This document shows, piece after piece, positions 1-49,154 of a DNA stretch of 49,154 nucleotides (positions are counted from its first letter, which is position 1; the number at the start of each line of letters is the position of its first letter). A program made the translations under genes and the position numbers. Source of the stretch: an uncultured Lachnospiraceae bacterium (GTDB taxonomy: Bacteria > Bacillota > Clostridia > Lachnospirales > Lachnospiraceae); NCBI GenBank assembly GCA_947629565.1, contig CANREG010000018.1, positions 1 to 49,154 on the forward strand. The letters are read 5' to 3'. Under the pieces are notes generated by a model that saw nothing but the letters and a program-made list of their open reading frames with translations, searched no databases and was not told where the DNA came from.

Positions 1-33
1 ACCGATAAATGGTTAAAAAAAGAAAGAGAATCC

Positions 34-62
34 TTGTAAAAAATGTACGCACCCTTTATAAT
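34..62 (+). promoter_or_regulatory. carB promoter
   Basis: TTGTAA (34-39) and TATAAT (57-62) are separated by 17 bp, a good vegetative promoter match. The predicted start near 69 leaves a leader of only about 25 nt, ending in a strong Shine-Dalgarno (AGGAGG) before the carB ATG. There is no room for an attenuator, so carB appears to be transcribed on its own; carA is not seen in the 94 bases upstream. Confidence 0.7.
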
Positions 63-94
63 GGATTAAGATATTTTAATAGGAGGATTTTTTT

Positions 95-3316
<3,222 letters not shown>

Positions 3317-3331
3317 TATTACCGGACATAC

Positions 3332-3372
3332 AAAATCCCCGGACTGTGTTTCTGCACATTCCGGGGATTTTT
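3332..3372. terminator. Bidirectional terminator between carB and NSS symporter
   Basis: A 12-bp stem (AAAATCCCCGGA, 3332-3343, pairing with 3360-3371) with a 16-nt loop is flanked by a T-run on the plus strand and an A-run (T-run on the minus strand). It lies between two convergent genes and can serve both. Confidence 0.85.
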
Positions 3373-3382
3373 CTTTACCGTA

Positions 3383-4786
3383 CTAGATTACCGTCAGCAC
3401 GCCCAGAGATTTTAATAGAAGGACCACCAACAATACCGGTGCAATATATTTAATCATTACCACATACAGCTTTTCCCTGTTGAATTTCTCTCCGTTTTTT
3501 TCTACCTCGTCTATGATTGTCTTCGGCTTTAAAATCCAGCCTGCCAGAATACAGGTGCCAATAGCCACTATCGGCATCAGGCAGTTGTTGCTGATATAAT
3601 CCAGAATATCCAAAATCTGCGCCGTCGCTCCGGTGGGAAGGCTTACCTCAAAATACCAGACATTATACCCAAGGCAGACCACAATTCCCCCTGCCAGGGC
3701 AATCAATCCCTCTAATATGGTCGCCTTTGTCCGGGACATATGAAAATGGTCCATAAAGCTGGAGACCACAGCCTCCATGACGGAAACCGCGCTGGTAAGG
3801 GCCGCAAATAGCACCATGGCAAAGAACAGGCAGCCAATCAGGTTTCCAACCCTCCCCATAGCGTCAAACACCTTGGGCAGCGATACAAACATCAGGCCCG
3901 GCCCCTGGGCGCCCATTCCCTCCCGGCCCATAAAGGTATAGACGCCGGGAATAATCATAACCCCGGCTAAAAATGCCACCGCCGTATCAAAAATCTCAAT
4001 CTGGTTAATGGACTTTACCAGATTGGCGTCATCCCGCACATACGAGCCATAAGCAATCATAATTCCCATGGCGACGCTCAAGCTGAAAAAAAGCTGTCCC
4101 ATGGCGTCCAGTAAAACCGTAAAGAACTGTTTTACCGTCAGGCCCTTTATATCCGGTATGACATACACCGCAAAGCCCTCTAGTCCGGTTCTTGTCGTGC
4201 CGCCGTCGGTATGCTTAATCGTCAGGGCAAAAACGGCAATCCCGATAACCAACAGCAGCAGCAACGGCATAATAATCCGGGAAGATTTTTCAATTCCCTT
4301 ATTGACGCCCTTGTATATAATCACCGCTACCGCAATCAAAAACACCGCCATCAGGATAAGCGGCTGCCACTGGGAGGTAATGTAACCGGTAAAATATCCG
4401 TCCGCCGCCGCACGGCTCCCCTCCCCGGTAAGATACGCAATAAAATATTTGACTACCCAGCCGCCAATTACGCAGTAATACGGCAGAATAATGACCGGCA
4501 CCAGACAGGCCAGTACCCCTAAAAAGCCCCATTTTCTGCTTAACTGCTTATAGGCTGTCAGCGGACTTTGTTTGGTCTTTCTTCCGATTGCCACCTCTGT
4601 GGTCAGCAGCGTAAATCCAAAAGTTAATGCGAGTATCAGATAAACCAGCAGAAACAGACCGCCGCCATCTTTAGCCGCCAGATAGGGAAACCGCCAGATG
4701 TTACCTAAACCCACAGCGCTTCCTGCCGCCGCTAACACAAAACCAATGGAACCCGAAAAGGAATTTCTGTTTTTCTCTTTTTTCAT
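3383..4786 (-). CDS. Sodium-dependent transporter, NSS/SNF family
   Basis: A sodium-coupled amino acid or related amine symporter of the LeuT/MhsT/TnaT family in the cytoplasmic membrane. The N-terminus shows the hallmark TM1 unwound segment (GSAVGLGNIWRFPY, about residues 22-35), which in LeuT-fold proteins contributes to substrate and Na+ sites. The 467 residues contain about 11-12 hydrophobic segments, the usual length for bacterial members. The substrate cannot be read from sequence; tryptophan, tyrosine or branched-chain amino acids are common in the family. The ribosome site before the ATG is weak (GAAAG). It shares a terminator with carB and lies 121 bp downstream of the tspO-like gene on the same strand, so co-transcription is possible. 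Confidence 0.93.
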   Translation of the reverse strand: MKKEKNRNSFSGSIGFVLAAAGSAVGLGNIWRFPYLAAKDGGGLFLLVYLILALTFGFTLLTTEVAIGRKTKQSPLTAYKQLSRKWGFLGVLACLVPVIILPYYCVIGGWVVKYFIAYLTGEGSRAAADGYFTGYITSQWQPLILMAVFLIAVAVIIYKGVNKGIEKSSRIIMPLLLLLVIGIAVFALTIKHTDGGTTRTGLEGFAVYVIPDIKGLTVKQFFTVLLDAMGQLFFSLSVAMGIMIAYGSYVRDDANLVKSINQIEIFDTAVAFLAGVMIIPGVYTFMGREGMGAQGPGLMFVSLPKVFDAMGRVGNLIGCLFFAMVLFAALTSAVSVMEAVVSSFMDHFHMSRTKATILEGLIALAGGIVVCLGYNVWYFEVSLPTGATAQILDILDYISNNCLMPIVAIGTCILAGWILKPKTIIDEVEKNGEKFNREKLYVVMIKYIAPVLLVVLLLKSLGVLTVI

Positions 4787-4907
4787 ATTGTCTTTCAGAA
4801 TGTTACCATTCTCCCCCTTATCCTATTACTTTGTTCCTTAGATTAGCATACCTCCCTAGAAAAAACAACTACTTTCTATTATCTTGCCGCAAAATGCATT
4901 ATGTAAA

Positions 4908-5381
4908 CTAACGGTTCAGCCACCAGACGCCCAAATTTAGATATGCTGCAAAGGTAACCCAAAGCAGATAAGGGATGATTAAATATCCGGCGGCCTTTGA
5001 AATATCTGAAAAGCTGCGCCAGGTCAGATAAACTAACAGCCACAGCAGCAGTATCCAGAAAAAAGAAAACAGATACCAGCCAAAGTCAAAGAAAAATACC
5101 GGCCAGAGAAAATTTACCGTAAGCTGGTAGCTGTAAAGCACAATGGCGTCTGCTATTACCTGTTCTTCTGCGCCGGAAGTGAGCACAAGATAAGAGGCAA
5201 TGCCCATCAGTATGTAAAGCACCGTCCACACCACAGGGAACACCCAGCCCGGCGGGGATAAGGGCGGCTGCTTTAACGCTGCAAAGATTGTCATACCGCC
5301 TCTTGTCAGAAATGCAGAGATACCGCCTACGATTAAGGGAACCGCAATACATTTAATCAGGGTGAGCTTGTTAGATTTCAT
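4908..5381 (-). CDS. TspO/MBR family membrane protein
   Basis: A 157-residue protein with five predicted transmembrane helices, rich in Trp and aromatic residues, matching the TspO/MBR (tryptophan-rich sensory protein, CrtK) family. These proteins bind tetrapyrroles or sterol-like ligands and are linked to porphyrin stress; in Firmicutes the role is poorly defined. The loop-1 Pro-rich motif (KQPPLSPPGWVFPVVWTVLY, about residues 37-56) and the Trp-rich last helix (NLGVWWLNR) are visible. The ATG follows AAGGAGG. It is divergent from the gene at 5553. Confidence 0.9.
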   Translation of the reverse strand: MKSNKLTLIKCIAVPLIVGGISAFLTRGGMTIFAALKQPPLSPPGWVFPVVWTVLYILMGIASYLVLTSGAEEQVIADAIVLYSYQLTVNFLWPVFFFDFGWYLFSFFWILLLWLLVYLTWRSFSDISKAAGYLIIPYLLWVTFAAYLNLGVWWLNR

Positions 5382-5552
5382 TGTATACCTCCTTTTCCCG
5401 GCAAATGCTTATCCATCTGCCGCCTCTCCTATAACAATATGCCGTTTGGAGATAACATATAACTGAAAGAACGAAAGCTTTCCCATAAATATATGGAATA
5501 ATCTGCTTAAAAATACGGCATAATAAGACCAAAATATTTTGGAGGTATAATC

Positions 5553-5987
5553 ATGGAAAAAGATGATACAGTCCTGTTATTAAAGGAATGTGATTCCGGC
5601 ACCAAAATGGCAACGGCATCCATTGATGAAGTGTTAGACCGGATTCAGGATTCCAATATGAAACAGCTTTTAATCGAGAGCAGAGAACATCACGAAAAAT
5701 TAGGCAATGATCTTCACTCCCTGTTGATTAAACACGGCAGCGAAGAAAAAGACCCCAATCCTATGGCAAAGGGTATGTCATGGCTTAAGACAAATATGAA
5801 GATGAATATGGACCAAAGCGACGCTACAGTGGCAGAACTGATTACAGACGGCTGCGATATGGGCGTGAAATCCCTTTATCGGTATATGAACCAGTACCAG
5901 GCTGCCGACGGCACTTCAAAGGATATCTGCAAGCGGCTCATTAACATTGAAGAAAAGCTGCGGGATGACCTGAGAAAATATCTATAA
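5553..5987 (+). CDS. Small four-helix protein, DUF2383-like
   Basis: A 144-residue soluble, charged, all-helical protein. Two helical pairs can be read: residues ~5-65 (with the cluster ESREHHEKLG) and ~85-144, joined by a Met-rich segment (MSWLKTNMKMNMDQ). This layout resembles the DUF2383/PA2169 ferritin-like four-helix-bundle proteins, whose function is unknown; family assignment is by pattern only. Expressed alone: preceded by TTGGAGG and followed by a strong terminator at 6107-6155. There is no signal peptide, so it is probably cytoplasmic. Confidence 0.75.
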   Translation: MEKDDTVLLLKECDSGTKMATASIDEVLDRIQDSNMKQLLIESREHHEKLGNDLHSLLIKHGSEEKDPNPMAKGMSWLKTNMKMNMDQSDATVAELITDGCDMGVKSLYRYMNQYQAADGTSKDICKRLINIEEKLRDDLRKYL

Positions 5988-6012
5988 GGACATTCTATGG
6001 AAGTAACGCTGC

Positions 6013-6092
6013 GTACAGATACCGCGCTGTGCAGTTGATATGTTGTACAGATGATATACCATGTAGCTGATAGGTTATACAAATAATATAAG
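6013..6092. repeat. Five degenerate 16-bp tandem units
   Basis: Five consecutive 16-nt blocks beginning at 6013, 6029, 6045, 6061 and 6077 share the loose pattern (G/A)TACAG-TGATA--- (for example GTACAGATGATATACC at 6045). They sit between the stop of the 5553 gene and its terminator. The copies are diverged and the boundaries are approximate. Confidence 0.5.
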
Positions 6093-6106
6093 ACACAAGT
6101 AAGTAA

Positions 6107-6155
6107 GCAGGCCGTCTGCGCTGCAATCTAGCGCCGGGCGGCCTGCCTGTTTTTC
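6107..6155 (+). terminator. Rho-independent terminator after the four-helix protein gene
   Basis: GCAGGCCG (6107-6114) pairs with CGGCCTGC (6139-6146), with further GC-rich pairing inside, followed by TGTTTTT. The T-run is on the plus strand only, so it mainly ends the 5553 gene; the 6196 gene converges on it from the other side. Confidence 0.85.
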
Positions 6156-6195
6156 CATATCCTCTTTCCCTTGTATCTTCCGTTTTCTGGTCCCA

Positions 6196-7221
6196 TTACT
6201 CTGTCTTTTCCTCATAAGTCTGCTGAAAAATCTGCCGCTTAATCACATAAATATCAGAAAAATCTTCCGGGCGGATTGCCATATAGTCTCCGGGCCGCCC
6301 CAGATAATAATCTGTATTATTCCCCACGGGAAAAATCTTTGTCCTGCGCTGCAATTCCTTAGCATAGATTCCGGCGCCGGCCTTGGGATAACACAAATTG
6401 GCGGATTCATCCAGACTGATATACTCGCCAGTTGACATAATCTGGGCTTCCGGCAGAAAATCCAACATCTGCTCAAACACATCCAACGCCTCCTCACTGG
6501 CGTCATAGGTCCGCTCAAATTTCTCCCGTTTCATATCATAGACCTCGCCCCGGCAGCCAATCATAATATAGATATCCGGATCCGCCTTTACCACAACGCC
6601 GGACTCATTTTCCAGTGAACGGATACAAATTTCCTCCCCTTTTTCGGCCAGCTTCATGGTCTCCACAAAGGCCCAGGGGATTTTCTTTTTCACATACTGC
6701 TTCATAAACGGAATATCTCCTTCGTGCGTCCGCCCATAGTCCGCAGCTTCAATATATTCACATTCTTCAAAATATCCCGCCGCCTTATTCATCAGATATT
6801 CCAGAGTATCCTGTATTTCCAATTCGGACATTTCTACCTTTAAAATGGCAGAGGAAATCCGTCCGCAGGCCGCCTGGGCATCGCCCTTTACCAGACCGGA
6901 TTCCGGCATGACAAAATCCAGAAATTCCAAAGCCCGCAAACGTCTCGTATCACTGAAAAAACAAATCCTGTCCTCCTCCTGCTCCTTCCAGAACAGCAGC
7001 AGATAATGACAATCCAATGTCTTCATATACTCCGCATAATCAAATATTTTGTCGGCGGAAAAATCTGTCTCTAACATCCGGTTTGAAAGCTCTCTGTAGA
7101 TTTCCTCCTCAACTCCGGCAATCCACAAGCCTTCCTTCTCATAATAATATCCCACAGTAAATCCGGGCAGATTGACATTTTCCTGTTTTTCAAATCCATA
7201 TTGTCTCATGTCTCTTACCAT
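6196..7221 (-). CDS. Protein of unknown function, last gene of the TIR/cyclase operon
   Basis: A 341-residue acidic soluble protein with no recognised domain, signal peptide or membrane segment. It is rich in Tyr and Glu and has alternating alpha/beta character; the C-terminal half reads GAGIYAKELQRRTKIF and GDYMAIRPEDFSDIYVIK, resembling a PGDY-type segment in which a modification or cofactor state is checked, but no catalytic motif is evident. It is the most distal gene of the minus-strand operon that starts at 11978, separated from the small membrane gene by 11 bp. Two starts are possible (7221, or the Met at 7209); an AAGGAAG lies very close to the first. Function unknown. Confidence 0.75.
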   Translation of the reverse strand: MVRDMRQYGFEKQENVNLPGFTVGYYYEKEGLWIAGVEEEIYRELSNRMLETDFSADKIFDYAEYMKTLDCHYLLLFWKEQEEDRICFFSDTRRLRALEFLDFVMPESGLVKGDAQAACGRISSAILKVEMSELEIQDTLEYLMNKAAGYFEECEYIEAADYGRTHEGDIPFMKQYVKKKIPWAFVETMKLAEKGEEICIRSLENESGVVVKADPDIYIMIGCRGEVYDMKREKFERTYDASEEALDVFEQMLDFLPEAQIMSTGEYISLDESANLCYPKAGAGIYAKELQRRTKIFPVGNNTDYYLGRPGDYMAIRPEDFSDIYVIKRQIFQQTYEEKTE

Positions 7222-7232
7222 CTTCCTTCTTA

Positions 7233-7427
7233 TTATGATTTTAAATTTTTAATATTAATAAACAAATTTAACGATGTTAGAAACATACAAATACACCCAC
7301 CTATAACACATGGATAGATATTTTGTAATTTTCCTACCAAATACAACAATGATATTATGAAAACAGCTATCCCACTCACACACTGTAATATTGAAATTCC
7401 AATTATTATTTTATTCTTCTGCTTCAT
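7233..7427 (-). CDS. Small two-helix membrane protein
   Basis: A 64-residue hydrophobic protein made of a short Lys-rich start (MKQKNKIIIG), two transmembrane helices (about 8-30 and 37-58) and a Lys/Asn tail. The start at 7427 is preferred to an in-frame codon 15 nt upstream because GGTGAGG lies at a good distance. The surrounding DNA is more AT-rich than the flanking genes. It lies between the nucleotide cyclase and the unknown 341-residue protein on the same strand. No family recognised. Confidence 0.6.
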   Translation of the reverse strand: MKQKNKIIIGISILQCVSGIAVFIISLLYLVGKLQNIYPCVIGGCICMFLTSLNLFINIKNLKS

Positions 7428-7515
7428 AATAATCCTCACCATACTTTCTTATTATTTTTTGTATCAACAATTTAATTTTAATCATTTACCTATTATAGTC
7501 TGTTTTTTATCACAT

Positions 7516-9126
7516 TTATTCAGGCAGTATTTTATTTGCAAATTTCTGGAAGCTCCGGCTTACATGGGTAAAATGCAGGACTGCTTCCTTTTCCCTAATG
7601 TCAACCACTTTGGCGTATACCCCGTTGAAAAATGCCTTTCCCTCTCTGCCAGCTGCAAATACCTCCACATCAGCATAAAGCTCCAACCGGCCATGCGCCG
7701 CTACAGGATTATTCGGTTCTTCTGCCGCTAACTCCTCCACCTCATAACCGGCTTCCGGGTTTATCGGCGCATAATCTGTCTCCGGCTGTCCGTAACCGGT
7801 CTCAGATTCCGGCAGTAAAGTTACCACGGCGCGCTTTCTGGAAAACTGGGACAGCACCGCCATAACCGGCTCCTCCGCCACAGTCTTTTTTTCAATGGGA
7901 TACAGGTTAAAGACCGTCCATTCCGTTACCGGCTTTAACACATCAAAATCTACATTCTCGATTCTGCACTGATAGTCGCCGCCAATGCCTACCACCTCAC
8001 CGACGGAAATCGGCTTATGCACTCCCTTGGCTGCAATAAAAATCCGATTATGCACTTCCACAGAGCAAGAAATGGTATCTAACGCCTGTTTGGAAACCAA
8101 AATCTGTCCCCCCACGCTATAGCCCTCAATCCGGGAACATTCATTGACTGCCTGTCCGATTACACTATATCTCATCACTTTTTCCGAACCAACATTGCCA
8201 ATAAACACTTCTCCCCAGTGAATCCCAATTCCCATTTCCAATGACGGATAGCCCCGTTCTTCACAATAGGCGTTGACCTCTCCCATACAATTCTGCATAT
8301 TAATCGCCGCCGCCACTGCATCTGCAGTTTCATTTTCTGAGACTAACGGTGCGCCGAATACGGCCAGAATCCCATCGCCCAAAAACTCAATAATGGTTCC
8401 TTTGTATTTTGTGATAATATCGACCATTTTACTGAAATGAAAATTCAAAAGCTGGGTGACTGCCTCCGGCTCTAATTCCTCGGAAATGGAAGTAAATCCA
8501 CGCAAATCCGCCAGCATAACCGCCAGTTTCTTTTTCTCGCCGCCAATTGCCGCCCCCTCCGGGTGCTCTAAGATAAATTCCAGAACCTGGTCGGAAAAAT
8601 ATCGTCCAAACACCTGATACAAAAGCTGATTTCTTGATTCTAATTTCTGGTTCAGCCGCACGATCTCCTTAGCGGCCTGCAAATCCATAGCCTGCTTTTG
8701 CAGTACCTTTTCATAATTCCTTGTCACATCATGCTGCCAAGCCACCTGCTCGATTCTTAATATGGAGGCGCGGGAAAAGGGTTTCTCCACCACCACCATA
8801 CCGCCCCGGAGAAAGCATTGTTCATCCACTTCCTGACTTCTCTCCCCAATCATAAAAAAGAGGGGAACGCCTGCTAAAAACTGCTGCATTTTCAGAAAAG
8901 ACACCGACTGGAAGTCCTCCTCCACAGCCGTCTGGTAATCCATAATCACCAGGGAGGGCATACTATCACCGATTGCCGCCTCCTGACTGCTATTTTGTAC
9001 CGCGCGCTTGACCGCCGCAAAGGATAGCATACAAAGAGCACGCATACTGCCGGTGGAATTAATCCTGCGCTGCGCCTCTAACATTTCTCTTCTGTCGCTT
9101 CCAATTACCCAAATCTGCTTTTCCAT
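7516..9126 (-). CDS. Receiver-like domain fused to class III nucleotide cyclase
   Basis: A 536-residue predicted signalling enzyme. Residues 1-130 look like a response-regulator receiver (LVIMDY with candidate phosphoacceptor D63; EKPF with K115). A helical linker (135-175) leads to a class III adenylate/guanylate cyclase catalytic domain (~197-378). The metal-binding aspartates are D207 (ADLRGFTS) and D251 (FLGDG); the transition-state pair N328/R332 lies in AVNECSRIE. The purine-selecting position, usually Lys in adenylate cyclases, is Glu (E247 in TIIEFLGD) as in guanylate cyclases, and the partner position is Ser (S321). The last ~150 residues hold a Glu/Pro-rich linker and a small beta-rich domain not recognised. 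ATG at 9126 has CCGGAG 8 nt upstream and is preferred to a GTG at 9135. It follows the TIR gene by 30 bp. Confidence 0.9.
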   Translation of the reverse strand: MEKQIWVIGSDRREMLEAQRRINSTGSMRALCMLSFAAVKRAVQNSSQEAAIGDSMPSLVIMDYQTAVEEDFQSVSFLKMQQFLAGVPLFFMIGERSQEVDEQCFLRGGMVVVEKPFSRASILRIEQVAWQHDVTRNYEKVLQKQAMDLQAAKEIVRLNQKLESRNQLLYQVFGRYFSDQVLEFILEHPEGAAIGGEKKKLAVMLADLRGFTSISEELEPEAVTQLLNFHFSKMVDIITKYKGTIIEFLGDGILAVFGAPLVSENETADAVAAAINMQNCMGEVNAYCEERGYPSLEMGIGIHWGEVFIGNVGSEKVMRYSVIGQAVNECSRIEGYSVGGQILVSKQALDTISCSVEVHNRIFIAAKGVHKPISVGEVVGIGGDYQCRIENVDFDVLKPVTEWTVFNLYPIEKKTVAEEPVMAVLSQFSRKRAVVTLLPESETGYGQPETDYAPINPEAGYEVEELAAEEPNNPVAAHGRLELYADVEVFAAGREGKAFFNGVYAKVVDIREKEAVLHFTHVSRSFQKFANKILPE

Positions 9127-9156
9127 TATCCACACTCCGGACCTATATCATTTACT

Positions 9157-10155
9157 CTACAACCAGGAATGCCATGCGCCGGTCCTGTCATTCTTCATCC
9201 GAGCACCTGAAGCCGCCTTACACTTATCACACAGCGTACCGGTTCTGATTGGCGCCCCGCACTGCTGGCAGGATACCCGTATAGGTGAATTTTTGGGGAT
9301 TTCCAAATACTCGTCCCTGAAAAAATATTCTATAATCCTTCTGGGTACTCCCGTATCCCGTTCAATTACAAGAGCTGAAGCGGCTCCCGCCTTTTCTAAA
9401 TAATTGCGGATAGTCTGAAAATCATCATAGTTATCCTTCCCGCAGCGTTCGCACTGAAAAGTGCCCCTTGTCACATTGAGCAAATCTTTACAGCCGCAAT
9501 ACTCACAGGCCAGAGGAATCCGGTTCATCCGAAAAGCATTGGACTCTCTACCCCGGTTTTGGATTGTCCTTCTCGTGTTCTGCGTCAATCCTTCCCCGCT
9601 GCCAACCGGTCTTTTGTCCTTATTCTTATCCAAATTGCCGTTCATTTTGTTCTTTTCCGGATTGGCTCCTACTTCATCCCTTTCCGGACTGCCGTTTATT
9701 TTTTCTCCTTTGGCAGATGTCTCCGACTCCCCGTCTACCGGTAAATCGACGTCCGGCAATAATTGTTCAAGCTGTTTCCGCAAATCAGAAAACGCCCTTA
9801 CCGGATTATTATAGTAGGAAACCATCTGCACATTATTCAGATAAAACCGAAATGTCTCATTTAGCGCCATTTTCTGAATCTGAAACGGTATAATCTTCTT
9901 CCGGTTGCAGATTGCGCTGTCAATCTCTTTTTCAACCCAGATGGAATCCTGGGAAGTGGGGGAAAGCACCAGCAAAAACACATCACAATTCTGAATCGCC
10001 AGAGGTATCTCCCTTGCATAGCTGGAGCCTGCCGGTATCATCTCCGGCGCTTTCCAGTATCCAACCCCCATCCGTTCCAGCTCCTCGGTAATACGACGGA
10101 CAAATTCTCTGTCTTTTGAGCTATAACTGATAAATACGGAATTCTGCTCTGTCAT
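9157..10155 (-). CDS. TIR-domain protein with HTH and zinc ribbons
   Basis: 332 residues. Residues 6-130 are a TIR domain: FISYSSKD at the start, then WVEKE, where E77 is the candidate catalytic Glu of TIR NADases. A low-complexity linker rich in Asn, Lys and Glu (140-205) follows. The C-terminal part carries a Cys4 zinc ribbon (C217/C220 or C222, and C235/C238), a helix-turn-helix-like segment (DTGVPRRIIEYFFRDEYLEI) and a second CxxC/CxxC ribbon (C296, C299, C309, C312). This HTH-plus-ribbon tail resembles the YvyF/TIGR03826 flagellar-operon type domain. The start at 10155 is favoured because GGGAGG is 7 nt upstream; the ATG at 10161 abuts it. It lies between the diguanylate cyclase and the class III cyclase. 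Possible roles: NAD-consuming effector or signalling scaffold; neither is shown. Confidence 0.88.
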   Translation of the reverse strand: MTEQNSVFISYSSKDREFVRRITEELERMGVGYWKAPEMIPAGSSYAREIPLAIQNCDVFLLVLSPTSQDSIWVEKEIDSAICNRKKIIPFQIQKMALNETFRFYLNNVQMVSYYNNPVRAFSDLRKQLEQLLPDVDLPVDGESETSAKGEKINGSPERDEVGANPEKNKMNGNLDKNKDKRPVGSGEGLTQNTRRTIQNRGRESNAFRMNRIPLACEYCGCKDLLNVTRGTFQCERCGKDNYDDFQTIRNYLEKAGAASALVIERDTGVPRRIIEYFFRDEYLEIPKNSPIRVSCQQCGAPIRTGTLCDKCKAASGARMKNDRTGAWHSWL

Positions 10156-10177
10156 ATTCATTCCTCCCTGACAGTCC

Positions 10178-11185
10178 TTATCCTTCTGCTACTACGCGGT
10201 TTCGCCCGCTTCTTTTTGCCTCATAAAGCCGCAAATCTGTAAATTCAATATTGGCGCTGATTGGCTGCTGCGGGTCAATCTGGCGCACACCGAAGGACAT
10301 CGTCACCTTAATATCCTGTCCTTCAAAATGACATACCGAATCCATGATTTTCTTTCGGATATTCTCCGTCCGACGGGCAGTTTCTTCCTCGGTATGCTTC
10401 AGAAATAACAGCAAAAATTCTTCTCCGCCCCATCTGGCAACCTCACCGTCTTTTCCTACGCCTTCCTTCAAAATCTGCGCCACATGCTTTAATATGACGT
10501 CGCCTCCGTTGTGGCCGTAAGTATCATTCACCTTTTTAAAGAAATCAATATCGCACATAACAAAGGATGCGGTCTCGGTCTGTAACCGTTCTTCCACAAA
10601 ATCCCCAAAATAATTAAAAAATCCACGCCGGTTCTTTAATCCGGTCAGCGGGTCCTCTGTGGATTCCCGATACAACATATCTGATTCTAAAGTTTTCGCG
10701 CTGAATACAGCCACCAACGCCAAATGCTTTACATCCTGATCGTCAAATCCGCTGTTCTCATCTTCTCCCAATTTGTTAATCGCCTGATAGGCGCCAATTA
10801 CCTCGCCTCTTGCATTCGTTACCGGCATGCAGAGAATGGATCGAGTGACATAACCGGTTTCCTTATCCACCTGCGGATTAAAGCGGGAATCCTCATAGGG
10901 ATTGTTAATCACAATAACCTCCTTGGTCGTTATGGAAGCGCCTACAATTCCGCTCCCCTCAGGCACCGTAATCCGTCCGCTATCCGATGCGGCTAACGTC
11001 CAGTATTGGTGTTTGCCCTTATCCCAATACCAGAAGGAAGCCCGTTCCGAATTAACAAGTGTTCTTCCCAAATCCGTCAACAGCCGGATTGTAGCGTCAA
11101 ACTCCTTCTCATCCACCAACTGGTTCATATAATAAAATATTTTCTCAAGCATTTCCTCTGCCTGCATAGGTTTCCTTGTCTCCAT
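10178..11185 (-). CDS. GAF-GGDEF diguanylate cyclase
   Basis: 335 residues that should make cyclic di-GMP from two GTP. A GAF sensor domain occupies about 25-165 (GSGIVGASITTKEVIVINN and MPVTNARGEVIGAYQAINK are typical). The GGDEF domain follows from 175: DPLTGLKNRRGF, MCDIDFFKKVNDTYGHNGGD, the active-site GGEEF at 253-257 and YEAKRSGRNRVV at the end, all intact. The upstream inhibitory RxxD site is not present in canonical form (VGKD), so product feedback may be weak. No membrane segment. GGAGGAG sits at a good distance from the ATG. It begins 1 nt after the isomerase-like gene ends and precedes the TIR gene by 22 nt, so the three are clearly co-transcribed. Confidence 0.95.
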   Translation of the reverse strand: METRKPMQAEEMLEKIFYYMNQLVDEKEFDATIRLLTDLGRTLVNSERASFWYWDKGKHQYWTLAASDSGRITVPEGSGIVGASITTKEVIVINNPYEDSRFNPQVDKETGYVTRSILCMPVTNARGEVIGAYQAINKLGEDENSGFDDQDVKHLALVAVFSAKTLESDMLYRESTEDPLTGLKNRRGFFNYFGDFVEERLQTETASFVMCDIDFFKKVNDTYGHNGGDVILKHVAQILKEGVGKDGEVARWGGEEFLLLFLKHTEEETARRTENIRKKIMDSVCHFEGQDIKVTMSFGVRQIDPQQPISANIEFTDLRLYEAKRSGRNRVVAEG

Positions 11186-11186
11186 A

Positions 11187-11978
11187 TTATCTCCTCCGCT
11201 GTATCATTTCTTCAAAATTCTGCTCTAAATATCTTAAGGACCGCCGCTGGTTCTCCGGCAGAGTCGTCTCAATCAACACACTACAGGAATCAAAATACTG
11301 TCTCCGGTAATCCATAAAACGCTGCCAGTCAATCTGTCCGTCTCCTAACGCTAAGTGCTGGTCCCGCTTCAGGTTGTTATCATTAATATGAATATGCCGG
11401 ATATAGGGCGCTAACGCATCTATCCATTCCTGCATCGGGGTAGGAGAAATGCTGGCATGCGCATAGTCAAAACATATCCCGTAATTATCATAAATGCGCA
11501 GCCGCTCTGAGACAGCAGTCAAAAAATCCGGATCCGTATCAAACATATTCTCCAAGTAGATATCAGTATCAGGATAACGCTTTAAGAGACATTCTAAAAA
11601 CTCCACTGTCATTTCTATAGCCCGCCGATCGTATTCCACACCGGACAAAACCGGACTGATGTTCGTGTGGAACACCACGCCTTTCACGCCTAAGCGCACA
11701 GCAATCTTCATACTCTGTTCCATACGGAATTCAGAAATTTCCCGGATTCTGGGATCATAGCTGAACACTACAACATCGAAAAAGGCTCCATGCATGGTGC
11801 TTCCCTCCGGAAGTCCGATCTGCTGATAAAATTCCACCAGACGGTTCATCTCCTCTGTATCTTCTAATATCTCCGGATTATAAAAATCGTTAATTTCAAA
11901 ACCAACGCCATATTCTTCCGCAAGTTTTTGATGTTCTTCAATCTCCTGCTTGCGAACGACAATCAATAATTGTCCCAT
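11187..11978 (-). CDS. Sugar phosphate isomerase/epimerase-like TIM-barrel protein
   Basis: A 263-residue protein of the xylose isomerase-like TIM-barrel (AP endonuclease 2) superfamily. Characteristic strand-end residues can be seen: FHTNISP, YLENMFDTDPDF, GICFDYAHA, HIHINDNN and SVLIETTLP, supplying the Glu/His/Asp metal ligands usual in this fold. The substrate is unknown; relatives are sugar isomerases and epimerases or endonuclease IV. It is the first gene of the minus-strand second-messenger operon, downstream of a strong promoter at 12029-12057, with AAGGGGG before the ATG. Association with GGDEF and cyclase genes is unusual for this family. Confidence 0.88.
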   Translation of the reverse strand: MGQLLIVVRKQEIEEHQKLAEEYGVGFEINDFYNPEILEDTEEMNRLVEFYQQIGLPEGSTMHGAFFDVVVFSYDPRIREISEFRMEQSMKIAVRLGVKGVVFHTNISPVLSGVEYDRRAIEMTVEFLECLLKRYPDTDIYLENMFDTDPDFLTAVSERLRIYDNYGICFDYAHASISPTPMQEWIDALAPYIRHIHINDNNLKRDQHLALGDGQIDWQRFMDYRRQYFDSCSVLIETTLPENQRRSLRYLEQNFEEMIQRRR

Positions 11979-12028
11979 ATCCCCCTTTTTCCTCCCTGTT
12001 CCGCATTACATGAATGCCTAATAAATGT

Positions 12029-12057
12029 ATTATACTATTTTTTATGCCACAAATCAA
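12029..12057 (-). promoter_or_regulatory. Promoter of the isomerase-GGDEF-TIR-cyclase operon
   Basis: Read on the minus strand: TTGATT (12057-12052), 17-bp spacer, TATAAT (12034-12029). This is the only strong promoter seen ahead of the six tightly spaced genes from 11978 down to 6196. Confidence 0.75.
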
Positions 12058-12113
12058 TGTGTCAAACGGTTGCTTAATATAATTTTTGCTTTATCCCTTA
12101 TAGGATGCACAAC

Positions 12114-12151
12114 GTAAAACCAGCGTATCATATTGCTATGATACGCTGGTT
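12114..12151 (-). terminator. Terminator after the Cys/His repeat protein gene
   Basis: A perfect 14-bp inverted repeat (AACCAGCGTATCAT at 12118-12131 with its complement at 12138-12151, 6-nt loop) ends in TTTT on the minus strand. It lies about 65 bp after the stop of the 12217 gene. The short T-run makes it a moderate call. Confidence 0.65.
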
Positions 12152-12216
12152 CGTCACATCTTTGTTCTGTTAGAAAATCTATCCAGCCAGATTAATGTTC
12201 ATATGGAATCCGAATA

Positions 12217-15200
12217 TTATTTCCCAACCGGTTCATATACTGCTTCGTACATTTTACCCATATCTTTCCAAGTAAAGGTAATGGTTTTGCTAGCTCCTTC
12301 TACCATTGCCTTAGTCTGTAAATCTCTCCAACCTACAAACTGATAACCTTCCGCAGGTTCCGGAGCGGTAATGGTAATCTTATTCTGCTTATCTACATCA
12401 TAACTCTCTACCTCACCACCATCACCGGTAGACATAATTGTTGTTTTCACTATGGCTGCATACTCATTATTCCCACCGTAGGTTATCCAGCCGTCTCCTA
12501 ATTTAACATGAGCCAGACTATCTACCTTTGCAACAACAGCCCATACCAGACGGTTTTTAATCCATCTGTTAACCGGGCAGCAATTCTCTACTTCCCCATA
12601 GTTATCATTCCCATAATAATGCTGCCACCATCCGCTATTCGTACATTGGGCTGTAGTGTGATCTTCATTTATTTCCCATTTATGGCCGTTACCGTTCTGG
12701 ATATTAATCAGCCTCTTAGCCTTACATCCAGCATTTTGACAACCCTCGTAAATCAACCTGAATGAACAGTTTTCGTTCACCTCATTATCACCAACCACTT
12801 TTCCGGTTCCTTCTGTTCCCGGATTTTCCGCAATGTTGGATGATGTAAGAGCAACTTCATCTGCATCATAAGCGTAAGCTGGCCCGCCCCATTTATGACC
12901 GGTTGCAGGAATTGTATAGCTGGTATTTTCATATCCGCAATCTTTACATGTTACCGTTGCCCTCCCCGGTTCTTCACAAGTTGGCTCTTTGGTAATACTT
13001 TCATTATCAAAGTCATATTTATGACCCTTTGCCGAAATGATCTCCTCCTGTGTAAGTCCGCAATATTCACACGTCTTTGTCCTTACTCCCCATGAAGTAC
13101 AGGTCGGTTCTTTGGTAACGACAGACTCTCCAAAAGAATGGTTCGTTCCGTCAGAAGGAATCACATCTGTCTTCTTACTGTCACAACGAGAACACTTTAT
13201 GGAGCGCAGACCAGTCTCTTTACAGGTCGGTTCTTTCTCAACCACCCATTCCCCGCTGCTGTAGTCATGCCCTAACTTCTTCTGCGTTACAACTACATCC
13301 TTCTTCTCATGGCAACGAGTACATTCTGTAACTGTGTATCCATCCGTTGTACAGGTTGCCGGTACGGTAACTTCCTTCCAGTCATGACCTAATGGCCTTG
13401 CCGGTTCCCCATTCTCCTCCTTGATGATATGGAAAAATACCTGACCGCAATTTTCACATACAGAATATTGCTTGCCATAATCCGTACAAGTAGCCGGCTG
13501 CAAAGTGGTCTTCTTTAACTGATGTTCCGGAGCCGGCATATATTCTCCCGCCTTCTTGCCGCAAACCTTACAAATCTTTGACCAATATCCCGGCGCTGCA
13601 CAGGAGCATGGCTCATTGTCAACATACTGGTGCTCGCCCGTAGCCGGAATCACTTCTGTCTCCCTGCTGTCACAGCGGGAACACTTTCTTGATCTCTGCC
13701 CCGGCTTACCACAGGTTGCTTCCTGATCTATTACCCATTCGCCTGAATAATCATGACCTAAGGCTTCTTCCACTGCCAATGCGTCTTTCTTCACATGACA
13801 ACGGGTACACTCCGTTACTGTATAGCCTTCTGTGGTACAGGTTGGCTCTATACCTTTCGTCTCCCAAGCATGGCCTAAAGGCTTCTCTTCAGGGATTGTA
13901 TTAAAGAATACCTGACCGCAATCTTTACATTCATAATAATCCTTTCCATATCCCAGACAGGTTGCATCCACGTGTTCCGTCTTTACCGTCCTGTGATCCT
14001 TATTGATTGCCTGCCTAACTGCATAACCACATACGGTACACACTCTTTCTTTGTATCCCGGCTCCTTACAGGAAAGCGCCTCCTGCTTTACAACCCACTC
14101 TCCGAAAGTATGCTCTTTCTTTGTGCCTGCCTTAGTACGGGTATCTGTCTTATCGCAGCGGTCACACTTCGCTGTCTCGGTTCCATCCTTTGCGCAGGTG
14201 GCATCGTCATTATATACATAATTTGTAAAACTATGGCCCAATGCCGGAATAGACTCTGTCTTCCCCACATAACCACAACGGGAACACTTGCCATCTAAGT
14301 ATTTCCGGCCCGTTCCTGTACAAGTAGGCTCAATGGTTGCCCACGGCTGCATATCATGCCCGAGAGCGTCTATTGTTTCGGTGTCTACTGCCCCGCAGAC
14401 GGAGCAAACACGCTCTTTGCTGCCCGGTACCGTACAAGTTGCTTCTGTCTTCGTTACCCAGTCTGCAAAACTGTGGGGTTTCATTGTTCCGCTGGCAGTA
14501 CGGGTGTCCGTCTCTTCGCAACGGTCACACTTCGCTGTCTCGGTTCCATCTTCTGTACAGGTTGCATCTCCGTTATATACATAATTCGTAAAGCTGTGGC
14601 CTAATGCGGAAAGAACTATTTTTTCTCCCTCATAGCCACAACGAGAACATTTGCCACCATTGGTAATTCTTCCATCCTCTGTACAGGTCGGTTCAACAGT
14701 CTCTACTCCCTGCATATCATGGCCCAAAGCCTCTATTACTTCGGTCTCCACCGCACCACAAACAGAACAAATATGTTCTTTGCTGCCTGTTTCCTCACAG
14801 GTTGCATCTACCTTAACCTGCCACTCGCCAAAGCTATGGCCTAATGCAGAACCAACCTTCGTGCGAGTATCCGTCACATCGCAACCGTCACATACGGCAG
14901 TTTCTGTTCCGTCTTCCATACAAGTCGCATCTTCATTATATACATAATTCGTAAAGCTGTGAGTATGCTCTGTCCTTTTGGGTTGTTCCGGCTTTTGGGA
15001 TTGCGCCGACTTTCCAGGTTGCTCTGTCTTTTGAGACTGGTCCATATCCTCAATCTGTTCTGTCTCTTGAGACTGCTCGGTTGTCTCAGGCTGCGCATTC
15101 GCATCACTGTTTTTTACCTCTTTTTTAAGAAGCTTGCTATAAGAATTCTCTTTCCCCTCCGGAACCTCTACCGTTGCCTCCGCAGCAATTCCTTTAAGCG

Positions 15201-15627
15201 CATTCTTTCCAACCTTTACAAGCTTTGTACTTTCGATATCAATTTCACTTAACTTCTTACAGCCGTTAAAGGCATTTTTCCCAATCTTCTTTAACTCGGT
15301 ATTGGTTGTCACGGATGTCAGCTTCTTATATCCCTTAAATGCATTGTTGCCAATCTCCGTCACCGTAAAGGTACATCCGTTCTTTTTAACCGTATCCGGC
15401 ATCTCCACAACCGCCAGTTTCTTGGATTTGGCGCCAATCAGGGAAACTGTACCTGATTTCTCTGATACGGAAACCACCTTATAACGATACTTTCCGCTGG
15501 TAAAAATACTGCCTGTCTTCACACCGGTTATGGCTGCATTGGCAGGTATTACACCGCCCCCAAAGACAGTGCCAATTACCAGTGCGATTGTCATGATGAT
15601 AGAAATGATTCTCTTTCTCAATCTCAT
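12217..15627 (-). CDS. Secreted LRR protein with ~17 Cys/His modules
   Basis: 1136 residues. A signal peptide occupies 1-32 (Lys/Arg start, hydrophobic core, PANAA cleavage region). Residues ~38-150 form a short BspA-type leucine-rich repeat region (VTEIGNNAFKGYKKLTSV, LKKIGKNAFNGCKKLSEI). A Gln/Glu/Ser linker (175-220) follows. Residues 221-913 hold about 17 modules of 36-46 residues with the pattern TC-x(8-11)-C-x2-C-x(~12)-GH. The C-terminus (1075-1133) resembles an InlB B-type/Flg_new beta domain (ITITAPEPAEGYQFVGW). No LPXTG or cell-wall repeat is visible, so it is either released or held by another means. Likely an extracellular surface or adhesin-like protein; function unknown. GGGAGGAG precedes the ATG. 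Confidence 0.85.
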   Translation of the reverse strand: MRLRKRIISIIMTIALVIGTVFGGGVIPANAAITGVKTGSIFTSGKYRYKVVSVSEKSGTVSLIGAKSKKLAVVEMPDTVKKNGCTFTVTEIGNNAFKGYKKLTSVTTNTELKKIGKNAFNGCKKLSEIDIESTKLVKVGKNALKGIAAEATVEVPEGKENSYSKLLKKEVKNSDANAQPETTEQSQETEQIEDMDQSQKTEQPGKSAQSQKPEQPKRTEHTHSFTNYVYNEDATCMEDGTETAVCDGCDVTDTRTKVGSALGHSFGEWQVKVDATCEETGSKEHICSVCGAVETEVIEALGHDMQGVETVEPTCTEDGRITNGGKCSRCGYEGEKIVLSALGHSFTNYVYNGDATCTEDGTETAKCDRCEETDTRTASGTMKPHSFADWVTKTEATCTVPGSKERVCSVCGAVDTETIDALGHDMQPWATIEPTCTGTGRKYLDGKCSRCGYVGKTESIPALGHSFTNYVYNDDATCAKDGTETAKCDRCDKTDTRTKAGTKKEHTFGEWVVKQEALSCKEPGYKERVCTVCGYAVRQAINKDHRTVKTEHVDATCLGYGKDYYECKDCGQVFFNTIPEEKPLGHAWETKGIEPTCTTEGYTVTECTRCHVKKDALAVEEALGHDYSGEWVIDQEATCGKPGQRSRKCSRCDSRETEVIPATGEHQYVDNEPCSCAAPGYWSKICKVCGKKAGEYMPAPEHQLKKTTLQPATCTDYGKQYSVCENCGQVFFHIIKEENGEPARPLGHDWKEVTVPATCTTDGYTVTECTRCHEKKDVVVTQKKLGHDYSSGEWVVEKEPTCKETGLRSIKCSRCDSKKTDVIPSDGTNHSFGESVVTKEPTCTSWGVRTKTCEYCGLTQEEIISAKGHKYDFDNESITKEPTCEEPGRATVTCKDCGYENTSYTIPATGHKWGGPAYAYDADEVALTSSNIAENPGTEGTGKVVGDNEVNENCSFRLIYEGCQNAGCKAKRLINIQNGNGHKWEINEDHTTAQCTNSGWWQHYYGNDNYGEVENCCPVNRWIKNRLVWAVVAKVDSLAHVKLGDGWITYGGNNEYAAIVKTTIMSTGDGGEVESYDVDKQNKITITAPEPAEGYQFVGWRDLQTKAMVEGASKTITFTWKDMGKMYEAVYEPVGK
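12889..14967 (-). repeat. Coding tandem repeats with two super-repeat registers
   Basis: Within the 12217 gene, modules recur in larger blocks. Near-identical DNA segments at about 14138, 14500 and 14865 show a period of ~365 bp (three modules, ~121 residues). Residues 551-705 and 707-830 form a second block type (CGQVFF, then TVTECTRCH, then KCSRCDS). This indicates growth by duplication of three-module blocks. Confidence 0.75.
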
Positions 15628-15707
15628 ACAATCTCCTCCCTTCTTTTATCCCATGCAGATACAAAATAATATACAATAAAATATGTAACGCCGTTAATTG
15701 TGTTCAT

Positions 15708-15716
15708 TATAACACA
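15708..15716 (-). promoter_or_regulatory. Possible extended -10 promoter of the repeat-protein gene
   Basis: TGTTATAAT on the minus strand (15716-15708) is an extended -10 element about 80 bp before the 15627 start; no good -35 is seen 17 bp upstream. Confidence 0.4.
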
Positions 15717-15839
15717 CCCCTTTTCTTTTTACCATACACATTTTGTACAAATTCCGTTCCAATTTTTAACATATCTCCTAACGGACTTCCATAACATTTC
15801 AAAGACAGCTTTGCATAAACGACAAAATGGCGGATTTTG

Positions 15840-15868
15840 TTGAATTTTCGCTTTTTTTGTGGTACATT
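15840..15868 (+). promoter_or_regulatory. Promoter of the ibrA/ibrB-like pair
   Basis: TTGAAT (15840-15845) and TACATT (15863-15868) with a 17-bp spacer, about 40 bp before the 15910 start. Confidence 0.5.
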
Positions 15869-15909
15869 AAGCATACGAATTAGTAAATTTTGGAAATCAG
15901 GGGTGCGGT

Positions 15910-17241
15910 ATGACAAGGGAATATATGGGGGAAACCGTATACGAGGCAGCCAGGCGGCGGCTTAAGTTTCTTTTTGAAGAATTCGATAACATTTACCTGT
16001 CCTTTTCCGGCGGGAAAGACAGCGGCCTTTTATTAAATCTTCTATTGGATTTCCGGGAACAATATTACCCTGACCGGACAATCGGCGTGTTTCACCAGGA
16101 TTTTGAAGCCCAGTATACCGTCACCACAGAATATATAGAACGTACCTTTGAACGGATCCGGGATCAGGTGGAGCCCTACTGGGTATGCCTGCCCATGGCG
16201 ACAAGAACCGCCTTAAGCAGCTATGAAATGTACTGGTATCCATGGGATGACAAGAAAAAGGATTGCTGGGTTCGCAGCATGCCGGATAAGGACTATGTCA
16301 TCAATCTGTCCAACAACCCCATCAGCACATACAAATACAAGATGCATCAGGAGGATCTGGCCAAGCAGTTTGGCCGCTGGTACCGGATGTCCCATGGCAA
16401 CGGCAAAACCGTCTGTCTTCTGGGAATGCGGGCAGAGGAATCCCTGCAAAGATACAGCGGCTTCCTCAATAAAAAATATGGCTATCAGAATGAGTGCTGG
16501 ATCAGCCAGCAGTTTAAAGATGTGTGGTGCGCCTCTCCCCTTTATGACTGGACTGTAAATGATGTGTGGCACGCCCATTATAAATTTAATTATGACTACA
16601 ACCATTTATATGATCTTTACTATATGGCCGGACTTACCGCATCCCAGATGCGGGTGGCCTCCCCGTTTAACGATTACTCTAAAGATTCCTTAAATCTGTA
16701 CCGGGTGATCGACCCGGAAATCTGGGTAAAGCTGGTTGGCCGAGTGCAGGGTGCCAACTTTGCCTGCATCTACGGAAAGACCAAAGCCATGGGCTATCGC
16801 AATGTCACTCTGCCGGAGGGGCACACGTGGGAATCCTTTACCAAATTTTTATTAAATACGCTGCCCGCCAGACTTCGGAAAAATTATATTAAAAAGTTCA
16901 ATTCTTCTATTATGTTCTGGCACAAGACCGGCGGCGGATTAGACGAGGAGACCATACAGGAATTAATCGATCATGGTTACCACATTCAGCGCAACGGAGT
17001 ATCCAATTACACTCTAAGCAAAAAGACAAGAGTTGTGTTTGTGGGGAAAATTCCCGACCAGACAGACGATATCAAGACCTCCAAAGACATTCCGAGCTGG
17101 AAAAGAATGTGCTACTGCATATTAAAAAACGACCATATCTGCCGCTTTATGGGCTTTGGCCTGACAAGGGAACAGCAAAGGCAGATCGACTACATAAAAG
17201 GCCAGTATAAAGGCATTGAGGAGATGAATTATGGCGTATAA
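15910..17241 (+). CDS. IbrA-like PP-loop protein, DUF3440
   Basis: 443 residues of the phosphoadenosine phosphosulfate reductase-like family. The PP-loop SFSGGKDSGLLL (SGGKDS at 33-38) binds ATP pyrophosphate. The downstream region, rich in Trp and Tyr (NDVWHAHYKFNYDYN, MRVASPFNDYSKDS), matches the DUF3440/IbrA type rather than true sulfate-assimilation reductases; the C-terminal ECGLH redox motif of CysH is absent. In E. coli, IbrA acts with the ParB-like IbrB as a co-activator of other genes; the biochemical activity is unknown. It overlaps the ParB-like gene by 11 nt, indicating translational coupling. Start ATG at 15910 follows AGGGGTG. Other PP-loop roles (DndC-like DNA sulfur modification, RNA thiolation) are less likely because dnd genes are absent. 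Confidence 0.88.
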   Translation: MTREYMGETVYEAARRRLKFLFEEFDNIYLSFSGGKDSGLLLNLLLDFREQYYPDRTIGVFHQDFEAQYTVTTEYIERTFERIRDQVEPYWVCLPMATRTALSSYEMYWYPWDDKKKDCWVRSMPDKDYVINLSNNPISTYKYKMHQEDLAKQFGRWYRMSHGNGKTVCLLGMRAEESLQRYSGFLNKKYGYQNECWISQQFKDVWCASPLYDWTVNDVWHAHYKFNYDYNHLYDLYYMAGLTASQMRVASPFNDYSKDSLNLYRVIDPEIWVKLVGRVQGANFACIYGKTKAMGYRNVTLPEGHTWESFTKFLLNTLPARLRKNYIKKFNSSIMFWHKTGGGLDEETIQELIDHGYHIQRNGVSNYTLSKKTRVVFVGKIPDQTDDIKTSKDIPSWKRMCYCILKNDHICRFMGFGLTREQQRQIDYIKGQYKGIEEMNYGV

Positions 17242-17752
17242 AAGTCCCGTTTACAACATTATTGCCGTACCAATCGACAAGATACAGGCAAACAACTACA
17301 ACCCAAACACCGTCGCTCCGCCGGAAATGAAGCTGCTTTACGAGAGCATCAAAAACGACGGTTATACCATGCCTATTGTCTGCTACCATGACAGCAAGGA
17401 AGACAAGTACATTATTGTGGACGGTTTTCACCGCTACCGGATTATGTTAGAGCATGAGGACATCTATGAGCGGGAAGGGGGAATGCTGCCGGTTTCCGTA
17501 ATCGACAAGGAATTAGATCAGAGAATGGCCAGCACAATCCGCCATAACCGGGCAAGAGGAACCCATGATGTGGAGCTGATGAGCAGCATCGTCAGGGATT
17601 TGCACGAATTAGGACGCTCGGACGCATGGATTTCCAAGCACTTAGGCATGGATAAGGACGAAATTCTCCGTCTCAAACAGATTACCGGTCTGGCCGCCCT
17701 TTTTAAGGACATAGACTTCGGACAGGCATGGAAACCGGTGGACGAAGAATAA
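17231..17752 (+). CDS. IbrB-like ParB/Srx-domain protein
   Basis: 173 residues. An N-terminal ParB/sulfiredoxin-like nucleotide-binding domain (10-115) is visible: PIDKIQANNYNPNTV, then IIVDGFHRYRIM, where GFHR (65-68) is at the position of the ParB GxxR box, and RHNRARG (104-110). In ParB proteins this fold binds and hydrolyses CTP. The last ~60 residues (DVELMSSIVRDLHELGRSDAWISKHLGMDKDEILRLK) include a helix-turn-helix-like segment. No centromere-binding or dimerisation domain of chromosomal ParB follows, and no parA is nearby. The 11-nt overlap with the upstream PP-loop gene is the typical ibrA-ibrB arrangement. Confidence 0.88.
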   Translation: MAYKSPVYNIIAVPIDKIQANNYNPNTVAPPEMKLLYESIKNDGYTMPIVCYHDSKEDKYIIVDGFHRYRIMLEHEDIYEREGGMLPVSVIDKELDQRMASTIRHNRARGTHDVELMSSIVRDLHELGRSDAWISKHLGMDKDEILRLKQITGLAALFKDIDFGQAWKPVDEE

Positions 17753-17807
17753 CCACCCCGCAATCCTGCCTGTCCAGCATTTTTACAATATCTGATTCCA
17801 TACTGCC

Positions 17808-19577
17808 CTATCTGGCCGCCTTCGCCTCTTTCTCCTGCTTTAGTACAGACTGGAAGGCTTTCATATCTTTTGCAATCTCACCGCTTAACAACAGCATACA
17901 AATCAGGTTGGGCACCGCCATCAACGCATTGGCAATGTCCGACAGATTCCACACGAGATCCAGAGTCTGGGTTGCACCCACATAAGCAATCAGTGAGAAA
18001 AATATGCGGTAAACCATATTATATTTATGGGTTCCCAGTATGTACTCAAAGGCTTTCTCTCCATGATATTCCCAGCCGAGAATCGTGGAAAAAGCAAACA
18101 AGGCAATCCCTATTGTCACCAGCCAGCCGCCGGCTTTTCCCAGTACCGTCTCAAACGCCTTAATGGTAAGGGAGGAGCCCTCCACCAGTTCGCTGTACCG
18201 GAAGGAGCCGCCTTTATTGGTCTCATCTACGCTGAAATTATATATGTTTTTGTCGTCTCCCTGCCAGGTACCGTCAATCATTACCGTACCGTCCTCTAAA
18301 ATGGCCGCAGCCGCCGGTCCCGCTTCCACAGACGCAAGAGAAGCTCCCTGCTCTTCTTTCGCAGAAGCGTCTGTAAACTGTACCTTATCCTCATCCCCGG
18401 CATAAGGCGTAAGCACCAGCGTTTTCTGCTCCGATTGCAGGGTAACCTTGTTGCCGTCAACAGCGATATCATACCGGATATCCTCATTTTTTCCATCATT
18501 ATAGGAGGCTTCGATTACCATCTGATTGCCCTCTACCGTATATATTCCCTGAGCTTTCTGGGCAGTCATTCCCAACACGCCGGAAGAGGCAATGGTAAGA
18601 CCGGTGATTGTACATACCACAATGGTATCCCAGAAGGTACCGGTCATATTGATATAAGCCTGACGCACCGGATTGTCCGTAGTCGCTGCGGCAGCGGTAA
18701 TGGCTGCCGAACCCATACCGGCCTCATTGGAAAACACGCCTCTTGCCACACCGTAACGCATGGCTCCCATCATGGACGCCACCACAGTACCAAGCGCGCC
18801 GCCGGACACCGCTTTCACGCTGAAGGCCATGGAAAAAATCGTGGCAATCCCGGAAGGTAAATTGCCGACATTTCCGATAATTACGACCAATGCGCATATT
18901 ACATAAAAGATTGCCATAACAGGAACCACCACGGAGGATACCTTGGAAATGGTCTTAATACCGCCGACAATAATAATCAGGGCAAGAACAGTGATGACAA
19001 TGCCCACAATCATCAGCGGAACATGAAAGGTTTCATTTAATGCGGAGGCAATAGAATTGGCCTGCGTCATATTTCCGATACCGAAGGAGGCCACCACTGC
19101 AAAAAAGGCAAAGAGCCAGCCAAGAATTTTGCCAAACGTCTTATTCTTTATCGCTTTTTTCATGGTATACATCGGACCGCCGGACATTTCGCCCTTCTCA
19201 TTTACCTCCCGGTATTTGATTGCCAGCATACACTCTGAAAATTTGGAGGTCAGCCCAAAGCAGGCGGAAATCCACATCCACACCAGCGCGCCGGGACCGC
19301 CGGATACCATAGCCGTCGCCACGCCGACAATATTTCCCGTGCCAATCGTAGCCGCCAAAGCCGTCGTCAGCGCAGAAAACGGAGAGACATCTCCCTGCCC
19401 CCTGCTCTTCGTCCGGGCTTCCTTACTCAATGTGCTCTTTAGCGCATAGGGCAGGTTCCGCCAGGGCAAAAATCCGGTGCGAATCGTCAAGAATACGCCT
19501 GTGCCCACTAAGAGCACCAGCATTACCGGTCCCCAGACAAAATCATCCACTGCGCTTACAATCTCTGAAAAATTCAT
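17808..19577 (-). CDS. AGCS sodium:alanine symporter with inserted domain
   Basis: A 589-residue sodium/alanine (or glycine) symporter of the AGCS family in the membrane. Family signatures are clear: TALAATIGTGNIVGVATA (~72-89), GPGALVWMWISACFG and GVARGVFSNEAGMGSAAI (276-293). AGCS proteins are normally about 450-500 residues; here residues ~337-468 form an extra soluble, Asp/Thr/Gly-rich, beta-like segment (YTVEGNQMVIEASYN ... GTVMIDGTWQGDDKNIYNFSV) between two transmembrane helices. The helix bundle then resumes at AFETVLGKAGGWLVTIG and FSTILGWEYHGEKAFEY. The frame is open throughout. GAAGGAG precedes the ATG. It lies 47 bp downstream of the amidase gene. Confidence 0.94.
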   Translation of the reverse strand: MNFSEIVSAVDDFVWGPVMLVLLVGTGVFLTIRTGFLPWRNLPYALKSTLSKEARTKSRGQGDVSPFSALTTALAATIGTGNIVGVATAMVSGGPGALVWMWISACFGLTSKFSECMLAIKYREVNEKGEMSGGPMYTMKKAIKNKTFGKILGWLFAFFAVVASFGIGNMTQANSIASALNETFHVPLMIVGIVITVLALIIIVGGIKTISKVSSVVVPVMAIFYVICALVVIIGNVGNLPSGIATIFSMAFSVKAVSGGALGTVVASMMGAMRYGVARGVFSNEAGMGSAAITAAAATTDNPVRQAYINMTGTFWDTIVVCTITGLTIASSGVLGMTAQKAQGIYTVEGNQMVIEASYNDGKNEDIRYDIAVDGNKVTLQSEQKTLVLTPYAGDEDKVQFTDASAKEEQGASLASVEAGPAAAAILEDGTVMIDGTWQGDDKNIYNFSVDETNKGGSFRYSELVEGSSLTIKAFETVLGKAGGWLVTIGIALFAFSTILGWEYHGEKAFEYILGTHKYNMVYRIFFSLIAYVGATQTLDLVWNLSDIANALMAVPNLICMLLLSGEIAKDMKAFQSVLKQEKEAKAAR

Positions 19578-19624
19578 AACATTCTCCTTCTTTTATTTTC
19601 ACATTTTTATTGATTAGCCGCCGT

Positions 19625-20497
19625 TCATCCGGAAATTGTATTCTCACCAGATGAGACGTCCGCCTTACTGTCAATTCCGAAATAAGAATCGATTCCCTGT
19701 ACGATACCGGATACCATTAACGCCTGATAATTCTTATCCTGCATATTATTATCGTCAGTTTCATTGGTCATAAAGCCCATTTCCAAAATCATAACCGGAA
19801 TGGTACTCCAGTTAATTCCGGTCATCGTGTCATTGGTCTGTATGCCTAAATTTTTCATTCCCGTTGCATCGCAATAAGCATTGAGAACGCTCTCGCCTAA
19901 CCGTTTGCTTTCCGCATACAGGCTGCCGACATAAGGGTTACTCTCTGAACCTACTAATACCAAAGCCCCATTTGTGCTTTTATCCTCGCTGCCGTTGGCA
20001 TGAATGCGTATGGCAACATCTGCGCCTGCGTCATTAGCAAGCGACGCCCGCTCGGCGTTGCTGATTGCCGTGTCGTTGTCCTCTCTAGTCATCACCACTT
20101 GATATCCCAAGGCTTTCAGTGCATCCCGCAATTGCAGGGAAATATCTAAATTCAACTGATATTCCGGTACGCCCGTATAGGCGCCAGCCGTCCCCGAAGT
20201 CGCCTTTGTCTTCATCACATCAGAACCAGGCGCATTCGGTTCCTTTGCGCTCATGTCCACTGCCGGTCCCTGATGTCCGGGATCAATGGAAATCAATATG
20301 TCTTCCCGGGGATTGACCTCTTCCGTTGTTGCCTCTGTTACTTCTTCCGTCATTTCTTCTGTTGTCGTCTCTGTCTGTGTCGTAATAATCTTTTCCGTTG
20401 TTAATTCTGTAGTATCCGGCGGTGCATCCTGCTTTTTTCCACAACCGGAAAGCATACAGATACATAGAAGGAGAAGTAAATATTTATTCTTTTTCAT
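19625..20497 (-). CDS. N-acetylmuramoyl-L-alanine amidase lipoprotein
   Basis: 290 residues; hydrolyses the amide between muramic acid and the stem peptide of peptidoglycan at the cell surface. A lipoprotein signal ends in LSGC (lipidated C19). A Thr/Glu-rich linker (25-62) leads to an Amidase_3 domain. Zinc ligands H75 (IDPGHQG), E112 (VPEYQLN) and H166 (RIHANGS), and the catalytic E239 (LEMGFMTN), are all present. It resembles CwlC/CwlM-type catalytic domains without SPOR or cell-wall-binding repeats. The upstream CCTTTC/GAAAGG hairpin (20511-20525) would cover the AAAGG ribosome site, suggesting reduced translation. The 5' region holds the partial direct repeat described at 20651. Confidence 0.93.
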   Translation of the reverse strand: MKKNKYLLLLLCICMLSGCGKKQDAPPDTTELTTEKIITTQTETTTEEMTEEVTEATTEEVNPREDILISIDPGHQGPAVDMSAKEPNAPGSDVMKTKATSGTAGAYTGVPEYQLNLDISLQLRDALKALGYQVVMTREDNDTAISNAERASLANDAGADVAIRIHANGSEDKSTNGALVLVGSESNPYVGSLYAESKRLGESVLNAYCDATGMKNLGIQTNDTMTGINWSTIPVMILEMGFMTNETDDNNMQDKNYQALMVSGIVQGIDSYFGIDSKADVSSGENTISG

Positions 20498-20650
20498 TAA
20501 TCATGATCTGCCTTTCTGCGAAAGGCATCAATGCGTCATAAACATATCTGTTGACTTTCGCTTTTGTTTCAAACTTTTATCTTCTTTACTATATCAAATT
20601 TTCCATTTTTTACAATCCCCTGATTTTATTCTCACCGGGTAATTCCTGTT

Positions 20651-20776
20651 AAGGTTTTCCCAAGCAAAGCACACACTATCATCCGCAACAAACTTAGATT
20701 TTGCGCTCAGCAAATGTTTATTATAGCATATTTATTCAATATCTGCTATCCCTTCTAACCGTTCCCCCCGTCTACT
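20651..20776. repeat. Direct repeat copy A with patatin 3'-end remnant
   Basis: About 125 bp matching 31601-31727 in the same orientation, roughly 80-85% identical by eye. On the minus strand it contains the end of a reading frame, RLEGIADIE-stop, corresponding to RLERIADIE-stop of the patatin-like gene in copy B. Only a short stub is left, beginning MSRRGERLEG. It lies between the ABC permease and the amidase. Confidence 0.75.
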
Positions 20777-20788
20777 CATGTTGCAGGA

Positions 20789-22894
20789 TTAAAATATATT
20801 CCCAAGCAGCAACGGATTAAATAAGATATACTGTGAATTCGGAACATCGAAAGCTGCAAGAGCGAGTGGTATTATAAATATCACTATGCATAGAATAATC
20901 ACAGAAATACTGTTTTCAAAATATCTGAATGACACAAAAACGACCTTAGTAACAATCAGGCCGCCGATAAACCTCATTGCCATCACAATCAAAATATACT
21001 GAAAGACTGATATATTCTGCGGGACTCGTGACAAATGCTCCATACTTGCAGCAGGCGCAGCAAACCCGCATATACCGTATGCCATAAGCACATTCAACAG
21101 ACGTACAATATATACCAGTACAAATGCAATCAGCGTACATAGAACTCCCAATACCCCTTTGATATTTTTGAGATTTTTTCTGCCATGATAAGTTGTTCTT
21201 AAAATCCTCATTTCTGAATTAGCAAAATCAACGCCGTAAATGCCGCATGTTATGGCAACAAGTATCATAAGATATGCAAATGCCTGTGAAATATCCCGAT
21301 TTTTTAAATGATGCTTGTCCGTAAGAATATCATATCCTTTTTCATAAAATAACCATCCGCCCTTTTGGGCTTCAAGATATGCAATATGTTGCGTAAGCAT
21401 GTTAAATGCATCTTGCCTGCATAACTCATCTTTATATTTTATGCTGATATAATTTTCACTCTTTCCCTGTTCAATATCAGCGGATATGTTTGCAGACATC
21501 TGATTATATTTTTCCCTTTCTTCATTTAACAGCTCATCATTTTTAGCATCTAAAGGCCCATAAAATTTATCCATATATTCTTTGTAGTAAACCTCATCAA
21601 TTGTATCAAACTGAATCCTCTCTTTTGGATTCCACCCTATCACAAACAGGCATGAAAATATCAGTACAAGAAAGCCCCGGCCTGGAACAAGCATCTTGTA
21701 ACATTCATGCAGAAAAAGAGAAGTATGACCTTCAAGCCCTTTAAGGCAATCCAATCGCCGTAAAGAAATAATCCTTTTTTCGTGCGATGCTTCAAGATAA
21801 TTTATGATGGCAAAGGAAAAAACAACTATGAATATCAGCCAGAATATCCCATACAAAATGTATGTATTAACCGGATATCCTATCACATTCAAATTCACAT
21901 AATCGGAAAACATACCGCCGGTTTTGACGCCGGAGAAGATATTCAAGTATTTTAGAAATGCAAGAAAATGCGTTCCGGAAATCTTAGTATAACAAATTAT
22001 TTCAACAAGAACTGTCAAAGCCGAAGCAGCAAAGACAAAAATGATATGGTTAAATATAACGCATATCCACATAAACAAAATTCCAAGGAGAACACAGCTT
22101 AAGATTTTAACAAGAAAATAATCTGGCAGAAATTCTCCTATCGTTAAGCCGAACGGACTGTTCCGGTATAAATGCACACTTTGGAGCGGGCTGTCAAAAT
22201 CTATAGAATAATAAAAACATCTGCTTATTACAGCATTCATTCCATATAAAGACATGGTGATAAACAAAACAAATAAAAGCATCGCAAGGACTTTGGACGC
22301 CATCAGCTTTCTTCTTCCATTTGATGTTGTTCTGAGAAAATATAATTGATTTTGATTTTTTTCGTAAAAAATGAGGTTTATGGCAATAACAAATATCATT
22401 ATTATCGCTATGTAATCCGTAAGTTCATTGTCAGTGATATTAAGCATACCCATAGAGTCTTCCACTTTAAGCTCTGTTCCTTTCAGTTCCCGGTACACCT
22501 TGTTTGTCTTTTGAGCATTTCTTACCGCATATCCGCCATTGCCGGCGAAACGGTTTATAAGGGCAATCTCCTCGGTTTTTTCATTAACAGAATCAAGATA
22601 TTCCTCATATGTAATACACGCTTTTACTTCCTTGTAAACCCTGGAATAAAGGTTTGCTTCACCGAACGCAGCAGCCTTTATTTTTCCCTCTTCGATTGCA
22701 GGCAGAAGATTCTCCCGACTATAAGCGCTAATTTCATGATATAACCGGCTGTAATCCTTAGGCGAATATCCATCTTCATTGGGCGTATGGATAATATACA
22801 GTTGCAGCAAAGGATTGATGACAATCAAAACCAAAAGAATTGACACTGTCCTTCTCGTCAGTAATTTGCATATCTCATTTTTTAATAGTTCCAT
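20789..22894 (-). CDS. ABC-2-type permease, internally duplicated
   Basis: A 701-residue membrane protein forming the translocation part with the ATPase encoded just upstream. Two similar halves can be read. Each starts with a cytoplasmic amphipathic stretch and one transmembrane helix (KNEICKLLTRRTVSILLVLI near 6; HECYKMLVPGRGFLVLIFSC near 393). Each then has an extracellular segment of ~120-150 residues rich in Tyr, Glu and Asn, and a cluster of five or six helices. The cytoplasmic loops match: LRTTSNGRRKLMASK in the first half and LRTTYHGRKNLKNIK in the second. One polypeptide can thus supply both permease halves. ATG at 22894 follows GGGGAT and is preferred to a TTG at 22900. Substrate unknown. 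Confidence 0.88.
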   Translation of the reverse strand: MELLKNEICKLLTRRTVSILLVLIVINPLLQLYIIHTPNEDGYSPKDYSRLYHEISAYSRENLLPAIEEGKIKAAAFGEANLYSRVYKEVKACITYEEYLDSVNEKTEEIALINRFAGNGGYAVRNAQKTNKVYRELKGTELKVEDSMGMLNITDNELTDYIAIIMIFVIAINLIFYEKNQNQLYFLRTTSNGRRKLMASKVLAMLLFVLFITMSLYGMNAVISRCFYYSIDFDSPLQSVHLYRNSPFGLTIGEFLPDYFLVKILSCVLLGILFMWICVIFNHIIFVFAASALTVLVEIICYTKISGTHFLAFLKYLNIFSGVKTGGMFSDYVNLNVIGYPVNTYILYGIFWLIFIVVFSFAIINYLEASHEKRIISLRRLDCLKGLEGHTSLFLHECYKMLVPGRGFLVLIFSCLFVIGWNPKERIQFDTIDEVYYKEYMDKFYGPLDAKNDELLNEEREKYNQMSANISADIEQGKSENYISIKYKDELCRQDAFNMLTQHIAYLEAQKGGWLFYEKGYDILTDKHHLKNRDISQAFAYLMILVAITCGIYGVDFANSEMRILRTTYHGRKNLKNIKGVLGVLCTLIAFVLVYIVRLLNVLMAYGICGFAAPAASMEHLSRVPQNISVFQYILIVMAMRFIGGLIVTKVVFVSFRYFENSISVIILCIVIFIIPLALAAFDVPNSQYILFNPLLLGNIF

Positions 22895-22896
22895 TT

Positions 22897-23760
22897 TCAA
22901 TCCCCATTAAGATACAAATACAAATCTTCAAGATTCGGCCTTACCGCCTCTTTTTTCCATCGGTCCTCATAGGAATCAGTAACAATCCGGGCAACGACTC
23001 CCTCCGTATCCCTTGAAATGTTACTTACTTTGTATTTGGCATTTATTTCTGCTATCTCTTCATCAGATAAAAAGATGTTCCATACTTTTCCGTCTAATTC
23101 ATTAAGCAAGGCAGAAGGAGAACCGCTCCGTATGATATTCCCGTTATTCAACAGGATTATTTCTTTTGCAATAAATTCTATGTCCGTAACCACATGCGTC
23201 GCAATGATAACAATCTTATCGCTTGCAACCTCCGATATCAGGTTACGGATTCTGATTCTCTCCTTCGGATCAAGTCCCGCAGTAGGTTCATCTAAAATCA
23301 GTATGCCGGGATTCCCGATAAGCGCCTGCGCTATTAAAGCCCTTTGTTTCATTCCGCCCGAAAAAGTGCCGAGCTTCTTTCCGAGTACATCTTCAAGTTT
23401 TACCATCTTCACATAACGGTTTATATCTTTTTCAGCCTCGCTCTTTTTTAAACCCTTAAGCGCTGCCATAAAATACAAAAACCGCCGGAGGCTAAGCTCC
23501 GGATATATATTCTGCTGTTGCGGCATATAGCCTAAAAGTTTTCTGTATTCTCTTCCCATTTCATCTATGCTTTTTTCATCAAGCAACACGCGTCCCCGGG
23601 TGGGTTTCAAATTATCCGCAATAAGATTCATCAGGGTGGATTTACCCGCGCCGTTCGGCCCCAAAAGGCCATAGATTCCAGGAGTAAATGAAAACGTTAC
23701 ACCGCCCAATGCGGCTTTCTCTTTATAATTTTTAGCAAGCCCCTCCAGTTTAAGCGTCAT
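22897..23760 (-). CDS. ABC transporter ATP-binding protein
   Basis: 287 residues; powers the adjacent permease by ATP hydrolysis. Walker A GPNGAGKST (34-42), Q-loop (YMPQQQN), signature FSGGMKQ (133-139), Walker B with LILDEPTAGLD and the switch His (IIATHVV) are intact. The ~70-residue C-terminal extension ends in LYLNGD, common in ABC-2 exporters. The start at 23760 has GGGAGGAG 8 nt upstream and overlaps the preceding stop as ATGA, so translation is coupled to the solute-binding-like gene. Confidence 0.95.
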   Translation of the reverse strand: MTLKLEGLAKNYKEKAALGGVTFSFTPGIYGLLGPNGAGKSTLMNLIADNLKPTRGRVLLDEKSIDEMGREYRKLLGYMPQQQNIYPELSLRRFLYFMAALKGLKKSEAEKDINRYVKMVKLEDVLGKKLGTFSGGMKQRALIAQALIGNPGILILDEPTAGLDPKERIRIRNLISEVASDKIVIIATHVVTDIEFIAKEIILLNNGNIIRSGSPSALLNELDGKVWNIFLSDEEIAEINAKYKVSNISRDTEGVVARIVTDSYEDRWKKEAVRPNLEDLYLYLNGD

Positions 23761-25241
23761 TGCCGATACTCCTCCCACTGACCTTTAACGCTGGTGAGAT
23801 ATTCATCAATCCCATCGGATATAAGTCTATCCCTGGCGACTTCGACAGCTTCATCCACAGCCTTATCCTTAAGACTATTCATAAATTCACCCATATCGTT
23901 TAAAATATCATTTGAGGCGGCTGTATCCGGTTCAAAACCGATAAACGGGGATAATTCCATACTGTCATAAAAAGAAAAAATCTCATTCTTACGATTGCGC
24001 ATATAGTTCTCACCTCTGACGGGATATGTATTCACAAACAAATTCAAACAGAGCTTATTTATATAGTCGTCCTCCAGATCAGTGCCGTCTGCATTGCAGG
24101 CAACACCGTCTATAACCTTATAATCCGAATCCCCCTGCCCATACAGAAGAATATTGCCATACTTTCCCTCGCCATAAAAAAGTCCCAGAAAATCCACCAC
24201 ATCATCTGCATTATCTGTATTTTTTGATATGGCTACAGAACCGTTGATTCTTGATGAAAGGTATGGCTTTACTGTCTTAACAGTTATATTATCCTTTAGA
24301 AACACCTCATCTACTGCGCCGCATGATAAAGCCGCCAAGTAATTACCTGCTTCTATATTTCCCAGCGTCTCCGCGCTGTTTAGACCGGCGTTGCTAAGAT
24401 ATGATATAGAATCATCCATATATCCGTCTTTCTTCATTTGATCCAGTACATTCAGATAACCTATAAACTTCTCCGATTCCAGGGGGTTTTCAATCGATAG
24501 TGAGCCATAATCAAAAATCAGTCCATATCTTATTTCACACCCTATCATATCCTCAAATGAATAATCATTGATAAGATACTGAAAGCGGGGCGCGTTGCTG
24601 TCCTTCCACTCGACATTTTTAATCATTTCATAAATCCCCTGTATACTTCCATCCCAATCATCTATATCAGCATCTGCAATATAATCTCTGTTAAATGCAG
24701 CATATACGCCCTGGTCATCAACAAGCGCCGAAGGTATCGAATAAATATGTCTGTCGCATTTTACCGACTCCCAGAGATTTTGCGGGAAAGCAGCATAAAG
24801 CGCTGCGCCCGGTTCCTGCGACAATATCCCGTCAAGATTAAGCAGCAGTCCGGAATGAATGAGCGTATATATATTATTGGTTCCGCCTGCATCGCCTAAC
24901 CCTAAGAAAGCAATATCGGTATCCCCGGTTTCTAGTTCCTCCTCAAGCAACTCAGCATATTTATCATATCCCAAATATTTTATCGTGAGCATATAATCAT
25001 GGCCGTCCTTAATGAGCTCATCATTAAAATGCTGAAGATTATCATCATCTATCTTACAAATATCAGGAACGGTAAATGTTATGATTGTTGCGTCCGTTTC
25101 CTTTTCCGCAACCGAACCGACCTTGGCAGCCGTTTCCTTTCTGCCGGTTGAATCCCCCTTTTTTATCAAAATTACTGTTACAGACGCCGCGATTAAAACC
25201 AGCAGACTAATCGCCAGCCAAATACTCTTATTCTTCATCAT
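23757..25241 (-). CDS. Membrane-anchored extracellular solute-binding-like protein
   Basis: 494 residues. One N-terminal transmembrane helix (8-26, ILIKKG after it) without a lipobox Cys anchors a large extracellular domain. The domain resembles family 1 ABC solute-binding proteins (TDIAFLGLGDAG, IYSIPSALVDDQGVYAAFNRDYI, SVAISKNTDNADDVVDFLGLFYG). Encoding it in front of an ABC-2-type exporter instead of an importer is unusual. It may sense a ligand or present substrate rather than feed an importer. It overlaps the propeller gene by 14 nt and the ATPase by 4 nt. Confidence 0.85.
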   Translation of the reverse strand: MMKNKSIWLAISLLVLIAASVTVILIKKGDSTGRKETAAKVGSVAEKETDATIITFTVPDICKIDDDNLQHFNDELIKDGHDYMLTIKYLGYDKYAELLEEELETGDTDIAFLGLGDAGGTNNIYTLIHSGLLLNLDGILSQEPGAALYAAFPQNLWESVKCDRHIYSIPSALVDDQGVYAAFNRDYIADADIDDWDGSIQGIYEMIKNVEWKDSNAPRFQYLINDYSFEDMIGCEIRYGLIFDYGSLSIENPLESEKFIGYLNVLDQMKKDGYMDDSISYLSNAGLNSAETLGNIEAGNYLAALSCGAVDEVFLKDNITVKTVKPYLSSRINGSVAISKNTDNADDVVDFLGLFYGEGKYGNILLYGQGDSDYKVIDGVACNADGTDLEDDYINKLCLNLFVNTYPVRGENYMRNRKNEIFSFYDSMELSPFIGFEPDTAASNDILNDMGEFMNSLKDKAVDEAVEVARDRLISDGIDEYLTSVKGQWEEYRQ

Positions 25242-26460
25242 AACACCTCAGTTTTCTCGCTTTAAATTTCCCCTGATTAAGTTCATCAATGCTTAATACG
25301 CCCAGACAAACTCGTCCTTTATCATCAGTATAATTAATATACACAGACTGACCGCATATATTTACGATCCCAAAAGAATCCTCAGACAGCATTTTCATCA
25401 GTTCATCACTTTTACCATTTTCCATGCGATAATATGTAACTTCATTACTGCCACTGTCAAAAAGGGTATAATATAAAGCATCTTCATGCTTTGCAAATCC
25501 GCCCCATAATGTCTTATCCCCCTTGTCGATTGGTAATTCTTTGGTTTTCCCGCTTTTTTTATCAAACACAAAACATCCTTCTTGGGATACATAGTAAGCA
25601 TTGCCCTCTAACAGTTGAAGGCTATTTATATGGTCAAATGTCTTTAAGCGTGTAGTATTCCCATTCGCAATATCATATCGATATATTTCATACAGCATAT
25701 TGTCGTAATCAAAAAGCGGAACATTATCCTCTGCCGCCTGCTCTAACATAAGCTCGGTAACATCATCACCAAAATGTATAATCGAATAATATACAGCCCC
25801 CTCTTCATAATATATCCCTGTAATATTTGCCTGCTCGCCCGTTACCTTATCTCCCATATACACTTTATCATTATCAAGGTCGATGACAAATATGCCAGCC
25901 TCCGGCTTATTGTCGTTGATAATCTGCCCCTCGTCATTTATCTCGCTCCTGTTGCAATAAGCGCCTATGACATACTGCTCCCTGTATAGCACATATCTGA
26001 TATTCTGAACTCCTTCTAATGTGGCAGTCTTTTTACGATTTTCACCATCGGAGTCCATTTCATAGAGATACTGCGTCAGGAATACATCCTCATTCGACAT
26101 ATTACCAATAAAATAAAGACGCCCGTTATAAAGCACCGGTCCACTCCTGCCTAGTCCGGAAAAAGCCGCAGGACATGACGGCTTCTCATTATGATTCGAA
26201 AAGCCTTCATGAGTACAGTTCGGTCTGTCACAATACACGATATCTTTACCCGAACTTGTTTCGATAAGGTGCAGTATCCCCGAAGCGTCAAGATAAAGCA
26301 CGGTATGCTCAGAATAGTTGCATTGGGAATCTGTACTATCATAAATGTAGTTTTCGCCGCTAAAGCCATGCCTGCTTTGCCTTAACATAAACAAAACAAT
26401 CATGGAACAAACGGCAAATATGCAGAGAATAATGATAAACAAATATTTTTTCTTCATCAC
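25228..26460 (-). CDS. Membrane-anchored beta-propeller-like protein, DUF5050-like
   Basis: 410 residues. An N-terminal helix (5-25) with no lipobox is followed by an extracellular domain of repeated short beta stretches (GPVLYNGRLYFIGN, NIRYVLYREQYVIG, ALYYTLFDSGSNEVTYYRMENG), typical of propeller proteins of the DUF5050 type found in Clostridia. A Cys cluster (CDRPNC followed by CPA, near 76-97) recurs in such surface proteins and may bind metal or form disulfides. It is the first gene after the LytTR-type operator and begins the propeller/SBP/ABC operon. Role unknown; possibly a ligand-sensing partner. Confidence 0.8.
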   Translation of the reverse strand: MMKKKYLFIIILCIFAVCSMIVLFMLRQSRHGFSGENYIYDSTDSQCNYSEHTVLYLDASGILHLIETSSGKDIVYCDRPNCTHEGFSNHNEKPSCPAAFSGLGRSGPVLYNGRLYFIGNMSNEDVFLTQYLYEMDSDGENRKKTATLEGVQNIRYVLYREQYVIGAYCNRSEINDEGQIINDNKPEAGIFVIDLDNDKVYMGDKVTGEQANITGIYYEEGAVYYSIIHFGDDVTELMLEQAAEDNVPLFDYDNMLYEIYRYDIANGNTTRLKTFDHINSLQLLEGNAYYVSQEGCFVFDKKSGKTKELPIDKGDKTLWGGFAKHEDALYYTLFDSGSNEVTYYRMENGKSDELMKMLSEDSFGIVNICGQSVYINYTDDKGRVCLGVLSIDELNQGKFKARKLRCYDEE

Positions 26461-26489
26461 GAACAGCTCTTCCTTTTTGGGTTTAAGCC

Positions 26490-26518
26490 ATTATACATAA
26501 ACAAACCGCCCTGAACCT
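26490..26518 (-). promoter_or_regulatory. Activator-dependent promoter of the propeller/SBP/ABC operon
   Basis: On the minus strand: TATAAT at 26495-26490 and a poor -35, AGGTTC, at 26518-26513, spacer 17 bp. A good -10 with a poor -35 directly downstream of phased repeats is the arrangement expected for an activated promoter. Confidence 0.6.
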
Positions 26519-26528
26519 CAGGACGGCA

Positions 26529-26560
26529 AAATTCGTACTCAACAGGGTGAAATTCGTACT
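26529..26560 (-). promoter_or_regulatory. Putative LytTR operator: two 11-bp direct repeats
   Basis: AGTACGAATTT occurs twice on the minus strand (26560-26550 and 26539-26529), start-to-start distance 21 bp, i.e. two helical turns. LytTR regulators such as AgrA and ComE bind paired direct repeats with this spacing. The gene for a LytTR regulator is about 1.3 kb upstream in the same block. Confidence 0.65.
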
Positions 26561-26599
26561 TTTCTCTATAAAATTGTTCTCTATATAACGGCGCATCCG

Positions 26600-27856
26600 C
26601 TACAGAATTTTCATCAGTATCCGCACTGTAAACCGGTCTTCTGAACAATCAAAATCCAGCGTATTCGTATATTTATCAAGCACCTTTCTTACATTTCTGA
26701 TCCCATAGCCATGTTCGCTTGCCGGACGTTTCGTGGTAACAGGCAGCCCTTCCTTAAATCTGATCTTATGTGAATATGTGTTGCTAAGCTCTATGAGCAG
26801 GGAGTCCATTGAATAGCTTATTACCAAATCTATTCCGGGAGCATTGACCTCTTTTTGCGCCTCTATCGCATTTTCGATAATGTTTCCGAGAATGATATTC
26901 ATATCATATGCCGACAGTTCAAGCTCCTCAGGAACCGCAACTCTTACATTTACAGGAATGTCTTTGTCTGCTGCGCGCTGTAACATATAGTTTAAGACGG
27001 TATCAAGTCCGGTGTTGCCTGAATCAACAAGCATCGCAGATTCGTTAAGATTATCACTCATATCTGACACATATTTTTTAATCTGCTCCATGTCGCCGGC
27101 TGAAGCCAAAGCCGAAATTTCCGAAAAATGATGTTTCATATCATGCTTAAATGACCGCAGAATTTCCACCTTTTCATTCTGTAGAATAATTTCTCTTTCA
27201 TATGCTTTCATCTGATCCCGGAGCGCCTGATTTTCCAGAGCATCTTTGGAGGAATCAATAAGGTCGTCAATAAGGTAGGAAATAATAATATTCACAAGCA
27301 GAAAAGCACAGCACACAATGAAAAGGGACTGCGGCGAAATAGTCCTGTCCGTAAAGACAAACAGGGATGTGATAATGCATACCGACAGAGCTGCAATATA
27401 GAACAACCAGTGACGTTTGTTAGGCTCTGCATTTATATTTTCTCCAAACAGCCGCTTGGTAATCACTTGTGCCGCAAGCAGCAGCAACAGTGACAATACA
27501 CTCGCATAAGCCGAATAATTATTGTAATCGAGGGTTTTTACAAGCACAGCGTATACCGCTAAATCTATTAAACAGCTTATTGCAAGGACATAAAAAACAA
27601 ACATGCATTTTCGTTTCACCGTTCCGCTGTACGAAAACCCTATTGCCAATAGTCCCAGAAAAGTACTTAAAAGATTAAGCGCAGGTTTATTGAAAAGCGC
27701 GTAAAAGAATGTCGTTATCAGAATCGAAAATAAATAAGCCAATCCCCTGCGCATCCGGTTTTCATCAGCCTTAAGGAATACCGTGGTAAATCTTTCGGTA
27801 ATAATAACGCGGATAACTTCTGTAAATAAGATAAATATCGTTCTTCTATAAATCAT
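26600..27856 (-). CDS. GHKL sensor histidine kinase (AgrC/HPK10-like)
   Basis: 418 residues. Six or so transmembrane helices occupy 1-200, then a coiled-coil dimerisation stretch (205-232). The phosphoacceptor H238 sits in RSFKHDMKHH, the form used by HPK10 kinases. The ATP-binding GHKL domain has an N-box (ILGNIIENAIEA) and a G-box (EHGYGIRNV). It lacks a large extracellular domain, so it may sense through its membrane part or via the transporter. It overlaps the response-regulator gene by 4 nt (ATGA). No agrB/agrD-like peptide genes are present nearby. Confidence 0.93.
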   Translation of the reverse strand: MIYRRTIFILFTEVIRVIITERFTTVFLKADENRMRRGLAYLFSILITTFFYALFNKPALNLLSTFLGLLAIGFSYSGTVKRKCMFVFYVLAISCLIDLAVYAVLVKTLDYNNYSAYASVLSLLLLLAAQVITKRLFGENINAEPNKRHWLFYIAALSVCIITSLFVFTDRTISPQSLFIVCCAFLLVNIIISYLIDDLIDSSKDALENQALRDQMKAYEREIILQNEKVEILRSFKHDMKHHFSEISALASAGDMEQIKKYVSDMSDNLNESAMLVDSGNTGLDTVLNYMLQRAADKDIPVNVRVAVPEELELSAYDMNIILGNIIENAIEAQKEVNAPGIDLVISYSMDSLLIELSNTYSHKIRFKEGLPVTTKRPASEHGYGIRNVRKVLDKYTNTLDFDCSEDRFTVRILMKIL

Positions 27857-28581
27857 GGCCTGTCTTTACCCCTACCCCTTCCGTAATTGTAAATTGCCTT
27901 CTTAAAATCTGCCCTTTTAGACTGCGCTATACTTATTTCTACGTCATTTTCAAGGATAACAAGGTCACTTTTCCATGATTTAATGTACTTGATATTGACT
28001 ATGTACGACTTGCTTACGCATACAAACTGAAATGGAAGCTCCGGAACAATATCGCCAAGCTTTCCGTAATAGAATGTGCTCTCCCCATTAATCTTGTGAA
28101 TGGTGATCGTTTTATTCCTGCTGGAGAAATACAGGATTTCACCATACGGGATAGCGTAACCCGTCTTGTTAAATGTATACCGAAACTCTTTTTTTTGCAC
28201 ATCCTCAAGCTGTAGTATCCTGGTAAGTGTGTCATATAGAAGCTTAACCTCTACTGGCTTTATGAGAAAATCATACGGATGAATCTGAAAAAGCTCCAGC
28301 GCGTAACTTGTCTTATGAGAAATAAATACGATGTTCATCCTGTCATTTCCAAGCGTTTCCCGTATGTATTTCCCGACATAGACTCCATTGTTCTCAGGCA
28401 GTTCAATGTCCAGAAAAAGAATCTCCGGACTGTATTCTTTTATTTCTCTGCACAGCGACTCGGAATCATACCACACCTCGACCTCGCAGGCTTCAGCACG
28501 TTCTTCAAAAAAGCGGATTATTTCTTTTTCAAGTTCCGCGCACTGATTTATTTCATCATCGCATATTGCCACTTTATACAT
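27853..28581 (-). CDS. LytTR-family response regulator
   Basis: 242 residues. Receiver domain 1-120 with acidic pocket (CDDE, 7-10), phosphoacceptor D58 (LFLDIELPENNG) and K in LIKPVE; LytTR DNA-binding domain about 140-235 (YFSSRNKTITIH, FVCVSKSYIVNIKYIKSW). The start at 28581 (MYKVAICDDE) is preferred because AAGGGAAT lies just upstream; an in-frame ATG 30 nt earlier would overlap the preceding gene and lacks a site. Probably phosphorylated by the kinase encoded next and acting on the repeats at 26529-26560. Confidence 0.93.
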   Translation of the reverse strand: MYKVAICDDEINQCAELEKEIIRFFEERAEACEVEVWYDSESLCREIKEYSPEILFLDIELPENNGVYVGKYIRETLGNDRMNIVFISHKTSYALELFQIHPYDFLIKPVEVKLLYDTLTRILQLEDVQKKEFRYTFNKTGYAIPYGEILYFSSRNKTITIHKINGESTFYYGKLGDIVPELPFQFVCVSKSYIVNIKYIKSWKSDLVILENDVEISIAQSKRADFKKAIYNYGRGRGKDRP

Positions 28582-28591
28582 CCGATTCCCT

Positions 28592-29776
28592 TCAATCCTT
28601 ACCGCTTTCAAATCTTTCTATAGCTTCAGGGGATAATGTCTGCCGAAACCAACTTTTTCTAATTGGTTCACAGGGCTCAAATGTAAGGTCATATTCTTTC
28701 TCATCACGTGCATCCACATCCAGAAACAGATGATTTCCTAATACTCTAAATCCCCAGCAGTTGCCGTGTCCGCCGTTGCCTTCGCTCCAGACAAAAACAT
28801 TTCCATATTGATCCGATGACTTAAAGACCTCATACTTTTCAGCATAATAATGATGTTCCCCGTCAAAATATTCCCTCGTCCCACCGGGTTCCTTGGGAAA
28901 TTTCCAAACAGGATAGCTATTTATTATCTTAGTCCTGTCCCCTTCCAGATAATGCGGTTCCAGATAGTAAACCATATGTAACTGCGCGCTGTCATCTCCT
29001 TCTTTTGCTTGCCGACAAGTCCAAAAAATATTACGATTCAAATCAAAATATGCAATGTCAATATCATAAGAAACATTCTCGTCATAAGAGTCAGAATCGC
29101 TATCATATATTTCAGGATGTTCAAGCACCGTTTCCGGACTGCAAAACGGATTGCTTAGCGACTCAACCTCTCCCGTTTCCAAATGCATAAGCATCCACCC
29201 ATAGGCCGATTCGTCCACATCAGCATTATAATATCTAGCCTTGAAAATCAGAATCTTATCCGTAGCAAACAAACGCTCTATGGAGCTTGCTTTCTTATAA
29301 ATTATCTCAACCGATCCCCCTTCATCCATATTCACTCGCTTTATCTCGGCAGAATTTGAGAACACATGAGCAAAATAACATATATTATTAACAATATATA
29401 CGCACTTCAATATATGATCATTTTCATATGAGTCATCATACGCTTCCTTATACTCTCCCAACGCGCGCCCGTCAAAATCATAATGAATTATTTGAAATCT
29501 GTTATAATTCTCTATATTATATAAATACACACCAAAGTTGTTTACAAATATGAAGTTGCGCAGATAATCATCTGTGATTTCAAATTCGATTCGTATATCA
29601 TTGCCGTCATAATCAGAAGAAACCACATACGATTTTCCCGAGTCAGAATTACCGGTATAGTAAATTCTTTCATTATAAGCACATTCCCGGTTATCAAAAT
29701 AACCGGAATAGAAGTCGCCGGAATAAAATTCTTTTCCCTGTGATGTAAGATTTTTCATTGGCTGATTATTAATCAT
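28592..29776 (-). CDS. Cytoplasmic propeller-like protein, first gene of the LytTR block
   Basis: 394 residues without signal peptide or membrane segment. It has a repeated beta-strand pattern similar in style to the membrane-anchored propeller protein at 25228 (NERIYYTGNSDSGKSYVVSSDYDG, FIFVNNFGVYLYNIENYNR, ICYFAHVFSNSAEIKRVNMD). Very rich in Tyr, Asp and Glu. No catalytic motif recognised. It has its own promoter (29861-29889) and AAAGGAG before the ATG, and ends 10 nt before the response-regulator start. It may be a DUF5050-like regulator or ligand sensor; this is inference from resemblance only. Confidence 0.7.
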   Translation of the reverse strand: MINNQPMKNLTSQGKEFYSGDFYSGYFDNRECAYNERIYYTGNSDSGKSYVVSSDYDGNDIRIEFEITDDYLRNFIFVNNFGVYLYNIENYNRFQIIHYDFDGRALGEYKEAYDDSYENDHILKCVYIVNNICYFAHVFSNSAEIKRVNMDEGGSVEIIYKKASSIERLFATDKILIFKARYYNADVDESAYGWMLMHLETGEVESLSNPFCSPETVLEHPEIYDSDSDSYDENVSYDIDIAYFDLNRNIFWTCRQAKEGDDSAQLHMVYYLEPHYLEGDRTKIINSYPVWKFPKEPGGTREYFDGEHHYYAEKYEVFKSSDQYGNVFVWSEGNGGHGNCWGFRVLGNHLFLDVDARDEKEYDLTFEPCEPIRKSWFRQTLSPEAIERFESGKD

Positions 29777-29860
29777 AATACGAATTCTCCTTTATCCTAT
29801 TTTTTATCACTAATTAACTATCAACATTTTCCTGATTCTTACATAATATTTCCGTTTCCC

Positions 29861-29889
29861 ATTATAATAAAACCTATATAAAATTACAA
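29861..29889 (-). promoter_or_regulatory. Promoter of the propeller/response regulator/kinase genes
   Basis: On the minus strand: TTGTAA (29889-29884), 17-bp spacer, TATAAT (29866-29861). The leader to the 29776 start is about 80 nt. Confidence 0.7.
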
Positions 29890-29902
29890 GAAATTAATCC
29901 CT

Positions 29903-30721
29903 TCAATCTTTCATTTCCGGTAATATCTCGTTCATGCTGCCGGTGCGGTATCCCTGCAAATCCATCGTCACATAGGTAAAGCCAAACTCCTTAAACCGGG
30001 CCGTTACCTGCTCCCTGATATCCGGCTCCAAAAGCCGGTTAAGCTCCTCCGGCGCCACCTCAATTCTCGCCAGCATCCCATGGATGCGCACCCGCACCTG
30101 GTGAAACCCCAGATCCAGCAACAACTGCTCCGCCTTATCCACCATGCCGAGCTTTGTCTCGTCTATCGTTTCCCCGTAGACAAAACGGGAGCTTAAGCAG
30201 GCAAAGGATTGTTTGTTCCAGGTGGGAAGTCCCATCTGTTTTGAAAGCTCCCGAATCTCCGCTTTGGAAAGCCCGGCCTCCCGTAAAGGACTCTTTACGC
30301 CCAATTCCCGTACCGCCGCCATACCCGGACGGTAATCCCCGACATCATCTGTATTAGAGCCTTCTATTACATGCTCCACCTGATGTTCCTTGGCAATCGC
30401 CCATATCTTTTCAAAAAGCTCATGTTTACAGAGATAGCAGCGGTTGACCGGATTCTGGCGGAATCCCTCAATGTCCAATTCCTCTGACTGGCAGATAATA
30501 TGCGTAATCCCGTTTTCTTTGCAGAAATTCTCCGCCTCTTTCCGCTCCCGCTCCGGGAAAGAGCAGGAGGCGGCTGTTACGGCAATCACCTTATCGCCAA
30601 GAACCTCCTGCGCCGTCTTTAACAGAAAAGTAGAATCCACCCCGCTGGAAAAAGCGACAGCTACGCTGCCTAAGCTCCGCAGATTCTCCTTTAGATTTCT
30701 ATATTTATCCTGTATATCCAT
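29903..30721 (-). CDS. larE: ATP-dependent sulfur transferase LarE
   Basis: 272 residues. LarE inserts sulfur into the pyridinium-dicarboxylate precursor of the nickel-pincer nucleotide cofactor of lactate racemase and related enzymes. The PP-loop FSSGVDSTFLL (SSGVDS, 25-30) and LarE signatures (IEGSNTDDVGDYRPGMAA, SPLREAGLSKAEIREL) are clear. Three cysteines, C95 and C98 (RCYLCK) and C175 (ACLSSR), match the arrangement of [4Fe-4S]-type LarE as in Thermotoga maritima; L. plantarum LarE uses a single sacrificial Cys at the last position. ATG 30721 has GGGAGG 7 nt upstream; the ATG at 30742 has none. larA, larB and larC are not in the window. Confidence 0.93.
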   Translation of the reverse strand: MDIQDKYRNLKENLRSLGSVAVAFSSGVDSTFLLKTAQEVLGDKVIAVTAASCSFPERERKEAENFCKENGITHIICQSEELDIEGFRQNPVNRCYLCKHELFEKIWAIAKEHQVEHVIEGSNTDDVGDYRPGMAAVRELGVKSPLREAGLSKAEIRELSKQMGLPTWNKQSFACLSSRFVYGETIDETKLGMVDKAEQLLLDLGFHQVRVRIHGMLARIEVAPEELNRLLEPDIREQVTARFKEFGFTYVTMDLQGYRTGSMNEILPEMKD

Positions 30722-30742
30722 ATATATGCCTCCCTTTTCCAT

Positions 30743-30983
30743 ACCTATTCTGATTACATGAGCCGTTTTCAGGTTCCCACAAATCCTTCCAAAGTTCCTT
30801 CAGCAAATTAAGAATCCCCTTCATCAAACCAAAAATATTCTCTTGCATGAATGTTAAGACCGCTATATAATTACAACATAGATGCCGGTTCCTCGCGGAG
30901 TGCAGGGTTTTTCCCTGTATTGCTCGTGTCCAGGTGCACATGTTGAGAGTAGAGACTGTGAACACGGAGCAGCCGGAATCTTT
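30743..30983. other. Intergenic stretch between larE and the MBL gene
   Basis: About 240 bp without a convincing gene. It contains a small hairpin (AGGG/CCCT around 30903-30915) with no proper T-run. An 86-codon minus-strand frame crosses it and runs into larE, but it has no ribosome site at its starts and overlaps the larE start region, so it is not called. Confidence 0.5.
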
Positions 30984-31574
30984 TTATAGTTCTATCTCTG
31001 TTCCCGGCTCCACAATCATTGCGCCCTCGGTCACAAATTTCCTGGCCTTATGTTTATCAAACAACCGGCCCGGCGCCATATGAATCGGTATGGTATGCTT
31101 TGCCCCGATCAGCTTTGCGCACTCGATAGCTGCCGGAATCCCCATGGTGAAAATGCCGTCTGTCGGCAGCAATGCATAATCTAGCTCCCGCCCCGCAAGC
31201 GTTTCCATCTGCTCTGTCTTTGCCGTATCGCCTGCAAAGTAAATGGTCTTTCCGTCTACAGTCACAATGTAACCCACACATTTATCCTTTGGGTGATTTT
31301 TATTGTAAGCCTCCGTCGCCTCTATATGGACTCCCGCTGCATCAAACTGCTGATACGCGCCCTGTTTTAAGGCGTCCATGTTCTGGATTACCACACAACC
31401 CTCCGCTTTGGGCGGCAGGTCAATCTGATTATGATCCGAATGTTGATGCGTAACTAGTATCAAATCCGCAGGCTTGTCATAGCCCTCCCCGGCAAAGGGA
31501 TCAATGTATATAATCCTGTTATCTGCCGTCGTCAGTCGCAGGCTGCCATGTCCCTGATATAATAATTTTGCCAT
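30984..31574 (-). CDS. MBL-fold metal-dependent hydrolase (UlaG-like)
   Basis: 196 residues of the metallo-beta-lactamase superfamily. The metal motif HQHSDH (43-48) is present, with a further His (IPIHMAP) and a strand carrying GDT (YFAGDTAKTEQ). It is shorter than RNase Z or UlaG and matches the group annotated as MBL-fold or beta-lactamase-like hydrolases with unknown substrate. Cytoplasmic. GGGAGG lies before the ATG. The repeat B sequence lies between this gene and the patatin-like gene upstream. Confidence 0.88.
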   Translation of the reverse strand: MAKLLYQGHGSLRLTTADNRIIYIDPFAGEGYDKPADLILVTHQHSDHNQIDLPPKAEGCVVIQNMDALKQGAYQQFDAAGVHIEATEAYNKNHPKDKCVGYIVTVDGKTIYFAGDTAKTEQMETLAGRELDYALLPTDGIFTMGIPAAIECAKLIGAKHTIPIHMAPGRLFDKHKARKFVTEGAMIVEPGTEIEL

Positions 31575-31600
31575 TGCTTGTCCTCCCGTTCCTTTCTGCC

Positions 31601-31727
31601 AAGGCTTTTACAGCCAAAGCATACGCTGTCATCCGCGCCAAACTTACATTTTACGCTCACCAAATATTTATTATAGCACATTTATTCAATGTCAGCTATC
31701 CTTTCTAACCGCTCCCGCGTCTCCTCG
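31601..31727. repeat. Direct repeat copy B, includes patatin gene 3' end
   Basis: Counterpart of the 20651-20776 copy, same orientation. It spans from about 25 bp before the MBL gene start to the last ~15 codons of the patatin-like gene. Because the coding end is intact here, this is the parental context or the retained copy. Confidence 0.75.
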
Positions 31728-32614
31728 TACCCCTGATTCAATTTTTTTACTATGGTTCCGGGGTTGAAATCCAAGGTTCCCATAATCCCGGACAGAGATT
31801 TCTTAGGGTAAAAATGAACTAACACCGCATCGCAGAACTCCATATTATCTCTGTTGAATCCGGTGCATGCCTGCCACTGGAAAACCGGCTCATTCCCTGA
31901 GAGCAGGTCATTGTCCTGCCTGTCTAAATGTACGACCAGAAATTTCCGGTAACCGGCGTCATACAGTGGCCGGACCGGCACATTATCTTTAAGGCCGCCA
32001 TCCCAGTATTTTTCCCCGCCGACCTCCACAGGCGGAAAAATAAAAGGCAGGGCGGAAGACGCTAACAATATGGCAAGCATCTCCTCTTCCCCATATTGCT
32101 GGAGATAAAAATATTCTGCCGAGCGGCTCGTCATATTATAACAAGTGACATAGCATGGAATCCGGCTCCTTTTTAACCGGGGCAAGAGGCTGTTTTTATG
32201 AAAAATCTGAATCAGTCCCTCTCTGGTAAAAACGCCTCGCCGAATCAGCCGCCGGAGGATTTTTTTCAGAAACGGTATGGATAACTCGGCCCTCCCGGCA
32301 AGCTGTGTCATCTCCCCAAGCCAGTCGCCGCCCTCTTTAAGCAAACCGTCCACAATCTGTAAAAGCTCCCCGCTTTTCAGAAAATCCGATGAAAGTATCA
32401 CCTTATCATTGATCTGCTCTCTCCAAATCTCCTCTGCTTTGGCATAATCGCCTATGGCAAACAGCCCTGCGTTTAACGCGCCTACAGATGTGCCGGCAAC
32501 CGCCGTAATCCGCAAGTCCGGTCTCTCCAAAAGCGCCTTCCATGCCCCGATTTCATAGGCGCCCTTTCCTCCGCCGCCCGCCAATACAAGTCCCCAGTCC
32601 TTTTTTCCTGCCAT
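31682..32614 (-). CDS. Patatin-like phospholipase
   Basis: 310 residues; a predicted serine acyl hydrolase of the patatin family. The oxyanion glycine loop (LAGGGGKGAYEIG), nucleophile elbow GTSVGAL (Ser43) and catalytic Asp in DGG (D205) form the expected Ser-Asp dyad. No signal peptide. Similar to RssA/YlbK-type proteins, which are cytoplasmic or membrane-associated. ATG 32614 is preceded by a G-rich site; an in-frame GTG at 32677 lacks one. It follows the YhaN-like gene on the same strand by 71 bp. Confidence 0.9.
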   Translation of the reverse strand: MAGKKDWGLVLAGGGGKGAYEIGAWKALLERPDLRITAVAGTSVGALNAGLFAIGDYAKAEEIWREQINDKVILSSDFLKSGELLQIVDGLLKEGGDWLGEMTQLAGRAELSIPFLKKILRRLIRRGVFTREGLIQIFHKNSLLPRLKRSRIPCYVTCYNMTSRSAEYFYLQQYGEEEMLAILLASSALPFIFPPVEVGGEKYWDGGLKDNVPVRPLYDAGYRKFLVVHLDRQDNDLLSGNEPVFQWQACTGFNRDNMEFCDAVLVHFYPKKSLSGIMGTLDFNPGTIVKKLNQGYEETRERLERIADIE

Positions 32615-32685
32615 AGCCACGCCCCCGGCAACACGCTTTTCACTATATATTATGCATAAGGCGGCGGCGAAGCGCACAAAAAATG

Positions 32686-35424
32686 CTATTGCTGTAAAGG
32701 GATAGAAATGCTGCGGGTTTCATGGCAGGTAAAGTAGATGATCTGGTAATCCTTTGCAATCTCTTTGAGCAGCTTTAATCCGCCGGCAAGCCGCTCATCA
32801 TCCAGATTGACAAAGGGATCATCCAAAATAACAAAGGGCTTTTCTTCCCGGTACATCGCGTCCACCAAAGCCATCCGCATACAGATTCCCACAAGGTCCT
32901 GATAACCCTTGCTCAAAAAACCAATTTGCCGGGGCATCCCTTGTTCCACAAAGGACAAATCCATATTGGCGTCTAATTGGTAATTCTCTGCGGCAATTCC
33001 CGCCAGAACCCGATAATACTTGTCGAAGCCATCCTGAATCGGCTTGGTATATCTTGCAGTCAGGGATATTTTGGCCTGTTCCAGATAGTCCCTCGTCTTC
33101 TCTAACATGGCCAGCTTTCTTTCCCTGTCCGCGCAGGTTTCCTGCATCGTCTCCAACTGCCGTTCTGTCTCGGAAATGTCGTCTCTTTTCTCCTGCAACT
33201 CGTCTAACCGGCGGTCATAGGCGCTCATGTTCCTGGTTATCTCTTCCAGCTGTTCCGATATTTTGCGCAAACGGCTTTCCACATCCCCAAGGGAGGTCTC
33301 CGTCTCTTCCGGTTCCGTCCGCATTATCTCATCAAAATTCTCCGTCTTTTGCTGAAACTCCTCCCTTGCCTGCTGCGCTAAAGTCCACTCCTTTTCCGCC
33401 ACCATGTACTGCCGCTGCTTTTCCTGTAAGCTCTGCATCTGCGCATGGATATCTTCCTGTAATTCCATGGACAATCCGGCCACAAAGGCGTTCAACTCCG
33501 CTAAAATATCATTGTATGCTCCGTCAGCCGCCGCAAAATGATCCCGCTTTTCCCTTAACACCTTATAATTTTCTGCCGACTGCTGCAATTTCCACAGAAC
33601 CGCCGCATAATCGTTTTCCTTCTCCAAAAAACCGGCTGCGCCGTACCTTTGCAGAAAATCGCGGACTTCATCCCGCTTATGTTCAAACTGTTCCTTGAAC
33701 CGTCCGGCATCTGCTCCCTTGTTTTGTTCATGCAGCTGCCTATATTTTTGGGCGCCTTCCTTTATCTGATACAAACCTACAGATACGCCCGCCTCGTCAA
33801 AATCCATGTGATAGGTCTGCATAAACTGCCGCACTTCCGCTGTCAACTGTTCAATCAGCTGTTCATCCTCCGCAATCTCTTTTTGAAGAGCGTCATAAGC
33901 ATCCTCCTGCTCCTCCTCCGGTTCCCGGTTCCTGATGTCCGTTTCAGAGCCTTTTTTCTTTGTATTCCCGGATTTTACAGCAAAACCCAACAGGAAAATA
34001 AGAATCCCCAATGCGGCAATGATTCCCCCTGCTACAATATTTTTGACACAGACCGCCAGTCCGACGACTGCCGCAAGCAATCCCAGTGACAACAGCGCAG
34101 TCTTCCCTGTGCCACCCTGTCTGTCCGCAGCGTTTCCGCTCTCATTTTTCTGCTCCTGCGATTGCTGTTCCCTGACGGAACGCAGCATATCGGCTCTTGC
34201 CTTCTTTGTGCTTAGCGCATTCTTTTTCTCTGTGCGCCGGTTCCAGCGGTCCATCATATCATCCACAGCTGCCGCATCCGGCGTTCCCTCTGCAAAGTAT
34301 ACGGAAAGCTCCTTTAACTCCCGAATCTGCTCCTCTGTCAGCTTTGCCTTTTCTATCTCGTGTTGGAGAGTCTGCATTTCCTTTACCGTGCGATTCATCT
34401 CTTCTATCATGTCTTTTGAAGGCGCCCCGACAGAAAACTGCTGCTCCAGCTTTGCTATGGCTGCTGTCTCCTCCTCCGTCAGCCGGTAAATATCCCGCTC
34501 CCGGCCCTTCTCCAAAAGCCTTATGCTCTCCTCTAAATGAGACCGGACCGCCGCCTCCTCCGGCACCCTGCCGGGAAACGCCTTTCCTGCCTCCTCAAAG
34601 GCCCGCTGCTTTTCCGTCTCCTCCTTAGAAAGCCGCGCATAATCCTTCTTTTGCATCTCCACATCCTTATAGGCGCTGATTCGGCGCTGCTTTTCCTGTA
34701 AGTCCCGCTGCTCCTGTTTTAACCGGTTATAGGCGTCGTGTTCCTTATTTTTCAGCGCCGTCAGTTCCTCCATCGAGGCATCGATTCCCGCCCCGTTCCG
34801 AACCGCCTGTTGCAATTCGCCAATCTGCTCCCTCAGCCGGTAAATCTCTCCCGTCTTCCTTCTTCCGCTCAATGCATTCAGCTTATCGGAAAGTTTCTTT
34901 GCCGCCGTCTCATAGTTATTCAAATCGTCCGTGCTGTCCGCCAGATTGCCGAGCTTGGCGTTAATGCGGTCCGTCACTCCGGCTGCGCAGTCATTCTGGG
35001 AAATGAAAAAACTCCGGCTAAAAGAGGTCCGGTCAATCTGAAACAGTTCCTCCCCGATATTTTCTCCGGAAAAATCTGCGGATTCCAGCATTGTATCTGC
35101 GTCCACCAGGCGGACTTCATCATCCTTGCTCTTTGCGCCAAAAATGCGGGATAAGATATATCTCTTTTCTCCCGCTTCAAAGGTGATCTGTCCCCCATAG
35201 GCGCCGCCCTGCCAGGGCTTGTAATGCCGCCTCTCATTTTCCACATCATTTCTTTTCCCGTCATTGTCAAAGCCGAAAAACATGACCTTAATAAACACAG
35301 CGAGCGTGGTCTTCCCCCAGCCGTTCTCCTCGCAGAGCACCGTAATCCCGGAAGGATCGTCAAAAGAAACGGTCCGGTCAGACAGTTTCCCAAAATTCTC
35401 AATATGGCAGGAAATCAGTCTCAT
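32686..35424 (-). CDS. SMC-like ATPase, YhaN/SbcC-related
   Basis: 912 residues. The N-terminal ABC half has Walker A (ENGWGKTTLAVF, near 34-45) and the C-terminal half Walker B with catalytic acid (PFVILDDPFVNLDD). Between them are long Glu/Gln/Lys-rich coiled coils, interrupted by a hydrophobic pair (about 443-485: LLSLGLLAAVVGLAV and GGIIAALGILIFLLGF) in place of an SbcC zinc hook. This coiled-coil plus membrane-hairpin layout is that of B. subtilis YhaN. With its partner it forms a DNA repair nuclease-type complex, possibly at the membrane. Coupled to the upstream gene, whose stop is 2 nt before this ATG. Confidence 0.88.
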   Translation of the reverse strand: MRLISCHIENFGKLSDRTVSFDDPSGITVLCEENGWGKTTLAVFIKVMFFGFDNDGKRNDVENERRHYKPWQGGAYGGQITFEAGEKRYILSRIFGAKSKDDEVRLVDADTMLESADFSGENIGEELFQIDRTSFSRSFFISQNDCAAGVTDRINAKLGNLADSTDDLNNYETAAKKLSDKLNALSGRRKTGEIYRLREQIGELQQAVRNGAGIDASMEELTALKNKEHDAYNRLKQEQRDLQEKQRRISAYKDVEMQKKDYARLSKEETEKQRAFEEAGKAFPGRVPEEAAVRSHLEESIRLLEKGRERDIYRLTEEETAAIAKLEQQFSVGAPSKDMIEEMNRTVKEMQTLQHEIEKAKLTEEQIRELKELSVYFAEGTPDAAAVDDMMDRWNRRTEKKNALSTKKARADMLRSVREQQSQEQKNESGNAADRQGGTGKTALLSLGLLAAVVGLAVCVKNIVAGGIIAALGILIFLLGFAVKSGNTKKKGSETDIRNREPEEEQEDAYDALQKEIAEDEQLIEQLTAEVRQFMQTYHMDFDEAGVSVGLYQIKEGAQKYRQLHEQNKGADAGRFKEQFEHKRDEVRDFLQRYGAAGFLEKENDYAAVLWKLQQSAENYKVLREKRDHFAAADGAYNDILAELNAFVAGLSMELQEDIHAQMQSLQEKQRQYMVAEKEWTLAQQAREEFQQKTENFDEIMRTEPEETETSLGDVESRLRKISEQLEEITRNMSAYDRRLDELQEKRDDISETERQLETMQETCADRERKLAMLEKTRDYLEQAKISLTARYTKPIQDGFDKYYRVLAGIAAENYQLDANMDLSFVEQGMPRQIGFLSKGYQDLVGICMRMALVDAMYREEKPFVILDDPFVNLDDERLAGGLKLLKEIAKDYQIIYFTCHETRSISIPLQQ

Positions 35425-35426
35425 GC

Positions 35427-36527
35427 CTACACCTCCTCTCCGGCTAAAATCTGTATCCCATAGCGGATAATCTCCGCCTTTTCTTCCTCCGAAAGCTTCT
35501 CCTCTTTCATGACGGTACGGACGAACTCCCCTTTCAGGGAGACATCCCGCGCAAACGCTTTATAATCCACATGAAATCCGGTCTCATCATAAATCTTTAA
35601 AAAATAGAAATAAGGTTCAAACTGTTTTACCAGATAATCGATATTTTTCTCACACTCTACATCCAATTCCCCCACCAGCACAAATTTCATCAGGCTGGTT
35701 TGCGGATATGCGTGCGCCTGCAGCTCCGCCTCAATGCGCTCTGCCATATCCATGGTGGAATTACATCCTGTCACATCAATATCCACCGCATATATCTGCC
35801 GCCGGGCAATGGGAATAAACCGTCTCCTACATTGTCTGGTCTGTCCGTCAATCTCCAACAGGACAAAGCCATGCTCTCCGCACTCATCAAAGCCCCGTCC
35901 CTCTAAGCAGCCGGGATAACAGTACACGCCCCTGCCGTCCAACGCCTCCTCCCGGTAACTATGAATATGTCCCAAAGCCAGATAGTCGATTCCCTTATTC
36001 TTAAGCTGCCGGATATGTATCGTCTCTCCCTTGTCCTTACCGGCATACTCCGCCTCCTGTCCATGGAGCAGCACAATATTGTAACAGTCCGTATTTAACA
36101 CGAGCGTATCATAAATCTGCCCCTGATTCTCCCCGTTAAATTCCACTCCGGTAATGGTTATGCTGCCCTCTTTATCCGCCTTATAGCTTGTCCAGGTATC
36201 GCCAAAGAGCTTTAAGTTATCCGGTATGTTTTCCAGACTGCTTAAAAAACTGTCCGCATCATGATTGCCCTGCAAATAGTAAAAATCAATTTCCGGATGG
36301 CCTTCTATGGCCTGCTGTACCGCATTCATGGCAGTCTTTGTGACCTTCTTTTTGTCAAACAAATCCCCGGCAATCATCACCGCCTCCACACCCTGTTCTT
36401 CGGCAAACTGAATCATGTTCCGGAAAGTCATCAGCAGTTCATTTTTCCGCTCTTTCGCCTTCTCCCCTGTTAAATTGGCTGTCATGTTGGAATCTAAATG
36501 TAAATCCGCACAATGTATAATCTTCAT
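35427..36527 (-). CDS. Metallophosphoesterase, SbcD/YhaO-like nuclease
   Basis: 366 residues. Two-metal phosphoesterase motifs: DLHLD (8-12), GDLFDKK, GNHDAD, LLHG and GHIHS. A ~130-residue C-terminal cap follows, as in SbcD/Mre11 and YhaO. Predicted to cut DNA ends together with the SMC-like ATPase encoded immediately downstream. AGGAGG four nt before the ATG at 36527 fixes the start; the ATG at 36560 has no ribosome site. A promoter is seen at 36582-36610. Confidence 0.9.
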   Translation of the reverse strand: MKIIHCADLHLDSNMTANLTGEKAKERKNELLMTFRNMIQFAEEQGVEAVMIAGDLFDKKKVTKTAMNAVQQAIEGHPEIDFYYLQGNHDADSFLSSLENIPDNLKLFGDTWTSYKADKEGSITITGVEFNGENQGQIYDTLVLNTDCYNIVLLHGQEAEYAGKDKGETIHIRQLKNKGIDYLALGHIHSYREEALDGRGVYCYPGCLEGRGFDECGEHGFVLLEIDGQTRQCRRRFIPIARRQIYAVDIDVTGCNSTMDMAERIEAELQAHAYPQTSLMKFVLVGELDVECEKNIDYLVKQFEPYFYFLKIYDETGFHVDYKAFARDVSLKGEFVRTVMKEEKLSEEEKAEIIRYGIQILAGEEV

Positions 36528-36581
36528 ATATCCTCCTAAAACCGACGCTTCGCACCGCATACAAGTCCGTTTTCCCTGTTC

Positions 36582-36610
36582 ATTTTAGCATTTCTTTATA
36601 TTCGCCGCAA
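36582..36610 (-). promoter_or_regulatory. Promoter of the YhaO/YhaN-like operon
   Basis: On the minus strand: TTGCGG (36610-36605), 17-bp spacer ending TGC, then TAAAAT (36587-36582), an extended -10. Confidence 0.6.
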
Positions 36611-36677
36611 GCCTGTCCTTTCACAGTGTTTGCGTCAAGTAATTGTTGGCATTAGCATAAACTTATATGCAAACTTA

Positions 36678-36710
36678 TATAAAAAGAGTGGTTGATTTCT
36701 CAGCCACTCT
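36678..36710 (-). terminator. Terminator of the type I toxin mRNA
   Basis: AGAGTGG (36685-36691) pairs with CCACTCT (36704-36710); on the minus strand the stem is followed by TTTTTATA. It ends the toxin transcript, and its loop overlaps the -35 of the antisense RNA promoter. Confidence 0.75.
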
Positions 36711-36720
36711 AGTGTATAAT
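36692..36720 (+). promoter_or_regulatory. Antitoxin RNA promoter
   Basis: TTGATT (36692-36697), 17-bp spacer, TATAAT (36715-36720). Transcription should start near 36727. Confidence 0.75.
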
Positions 36721-36726
36721 CTACTC

Positions 36727-36819
36727 AAAGGTAATCGGATATGAATCCGACTTGCCCTCAGTGTGAATACTAAGATTATAGCACCTCGACTTTAGGCGGT
36801 AGGGGTGCTATTTCTTTTT
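36727..36819 (+). ncRNA. Putative antisense antitoxin RNA of a type I toxin-antitoxin locus
   Basis: About 93 nt, transcribed against the 3' part of the toxin mRNA. It contains a perfect 6-bp hairpin (TCGGAT/ATCCGA, 36735-36750) and ends in a terminator: ATAGCACC (36778-36785) pairs with GGTGCTAT (36804-36811), then TTCTTTTTG. The tail-to-tail overlap with the toxin mRNA is the arrangement of txpA/RatA and bsrG/SR4. Evidence is promoter, terminator and position; no family model was run. Confidence 0.72.
36778..36819 (+). terminator. Terminator of the antitoxin RNA
   Basis: Eight-bp stem (36778-36785 with 36804-36811) followed by a T-rich run (36811-36819). Confidence 0.75.
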
Positions 36820-36820
36820 G

Positions 36821-36895
36821 TCAATTATGATTATCTATGTAAGACAGAGCCGCAAAAATTACTAACAACAAAGTAAGCACTTCAATTGTGTTCAT
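36821..36895 (-). CDS. 24-residue hydrophobic type I toxin (holin-like)
   Basis: A tiny gene encoding a peptide that starts MNTIEVLTLLLV, has a hydrophobic single membrane helix (about 5-18) and ends SYIDNHN. This start-Glu-hydrophobic helix-polar/charged tail pattern matches the putative holin-like toxins related to BsrG/TxpA. The Shine-Dalgarno AGAGGGTG (8 nt upstream) is paired with CCCTCT about 17 nt earlier (plus-strand 36905-36910 with 36922-36927), which would limit translation. The mRNA, from a promoter at 36979-37007 to the terminator at 36678, is about 290 nt, close to known type I toxin messages. The stop lies at the end of the antisense RNA terminator. Confidence 0.78.
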   Translation of the reverse strand: MNTIEVLTLLLVIFAALSYIDNHN

Positions 36896-36978
36896 AGGGC
36901 ATCACCCTCTTTCGTAATACTAGAGGGCATCTGACAATCGAAAATTCACACCCAAACTTCTTTTGATTATACAATAAT

Positions 36979-37007
36979 ATTATAACGCATATCGAACATT
37001 TGTTCAA
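36979..37007 (-). promoter_or_regulatory. Toxin mRNA promoter
   Basis: On the minus strand: TTGAAC (37007-37002), 17-bp spacer, TATAAT (36984-36979). Predicted start near 36972. A second TATAAT lies at 36970-36965. Confidence 0.75.
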
Positions 37008-37027
37008 TGATTATTTTGAATTTTTCC

Positions 37028-37055
37028 TTGCCAATTCTTCTAAATTGTATATACT
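37028..37055 (+). promoter_or_regulatory. Possible promoter of the response-regulator gene
   Basis: TTGCCA (37028-37033), 16-bp spacer, TATACT (37050-37055), 22 nt before the ATG. The short leader still contains AAAGGAGG (37063-37070). Confidence 0.5.
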
Positions 37056-37077
37056 GAATGAAAAAGGAGGCCTTAAT

Positions 37078-37752
37078 ATGTCACAGACAATACTAATCAT
37101 AGAAGATGACGCCGATATCAACCAGATGCTCTTTACCCTGTTTGAGCAAAACGGCTATACCTGCCTGAGGGCCTGGTCCGGAACGGAAGGGCTGTTGATC
37201 CACAATGAAAGCGTCGACTTAATCCTGTTGGATTTAATGCTGCCGGGAAAAAGGGGAGAGGAAATCATACGGGAGTTAAAACAAAAAAGCCCGGTTCCCG
37301 TCATTGTGACCAGCGCCATTCACGATGTCAGCAAAAAGGTTGATTTGTTTGCCTTAGGCGCCGACGACTATGTGACAAAGCCCTTCCATAATGACGAACT
37401 GTTAGCCCGGGTTGCCGCCAGACTGCGGACAAGCGCTGGCACATCTGATTTTGTTCCTCTGACTTATAAGGATATCCGTCTCAACAGAAAGGATTTTTCC
37501 GCTATCTGTAATGGAATTTCCTTAGAGCTTTCCAAGCATGAATTTGCCCTGCTTAGGCTTTTAATGGAGCATCCGAACCAGACCTGCACCAAAAGCCTGA
37601 TTTACGATACCGTATGGGATGATGAAAATTCTGCGGACGACAATACTTTAAATGTCCATATCAGCAAACTGCGCAAGAAATTAAAAGGCTGCAACCCCGA
37701 CGAGGACTATATCGAAACGGTCTGGGGCATCGGCTACCGAATGAAAAAATAG
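37078..37752 (+). CDS. OmpR-family response regulator
   Basis: 224 residues. Receiver domain with acidic pair (EDD, 9-11), phosphoacceptor D52 (LLDLMLPGKRG), Thr79 region (VTSA) and K101 (TKPF). Winged-helix DNA-binding domain 125-223 (LSKHEFALLRLLMEHPNQ, DNTLNVHISKLRKKL, WGIGYRMKK). The start at 37078 has AAAGGAGG 8 nt upstream; an upstream in-frame ATG at 37000 overlaps the toxin promoter and has no site. Likely activated by the kinase encoded at 39717 and acting on the TTAAG repeats just downstream of this gene. Confidence 0.95.
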   Translation: MSQTILIIEDDADINQMLFTLFEQNGYTCLRAWSGTEGLLIHNESVDLILLDLMLPGKRGEEIIRELKQKSPVPVIVTSAIHDVSKKVDLFALGADDYVTKPFHNDELLARVAARLRTSAGTSDFVPLTYKDIRLNRKDFSAICNGISLELSKHEFALLRLLMEHPNQTCTKSLIYDTVWDDENSADDNTLNVHISKLRKKLKGCNPDEDYIETVWGIGYRMKK

Positions 37753-37754
37753 CG

Positions 37755-37782
37755 TTAAGACTTTTTTAAGGGTTTTGTTAAG
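37755..37782 (+). promoter_or_regulatory. Putative operator: three phased TTAAG repeats
   Basis: TTAAG begins at 37755, 37766 and 37778, a spacing of 11-12 bp, in the intergenic region before the ABC genes. OmpR-type regulators bind tandem half-sites of this phasing. A possible extended -10 (TGATAAGCT, ~37801) lies downstream. Confidence 0.55.
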
Positions 37783-37851
37783 TGTTTTTTTATCATTCTC
37801 TGATAAGCTGAAATCTGAACATAATTCTAATTTCAAAAAGGAGGATGCACT

Positions 37852-38769
37852 ATGCGAGAAATTGTGCTGCAAACGAGACAGCTTACCAAACGCTATCAGA
37901 ATTTCACCGCCCTTGACCATGCGGATATGACGGTATACCGCGGGGATATCTATGGTCTGATTGGGCGGAACGGCGCAGGCAAAACCACGATTATGAAAAT
38001 TGTTACCGGACTGACTGAGGCCTCCGGCGGCGAATTTGAAATCTTTGGCAAAAAAGGAGCCGCTGCGGAAAAGGAAAAAAGGCGCATTGGCTGCCTGGTG
38101 GAAAATCCGGCATTTTTCGGCAACTTATCCGCTTACCAGAACCTTCGTTACTACTGTTACCAGAAAGGGATTACCGATTTAAGCCAAATTGATACGGCAT
38201 TAGAGCTGGTAAATCTGAATGAAGTCCGCAACAAGAAATTCCACAAATTTTCCCTGGGTATGAAACAACGGCTTGGCATAGCCTTTGCCGTCTTAGACAA
38301 CCCTGACCTGATTATCTTAGACGAGCCGATTAACGGCCTTGACCCTATCGGCATTAGCGAACTTCGGGACACCTTTCAGCGGTTGAACCGGGAGAGAGGA
38401 ATTACCTTTATTATCTCCAGCCATATCCTGTCAGAATTATATGCAGTGGCAGAGCGTTTCCTTTTCATTGATAAGGGAAATGTACTTAAAGAGCTGACCA
38501 GACAGGAGCTTGACGCAGAATGCAGCCGCTGCCTTATCCTTAAGACCAGCCAGGTCAAAGAGGCCGCTGTCCTTTTGGAAAGCGTTCTTCACCTGTCCGA
38601 CTATAAGGTGATTGACGAGGAGGAAATCCGCATCTATGATAAGGACGCCAAACCGGAGGACATCAATAAAATCCTTATCAAGAATAATATCACTATTTCC
38701 GGCATCTATGAATCCGGCATTTCCCTTGAGGACTATTTTAAATCACTGGTAAAGGAGGCAGCATTATGA
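37852..38769 (+). CDS. ABC transporter ATP-binding protein, BcrA-type
   Basis: 305 residues. Walker A GRNGAGKTT (38-46), signature FSLGMKQ (133-139), Walker B LIILDEP (152-158), D-loop INGLDP and switch His in ISSHILSEL are intact. The form of the Walker A (Arg in GRNGAGKT) and the signature with Leu (SLGMKQR) match the BcrA/lantibiotic immunity class. Residues 220-305 form the C-terminal extension. Overlaps the permease start by 4 nt (ATGA). AAAAGGAGG precedes the ATG. Probable role: removal of a peptide antibiotic from the membrane. Confidence 0.94.
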   Translation: MREIVLQTRQLTKRYQNFTALDHADMTVYRGDIYGLIGRNGAGKTTIMKIVTGLTEASGGEFEIFGKKGAAAEKEKRRIGCLVENPAFFGNLSAYQNLRYYCYQKGITDLSQIDTALELVNLNEVRNKKFHKFSLGMKQRLGIAFAVLDNPDLIILDEPINGLDPIGISELRDTFQRLNRERGITFIISSHILSELYAVAERFLFIDKGNVLKELTRQELDAECSRCLILKTSQVKEAAVLLESVLHLSDYKVIDEEEIRIYDKDAKPEDINKILIKNNITISGIYESGISLEDYFKSLVKEAAL

Positions 38770-39632
38770 TTAATATGATAAAAGCAGATTTTTACAGAAT
38801 CTTTAAATCCAAGGCATTTTATATTGGAATATTTTTTATGTTACTAATGGTAGGCGTCAGCATTTACCTGATAGAGCCGGGATATATTGGAATGTCGGCC
38901 GGTTTGGTTGAAACAAATGCAACCCCTGAGGAAAACCTTGCCGCTTCACAATCAGATGAATTGTCTCTTACCGCGGAGGACCTTACCGGTATGTCCATAA
39001 AAGAAATGCGGGCAGCCACACGGAAACTTAAACACTATAAACTGGATAGGGATATCATCTCAGCAAACATGAACCTGTACTACATATTTATTTTTATTAC
39101 GGCTCTTGCCGTTGCGGCAGACTTTTCCGGAAGCTGTATAAAGAACACTCTTTCCTCCGCTATCAGCAGGAAACAATATTTCCTGTCTAAGGTGATATTT
39201 ATCAATCTATGCTGTATCGGATTGCTGTTCTTAAACACATACGTCACTTACTTTTCCAATATCCTGTTTAACGGTAAAAATCTGGCGTCCGGCTTCGGTG
39301 AAGTGACAAAAGCGACTTTGCAGCAGCTTCCTGCCATTCTTGCCTTAGTTGCCGTCGAGACCGGACTTGCCTTTATGCTGAAAAAGACAGCCCTCTTTAA
39401 CACAGTAACGATTCCGCTGGCTATGATTTTCCAGATGCTATTATCCCTTGCCGTAGCACTGTTTAAAATAAAGGAAAGCTATCTAAGCTATGAACCGCAG
39501 GCTATGCTGGCAAAGCTCTCCGGTAATCCTTCCGGCAGCTATCTTGCGCACAGTTATCTGTTATGCGGAGCCGTTATCATTGTGTTCTACTGCCTTGGCT
39601 ATATGTGCTTTCGAAAAGCGGAAATCAAATAA
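38766..39632 (+). CDS. ABC-2-type permease
   Basis: 288 residues with six predicted helices and an extracytoplasmic segment between helices 1 and 2 (about 38-105, charged, rich in Glu and Ala). The LASAISRKQYFLSK-like cytoplasmic loop (TLSSAISRKQYFLSK) is typical of ABC-2/lantibiotic-exporter permeases. Partner of the ATPase encoded upstream. Substrate inferred only from context (adjacent OmpR-type two-component system). Confidence 0.88.
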   Translation: MINMIKADFYRIFKSKAFYIGIFFMLLMVGVSIYLIEPGYIGMSAGLVETNATPEENLAASQSDELSLTAEDLTGMSIKEMRAATRKLKHYKLDRDIISANMNLYYIFIFITALAVAADFSGSCIKNTLSSAISRKQYFLSKVIFINLCCIGLLFLNTYVTYFSNILFNGKNLASGFGEVTKATLQQLPAILALVAVETGLAFMLKKTALFNTVTIPLAMIFQMLLSLAVALFKIKESYLSYEPQAMLAKLSGNPSGSYLAHSYLLCGAVIIVFYCLGYMCFRKAEIK

Positions 39633-39716
39633 TATGACCGCTGTTACCGCTTCCTTCAGGGAAACCATATAGACAGCGTTTTACTACACAAGGCATATCA
39701 GAAAGGGGATTGGATT

Positions 39717-40607
39717 ATGACAATATTGCTGTTGATTCTTGGCGTTACAGACGTTATTCTGCTTTTTTTGCTAATTATGCAAAAGCGGGAAATGTGGCAT
39801 ATTGCCCGGCAGCTTCAGGAAATAAAAAACCAGAACACCAATTTCCTGCTCCATTCCCTGACCGGCATGAAAGACAGCCAGCCGCTAATCAATGAAATCA
39901 ATGCTTTTTTGAAGGAAACCCGGCAGATACAGGTGGATTACCGCATCAAAAGCCACGATTTGGAGCAAATGCTGACAAACATTTCGCATGACCTGCGGAC
40001 GCCCCTTACTTCGGCTCTGGGGTATATCGGCATTCTGCAGCAGAAAGCTCCCGGACAAGAAGAAAAACGGGAGCTTGAAATCGTGGAAAAGCGCCTTCTC
40101 CGACTGGAGGAACTGATTGATTCCTTTTTTGAATTTTCTAAAATCATTTCAAAGGGGGAACCGCCGACAACATCCGCGCTGAATCTGGTATCCGTATTGG
40201 AAGAAGCCATGGTACACTACTATGATGATTACTGCGCAGCCCGCCGGGAAATCATTTTCCAATGCCAGCAGCATAAACTGACGGTTCACTCCAACCAGAA
40301 TATGCTGCTGCGGATTTTTGATAACCTGATTGGAAACGCCTTAAAGCACGGAACCGGCAATCTTACCATTTCTGTTGAAACGGACAGCGCCGTAAAAATC
40401 TGCTTTTCCAACCAACTGTCAAACGCCGACATGGATACCGGACGAGTCTTTGATGAATTCTATACTACGGATATATCCCGCACCAAAGGAAACACCGGTC
40501 TGGGCCTTGCCATCGCCAAGCAGTTTACTCATATGCTTGGCGGCAGCATCCGGGCGGATTATGACGGAGAAACCTTCCGGGTAACGGTAGAATTTCATCC
40601 GGACTAA
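39717..40607 (+). CDS. Sensor histidine kinase, short N-terminus
   Basis: 296 residues with one transmembrane helix (2-22) and no extracellular sensory domain. HisKA region with H91 (NISHDLRTPLTSALGY), then HATPase with N-box (FDNLIGNALKHG) and G-box (NTGLGLAIAKQF). Kinases of this reduced type usually respond to the state of an associated ABC transporter rather than to the ligand itself. Partner of the regulator at 37078, the order being regulator, ATPase, permease, kinase. An 84-bp gap separates it from the permease; AAAGGGG precedes the ATG. Confidence 0.94.
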   Translation: MTILLLILGVTDVILLFLLIMQKREMWHIARQLQEIKNQNTNFLLHSLTGMKDSQPLINEINAFLKETRQIQVDYRIKSHDLEQMLTNISHDLRTPLTSALGYIGILQQKAPGQEEKRELEIVEKRLLRLEELIDSFFEFSKIISKGEPPTTSALNLVSVLEEAMVHYYDDYCAARREIIFQCQQHKLTVHSNQNMLLRIFDNLIGNALKHGTGNLTISVETDSAVKICFSNQLSNADMDTGRVFDEFYTTDISRTKGNTGLGLAIAKQFTHMLGGSIRADYDGETFRVTVEFHPD

Positions 40608-40632
40608 ATACCGCCGTATCCCTGTCTGTCAT

Positions 40633-41088
40633 TTACAGTCCGAATATCTCTTTCACTTTATCCGCCGTCAGGTCATTGCCGTTGACTGCGGTATTCACCG
40701 TTGCGCCTTTCGCGCTGGCTGCAATGTCTGCCTGGCTGTTCCCCACGCCGCCACCGCCGTTGGTTACAATCACATCAATCGTCTTTCCCGACAGGTCGTA
40801 CTTCTCCACAAAAGATAGAATAATCATGGGACAGGTGCTGCACCAGTTCGGAAATACCAAGGCAATGCGGTCATAAGCGGACACCTCCGCGTCTGCTCCC
40901 GCTATTGCAGGACGGGCATTGTCTGCCTTCTCCTTCCTTGCCTCGTCAACGCACTTCTGATAGTCTGCATCATAAGGCACAGCAGGAACAATCTCATAGG
41001 TATCTGCGCCGATTGTGTCAGCCACAAGAGCGGCTGCCTTTTTTGCGTTTCCTGAATAAGAAAAATAAGCGACTAAAGTTTTTGACAT
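40633..41088 (-). CDS. Flavodoxin
   Basis: 151 residues; an FMN-binding electron carrier in the cytoplasm. N-terminal phosphate loop SYSGNAKKAA (10-19) and the strand order VAYFSYSG, RIALVFPNWCST, TIDVIVTNGGGGVGNS match the flavodoxin_4 (YSXGN) type, in which FMN ring-binding loops are WCST and TNGGGGVG. Convergent with the kinase gene; AAGGAGG precedes the ATG. Redox partner not evident. Confidence 0.93.
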   Translation of the reverse strand: MSKTLVAYFSYSGNAKKAAALVADTIGADTYEIVPAVPYDADYQKCVDEARKEKADNARPAIAGADAEVSAYDRIALVFPNWCSTCPMIILSFVEKYDLSGKTIDVIVTNGGGGVGNSQADIAASAKGATVNTAVNGNDLTADKVKEIFGL

Positions 41089-41231
41089 GGTATCTACCTC
41101 CTTAAATAATATATTATTACTGATTCCATTTACAGAATGAATATGTTTTCATTCCGGTTCCTCTTCATTCTAATACCAGATTCCACTTTTGAAAAGCCCC
41201 TTTACCGCTTATGCATTTTCTGCTGTCCGGA

Positions 41232-42233
41232 CTACTTTGTCTGTTCCTCATACATCTCCCGCTGCTTGGAAAGCTCCCCTTTCATCTGTTCCACAACCAC
41301 CTTGGGCTCCACAATCCGGACTCCGCCGCCTAACGCAAAAACCCAGCCGAAAAAGCGGCTGCTGACCGCCACCTCCACATTTACCTCAAAATGCTCTCCG
41401 TCTGCTTTCCGCATATTCACATCTTTTCCAAAACGGTCGATAATGACGCCGGCATAGGCATTTTCACATCTAAGCTTTACTGTCTGCTCGCTGCCGCCAA
41501 ACATGCCAAAACGCCGCTGGGAATAAGACGCCATATCCATTTTTTCAAAAACAGAACGGCCCTCCCGCATTTCCTCCAAAAGGCGGATATTCAGCATTTT
41601 ATCCACCCTGAAGTGCTTCATCATACCGGCCTGTCCGTCATAGCCCATGAGATAATATTTTTCATCGGCCCAAATCAGCTCCCAGGGGGAAATCCGGTAA
41701 CATGCGCCCTCCCGCCTGAGTTCCATTTTCTTATCCACATTCCACTGAAAATATTGGAACTGAATCTGCACATTATCGCCAATGGCCTGGTGTAGCTTGT
41801 CCACATTATAATAAATGCTCTCGTTCATGGTCTTTACCCGTCCCTGAACGCGAACCTGACGGTGCAGCCCTTTTCCCTCATAGCTGCTGACAAAGCCCTC
41901 CAGCTTCCGGATAAGCTCTCTTGATTTTTTCTCTGTGATAAATCTGGAGGACTGCACTGCATCCACCAGAAGCTTCAGCTCCGCCACCTCAAAATCCCTG
42001 GCGCCAATATAGTAACATACCGAACGGCCCCTCTTTTCGCAGATAATGTCAAGGCCATATACCCGCAGCGCCTCAAAATCGGCATAGAGACTTTTCCGCT
42101 CCGCCGCAATGCCATACCCGGCAAGCTCTTCCGCAATCTGCTTAAGCGTCATGGGATGCGCCTCGTCTGTCTTTTCCAGTAAAATCTTCATCAGATAGAT
42201 TAGTTTTAATTTGTGGTTTGCCCCTCTCGGCAT
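41232..42233 (-). CDS. WYL-domain transcriptional regulator
   Basis: 333 residues. N-terminal winged helix (about 5-70: LKLIYLMKILLEK, IAEELAGYGIAAERKSLYADFEAL), then a WYL domain (~135-215; KYYLMGYDGQ and FRVDKMLNIRLLEE) and the WCX C-terminal extension (VEVAVSSRFFGWVFALG). Such regulators bind nucleic-acid-derived ligands and often control DNA-damage or phage-response genes. ATG 42233 has GGGAGG 6 nt upstream; the ATG at 42257 has none. It follows tcdA by 42 bp. Confidence 0.93.
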   Translation of the reverse strand: MPRGANHKLKLIYLMKILLEKTDEAHPMTLKQIAEELAGYGIAAERKSLYADFEALRVYGLDIICEKRGRSVCYYIGARDFEVAELKLLVDAVQSSRFITEKKSRELIRKLEGFVSSYEGKGLHRQVRVQGRVKTMNESIYYNVDKLHQAIGDNVQIQFQYFQWNVDKKMELRREGACYRISPWELIWADEKYYLMGYDGQAGMMKHFRVDKMLNIRLLEEMREGRSVFEKMDMASYSQRRFGMFGGSEQTVKLRCENAYAGVIIDRFGKDVNMRKADGEHFEVNVEVAVSSRFFGWVFALGGGVRIVEPKVVVEQMKGELSKQREMYEEQTK

Positions 42234-42275
42234 GCCGCCACCTCCCGCGCCCTGCAAATCCGGTTTCCGGAAATA

Positions 42276-43046
42276 TTACTGCCTCTCTGCCCTGCAAAGG
42301 TCTTTTATGACCTCCCCTGCAATAATTAAACCCGCCACCGAAGGCACAAAAGCTGCGCTTCCCGGCACATGCTTTCCGGCTGCGGCGCTCTTTTTCCCGC
42401 CCTCTTTCTCCGGCAGCCTTTCACAGGCATCGTCTTCCATGGTTATATCGACAGTGGCGCCAACCGGCGTCTCTTCCGAATACACAACCTTCAGCGATTC
42501 CACACCTCGTTTCTTTAACTCCCGCCGCATGACCTTCGCCAAAGGACATACCCTTGTCTGATAAATATCGGCAACCTGAAACCGGCTGCCGTCTAACTTA
42601 TTCCCCGCGCCCATGCTGCTGATAATCGGAACGCCCTTTTCTTTCGCCTTCATGACCAGCCCAATCTTAGCCGTAACCGTATCTACCGCATCTACAATAT
42701 AGTCATACTCCCCAAAGGGAAATTCATCTGCATTTTCCGGCAGAAAAAACCGCTTGTAAACCGTAACCTCCGCCTCCGGATTAATGTCGAGAATCCGCTC
42801 CCTCATCACTTCCACCTTATCCCGCCCCAGTGTCTTGTGGGTGGCAATAATCTGCCGGTTCAAATTTGTGAGGCTGACCTGGTCGTTATCAATCAATTCA
42901 AAATATCCGACGCCGCTGCGGGCAAGCGCCTCGCACACATAGCCCCCTACGCCCCCGACTCCAAAGACCGCCACCTTAGAATGGGATAATTTCTCCATTG
43001 CCGCTTTGCCTAACAATAATTCTGTTCTTGAAAACTGTGTCAACAT
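42276..43046 (-). CDS. tcdA: tRNA threonylcarbamoyladenosine dehydratase TcdA
   Basis: 256 residues of the ThiF/MoeB/E1-like family; forms cyclic t6A at tRNA position 37 in ANN-decoding tRNAs with ATP. The adenylation loop (FGVGGVGGYVCEALARSG, near 26) and family signature (DNDQVSLTNLNRQ) with D and R residues are visible, along with EETPVGATVDITMEDDACERLP. ATG 43046 follows GAAGGAG 8 nt upstream, preferred to an in-frame ATG at 43097. A hairpin terminator lies between it and the dGTPase gene. Confidence 0.92.
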   Translation of the reverse strand: MLTQFSRTELLLGKAAMEKLSHSKVAVFGVGGVGGYVCEALARSGVGYFELIDNDQVSLTNLNRQIIATHKTLGRDKVEVMRERILDINPEAEVTVYKRFFLPENADEFPFGEYDYIVDAVDTVTAKIGLVMKAKEKGVPIISSMGAGNKLDGSRFQVADIYQTRVCPLAKVMRRELKKRGVESLKVVYSEETPVGATVDITMEDDACERLPEKEGGKKSAAAGKHVPGSAAFVPSVAGLIIAGEVIKDLCRAERQ

Positions 43047-43085
43047 GGGCGTCGTCTCCTTCCCGGCAAAAGATATTATTAGATG

Positions 43086-43112
43086 AAAAACTATCACGCG
43101 ATTGCGTGACAG
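43086..43112 (-). terminator. Terminator between the dGTPase-like gene and tcdA
   Basis: CTATCACGC (43091-43099) pairs with GCGTGACAG (43104-43112), loop of 4 nt; on the minus strand the stem is followed by TTTTT (43090-43086). It would end most transcripts from the aroD-hydrolase-dGTPase genes before tcdA. Confidence 0.7.
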
Positions 43113-43149
43113 CCTCTCAATGGTTCATATATCACTTTTACCAAATCAT

Positions 43150-44382
43150 TTATTTTGTATCAAAATACGAAATATACTGTACCTGATAGGGACTATCCGG
43201 AAACAGGTAATCAAACAGGTCCACAAAATAATCATCTGTCATGCTGGCCATAAAATCCACCACCATCTGTTCCGGTCCGGTCGTTTCTAAATATTGCTCA
43301 TAGCCATAGGCAGCTGCATTTTCCTTTACAAACTCGATGTGGTGACAATAGATAATGGAATTCTTATCCTGCGCCTTCATATCAGAAAGCAGCCTGTCAT
43401 ACATCATATGAAACATAGGCCGGATCTGCTCCTTATAGACGGCGTCCACAGCCTCGTTAAAATAAATCTTTTCGTAATTCTCCTTTTTGGCAGCTTTAAT
43501 GGCCTGATAATATTCATCATCCATAATAATGCAGTCCTTACCGTAGCTGTTCTCTACAATATTGACAATCAGGTTATTGATAATCTCCGGGTTGCTCTTG
43601 CCAAACGCCTGCTCGTCAAATATGTCATCATCTGCAATCAGGTTGGCCCGCTTTGCATCCTGCCGGTCCTTGCCAAGATAAGCAATCATATCGCACACCC
43701 GCACCACACAGGCCTCCAGAGTATAGGGCACCAGTCTGCCGATTGCCTCCTCATCTGTATAACATTCCTTATACTTTGCGTCAAACGCCGGAAAATCTTC
43801 CAGCGGAACCGGGCGGTATTCCTGCATGGCAAATTCCCCATTATGGCACAAAATCCCGTCTAACGTCTGCAGGCTGACATTTCGGTTCAAAATGCCGTCC
43901 AAGGCCCGGACGCTCTGCACATTGTGGTTAAAATACTGTCCCATATGCTCCTGCATACACTCGCTTAGATACCGTTCGCCTGCATGTCCGAAAGGAGTAT
44001 GCCCGATATCATGTCCAAGGGAAATGGCCTCGATTAAGTCCACATTTAAGCCGAGAAGGGAACCGATATTTCTTGCAATCCGGGACACTAACTGCACATG
44101 CAATGCCCGTCTGGAAATATCATCATTTTTATAAAAGGAAAACACCTGCGTCTTATCCGCATACCGGTTATAATAGGGAGAATGTATAATTTTCTCACAG
44201 TCCCGCACATAAGCCGGGCGCAGCAACTTGTCCCTATCCCAATCCTGTCGTCTTCGGACAGCCGCACAGTTCTCTGTACGGTAGGGATTCACCCAGCCGT
44301 CTTTCCGGTCTTTCAAAATTTTTTGCTGTAATTCCTCGGATAGATCAAGGTATTTTTTTTGTTCAATCGCCATATCCTTCAT
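43150..44382 (-). CDS. HD-domain deoxyguanosine triphosphate triphosphohydrolase
   Basis: 410 residues; a dNTP triphosphohydrolase of the Dgt type that cleaves dNTP to nucleoside and tripolyphosphate. Motifs: H95 (ALHVQLVSRIAR), HD pair H124-D125 (SLGHDIGHTPFGHAGER) and a later Asp (RVCDMIAYLGKD). Length suits the Dgt class in Firmicutes. Its start is 2 nt after the stop of the alpha/beta hydrolase gene, so they are coupled; ATG codons at 44382 and 44373 are both possible. It may be involved in nucleotide homeostasis or anti-phage dNTP depletion, but nothing here is special to defence. Confidence 0.92.
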   Translation of the reverse strand: MKDMAIEQKKYLDLSEELQQKILKDRKDGWVNPYRTENCAAVRRRQDWDRDKLLRPAYVRDCEKIIHSPYYNRYADKTQVFSFYKNDDISRRALHVQLVSRIARNIGSLLGLNVDLIEAISLGHDIGHTPFGHAGERYLSECMQEHMGQYFNHNVQSVRALDGILNRNVSLQTLDGILCHNGEFAMQEYRPVPLEDFPAFDAKYKECYTDEEAIGRLVPYTLEACVVRVCDMIAYLGKDRQDAKRANLIADDDIFDEQAFGKSNPEIINNLIVNIVENSYGKDCIIMDDEYYQAIKAAKKENYEKIYFNEAVDAVYKEQIRPMFHMMYDRLLSDMKAQDKNSIIYCHHIEFVKENAAAYGYEQYLETTGPEQMVVDFMASMTDDYFVDLFDYLFPDSPYQVQYISYFDTK

Positions 44383-44384
44383 CC

Positions 44385-45452
44385 TTATCTTATATATCGT
44401 TCCACAAATTCAAAGGTCTTGTTATAGTAATTGTCCGGCTCCGCATAGCGATTATCCTCATGGGTTCCCGTCGCAATCGTACAGACTTCATGCGGTGAGG
44501 CGATGGCGCCGTCCAATTTCTTTATCATACCCTCCGTAGTATAAGTATCCTTGCCGCCCCGGATTAACAGAATCGGTACGCTGCTGCTTTTTGCCTGCTT
44601 TACCGCATCGGCTTCCTTTAAACTATATCCGGCCCATACCTTCATTACGGGATTCAGCATATGTAAAAATGGAAATACCGGCAGTTTCTCATGCCTTGCC
44701 TTATATTCCATCTTCACCACATCCCATGCGCCGGTATAGGCTCCCTCTGCCACCACTGCCTTAATGTTGTCCTTAAGCGGTTCTCCGGAAAGCATTAACC
44801 CTGTCTCTCCACCGATATCCACTCCGTGAATAACCACCTGTGCCAGCGGATTATCCGCTAAGATGATATCAATCCAGTTAATCACATCCAGCCTGTCCAG
44901 CCATCCCATACCAATAAAAGAACCCTCACTCTCCCCATGCGCCCGCAGATCCGGCAGCAAAATGTTAAAGCCCTTCTCCTGATAGTGCATGGCAATATCA
45001 TAGACGTCTTCCATGCTCCCGTTATATCCGTGGAGAATAACCGCCCACTTGTCGCTGTCTTTGGCAGTAATCTTCTTTGCTACCAGTATTTTCTTGTCAT
45101 CCGACTCCAGAGTAACCTTCTCCTGCTTTACCGTGTTGAGCCAGACTGTCACCTTGTCGTCCTCGCTGGATTTATTGGCTGCCACTGCGCCGGAAACCGT
45201 CATTCCCTGCATACACTGACGCTGCCCGTTTCTCCCGCGGATCATCATATCCCTGGATAACAAAAATCCCGCAATCACAGTTACCACCGTTACCAGCACG
45301 GCCAGCTTAAATACTGTCCAGACAAACTCCAACATGTTGGCAACGATCCTTCCAACTGTAAGCTTTTCCTTATATGGATTATCCATTGCCGCTTCGGGTT
45401 TTATGACAATCGGTTCCTGATCCAATACTATATTGTTATCCTCCTGTTCCAT
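44385..45452 (-). CDS. Membrane-anchored alpha/beta hydrolase with Asp nucleophile
   Basis: 355 residues. One transmembrane helix (about 47-65), then an alpha/beta hydrolase fold (135-355): the oxyanion motif LHGYNG (140-145), the PDLRAHGES segment, the nucleophile elbow GVDIGG (D212), the acid site GGKD (D302) and a His in THED (H331). The nucleophile in relatives of this Clostridia family is usually Ser in GxSxG; here it is Asp (codon GAT), the residue used by haloalkane dehalogenases and epoxide hydrolases. Extracytoplasmic topology is expected. GAGGAGGGG precedes the ATG. It follows aroD by 23 bp. Confidence 0.88.
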   Translation of the reverse strand: MEQEDNNIVLDQEPIVIKPEAAMDNPYKEKLTVGRIVANMLEFVWTVFKLAVLVTVVTVIAGFLLSRDMMIRGRNGQRQCMQGMTVSGAVAANKSSEDDKVTVWLNTVKQEKVTLESDDKKILVAKKITAKDSDKWAVILHGYNGSMEDVYDIAMHYQEKGFNILLPDLRAHGESEGSFIGMGWLDRLDVINWIDIILADNPLAQVVIHGVDIGGETGLMLSGEPLKDNIKAVVAEGAYTGAWDVVKMEYKARHEKLPVFPFLHMLNPVMKVWAGYSLKEADAVKQAKSSSVPILLIRGGKDTYTTEGMIKKLDGAIASPHEVCTIATGTHEDNRYAEPDNYYNKTFEFVERYIR

Positions 45453-45475
45453 CTAATCCCCTCCTCAATGTTCCA

Positions 45476-46240
45476 TTATCCTCTATATAAGACGGCAAGC
45501 ATGTCCTTAACCTGATCTATGGAAATCTGTCCCGGCGCAGACGCCTTGTCCACCGCCGCAAAGGTAATACAGGAGCCAAAGCTGCCCCCGGCCAATCGGC
45601 TGATTAAGCCCATCTGTTCCATAGACATGGTAATTACCGGTTTCTCACCGCCCATTTCATAATAACCAAGCGTCGCCGACAATAGGGCAAGCACATCATG
45701 CTGCCTGCGGGGCATTACCGCAACCTTTGGAAAATCTGCCCCGGCATGATCCAGATATTGCAATCGGTTCACAATCTCCTGCTCTTCCGGCGTTCCGTCA
45801 AAATCATGATAACTGCCAACCACAAATACGCCATTGGCATGCGCCGTCTCTGCAAGGGAAGCCAATAACCCTTCCTGCATATATCCCTCCACATCTAACA
45901 GGTCAATATCTCCGCTCCGGCATACCGTCTCACACAAATTCCGGTAAGCCTCCACTGTAATGGCACGTTGTCCGCCTTCTCTGCTGCTCCGAAAAGTAAA
46001 CAGTAATACGGTATCTCCTATCCGGTCTCTTAGCCGCTTTAAAACAGGCAGCACTTGGGAAACATCCTCTGCCTCCTCAAACCAGTCTGCCCGAAGCTCC
46101 AGCATATCCGGCCCTTTTTCCATGGCCTGCTTCGCCTGTTGTAATATCTCCTCTGCGCTTCGCCCGACAACAGGCACGCAAATCTTTGGCATGCCTGCGC
46201 CAAATTCCACACTTCTAACCTTTACGCCTTTTACCTGCAC
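45476..46240 (-). CDS. aroD: Type I 3-dehydroquinate dehydratase
   Basis: 254 residues; dehydrates 3-dehydroquinate to 3-dehydroshikimate in the shikimate pathway by a Schiff-base mechanism. The catalytic Lys is K172 (GADFPKVAVMP), the general base H145 (GSYHDFDGTP), and substrate-binding motifs LELRAD (47-52) and TFRSSREGG are visible. Length normal. The start is a GTG at 46240 with GGGAGAT upstream. Grouped with the small gene at 46265 and the hydrolase; other aro genes are not in the window. Confidence 0.95.
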   Translation of the reverse strand: MQVKGVKVRSVEFGAGMPKICVPVVGRSAEEILQQAKQAMEKGPDMLELRADWFEEAEDVSQVLPVLKRLRDRIGDTVLLFTFRSSREGGQRAITVEAYRNLCETVCRSGDIDLLDVEGYMQEGLLASLAETAHANGVFVVGSYHDFDGTPEEQEIVNRLQYLDHAGADFPKVAVMPRRQHDVLALLSATLGYYEMGGEKPVITMSMEQMGLISRLAGGSFGSCITFAAVDKASAPGQISIDQVKDMLAVLYRG

Positions 46241-46264
46241 GATCCGCCATCTCCCGATATCCGC

Positions 46265-46519
46265 TTATTCTTCCTCTCTTGTACTGAGTTTTGTCGTCTC
46301 CAGTTTCTCTACCGCCTGATCAATCTGCTCCCGCATGGATTCTGTAATATTGGTCTTCTCTCCATAATTCAGATAAGCCAGAATCGTAAGCATCTCTGAC
46401 TCGCTGTCTACAAAATATCCTGTTCCTGCCTGCTCCATATTGCCGGTATTCTTTACCAGTTCCAACATCTTGTTAGGCAGCATTCTGTAATCCCAAGGTC
46501 CTACGGTTCTCTCTAACAT
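46265..46519 (-). CDS. Small protein of unknown function before aroD
   Basis: 84 residues, charged, no signal peptide: LERTVGPWDYRMLPNKMLELVK, then a helical Glu-rich tail. No domain recognised. GGAGG lies 7 nt before the ATG. A candidate promoter is seen at 46554-46582. It lies 24 bp upstream of aroD and could be the first gene of that operon. Confidence 0.7.
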   Translation of the reverse strand: MLERTVGPWDYRMLPNKMLELVKNTGNMEQAGTGYFVDSESEMLTILAYLNYGEKTNITESMREQIDQAVEKLETTKLSTREEE

Positions 46520-46553
46520 CCCTCATCCTCCATATATAAAATATTGCTATTCA

Positions 46554-46582
46554 AGTATACAATAAGAAAATTATTTTTTAAA
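46554..46582 (-). promoter_or_regulatory. Possible promoter of the 46519-aroD operon
   Basis: On the minus strand: TTTAAA (46582-46577), 17-bp spacer, TATACT (46559-46554). Confidence 0.45.
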
Positions 46583-46633
46583 TACCCATTTTATAAGAAT
46601 TTCTTAAGACTTTCTTATTTTTGAAACAAACAT

Positions 46634-46670
46634 GAAAAATGGCAGACGCCTTATCTCTAAGACATCTGCC
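46634..46670 (-). terminator. Terminator after tRNA-Arg
   Basis: GGCAGACG (46641-46648) pairs with CATCTGCC (46663-46670), one G-T pair, followed on the minus strand by ATTTTTC. It lies 10 nt after the tRNA 3' end. Confidence 0.8.
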
Positions 46671-46679
46671 GCTTTCTTA

Positions 46680-46753
46680 CGTGCGTGAGAGGATTCGAAC
46701 CCCCGACACCTTGGTCCGTAGCCAAGTGCTCTATCCAGCTGAGCTACACACAC
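46680..46753 (-). tRNA. tRNA-Arg(ACG)
   Basis: A 74-nt cloverleaf is readable on the minus strand: acceptor GTGTGTG with CACGCAC (one G-U pair), D arm GCTC/GAGC, anticodon stem CTTGG/CCAAG with loop CTACGGA (anticodon ACG), T arm with TTCGAAT, discriminator G. The 3' CCA is not encoded and must be added. A strong promoter lies just upstream. Confidence 0.97.
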
Positions 46754-46768
46754 ATATCAACGGGAAAT

Positions 46769-46797
46769 AGTCTATCACAATACCGCCTTAAAGTCAA
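46769..46797 (-). promoter_or_regulatory. tRNA-Arg promoter
   Basis: On the minus strand: TTGACT (46797-46792), 17-bp spacer ending in TGA, then TAGACT (46774-46769), an extended -10. Confidence 0.75.
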
Positions 46798-46905
46798 TGT
46801 TTTTAAAAAATTTTACGCCGGTATTTTTTCAAATTTTTTTCACATAAAATGGGAAAAGTTATCGTATAATAAATGAAATATGAAGTAGAAAATGAGGTGT
46901 TTATA

Positions 46906-47478
46906 GTGAAAAAATTTTCTTTTTTAGCCGCCGGTTTACTGATGTCCTTTATCCTTGGCGGCTGCGGTAACTCTAAGCAGGAGGACACGGCGGCCCTCGA
47001 ACAGCAGGTAGCTGACCTTAAGCAGCAGATTGCCGATATGCAGCAGAACAGTTCAGGCACTAACGCAACCTCTACAGAGGGAAACACCATTTCCGAAAAC
47101 AATGAGGCCGACATGGCAACGGCTGAGGATAATCGTTCCGAACAGGCAGCAGACAGCGGAGATACCGCCAATTCACAGTCTGGCTCCTATACTATCGAGG
47201 ACTTAACCGCCAGAGCGGAAGACTTTATGCAGCGGGCTTCCGATATCGTGGCTTCCAAAGATACACCGGAAATGGAACAGTTTTTCACGCTGAAAAAAGA
47301 ACTCAGCCAGTTAGAGCGGGATTTAGACGTCCATGAGGACGAGTTGGAAGACCAGTACCGAAGCGGCGCTCTGTCCCGGGATGCGTACCGGGAGCAGGAA
47401 CGGACCTTAGAGGCATTGGACGACCGGTTAGACGAGACGGAAGACCGGCTGGAGCTGAAGTTCGGTATTATTGATTAA
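46906..47478 (+). CDS. Lipoprotein of unknown function
   Basis: 190 residues from a GTG start. A lipoprotein signal (KKFSFLAAGLLMSFILGGC) ends in LGGC. A coiled-coil stretch (30-50, LEQQVADLKQQIADMQQ) and a Ser/Thr/Asn/Glu-rich linker follow, then a helical C-terminal domain (105-190, EDFMQRASDIVASKDTPEMEQFF; LEDQYRSGALSRDAYREQERTLEALDDR). GTG 46906 has GAGGTG 6 nt upstream, preferred to an ATG at 46873 that would place a charged extension before the signal. Function unknown; probably on the cell surface. Confidence 0.8.
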   Translation: MKKFSFLAAGLLMSFILGGCGNSKQEDTAALEQQVADLKQQIADMQQNSSGTNATSTEGNTISENNEADMATAEDNRSEQAADSGDTANSQSGSYTIEDLTARAEDFMQRASDIVASKDTPEMEQFFTLKKELSQLERDLDVHEDELEDQYRSGALSRDAYREQERTLEALDDRLDETEDRLELKFGIID

Positions 47479-47515
47479 AGGTCATATCTTTTTAACCTGA
47501 TACCCTGTTCCGGTG

Positions 47516-48895
47516 TTAGTTCAAGTGTTCTTTTATCTTACAGGGAACAGATTGAACCGCCGGATTGTCTATCAGTTTCCCCTCTGCGTCAAAGCGGGAA
47601 CCATGGCATGGACAGTCCCACGACTGTTCCTGCCCGTTCCATTCCAATTTGCAGCCCATGTGTGAGCATCTTCCGGGCAGGACAGGACCGCTTCGCGCAA
47701 AAAATCGGTTAAACAGTCCTTTCAAAAGACCGGAAATACTGATTCCCACATCTTCTATCAATGCAGGGAATCCCGCCTTTATATGAAGCCGCTGGGGAGA
47801 AAATAACTTTTCATAGGGATTCTTCACACCGCATATCAGATCGGTAACCAACCGGGCAGCCACCATAGAGGTAGTCATTCCCCACTTTTGAAATCCGGTT
47901 TCTATATACCAATAGGGGCGAAGGAGCGAATAGTTTCCGATAAAAGGAATACCGTCATGGGGCATACAGTCCTGCGCAGACCAGCAGGCAATTTCCTGAT
48001 GTCCGGGAAAATACTTTTGCGCCATTCTCCGCAAAAATATATATCCGGTATCCGGCTCCGCTTTTCCAGTGCGGTGGGAGCCTCCTCCCAAAAGCAGAAT
48101 ATCCCCTTCCATACGCAGGGACAGTCCCGTCTGGTCCATGCTGTAATACATTCCCTGTATGGGCTGAACCTTCCTTAGAGCCAGCACATAGCTTCTCATC
48201 TGATGCTGGCGGAAAAAATAAAATCCGGGAATATCAGCAAAGGGATAATGTGCGGCAAATATAATCTGTCCGGCCCGCACCCTTCCCCTGTCGGTTACAA
48301 TCGTATGTCCCTTTACCCGCAGTACACGGGTATGTTCATATATGGTTAAGTCCCCGGCAATAGCCTGCATAAATTCCAACGGATGGAACTGCGCCTGATG
48401 TTCAAAACAGACTGCTCCCTGCGTTTTAAAGGGCAACGCCGTCTCCTCTGTAAAATAAGCATGTATGCCCGCTAAAGCCGCGGCCTTTGCCTCCTCCTTT
48501 AATGCCTTTTTGTCAGTAGTAGAATAGAGATAAGCCGGCAGTCTTTCAAAATGGCAGGAAATATTGTTCTCTTTCACTATCTTTTCATACTCCGCAATTG
48601 CGTCTTCATTTGCTCTGGCATACAATACTGCCTTTTGCCGTCCAAAATCTTTTATCAGTTTGGAATATATCCTGCCATGCTGGCTGGTAATCTTAGCAGT
48701 CGTATTTTTTGTCTGGCCGCCGGCAATACGGCCAGCCTCTAACACAATCACCTGTCTTCCTGCCCGTTCTAAAAAATAGGCGGTAAGAATTCCGGCCATA
48801 CCGGCCCCGATTACAGCCACTTCTGTCTCCACCTCGCCCTCTAACACCCTTCGGGGCGGTATTTCTGTCGTCTGACTCCATATAGAATCACCCAT
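47516..48895 (-). CDS. FAD-dependent oxidoreductase with C-terminal Rieske domain
   Basis: 459 residues. N-terminal dinucleotide-binding fold of the glycine-oxidase/DAO type (AVIGAGMAGILTAYFLERAG, 27-46; IVLEAGRIAGGQTKNTTAK) and further FAD contacts (DGIPFIGNYS, 314-323). A C-terminal [2Fe-2S] Rieske domain (about 400-455) has CSHMGC (C410, H412) and CPCHGSRF (C428, H431), including the extra C415 and C430 that can form a disulfide as in high-potential Rieske proteins. This FAD plus Rieske combination is a known family in Clostridia but its substrate is unknown. The reading frame is complete. It converges with the lipoprotein gene. Confidence 0.92.
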   Translation of the reverse strand: MGDSIWSQTTEIPPRRVLEGEVETEVAVIGAGMAGILTAYFLERAGRQVIVLEAGRIAGGQTKNTTAKITSQHGRIYSKLIKDFGRQKAVLYARANEDAIAEYEKIVKENNISCHFERLPAYLYSTTDKKALKEEAKAAALAGIHAYFTEETALPFKTQGAVCFEHQAQFHPLEFMQAIAGDLTIYEHTRVLRVKGHTIVTDRGRVRAGQIIFAAHYPFADIPGFYFFRQHQMRSYVLALRKVQPIQGMYYSMDQTGLSLRMEGDILLLGGGSHRTGKAEPDTGYIFLRRMAQKYFPGHQEIACWSAQDCMPHDGIPFIGNYSLLRPYWYIETGFQKWGMTTSMVAARLVTDLICGVKNPYEKLFSPQRLHIKAGFPALIEDVGISISGLLKGLFNRFFARSGPVLPGRCSHMGCKLEWNGQEQSWDCPCHGSRFDAEGKLIDNPAVQSVPCKIKEHLN

Positions 48896-49078
48896 GCTCT
48901 CTACCTCGCTGATACTCTTCTATTTTTCATATAGATTATCGCAAAATCATATTATAGTATCTGCAAGGATTACACAGAATATGCTATTTTTCACAAGATA
49001 TATTCCCTTTATATTGTCATTTTCCATACTGGCTAATATGTTCATTTTCGACAGCAAATCCGATGATTTTTGATAAAA

Positions 49079-49154
49079 ATCGAGTAGGAGGGGGATTTAA
49101 ATAATCCCCCGACCTCTCACACCACCGTGCGTACCGTTCGGTACACGGCGGTTC
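49079..49154 (-). mobile_element. Group II intron 3' end (domains V and VI), cut by the window edge
   Basis: Read on the minus strand: domain V is a 34-nt-type hairpin (ACCGCCGTG with CACGGTGGT, a 2-nt bulge, then TACC/GGTA). Domain VI is the GGGGGATT/AATCCCCC stem followed by CTCCTACTCGAT at the 3' splice end, near 49079. The reverse-transcriptase reading frame and the rest of the intron lie beyond the right edge. The 3' exon continues into the intergenic DNA before the FAD/Rieske gene. Confidence 0.8.

Follow-up and report, generated by a model that had tools for sequence, protein, structure and literature searches.

Does a run of six genes, in which a TIR protein, a class III cyclase and a diguanylate cyclase stand next to one another, act as one system, and if so, is that system immune or behavioural? 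The genes lie on a contig of an uncultured Lachnospiraceae bacterium (CANREG010000018.1; the window, 49,154 nucleotides in all), and an earlier note had proposed from the letters a signalling or defence module outside the known types. All six open reading frames were found on the minus strand with the small gaps claimed for them: a TIM-barrel protein, a GAF-GGDEF protein, the TIR protein, the cyclase, a small membrane protein and a 341-residue protein (U341), separated by 1, 16, 30, 73 and 11 nt with the cyclase starting at ATG 9126 (a GTG start at 9135 is an alternative). The strong promoter placed ahead of them holds as to the site itself (TTGATT-17-TATAAT, 12029..12057, minus strand, 10/12 consensus match), and L001, a close relative, retains both hexamers; however, the window is not enriched in sites of this kind relative to shuffled sequence (22 vs. 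18.8, sd 4.6).

Among 35 related loci, the TIR, cyclase and U341 genes co-occur in 33, and 18 carry all five conserved genes in a row, i.e. with the TIM-barrel and GAF-GGDEF genes, while the flanking genes vary. Gene order, which the earlier note wanted checked in relatives, is therefore conserved, and the scattering of neighbours that it had named as fatal to the idea did not occur; the two loci without a full core are L030, which reaches its contig end right after the TIR gene, and L035, with the TIR gene alone. The cyclase and U341 genes are fused in L019 and L028 (a third long frame at a U341 match, 873 aa, was found in genome G451), and the TIM and GGDEF genes in L029. Tree distances agree well between cyclase and U341 (r 0.90) and between cyclase and GGDEF (r 0.85), compared with r 0.21-0.64 between the cassette genes and FliG. 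As far as sequences can tell, these comparisons show one history for the genes of the unit, and the cassette has seemingly moved horizontally between lineages, which would also fit a defence system. For these alignments, all counts include the window protein; that of U341 omits L015 (not entered), L019 and L028 (fused), L023 (contig end), L024 (frame uncalled), L030 and L035 (no U341), that of the cyclase L019, L024, L028, L030 and L035, and that of the TIR protein L008, L020, L025 and L028, while the GGDEF alignment holds the window plus 21 rows and the TIM alignment the window plus 15 of 21 TIM relatives.

Judged by this conservation, five of the six genes belong together, the exception being the 69-aa two-helix membrane frame (7233..7442, minus strand). 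Because its stretch is AT-rich (24% G+C, compared with 46-48% in the genes on either side) and its counterpart occurs in L001 only, we regard it as a species-level insertion and not as part of the unit; the proposal that a small membrane protein accompanies the cyclase as an effector was accordingly dropped. The absence of TIM and GGDEF genes from part of the loci, and a gap of 1293 nt between the two in L027 (at most 135 nt elsewhere), might suggest that the set consists of two or three modules (TIM-GGDEF; cyclase-U341; TIR) that came under one promoter by chance and share no pathway. We consider this very improbable in view of a core retained despite changing flanks, the congruent trees and the gene fusions, and we infer a common function for the set.

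The gene set goes with flagella, which is a new finding. FliG is present in 34 of the 35 locus genomes, of which 15 fall in the window's genus by FliG coordinates. In a sample of 397 genomes of the family, 210 have FliG, including 9/9 cassette genomes vs. 201/388 others (p 0.004), where a cassette was scored as a U341 match of >300 bits and the other 59 genomes with a U341-type match were taken as the DHH type described below from lower scores and mostly ~500-aa frames, not each being checked. By genus, FliG was found in 8/8 cassette genera vs. 180/334 of all genera (p 0.007), and ThsB-type TIR genes displayed no such excess (11/26). This association may stem from shared ancestry: in the window's genus, FliG occurs in 25/26 genomes and U341 in 18/26, six of the seven genomes lacking any U341 match still have FliG, and no pattern of joint loss of cassette and flagella was seen within the genus. 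Of the 189 Pfam families matched in 103 flanking genes, the 25 most frequent include none that is flagellar.

The TIR protein (334 aa; 9157..10161, minus strand; TIR_2 E 3.4e-22) carries E79 within the motif SIWVEKE, invariant in 32/32 members, which we take, by comparison with SARM1, to be the catalytic glutamate of NADase TIRs; on this assignment, the alignment shows the catalytic residue to be kept. Its tail comprises a zinc ribbon, an HTH and a second zinc ribbon, an arrangement shared with YvyF (TIGR03826), a flagellar-region protein. In contrast to the stand-alone YvyF, the tail is fused to a TIR domain and scores 54.4 bits (E 1.3e-14) against a family cut-off of 124.15, i.e. it is related to the family and not a member of it. 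TIGR03826 matches the tail in 28/32 members including the window (E <=0.001), and the last zinc ribbon is missing in L022, L029, L031, L032, L033 and L035. In the same genome, at L038, there is also a gene of the yvyF type between comFC- and flgM-like genes (names assigned by reading). These features, together with the FliG association, raise the alternative that the TIR protein is a non-enzymatic adaptor whose DNA- or protein-binding tail regulates flagellar genes as its YvyF relative might, with the cyclases as input. We deem this quite unlikely, since retention of the invariant glutamate and the motif preceding it is expected of an active TIR, the last ribbon is missing in six loci, and we know of no function of YvyF itself; in the open-licence PMC literature, YvyF appears in 13 papers, with one to three mentions per paper, and no paper was found on TIGR03826 or on PGDYG, a family relevant to U341.

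The cyclase (536 aa; 7516..9126, minus strand; PF00211 E 9.6e-27) comprises a receiver-like domain, a class III catalytic domain and a further C-terminal domain predicted to be mainly beta (pLDDT 81.5). Support for the receiver called in the earlier note is weak for the window protein (NCBIfam PhoB E 8e-5, no Pfam match), but 25/31 alignment members match Response_reg (E <=0.5). The strand and helix order of the C-terminus resembles PilZ in the model, but we rejected that identity: PF07238 is not among the 22 Pfam families matched by the 31 cyclases, and hhalign gave a probability of 0.9-2.7% against PilZ profiles, in a comparison set from which 5 of 25 loci were dropped (central frame not a PilZ protein, or not found). 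D207, E247, D251, N328 and R332 are invariant (31/31), comprising the two metal aspartates (D207, D251) and the transition-state Asn/Arg pair (N328, R332), so that the catalytic residues, as read from the alignment, are shown to be kept. Among solved structures, the catalytic domain best matches 6fht, an entry labelled adenylate cyclase that has K at the key specificity site; the second-best match, 2w01 (E 6.9e-51), is likewise labelled adenylate cyclase and shares the guanine-type E with the window cyclase. We take 2w01 to be the Synechocystis guanylyl cyclase Cya2, for which we know of no TIR or U341 partner. According to PMC4215837, guanylyl cyclases are marked by a glutamate replacing the adenine-specifying lysine, as with E247 here (31/31), and have C, S, T, H, A or G, not D, at a second site, where these cyclases have N in 29/31, outside that list, and S in 2/31 including the window. 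Taken together, these residues appear to be of the guanylyl type.

A class III cyclase adjoining a TIR protein is also the arrangement of Pycsar, whose product upon infection is cUMP or cCMP. According to PMC11224242, the Pycsar TIR effector has a cyclic-nucleotide-binding domain, or else the effector is PycTM, and PycC has an aromatic, pyrimidine-selecting residue two positions before the first metal aspartate (F60/D62, F100/D102; Y50 of BcPycC was taken as its equivalent). The window set has neither feature and has extra genes: a Pfam scan detected no cyclic-nucleotide-binding domain on the TIR protein, and residue 205, the corresponding position, is M in 24, L in 4 and I in 3 of 31 cyclases, none of them aromatic. 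With the membrane frame unconserved as well, Pycsar membership was rejected, and the earlier view that the set does not fit Pycsar stands. As for Thoeris, ThsB and the window TIR share a TIR_2/ThsB-like domain, but the six genes include no ThsA-like gene, the partners differ, and ThsB-type genes have no flagellar link.

Nevertheless, the set could serve a Pycsar- or Thoeris-like anti-phage defence in which infection sets off the cyclase, the TIR protein is activated by the cyclase product or by U341, and loss of NAD+ halts the cell. Besides the TIR-cyclase adjacency, the invariant glutamate and the apparent mobility of the cassette, such a role is favored by the closest solved TIR by sequence being the CRISPR-associated Cat1, by an NCBIfam model of anti-phage reverse-transcriptase TIRs that matches 31/32 members (the window protein falling below its cut-off) and by PADLOC PycC models matching the cyclase. 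A PADLOC scan of the 103 flanking genes from 22 loci (107 listed minus four GGDEF relatives) also yielded 13 families at E <=1e-10, of which mad3 matched 5 members, AriA matched 2 and the other eleven matched one each, including type IV DinG (E 4.5e-114), PDC-S27, WYL, ZorD, Cas3c and LeoA. We read these matches as scattered or generic; no consistent defence neighbours emerged from the scan, and co-location with defence islands, which the earlier note had wanted checked, was not borne out. U341 had no match in plasmids, and no cassette relative was found in IMG/VR viral contigs. U341 matched two records titled 'Bacteriophage sp.', but these matches are doubtful, one of the records (MT836910, marked unverified) resembling a bacterial contig with ilvN-/ilvC-like frames by reading. 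Matches to the TIR protein were confined to the tail in phage records (4 records) and, in plasmids, to either the TIR domain (7) or the tail (2). Given in addition the missing Pycsar features, the presence of U341 in most genomes of the window's genus and a FliG excess that ThsB-type TIRs lack, we judge defence to be unlikely.

U341 (6196..7221, minus strand) yielded an AlphaFold model with pLDDT 87.9 and, by sequence, one chance-level match to solved structures (E 2). It aligns with the C-terminal half of larger proteins, here DHH-U341 proteins, which by Pfam and by matches to solved structures are DHH-DHHA1 phosphoesterases, presumably of the NrnA and GdpP type, and it has neither their DHH domain nor their GGGH motif. 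U341 is thus, by alignment, a relative of TIR-linked DHH phosphoesterases without their catalytic domain. Its C-terminal half has a PGDYG-like end (PF14083: 16/29 members match at E <=0.5, best 0.0003, with the window at 16.0 vs. a gathering score of 27 bits), preceded by a segment possibly derived from DHHA1 (residues 62-135, tested alone, matched weakly, with E <1e-3 in 1/41). An internal repeat, seen by eye, is only suggestive, the halves scoring 51-60% in hhalign vs. <3% for unrelated pairs. Among 40 DHH-U341 loci, chosen from 87 listed places (64 + 23 more), a TIR gene adjoins in 24, compared with 2 TIR genes among 257 non-adjacent genes; this comparison is partly circular, as the TIR profile was seeded with cassette TIRs and six neighbourhood TIR genes (five drawn from the 40 loci and the sixth from L070). 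The count excludes L070, the locus that had prompted the test, and adjacency is 21/37 without L100, L101 and L138, which were chosen when a TIR hit in their genomes was already known. That U341 belongs to a family of TIR neighbours is a new finding; no title or abstract start in the open-licence PMC literature concerns the gene set, which does not prove absence. The TIR-adjacent DHH phosphoesterase family spans several clostridial families.

The two head genes encode putative nucleotide enzymes. The GAF-GGDEF protein (335 aa; 10178..11185, minus strand; Pfam) is a predicted diguanylate cyclase with GGEEF in 22/22 members, conforming to the GG(D/E)EF of active enzymes, so that the alignment shows its catalytic residues to be kept. 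Its GAF domain appears to resemble those of phosphodiesterases and cyclases (4mcw best, then 1ykd and cGMP-specific phosphodiesterases). The motif NK..F..DE is that of cyclic-nucleotide-binding GAFs, and similar motifs occur in other GAFs too; here N137-K138...F147...D151 (NK-x8-F-x3-D) is present in 22/22, with E following in just 2. The TIM-barrel protein (263 aa; 11187..11978, minus strand; PF01261 E 4e-21) is endonuclease-IV/CbiR-like, the CbiR and Nfo models themselves scoring below cut-off. H63, H104, E143, D171, H174, H197, D206, H208 and E237, kept in 16/16 members, align with endonuclease IV and MJ1311 (eight with 1qtw, the first with 3wqo) and reproduce the nine-ligand residue pattern of endonuclease IV; we take them to be zinc ligands by comparison with those of Nfo. 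Because this pattern is kept, the protein points to a candidate zinc phosphodiesterase rather than an isomerase. The earlier domain calls were otherwise upheld by Pfam and NCBIfam (AP_endonuc_2-type TIM barrel, GAF plus GGDEF, TIR_2, class III cyclase), as was the zinc ribbon and HTH tail; 'isomerase-like' was not.

We tentatively favor, at somewhat less than an even chance, a nucleotide-signalling relay, encoded on the chromosome of flagellated Lachnospiraceae, with a core of TIR protein, guanylyl cyclase and U341 and an optional TIM/GGDEF head. In such a relay, the TIR protein, steered by its tail, would convert NAD+ into a nucleotide signal; U341 would sense this product or the TIR protein itself and set the activity of the cyclase, which, gated also by its receiver-like domain, would produce cyclic GMP. 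Where present, the GAF domain of the GGDEF protein would read cyclic GMP and drive c-di-GMP synthesis toward motility or attachment, and the endonuclease-IV-like enzyme would clear one of the signals. As no GGDEF gene lies directly upstream in 12/33 core loci, the step from cGMP to c-di-GMP cannot be core. A parallel is Xanthomonas XC_0250/XC_0249 (PMC3770947), where a class III guanylyl cyclase beside a cGMP-reading GGDEF protein links cGMP to c-di-GMP; in the parts of that paper at hand, however, the sensor is a CRP-type cNMP domain instead of a GAF, the cyclase carries TPRs instead of a receiver-like domain, no TIR, U341 or zinc enzyme appears, and the role of bacterial cyclic GMP is called poorly understood. 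Beyond this relay, we surmise, as an unlikely extension, a behavioural, non-immune TIR pathway in which U341 would be a receptor derived from a TIR-partner DHH phosphoesterase minus its catalytic domain, coupling a TIR-made NAD+ product to cGMP and then c-di-GMP in motile cells, with DHH-U341/TIR pairs as writer and eraser of the same signal. Bacterial TIR proteins have been studied mostly as anti-phage weapons, and few bacterial cyclic GMP pathways have been worked out. The TIR-adjacent DHH phosphoesterases hint at an enzyme possibly acting on TIR products, and both fields would gain a testable non-immune case from a conserved operon of TIR protein and guanylyl cyclase, often joined by a diguanylate cyclase, in gut bacteria with flagella.

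The minus-strand cluster of six genes (6196-11978), with intact frames and small spacing, reads from the promoter side as an AP_endonuc_2-type TIM barrel, GAF-GGDEF, TIR, a receiver-like/class III cyclase, a 69-residue membrane ORF and U341, a 341-residue protein. Scanning one genome per species with the TIR yielded 35 loci holding a TIR relative, and the core trio of TIR, cyclase and U341 was co-located in 33 of them; as for the remaining two, the contig ends just past the TIR in L030, and L035 carries a lone, shorter TIR. All five genes other than the membrane ORF were consecutive in 18 of the 35 loci. In 21 loci a GGDEF relative precedes the TIR at a distance of ≤400 nt, and 12 of the 33 core loci lack one in that position. 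The view in the earlier note that the six genes form one set was thus borne out except for the membrane ORF, which sits in a stretch of 24% G+C and has a single counterpart, with 97% identity, in L001, the closest relative found; we would therefore leave this small protein, previously counted as part of the system, out of the proposal. A promoter-like site was found upstream, its hexamers being common to the window and L001, but sites of this kind occur in the region about as often as after shuffling of the sequence. Beyond the cluster lie a 1136-residue surface-type protein (12217-15627) with BspA leucine-rich repeats and, by reading, many Cys-x-x-Cys-Gly repeats, relatives of which are upstream of the cassette in L001, and a PAPS-reductase-like gene with a weak DndC match followed by a gene with a ParB-type-looking start (15910-17749), a pair resembling IbrA/IbrB.

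As the flanking genes differ between lineages, the constant order does not merely reflect conserved surroundings, and the cluster is a real conserved module. Cyclase and U341 are fused into a single reading frame in L019 and L028, with a third long frame (873 residues) at the U341 match in genome G451, and the TIM barrel and GGDEF genes form a single frame in L029. Tree distances correlated well within the cassette (cyclase-U341, 0.90; cyclase-GGDEF, 0.85; cyclase-TIR, 0.76) but only at 0.21-0.64 with those of FliG, the flagella marker, suggesting that the cassette seems to move between lineages as one unit, unless FliG is the mover.

The TIM barrel, described in the earlier note as isomerase-like, has nine residues that line up with zinc-ligand positions of endonuclease IV, all invariant in 16 sequences, and retention of these positions makes a phosphodiesterase appear more likely than an isomerase. 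The GAF-GGDEF protein retains GGEEF, and its GAF carries an NK-x8-F-x3-D that is invariant in the alignment; this GAF is best matched by those of 4mcw (a metal-dependent phosphohydrolase), 1ykd (the adenylate cyclase CyaB2) and mammalian cyclic-nucleotide phosphodiesterases. Within the cyclase, glutamate E247 at the base-specifying site does not vary among 31 sequences, and neither do the two metal aspartates or the transition-state Asn and Arg. The closest solved chains, 6fht and 2w01, are both labelled adenylate cyclase in the match table but differ at this site, where the printed alignment gives K for the former and E for the latter; 2w01 is the guanylyl cyclase Cya2. Guanylyl cyclases carry glutamate at the position where adenylyl cyclases carry lysine (PMC4215837). 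At the second specificity site, 29 of the 31 sequences have N and 2 have S, a pattern that points neither way.

The glutamate of SIWVEKE in the TIR is invariant across 32 sequences, and the nearest solved TIR relative by sequence is the CRISPR-associated Cat1. Its tail is related to YvyF, a separate gene of which type occurs in the same genome (L038) in the order comFC-yvyF-flgM-flgN-flgK-like, with gene names assigned by reading. A second YvyF-like protein without a TIR, nearer to the TIR tail than the L038 gene, is encoded on contig 9 of that genome (L037, 1492-1959), flanked by sugar-kinase-like and methyltransferase-like genes (also named by reading).

U341 found no Pfam match at gathering level, and 16 of the 29 members of its alignment gave a weak PGDYG match. 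A U341 profile search revealed a second class of proteins of about 500 residues (DHH-U341); these carry a DHH-DHHA1 phosphoesterase followed by a stretch that can be aligned with U341 residues 67-333. Of 41 such proteins, all have the DHH motif, 40 have GGGH and 34 the first aspartate motif. The DHH domain is missing from U341, and in the window VKGD stands at the GGGH position. Since residues 172-258 and 259-338 of U341 each match all 41 at E <1e-3, similarity of its C-terminal half to these proteins appears secure; the presumed DHHA1-derived segment, tested alone, matched 1 of 41 at that threshold, and this derivation is only suggestive. Outside the family, a 391-genome class sample gave only low-scoring, DHH-type-like matches.

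For 40 DHH-U341 loci (L100-L139, fetched from 87 listed places), a TIR gene directly adjoins the DHH-U341 gene in 24 (21/37 without three loci that were selected after a TIR hit had been seen in their genomes), compared with 2 of 257 non-adjacent genes, as counted with a TIR profile partly seeded with such genes; Pfam shows TIR_2 in all six of these genes that were scanned. Most of these TIR proteins have 833-1088 residues, some with beta-propeller matches, and the 40 loci (L100, L104 and L133 among them) span several clostridial families, making DHH-U341 and its adjacent TIR a candidate TIR-signal enzyme pair. The U341-type region accordingly accompanies TIR genes in two unlike settings, and this is our main reason to think that U341 senses or handles a TIR product.

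We surmise that the cassette probably works as a relay in which the TIR product would act on U341, leading via cyclic GMP to GAF-GGDEF and hence to c-di-GMP, with the zinc enzyme of the TIM barrel as a putative off-switch. What the sequences show is the order of the genes, their conservation and fusions, the retention of active-site residues and the TIR-neighbor statistics; the chemistry of each step and the direction in which the signal runs are inferred. For the passage from cyclic GMP to c-di-GMP, XC_0250/XC_0249 of Xanthomonas offers a precedent (PMC3770947); for the first two steps, involving the TIR product and U341, no precedent was found among literature titles and abstract openings.

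The likeness to Pycsar raised in the earlier note holds in outline only: PycTIR carries a cyclic-nucleotide-binding domain and the cassette TIR does not, while PycC enzymes have an aromatic base-selecting residue (PMC11224242) which the cassette cyclase lacks. PADLOC PycC models do match the cyclase (best E 6.7e-25), but mainly over the common catalytic domain, rendering the match non-discriminating. A role in defence is possible, given that the cassette seems to have passed from one lineage to another and that immunity is a common role of TIRs; against it, PADLOC matches in the flanks were scattered with no consistent defence content, U341 had no match in plasmids, and neither U341 nor the TIR had a confirmed relative among IMG/VR contigs. 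Two 'Bacteriophage sp.' records without annotation contain a distant U341-like region, and one of them looks like bacterial sequence.

Of the 35 genomes with a locus, 34 have FliG, and only that of L035, where the cassette is missing, does not; these genomes are non-independent, with 15 in the window's genus as judged from identical FliG coordinates. Across 397 evenly sampled genomes of the family, FliG was found in 9/9 with cassette-type U341 vs. 201/388 others (p 0.004), and in 51/59 with a lower-scoring, presumably DHH-type, match; at genus level, it was found in 8/8 cassette carriers vs. 180/334 of all genera (p 0.007). ThsB-type TIR genes, taken as a control, gave 11/26. A tight link is contradicted by the window's genus, where FliG occurs in 25 of the 26 genomes and is retained by six of the seven that have no U341 hit at all. 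The association thus runs in one direction only, and ancestry may account for part of it. The sole PilZ match of the window's own genome at E ≤0.01 lies on contig 15 (L039), ~21 kb from FliG. A protein of 514-652 residues turns up in both U341 settings: it precedes the cassette in L009, L010 and L012 and lies near DHH-U341 in L070 and L109. By reading only, it resembles a fusion of an iron-hydrogenase sensor with a methyl-accepting signalling domain, a possible chemotaxis-like link. Overall, the cassette is better read as a nucleotide relay tied to motile Lachnospiraceae than as a Pycsar-like system.
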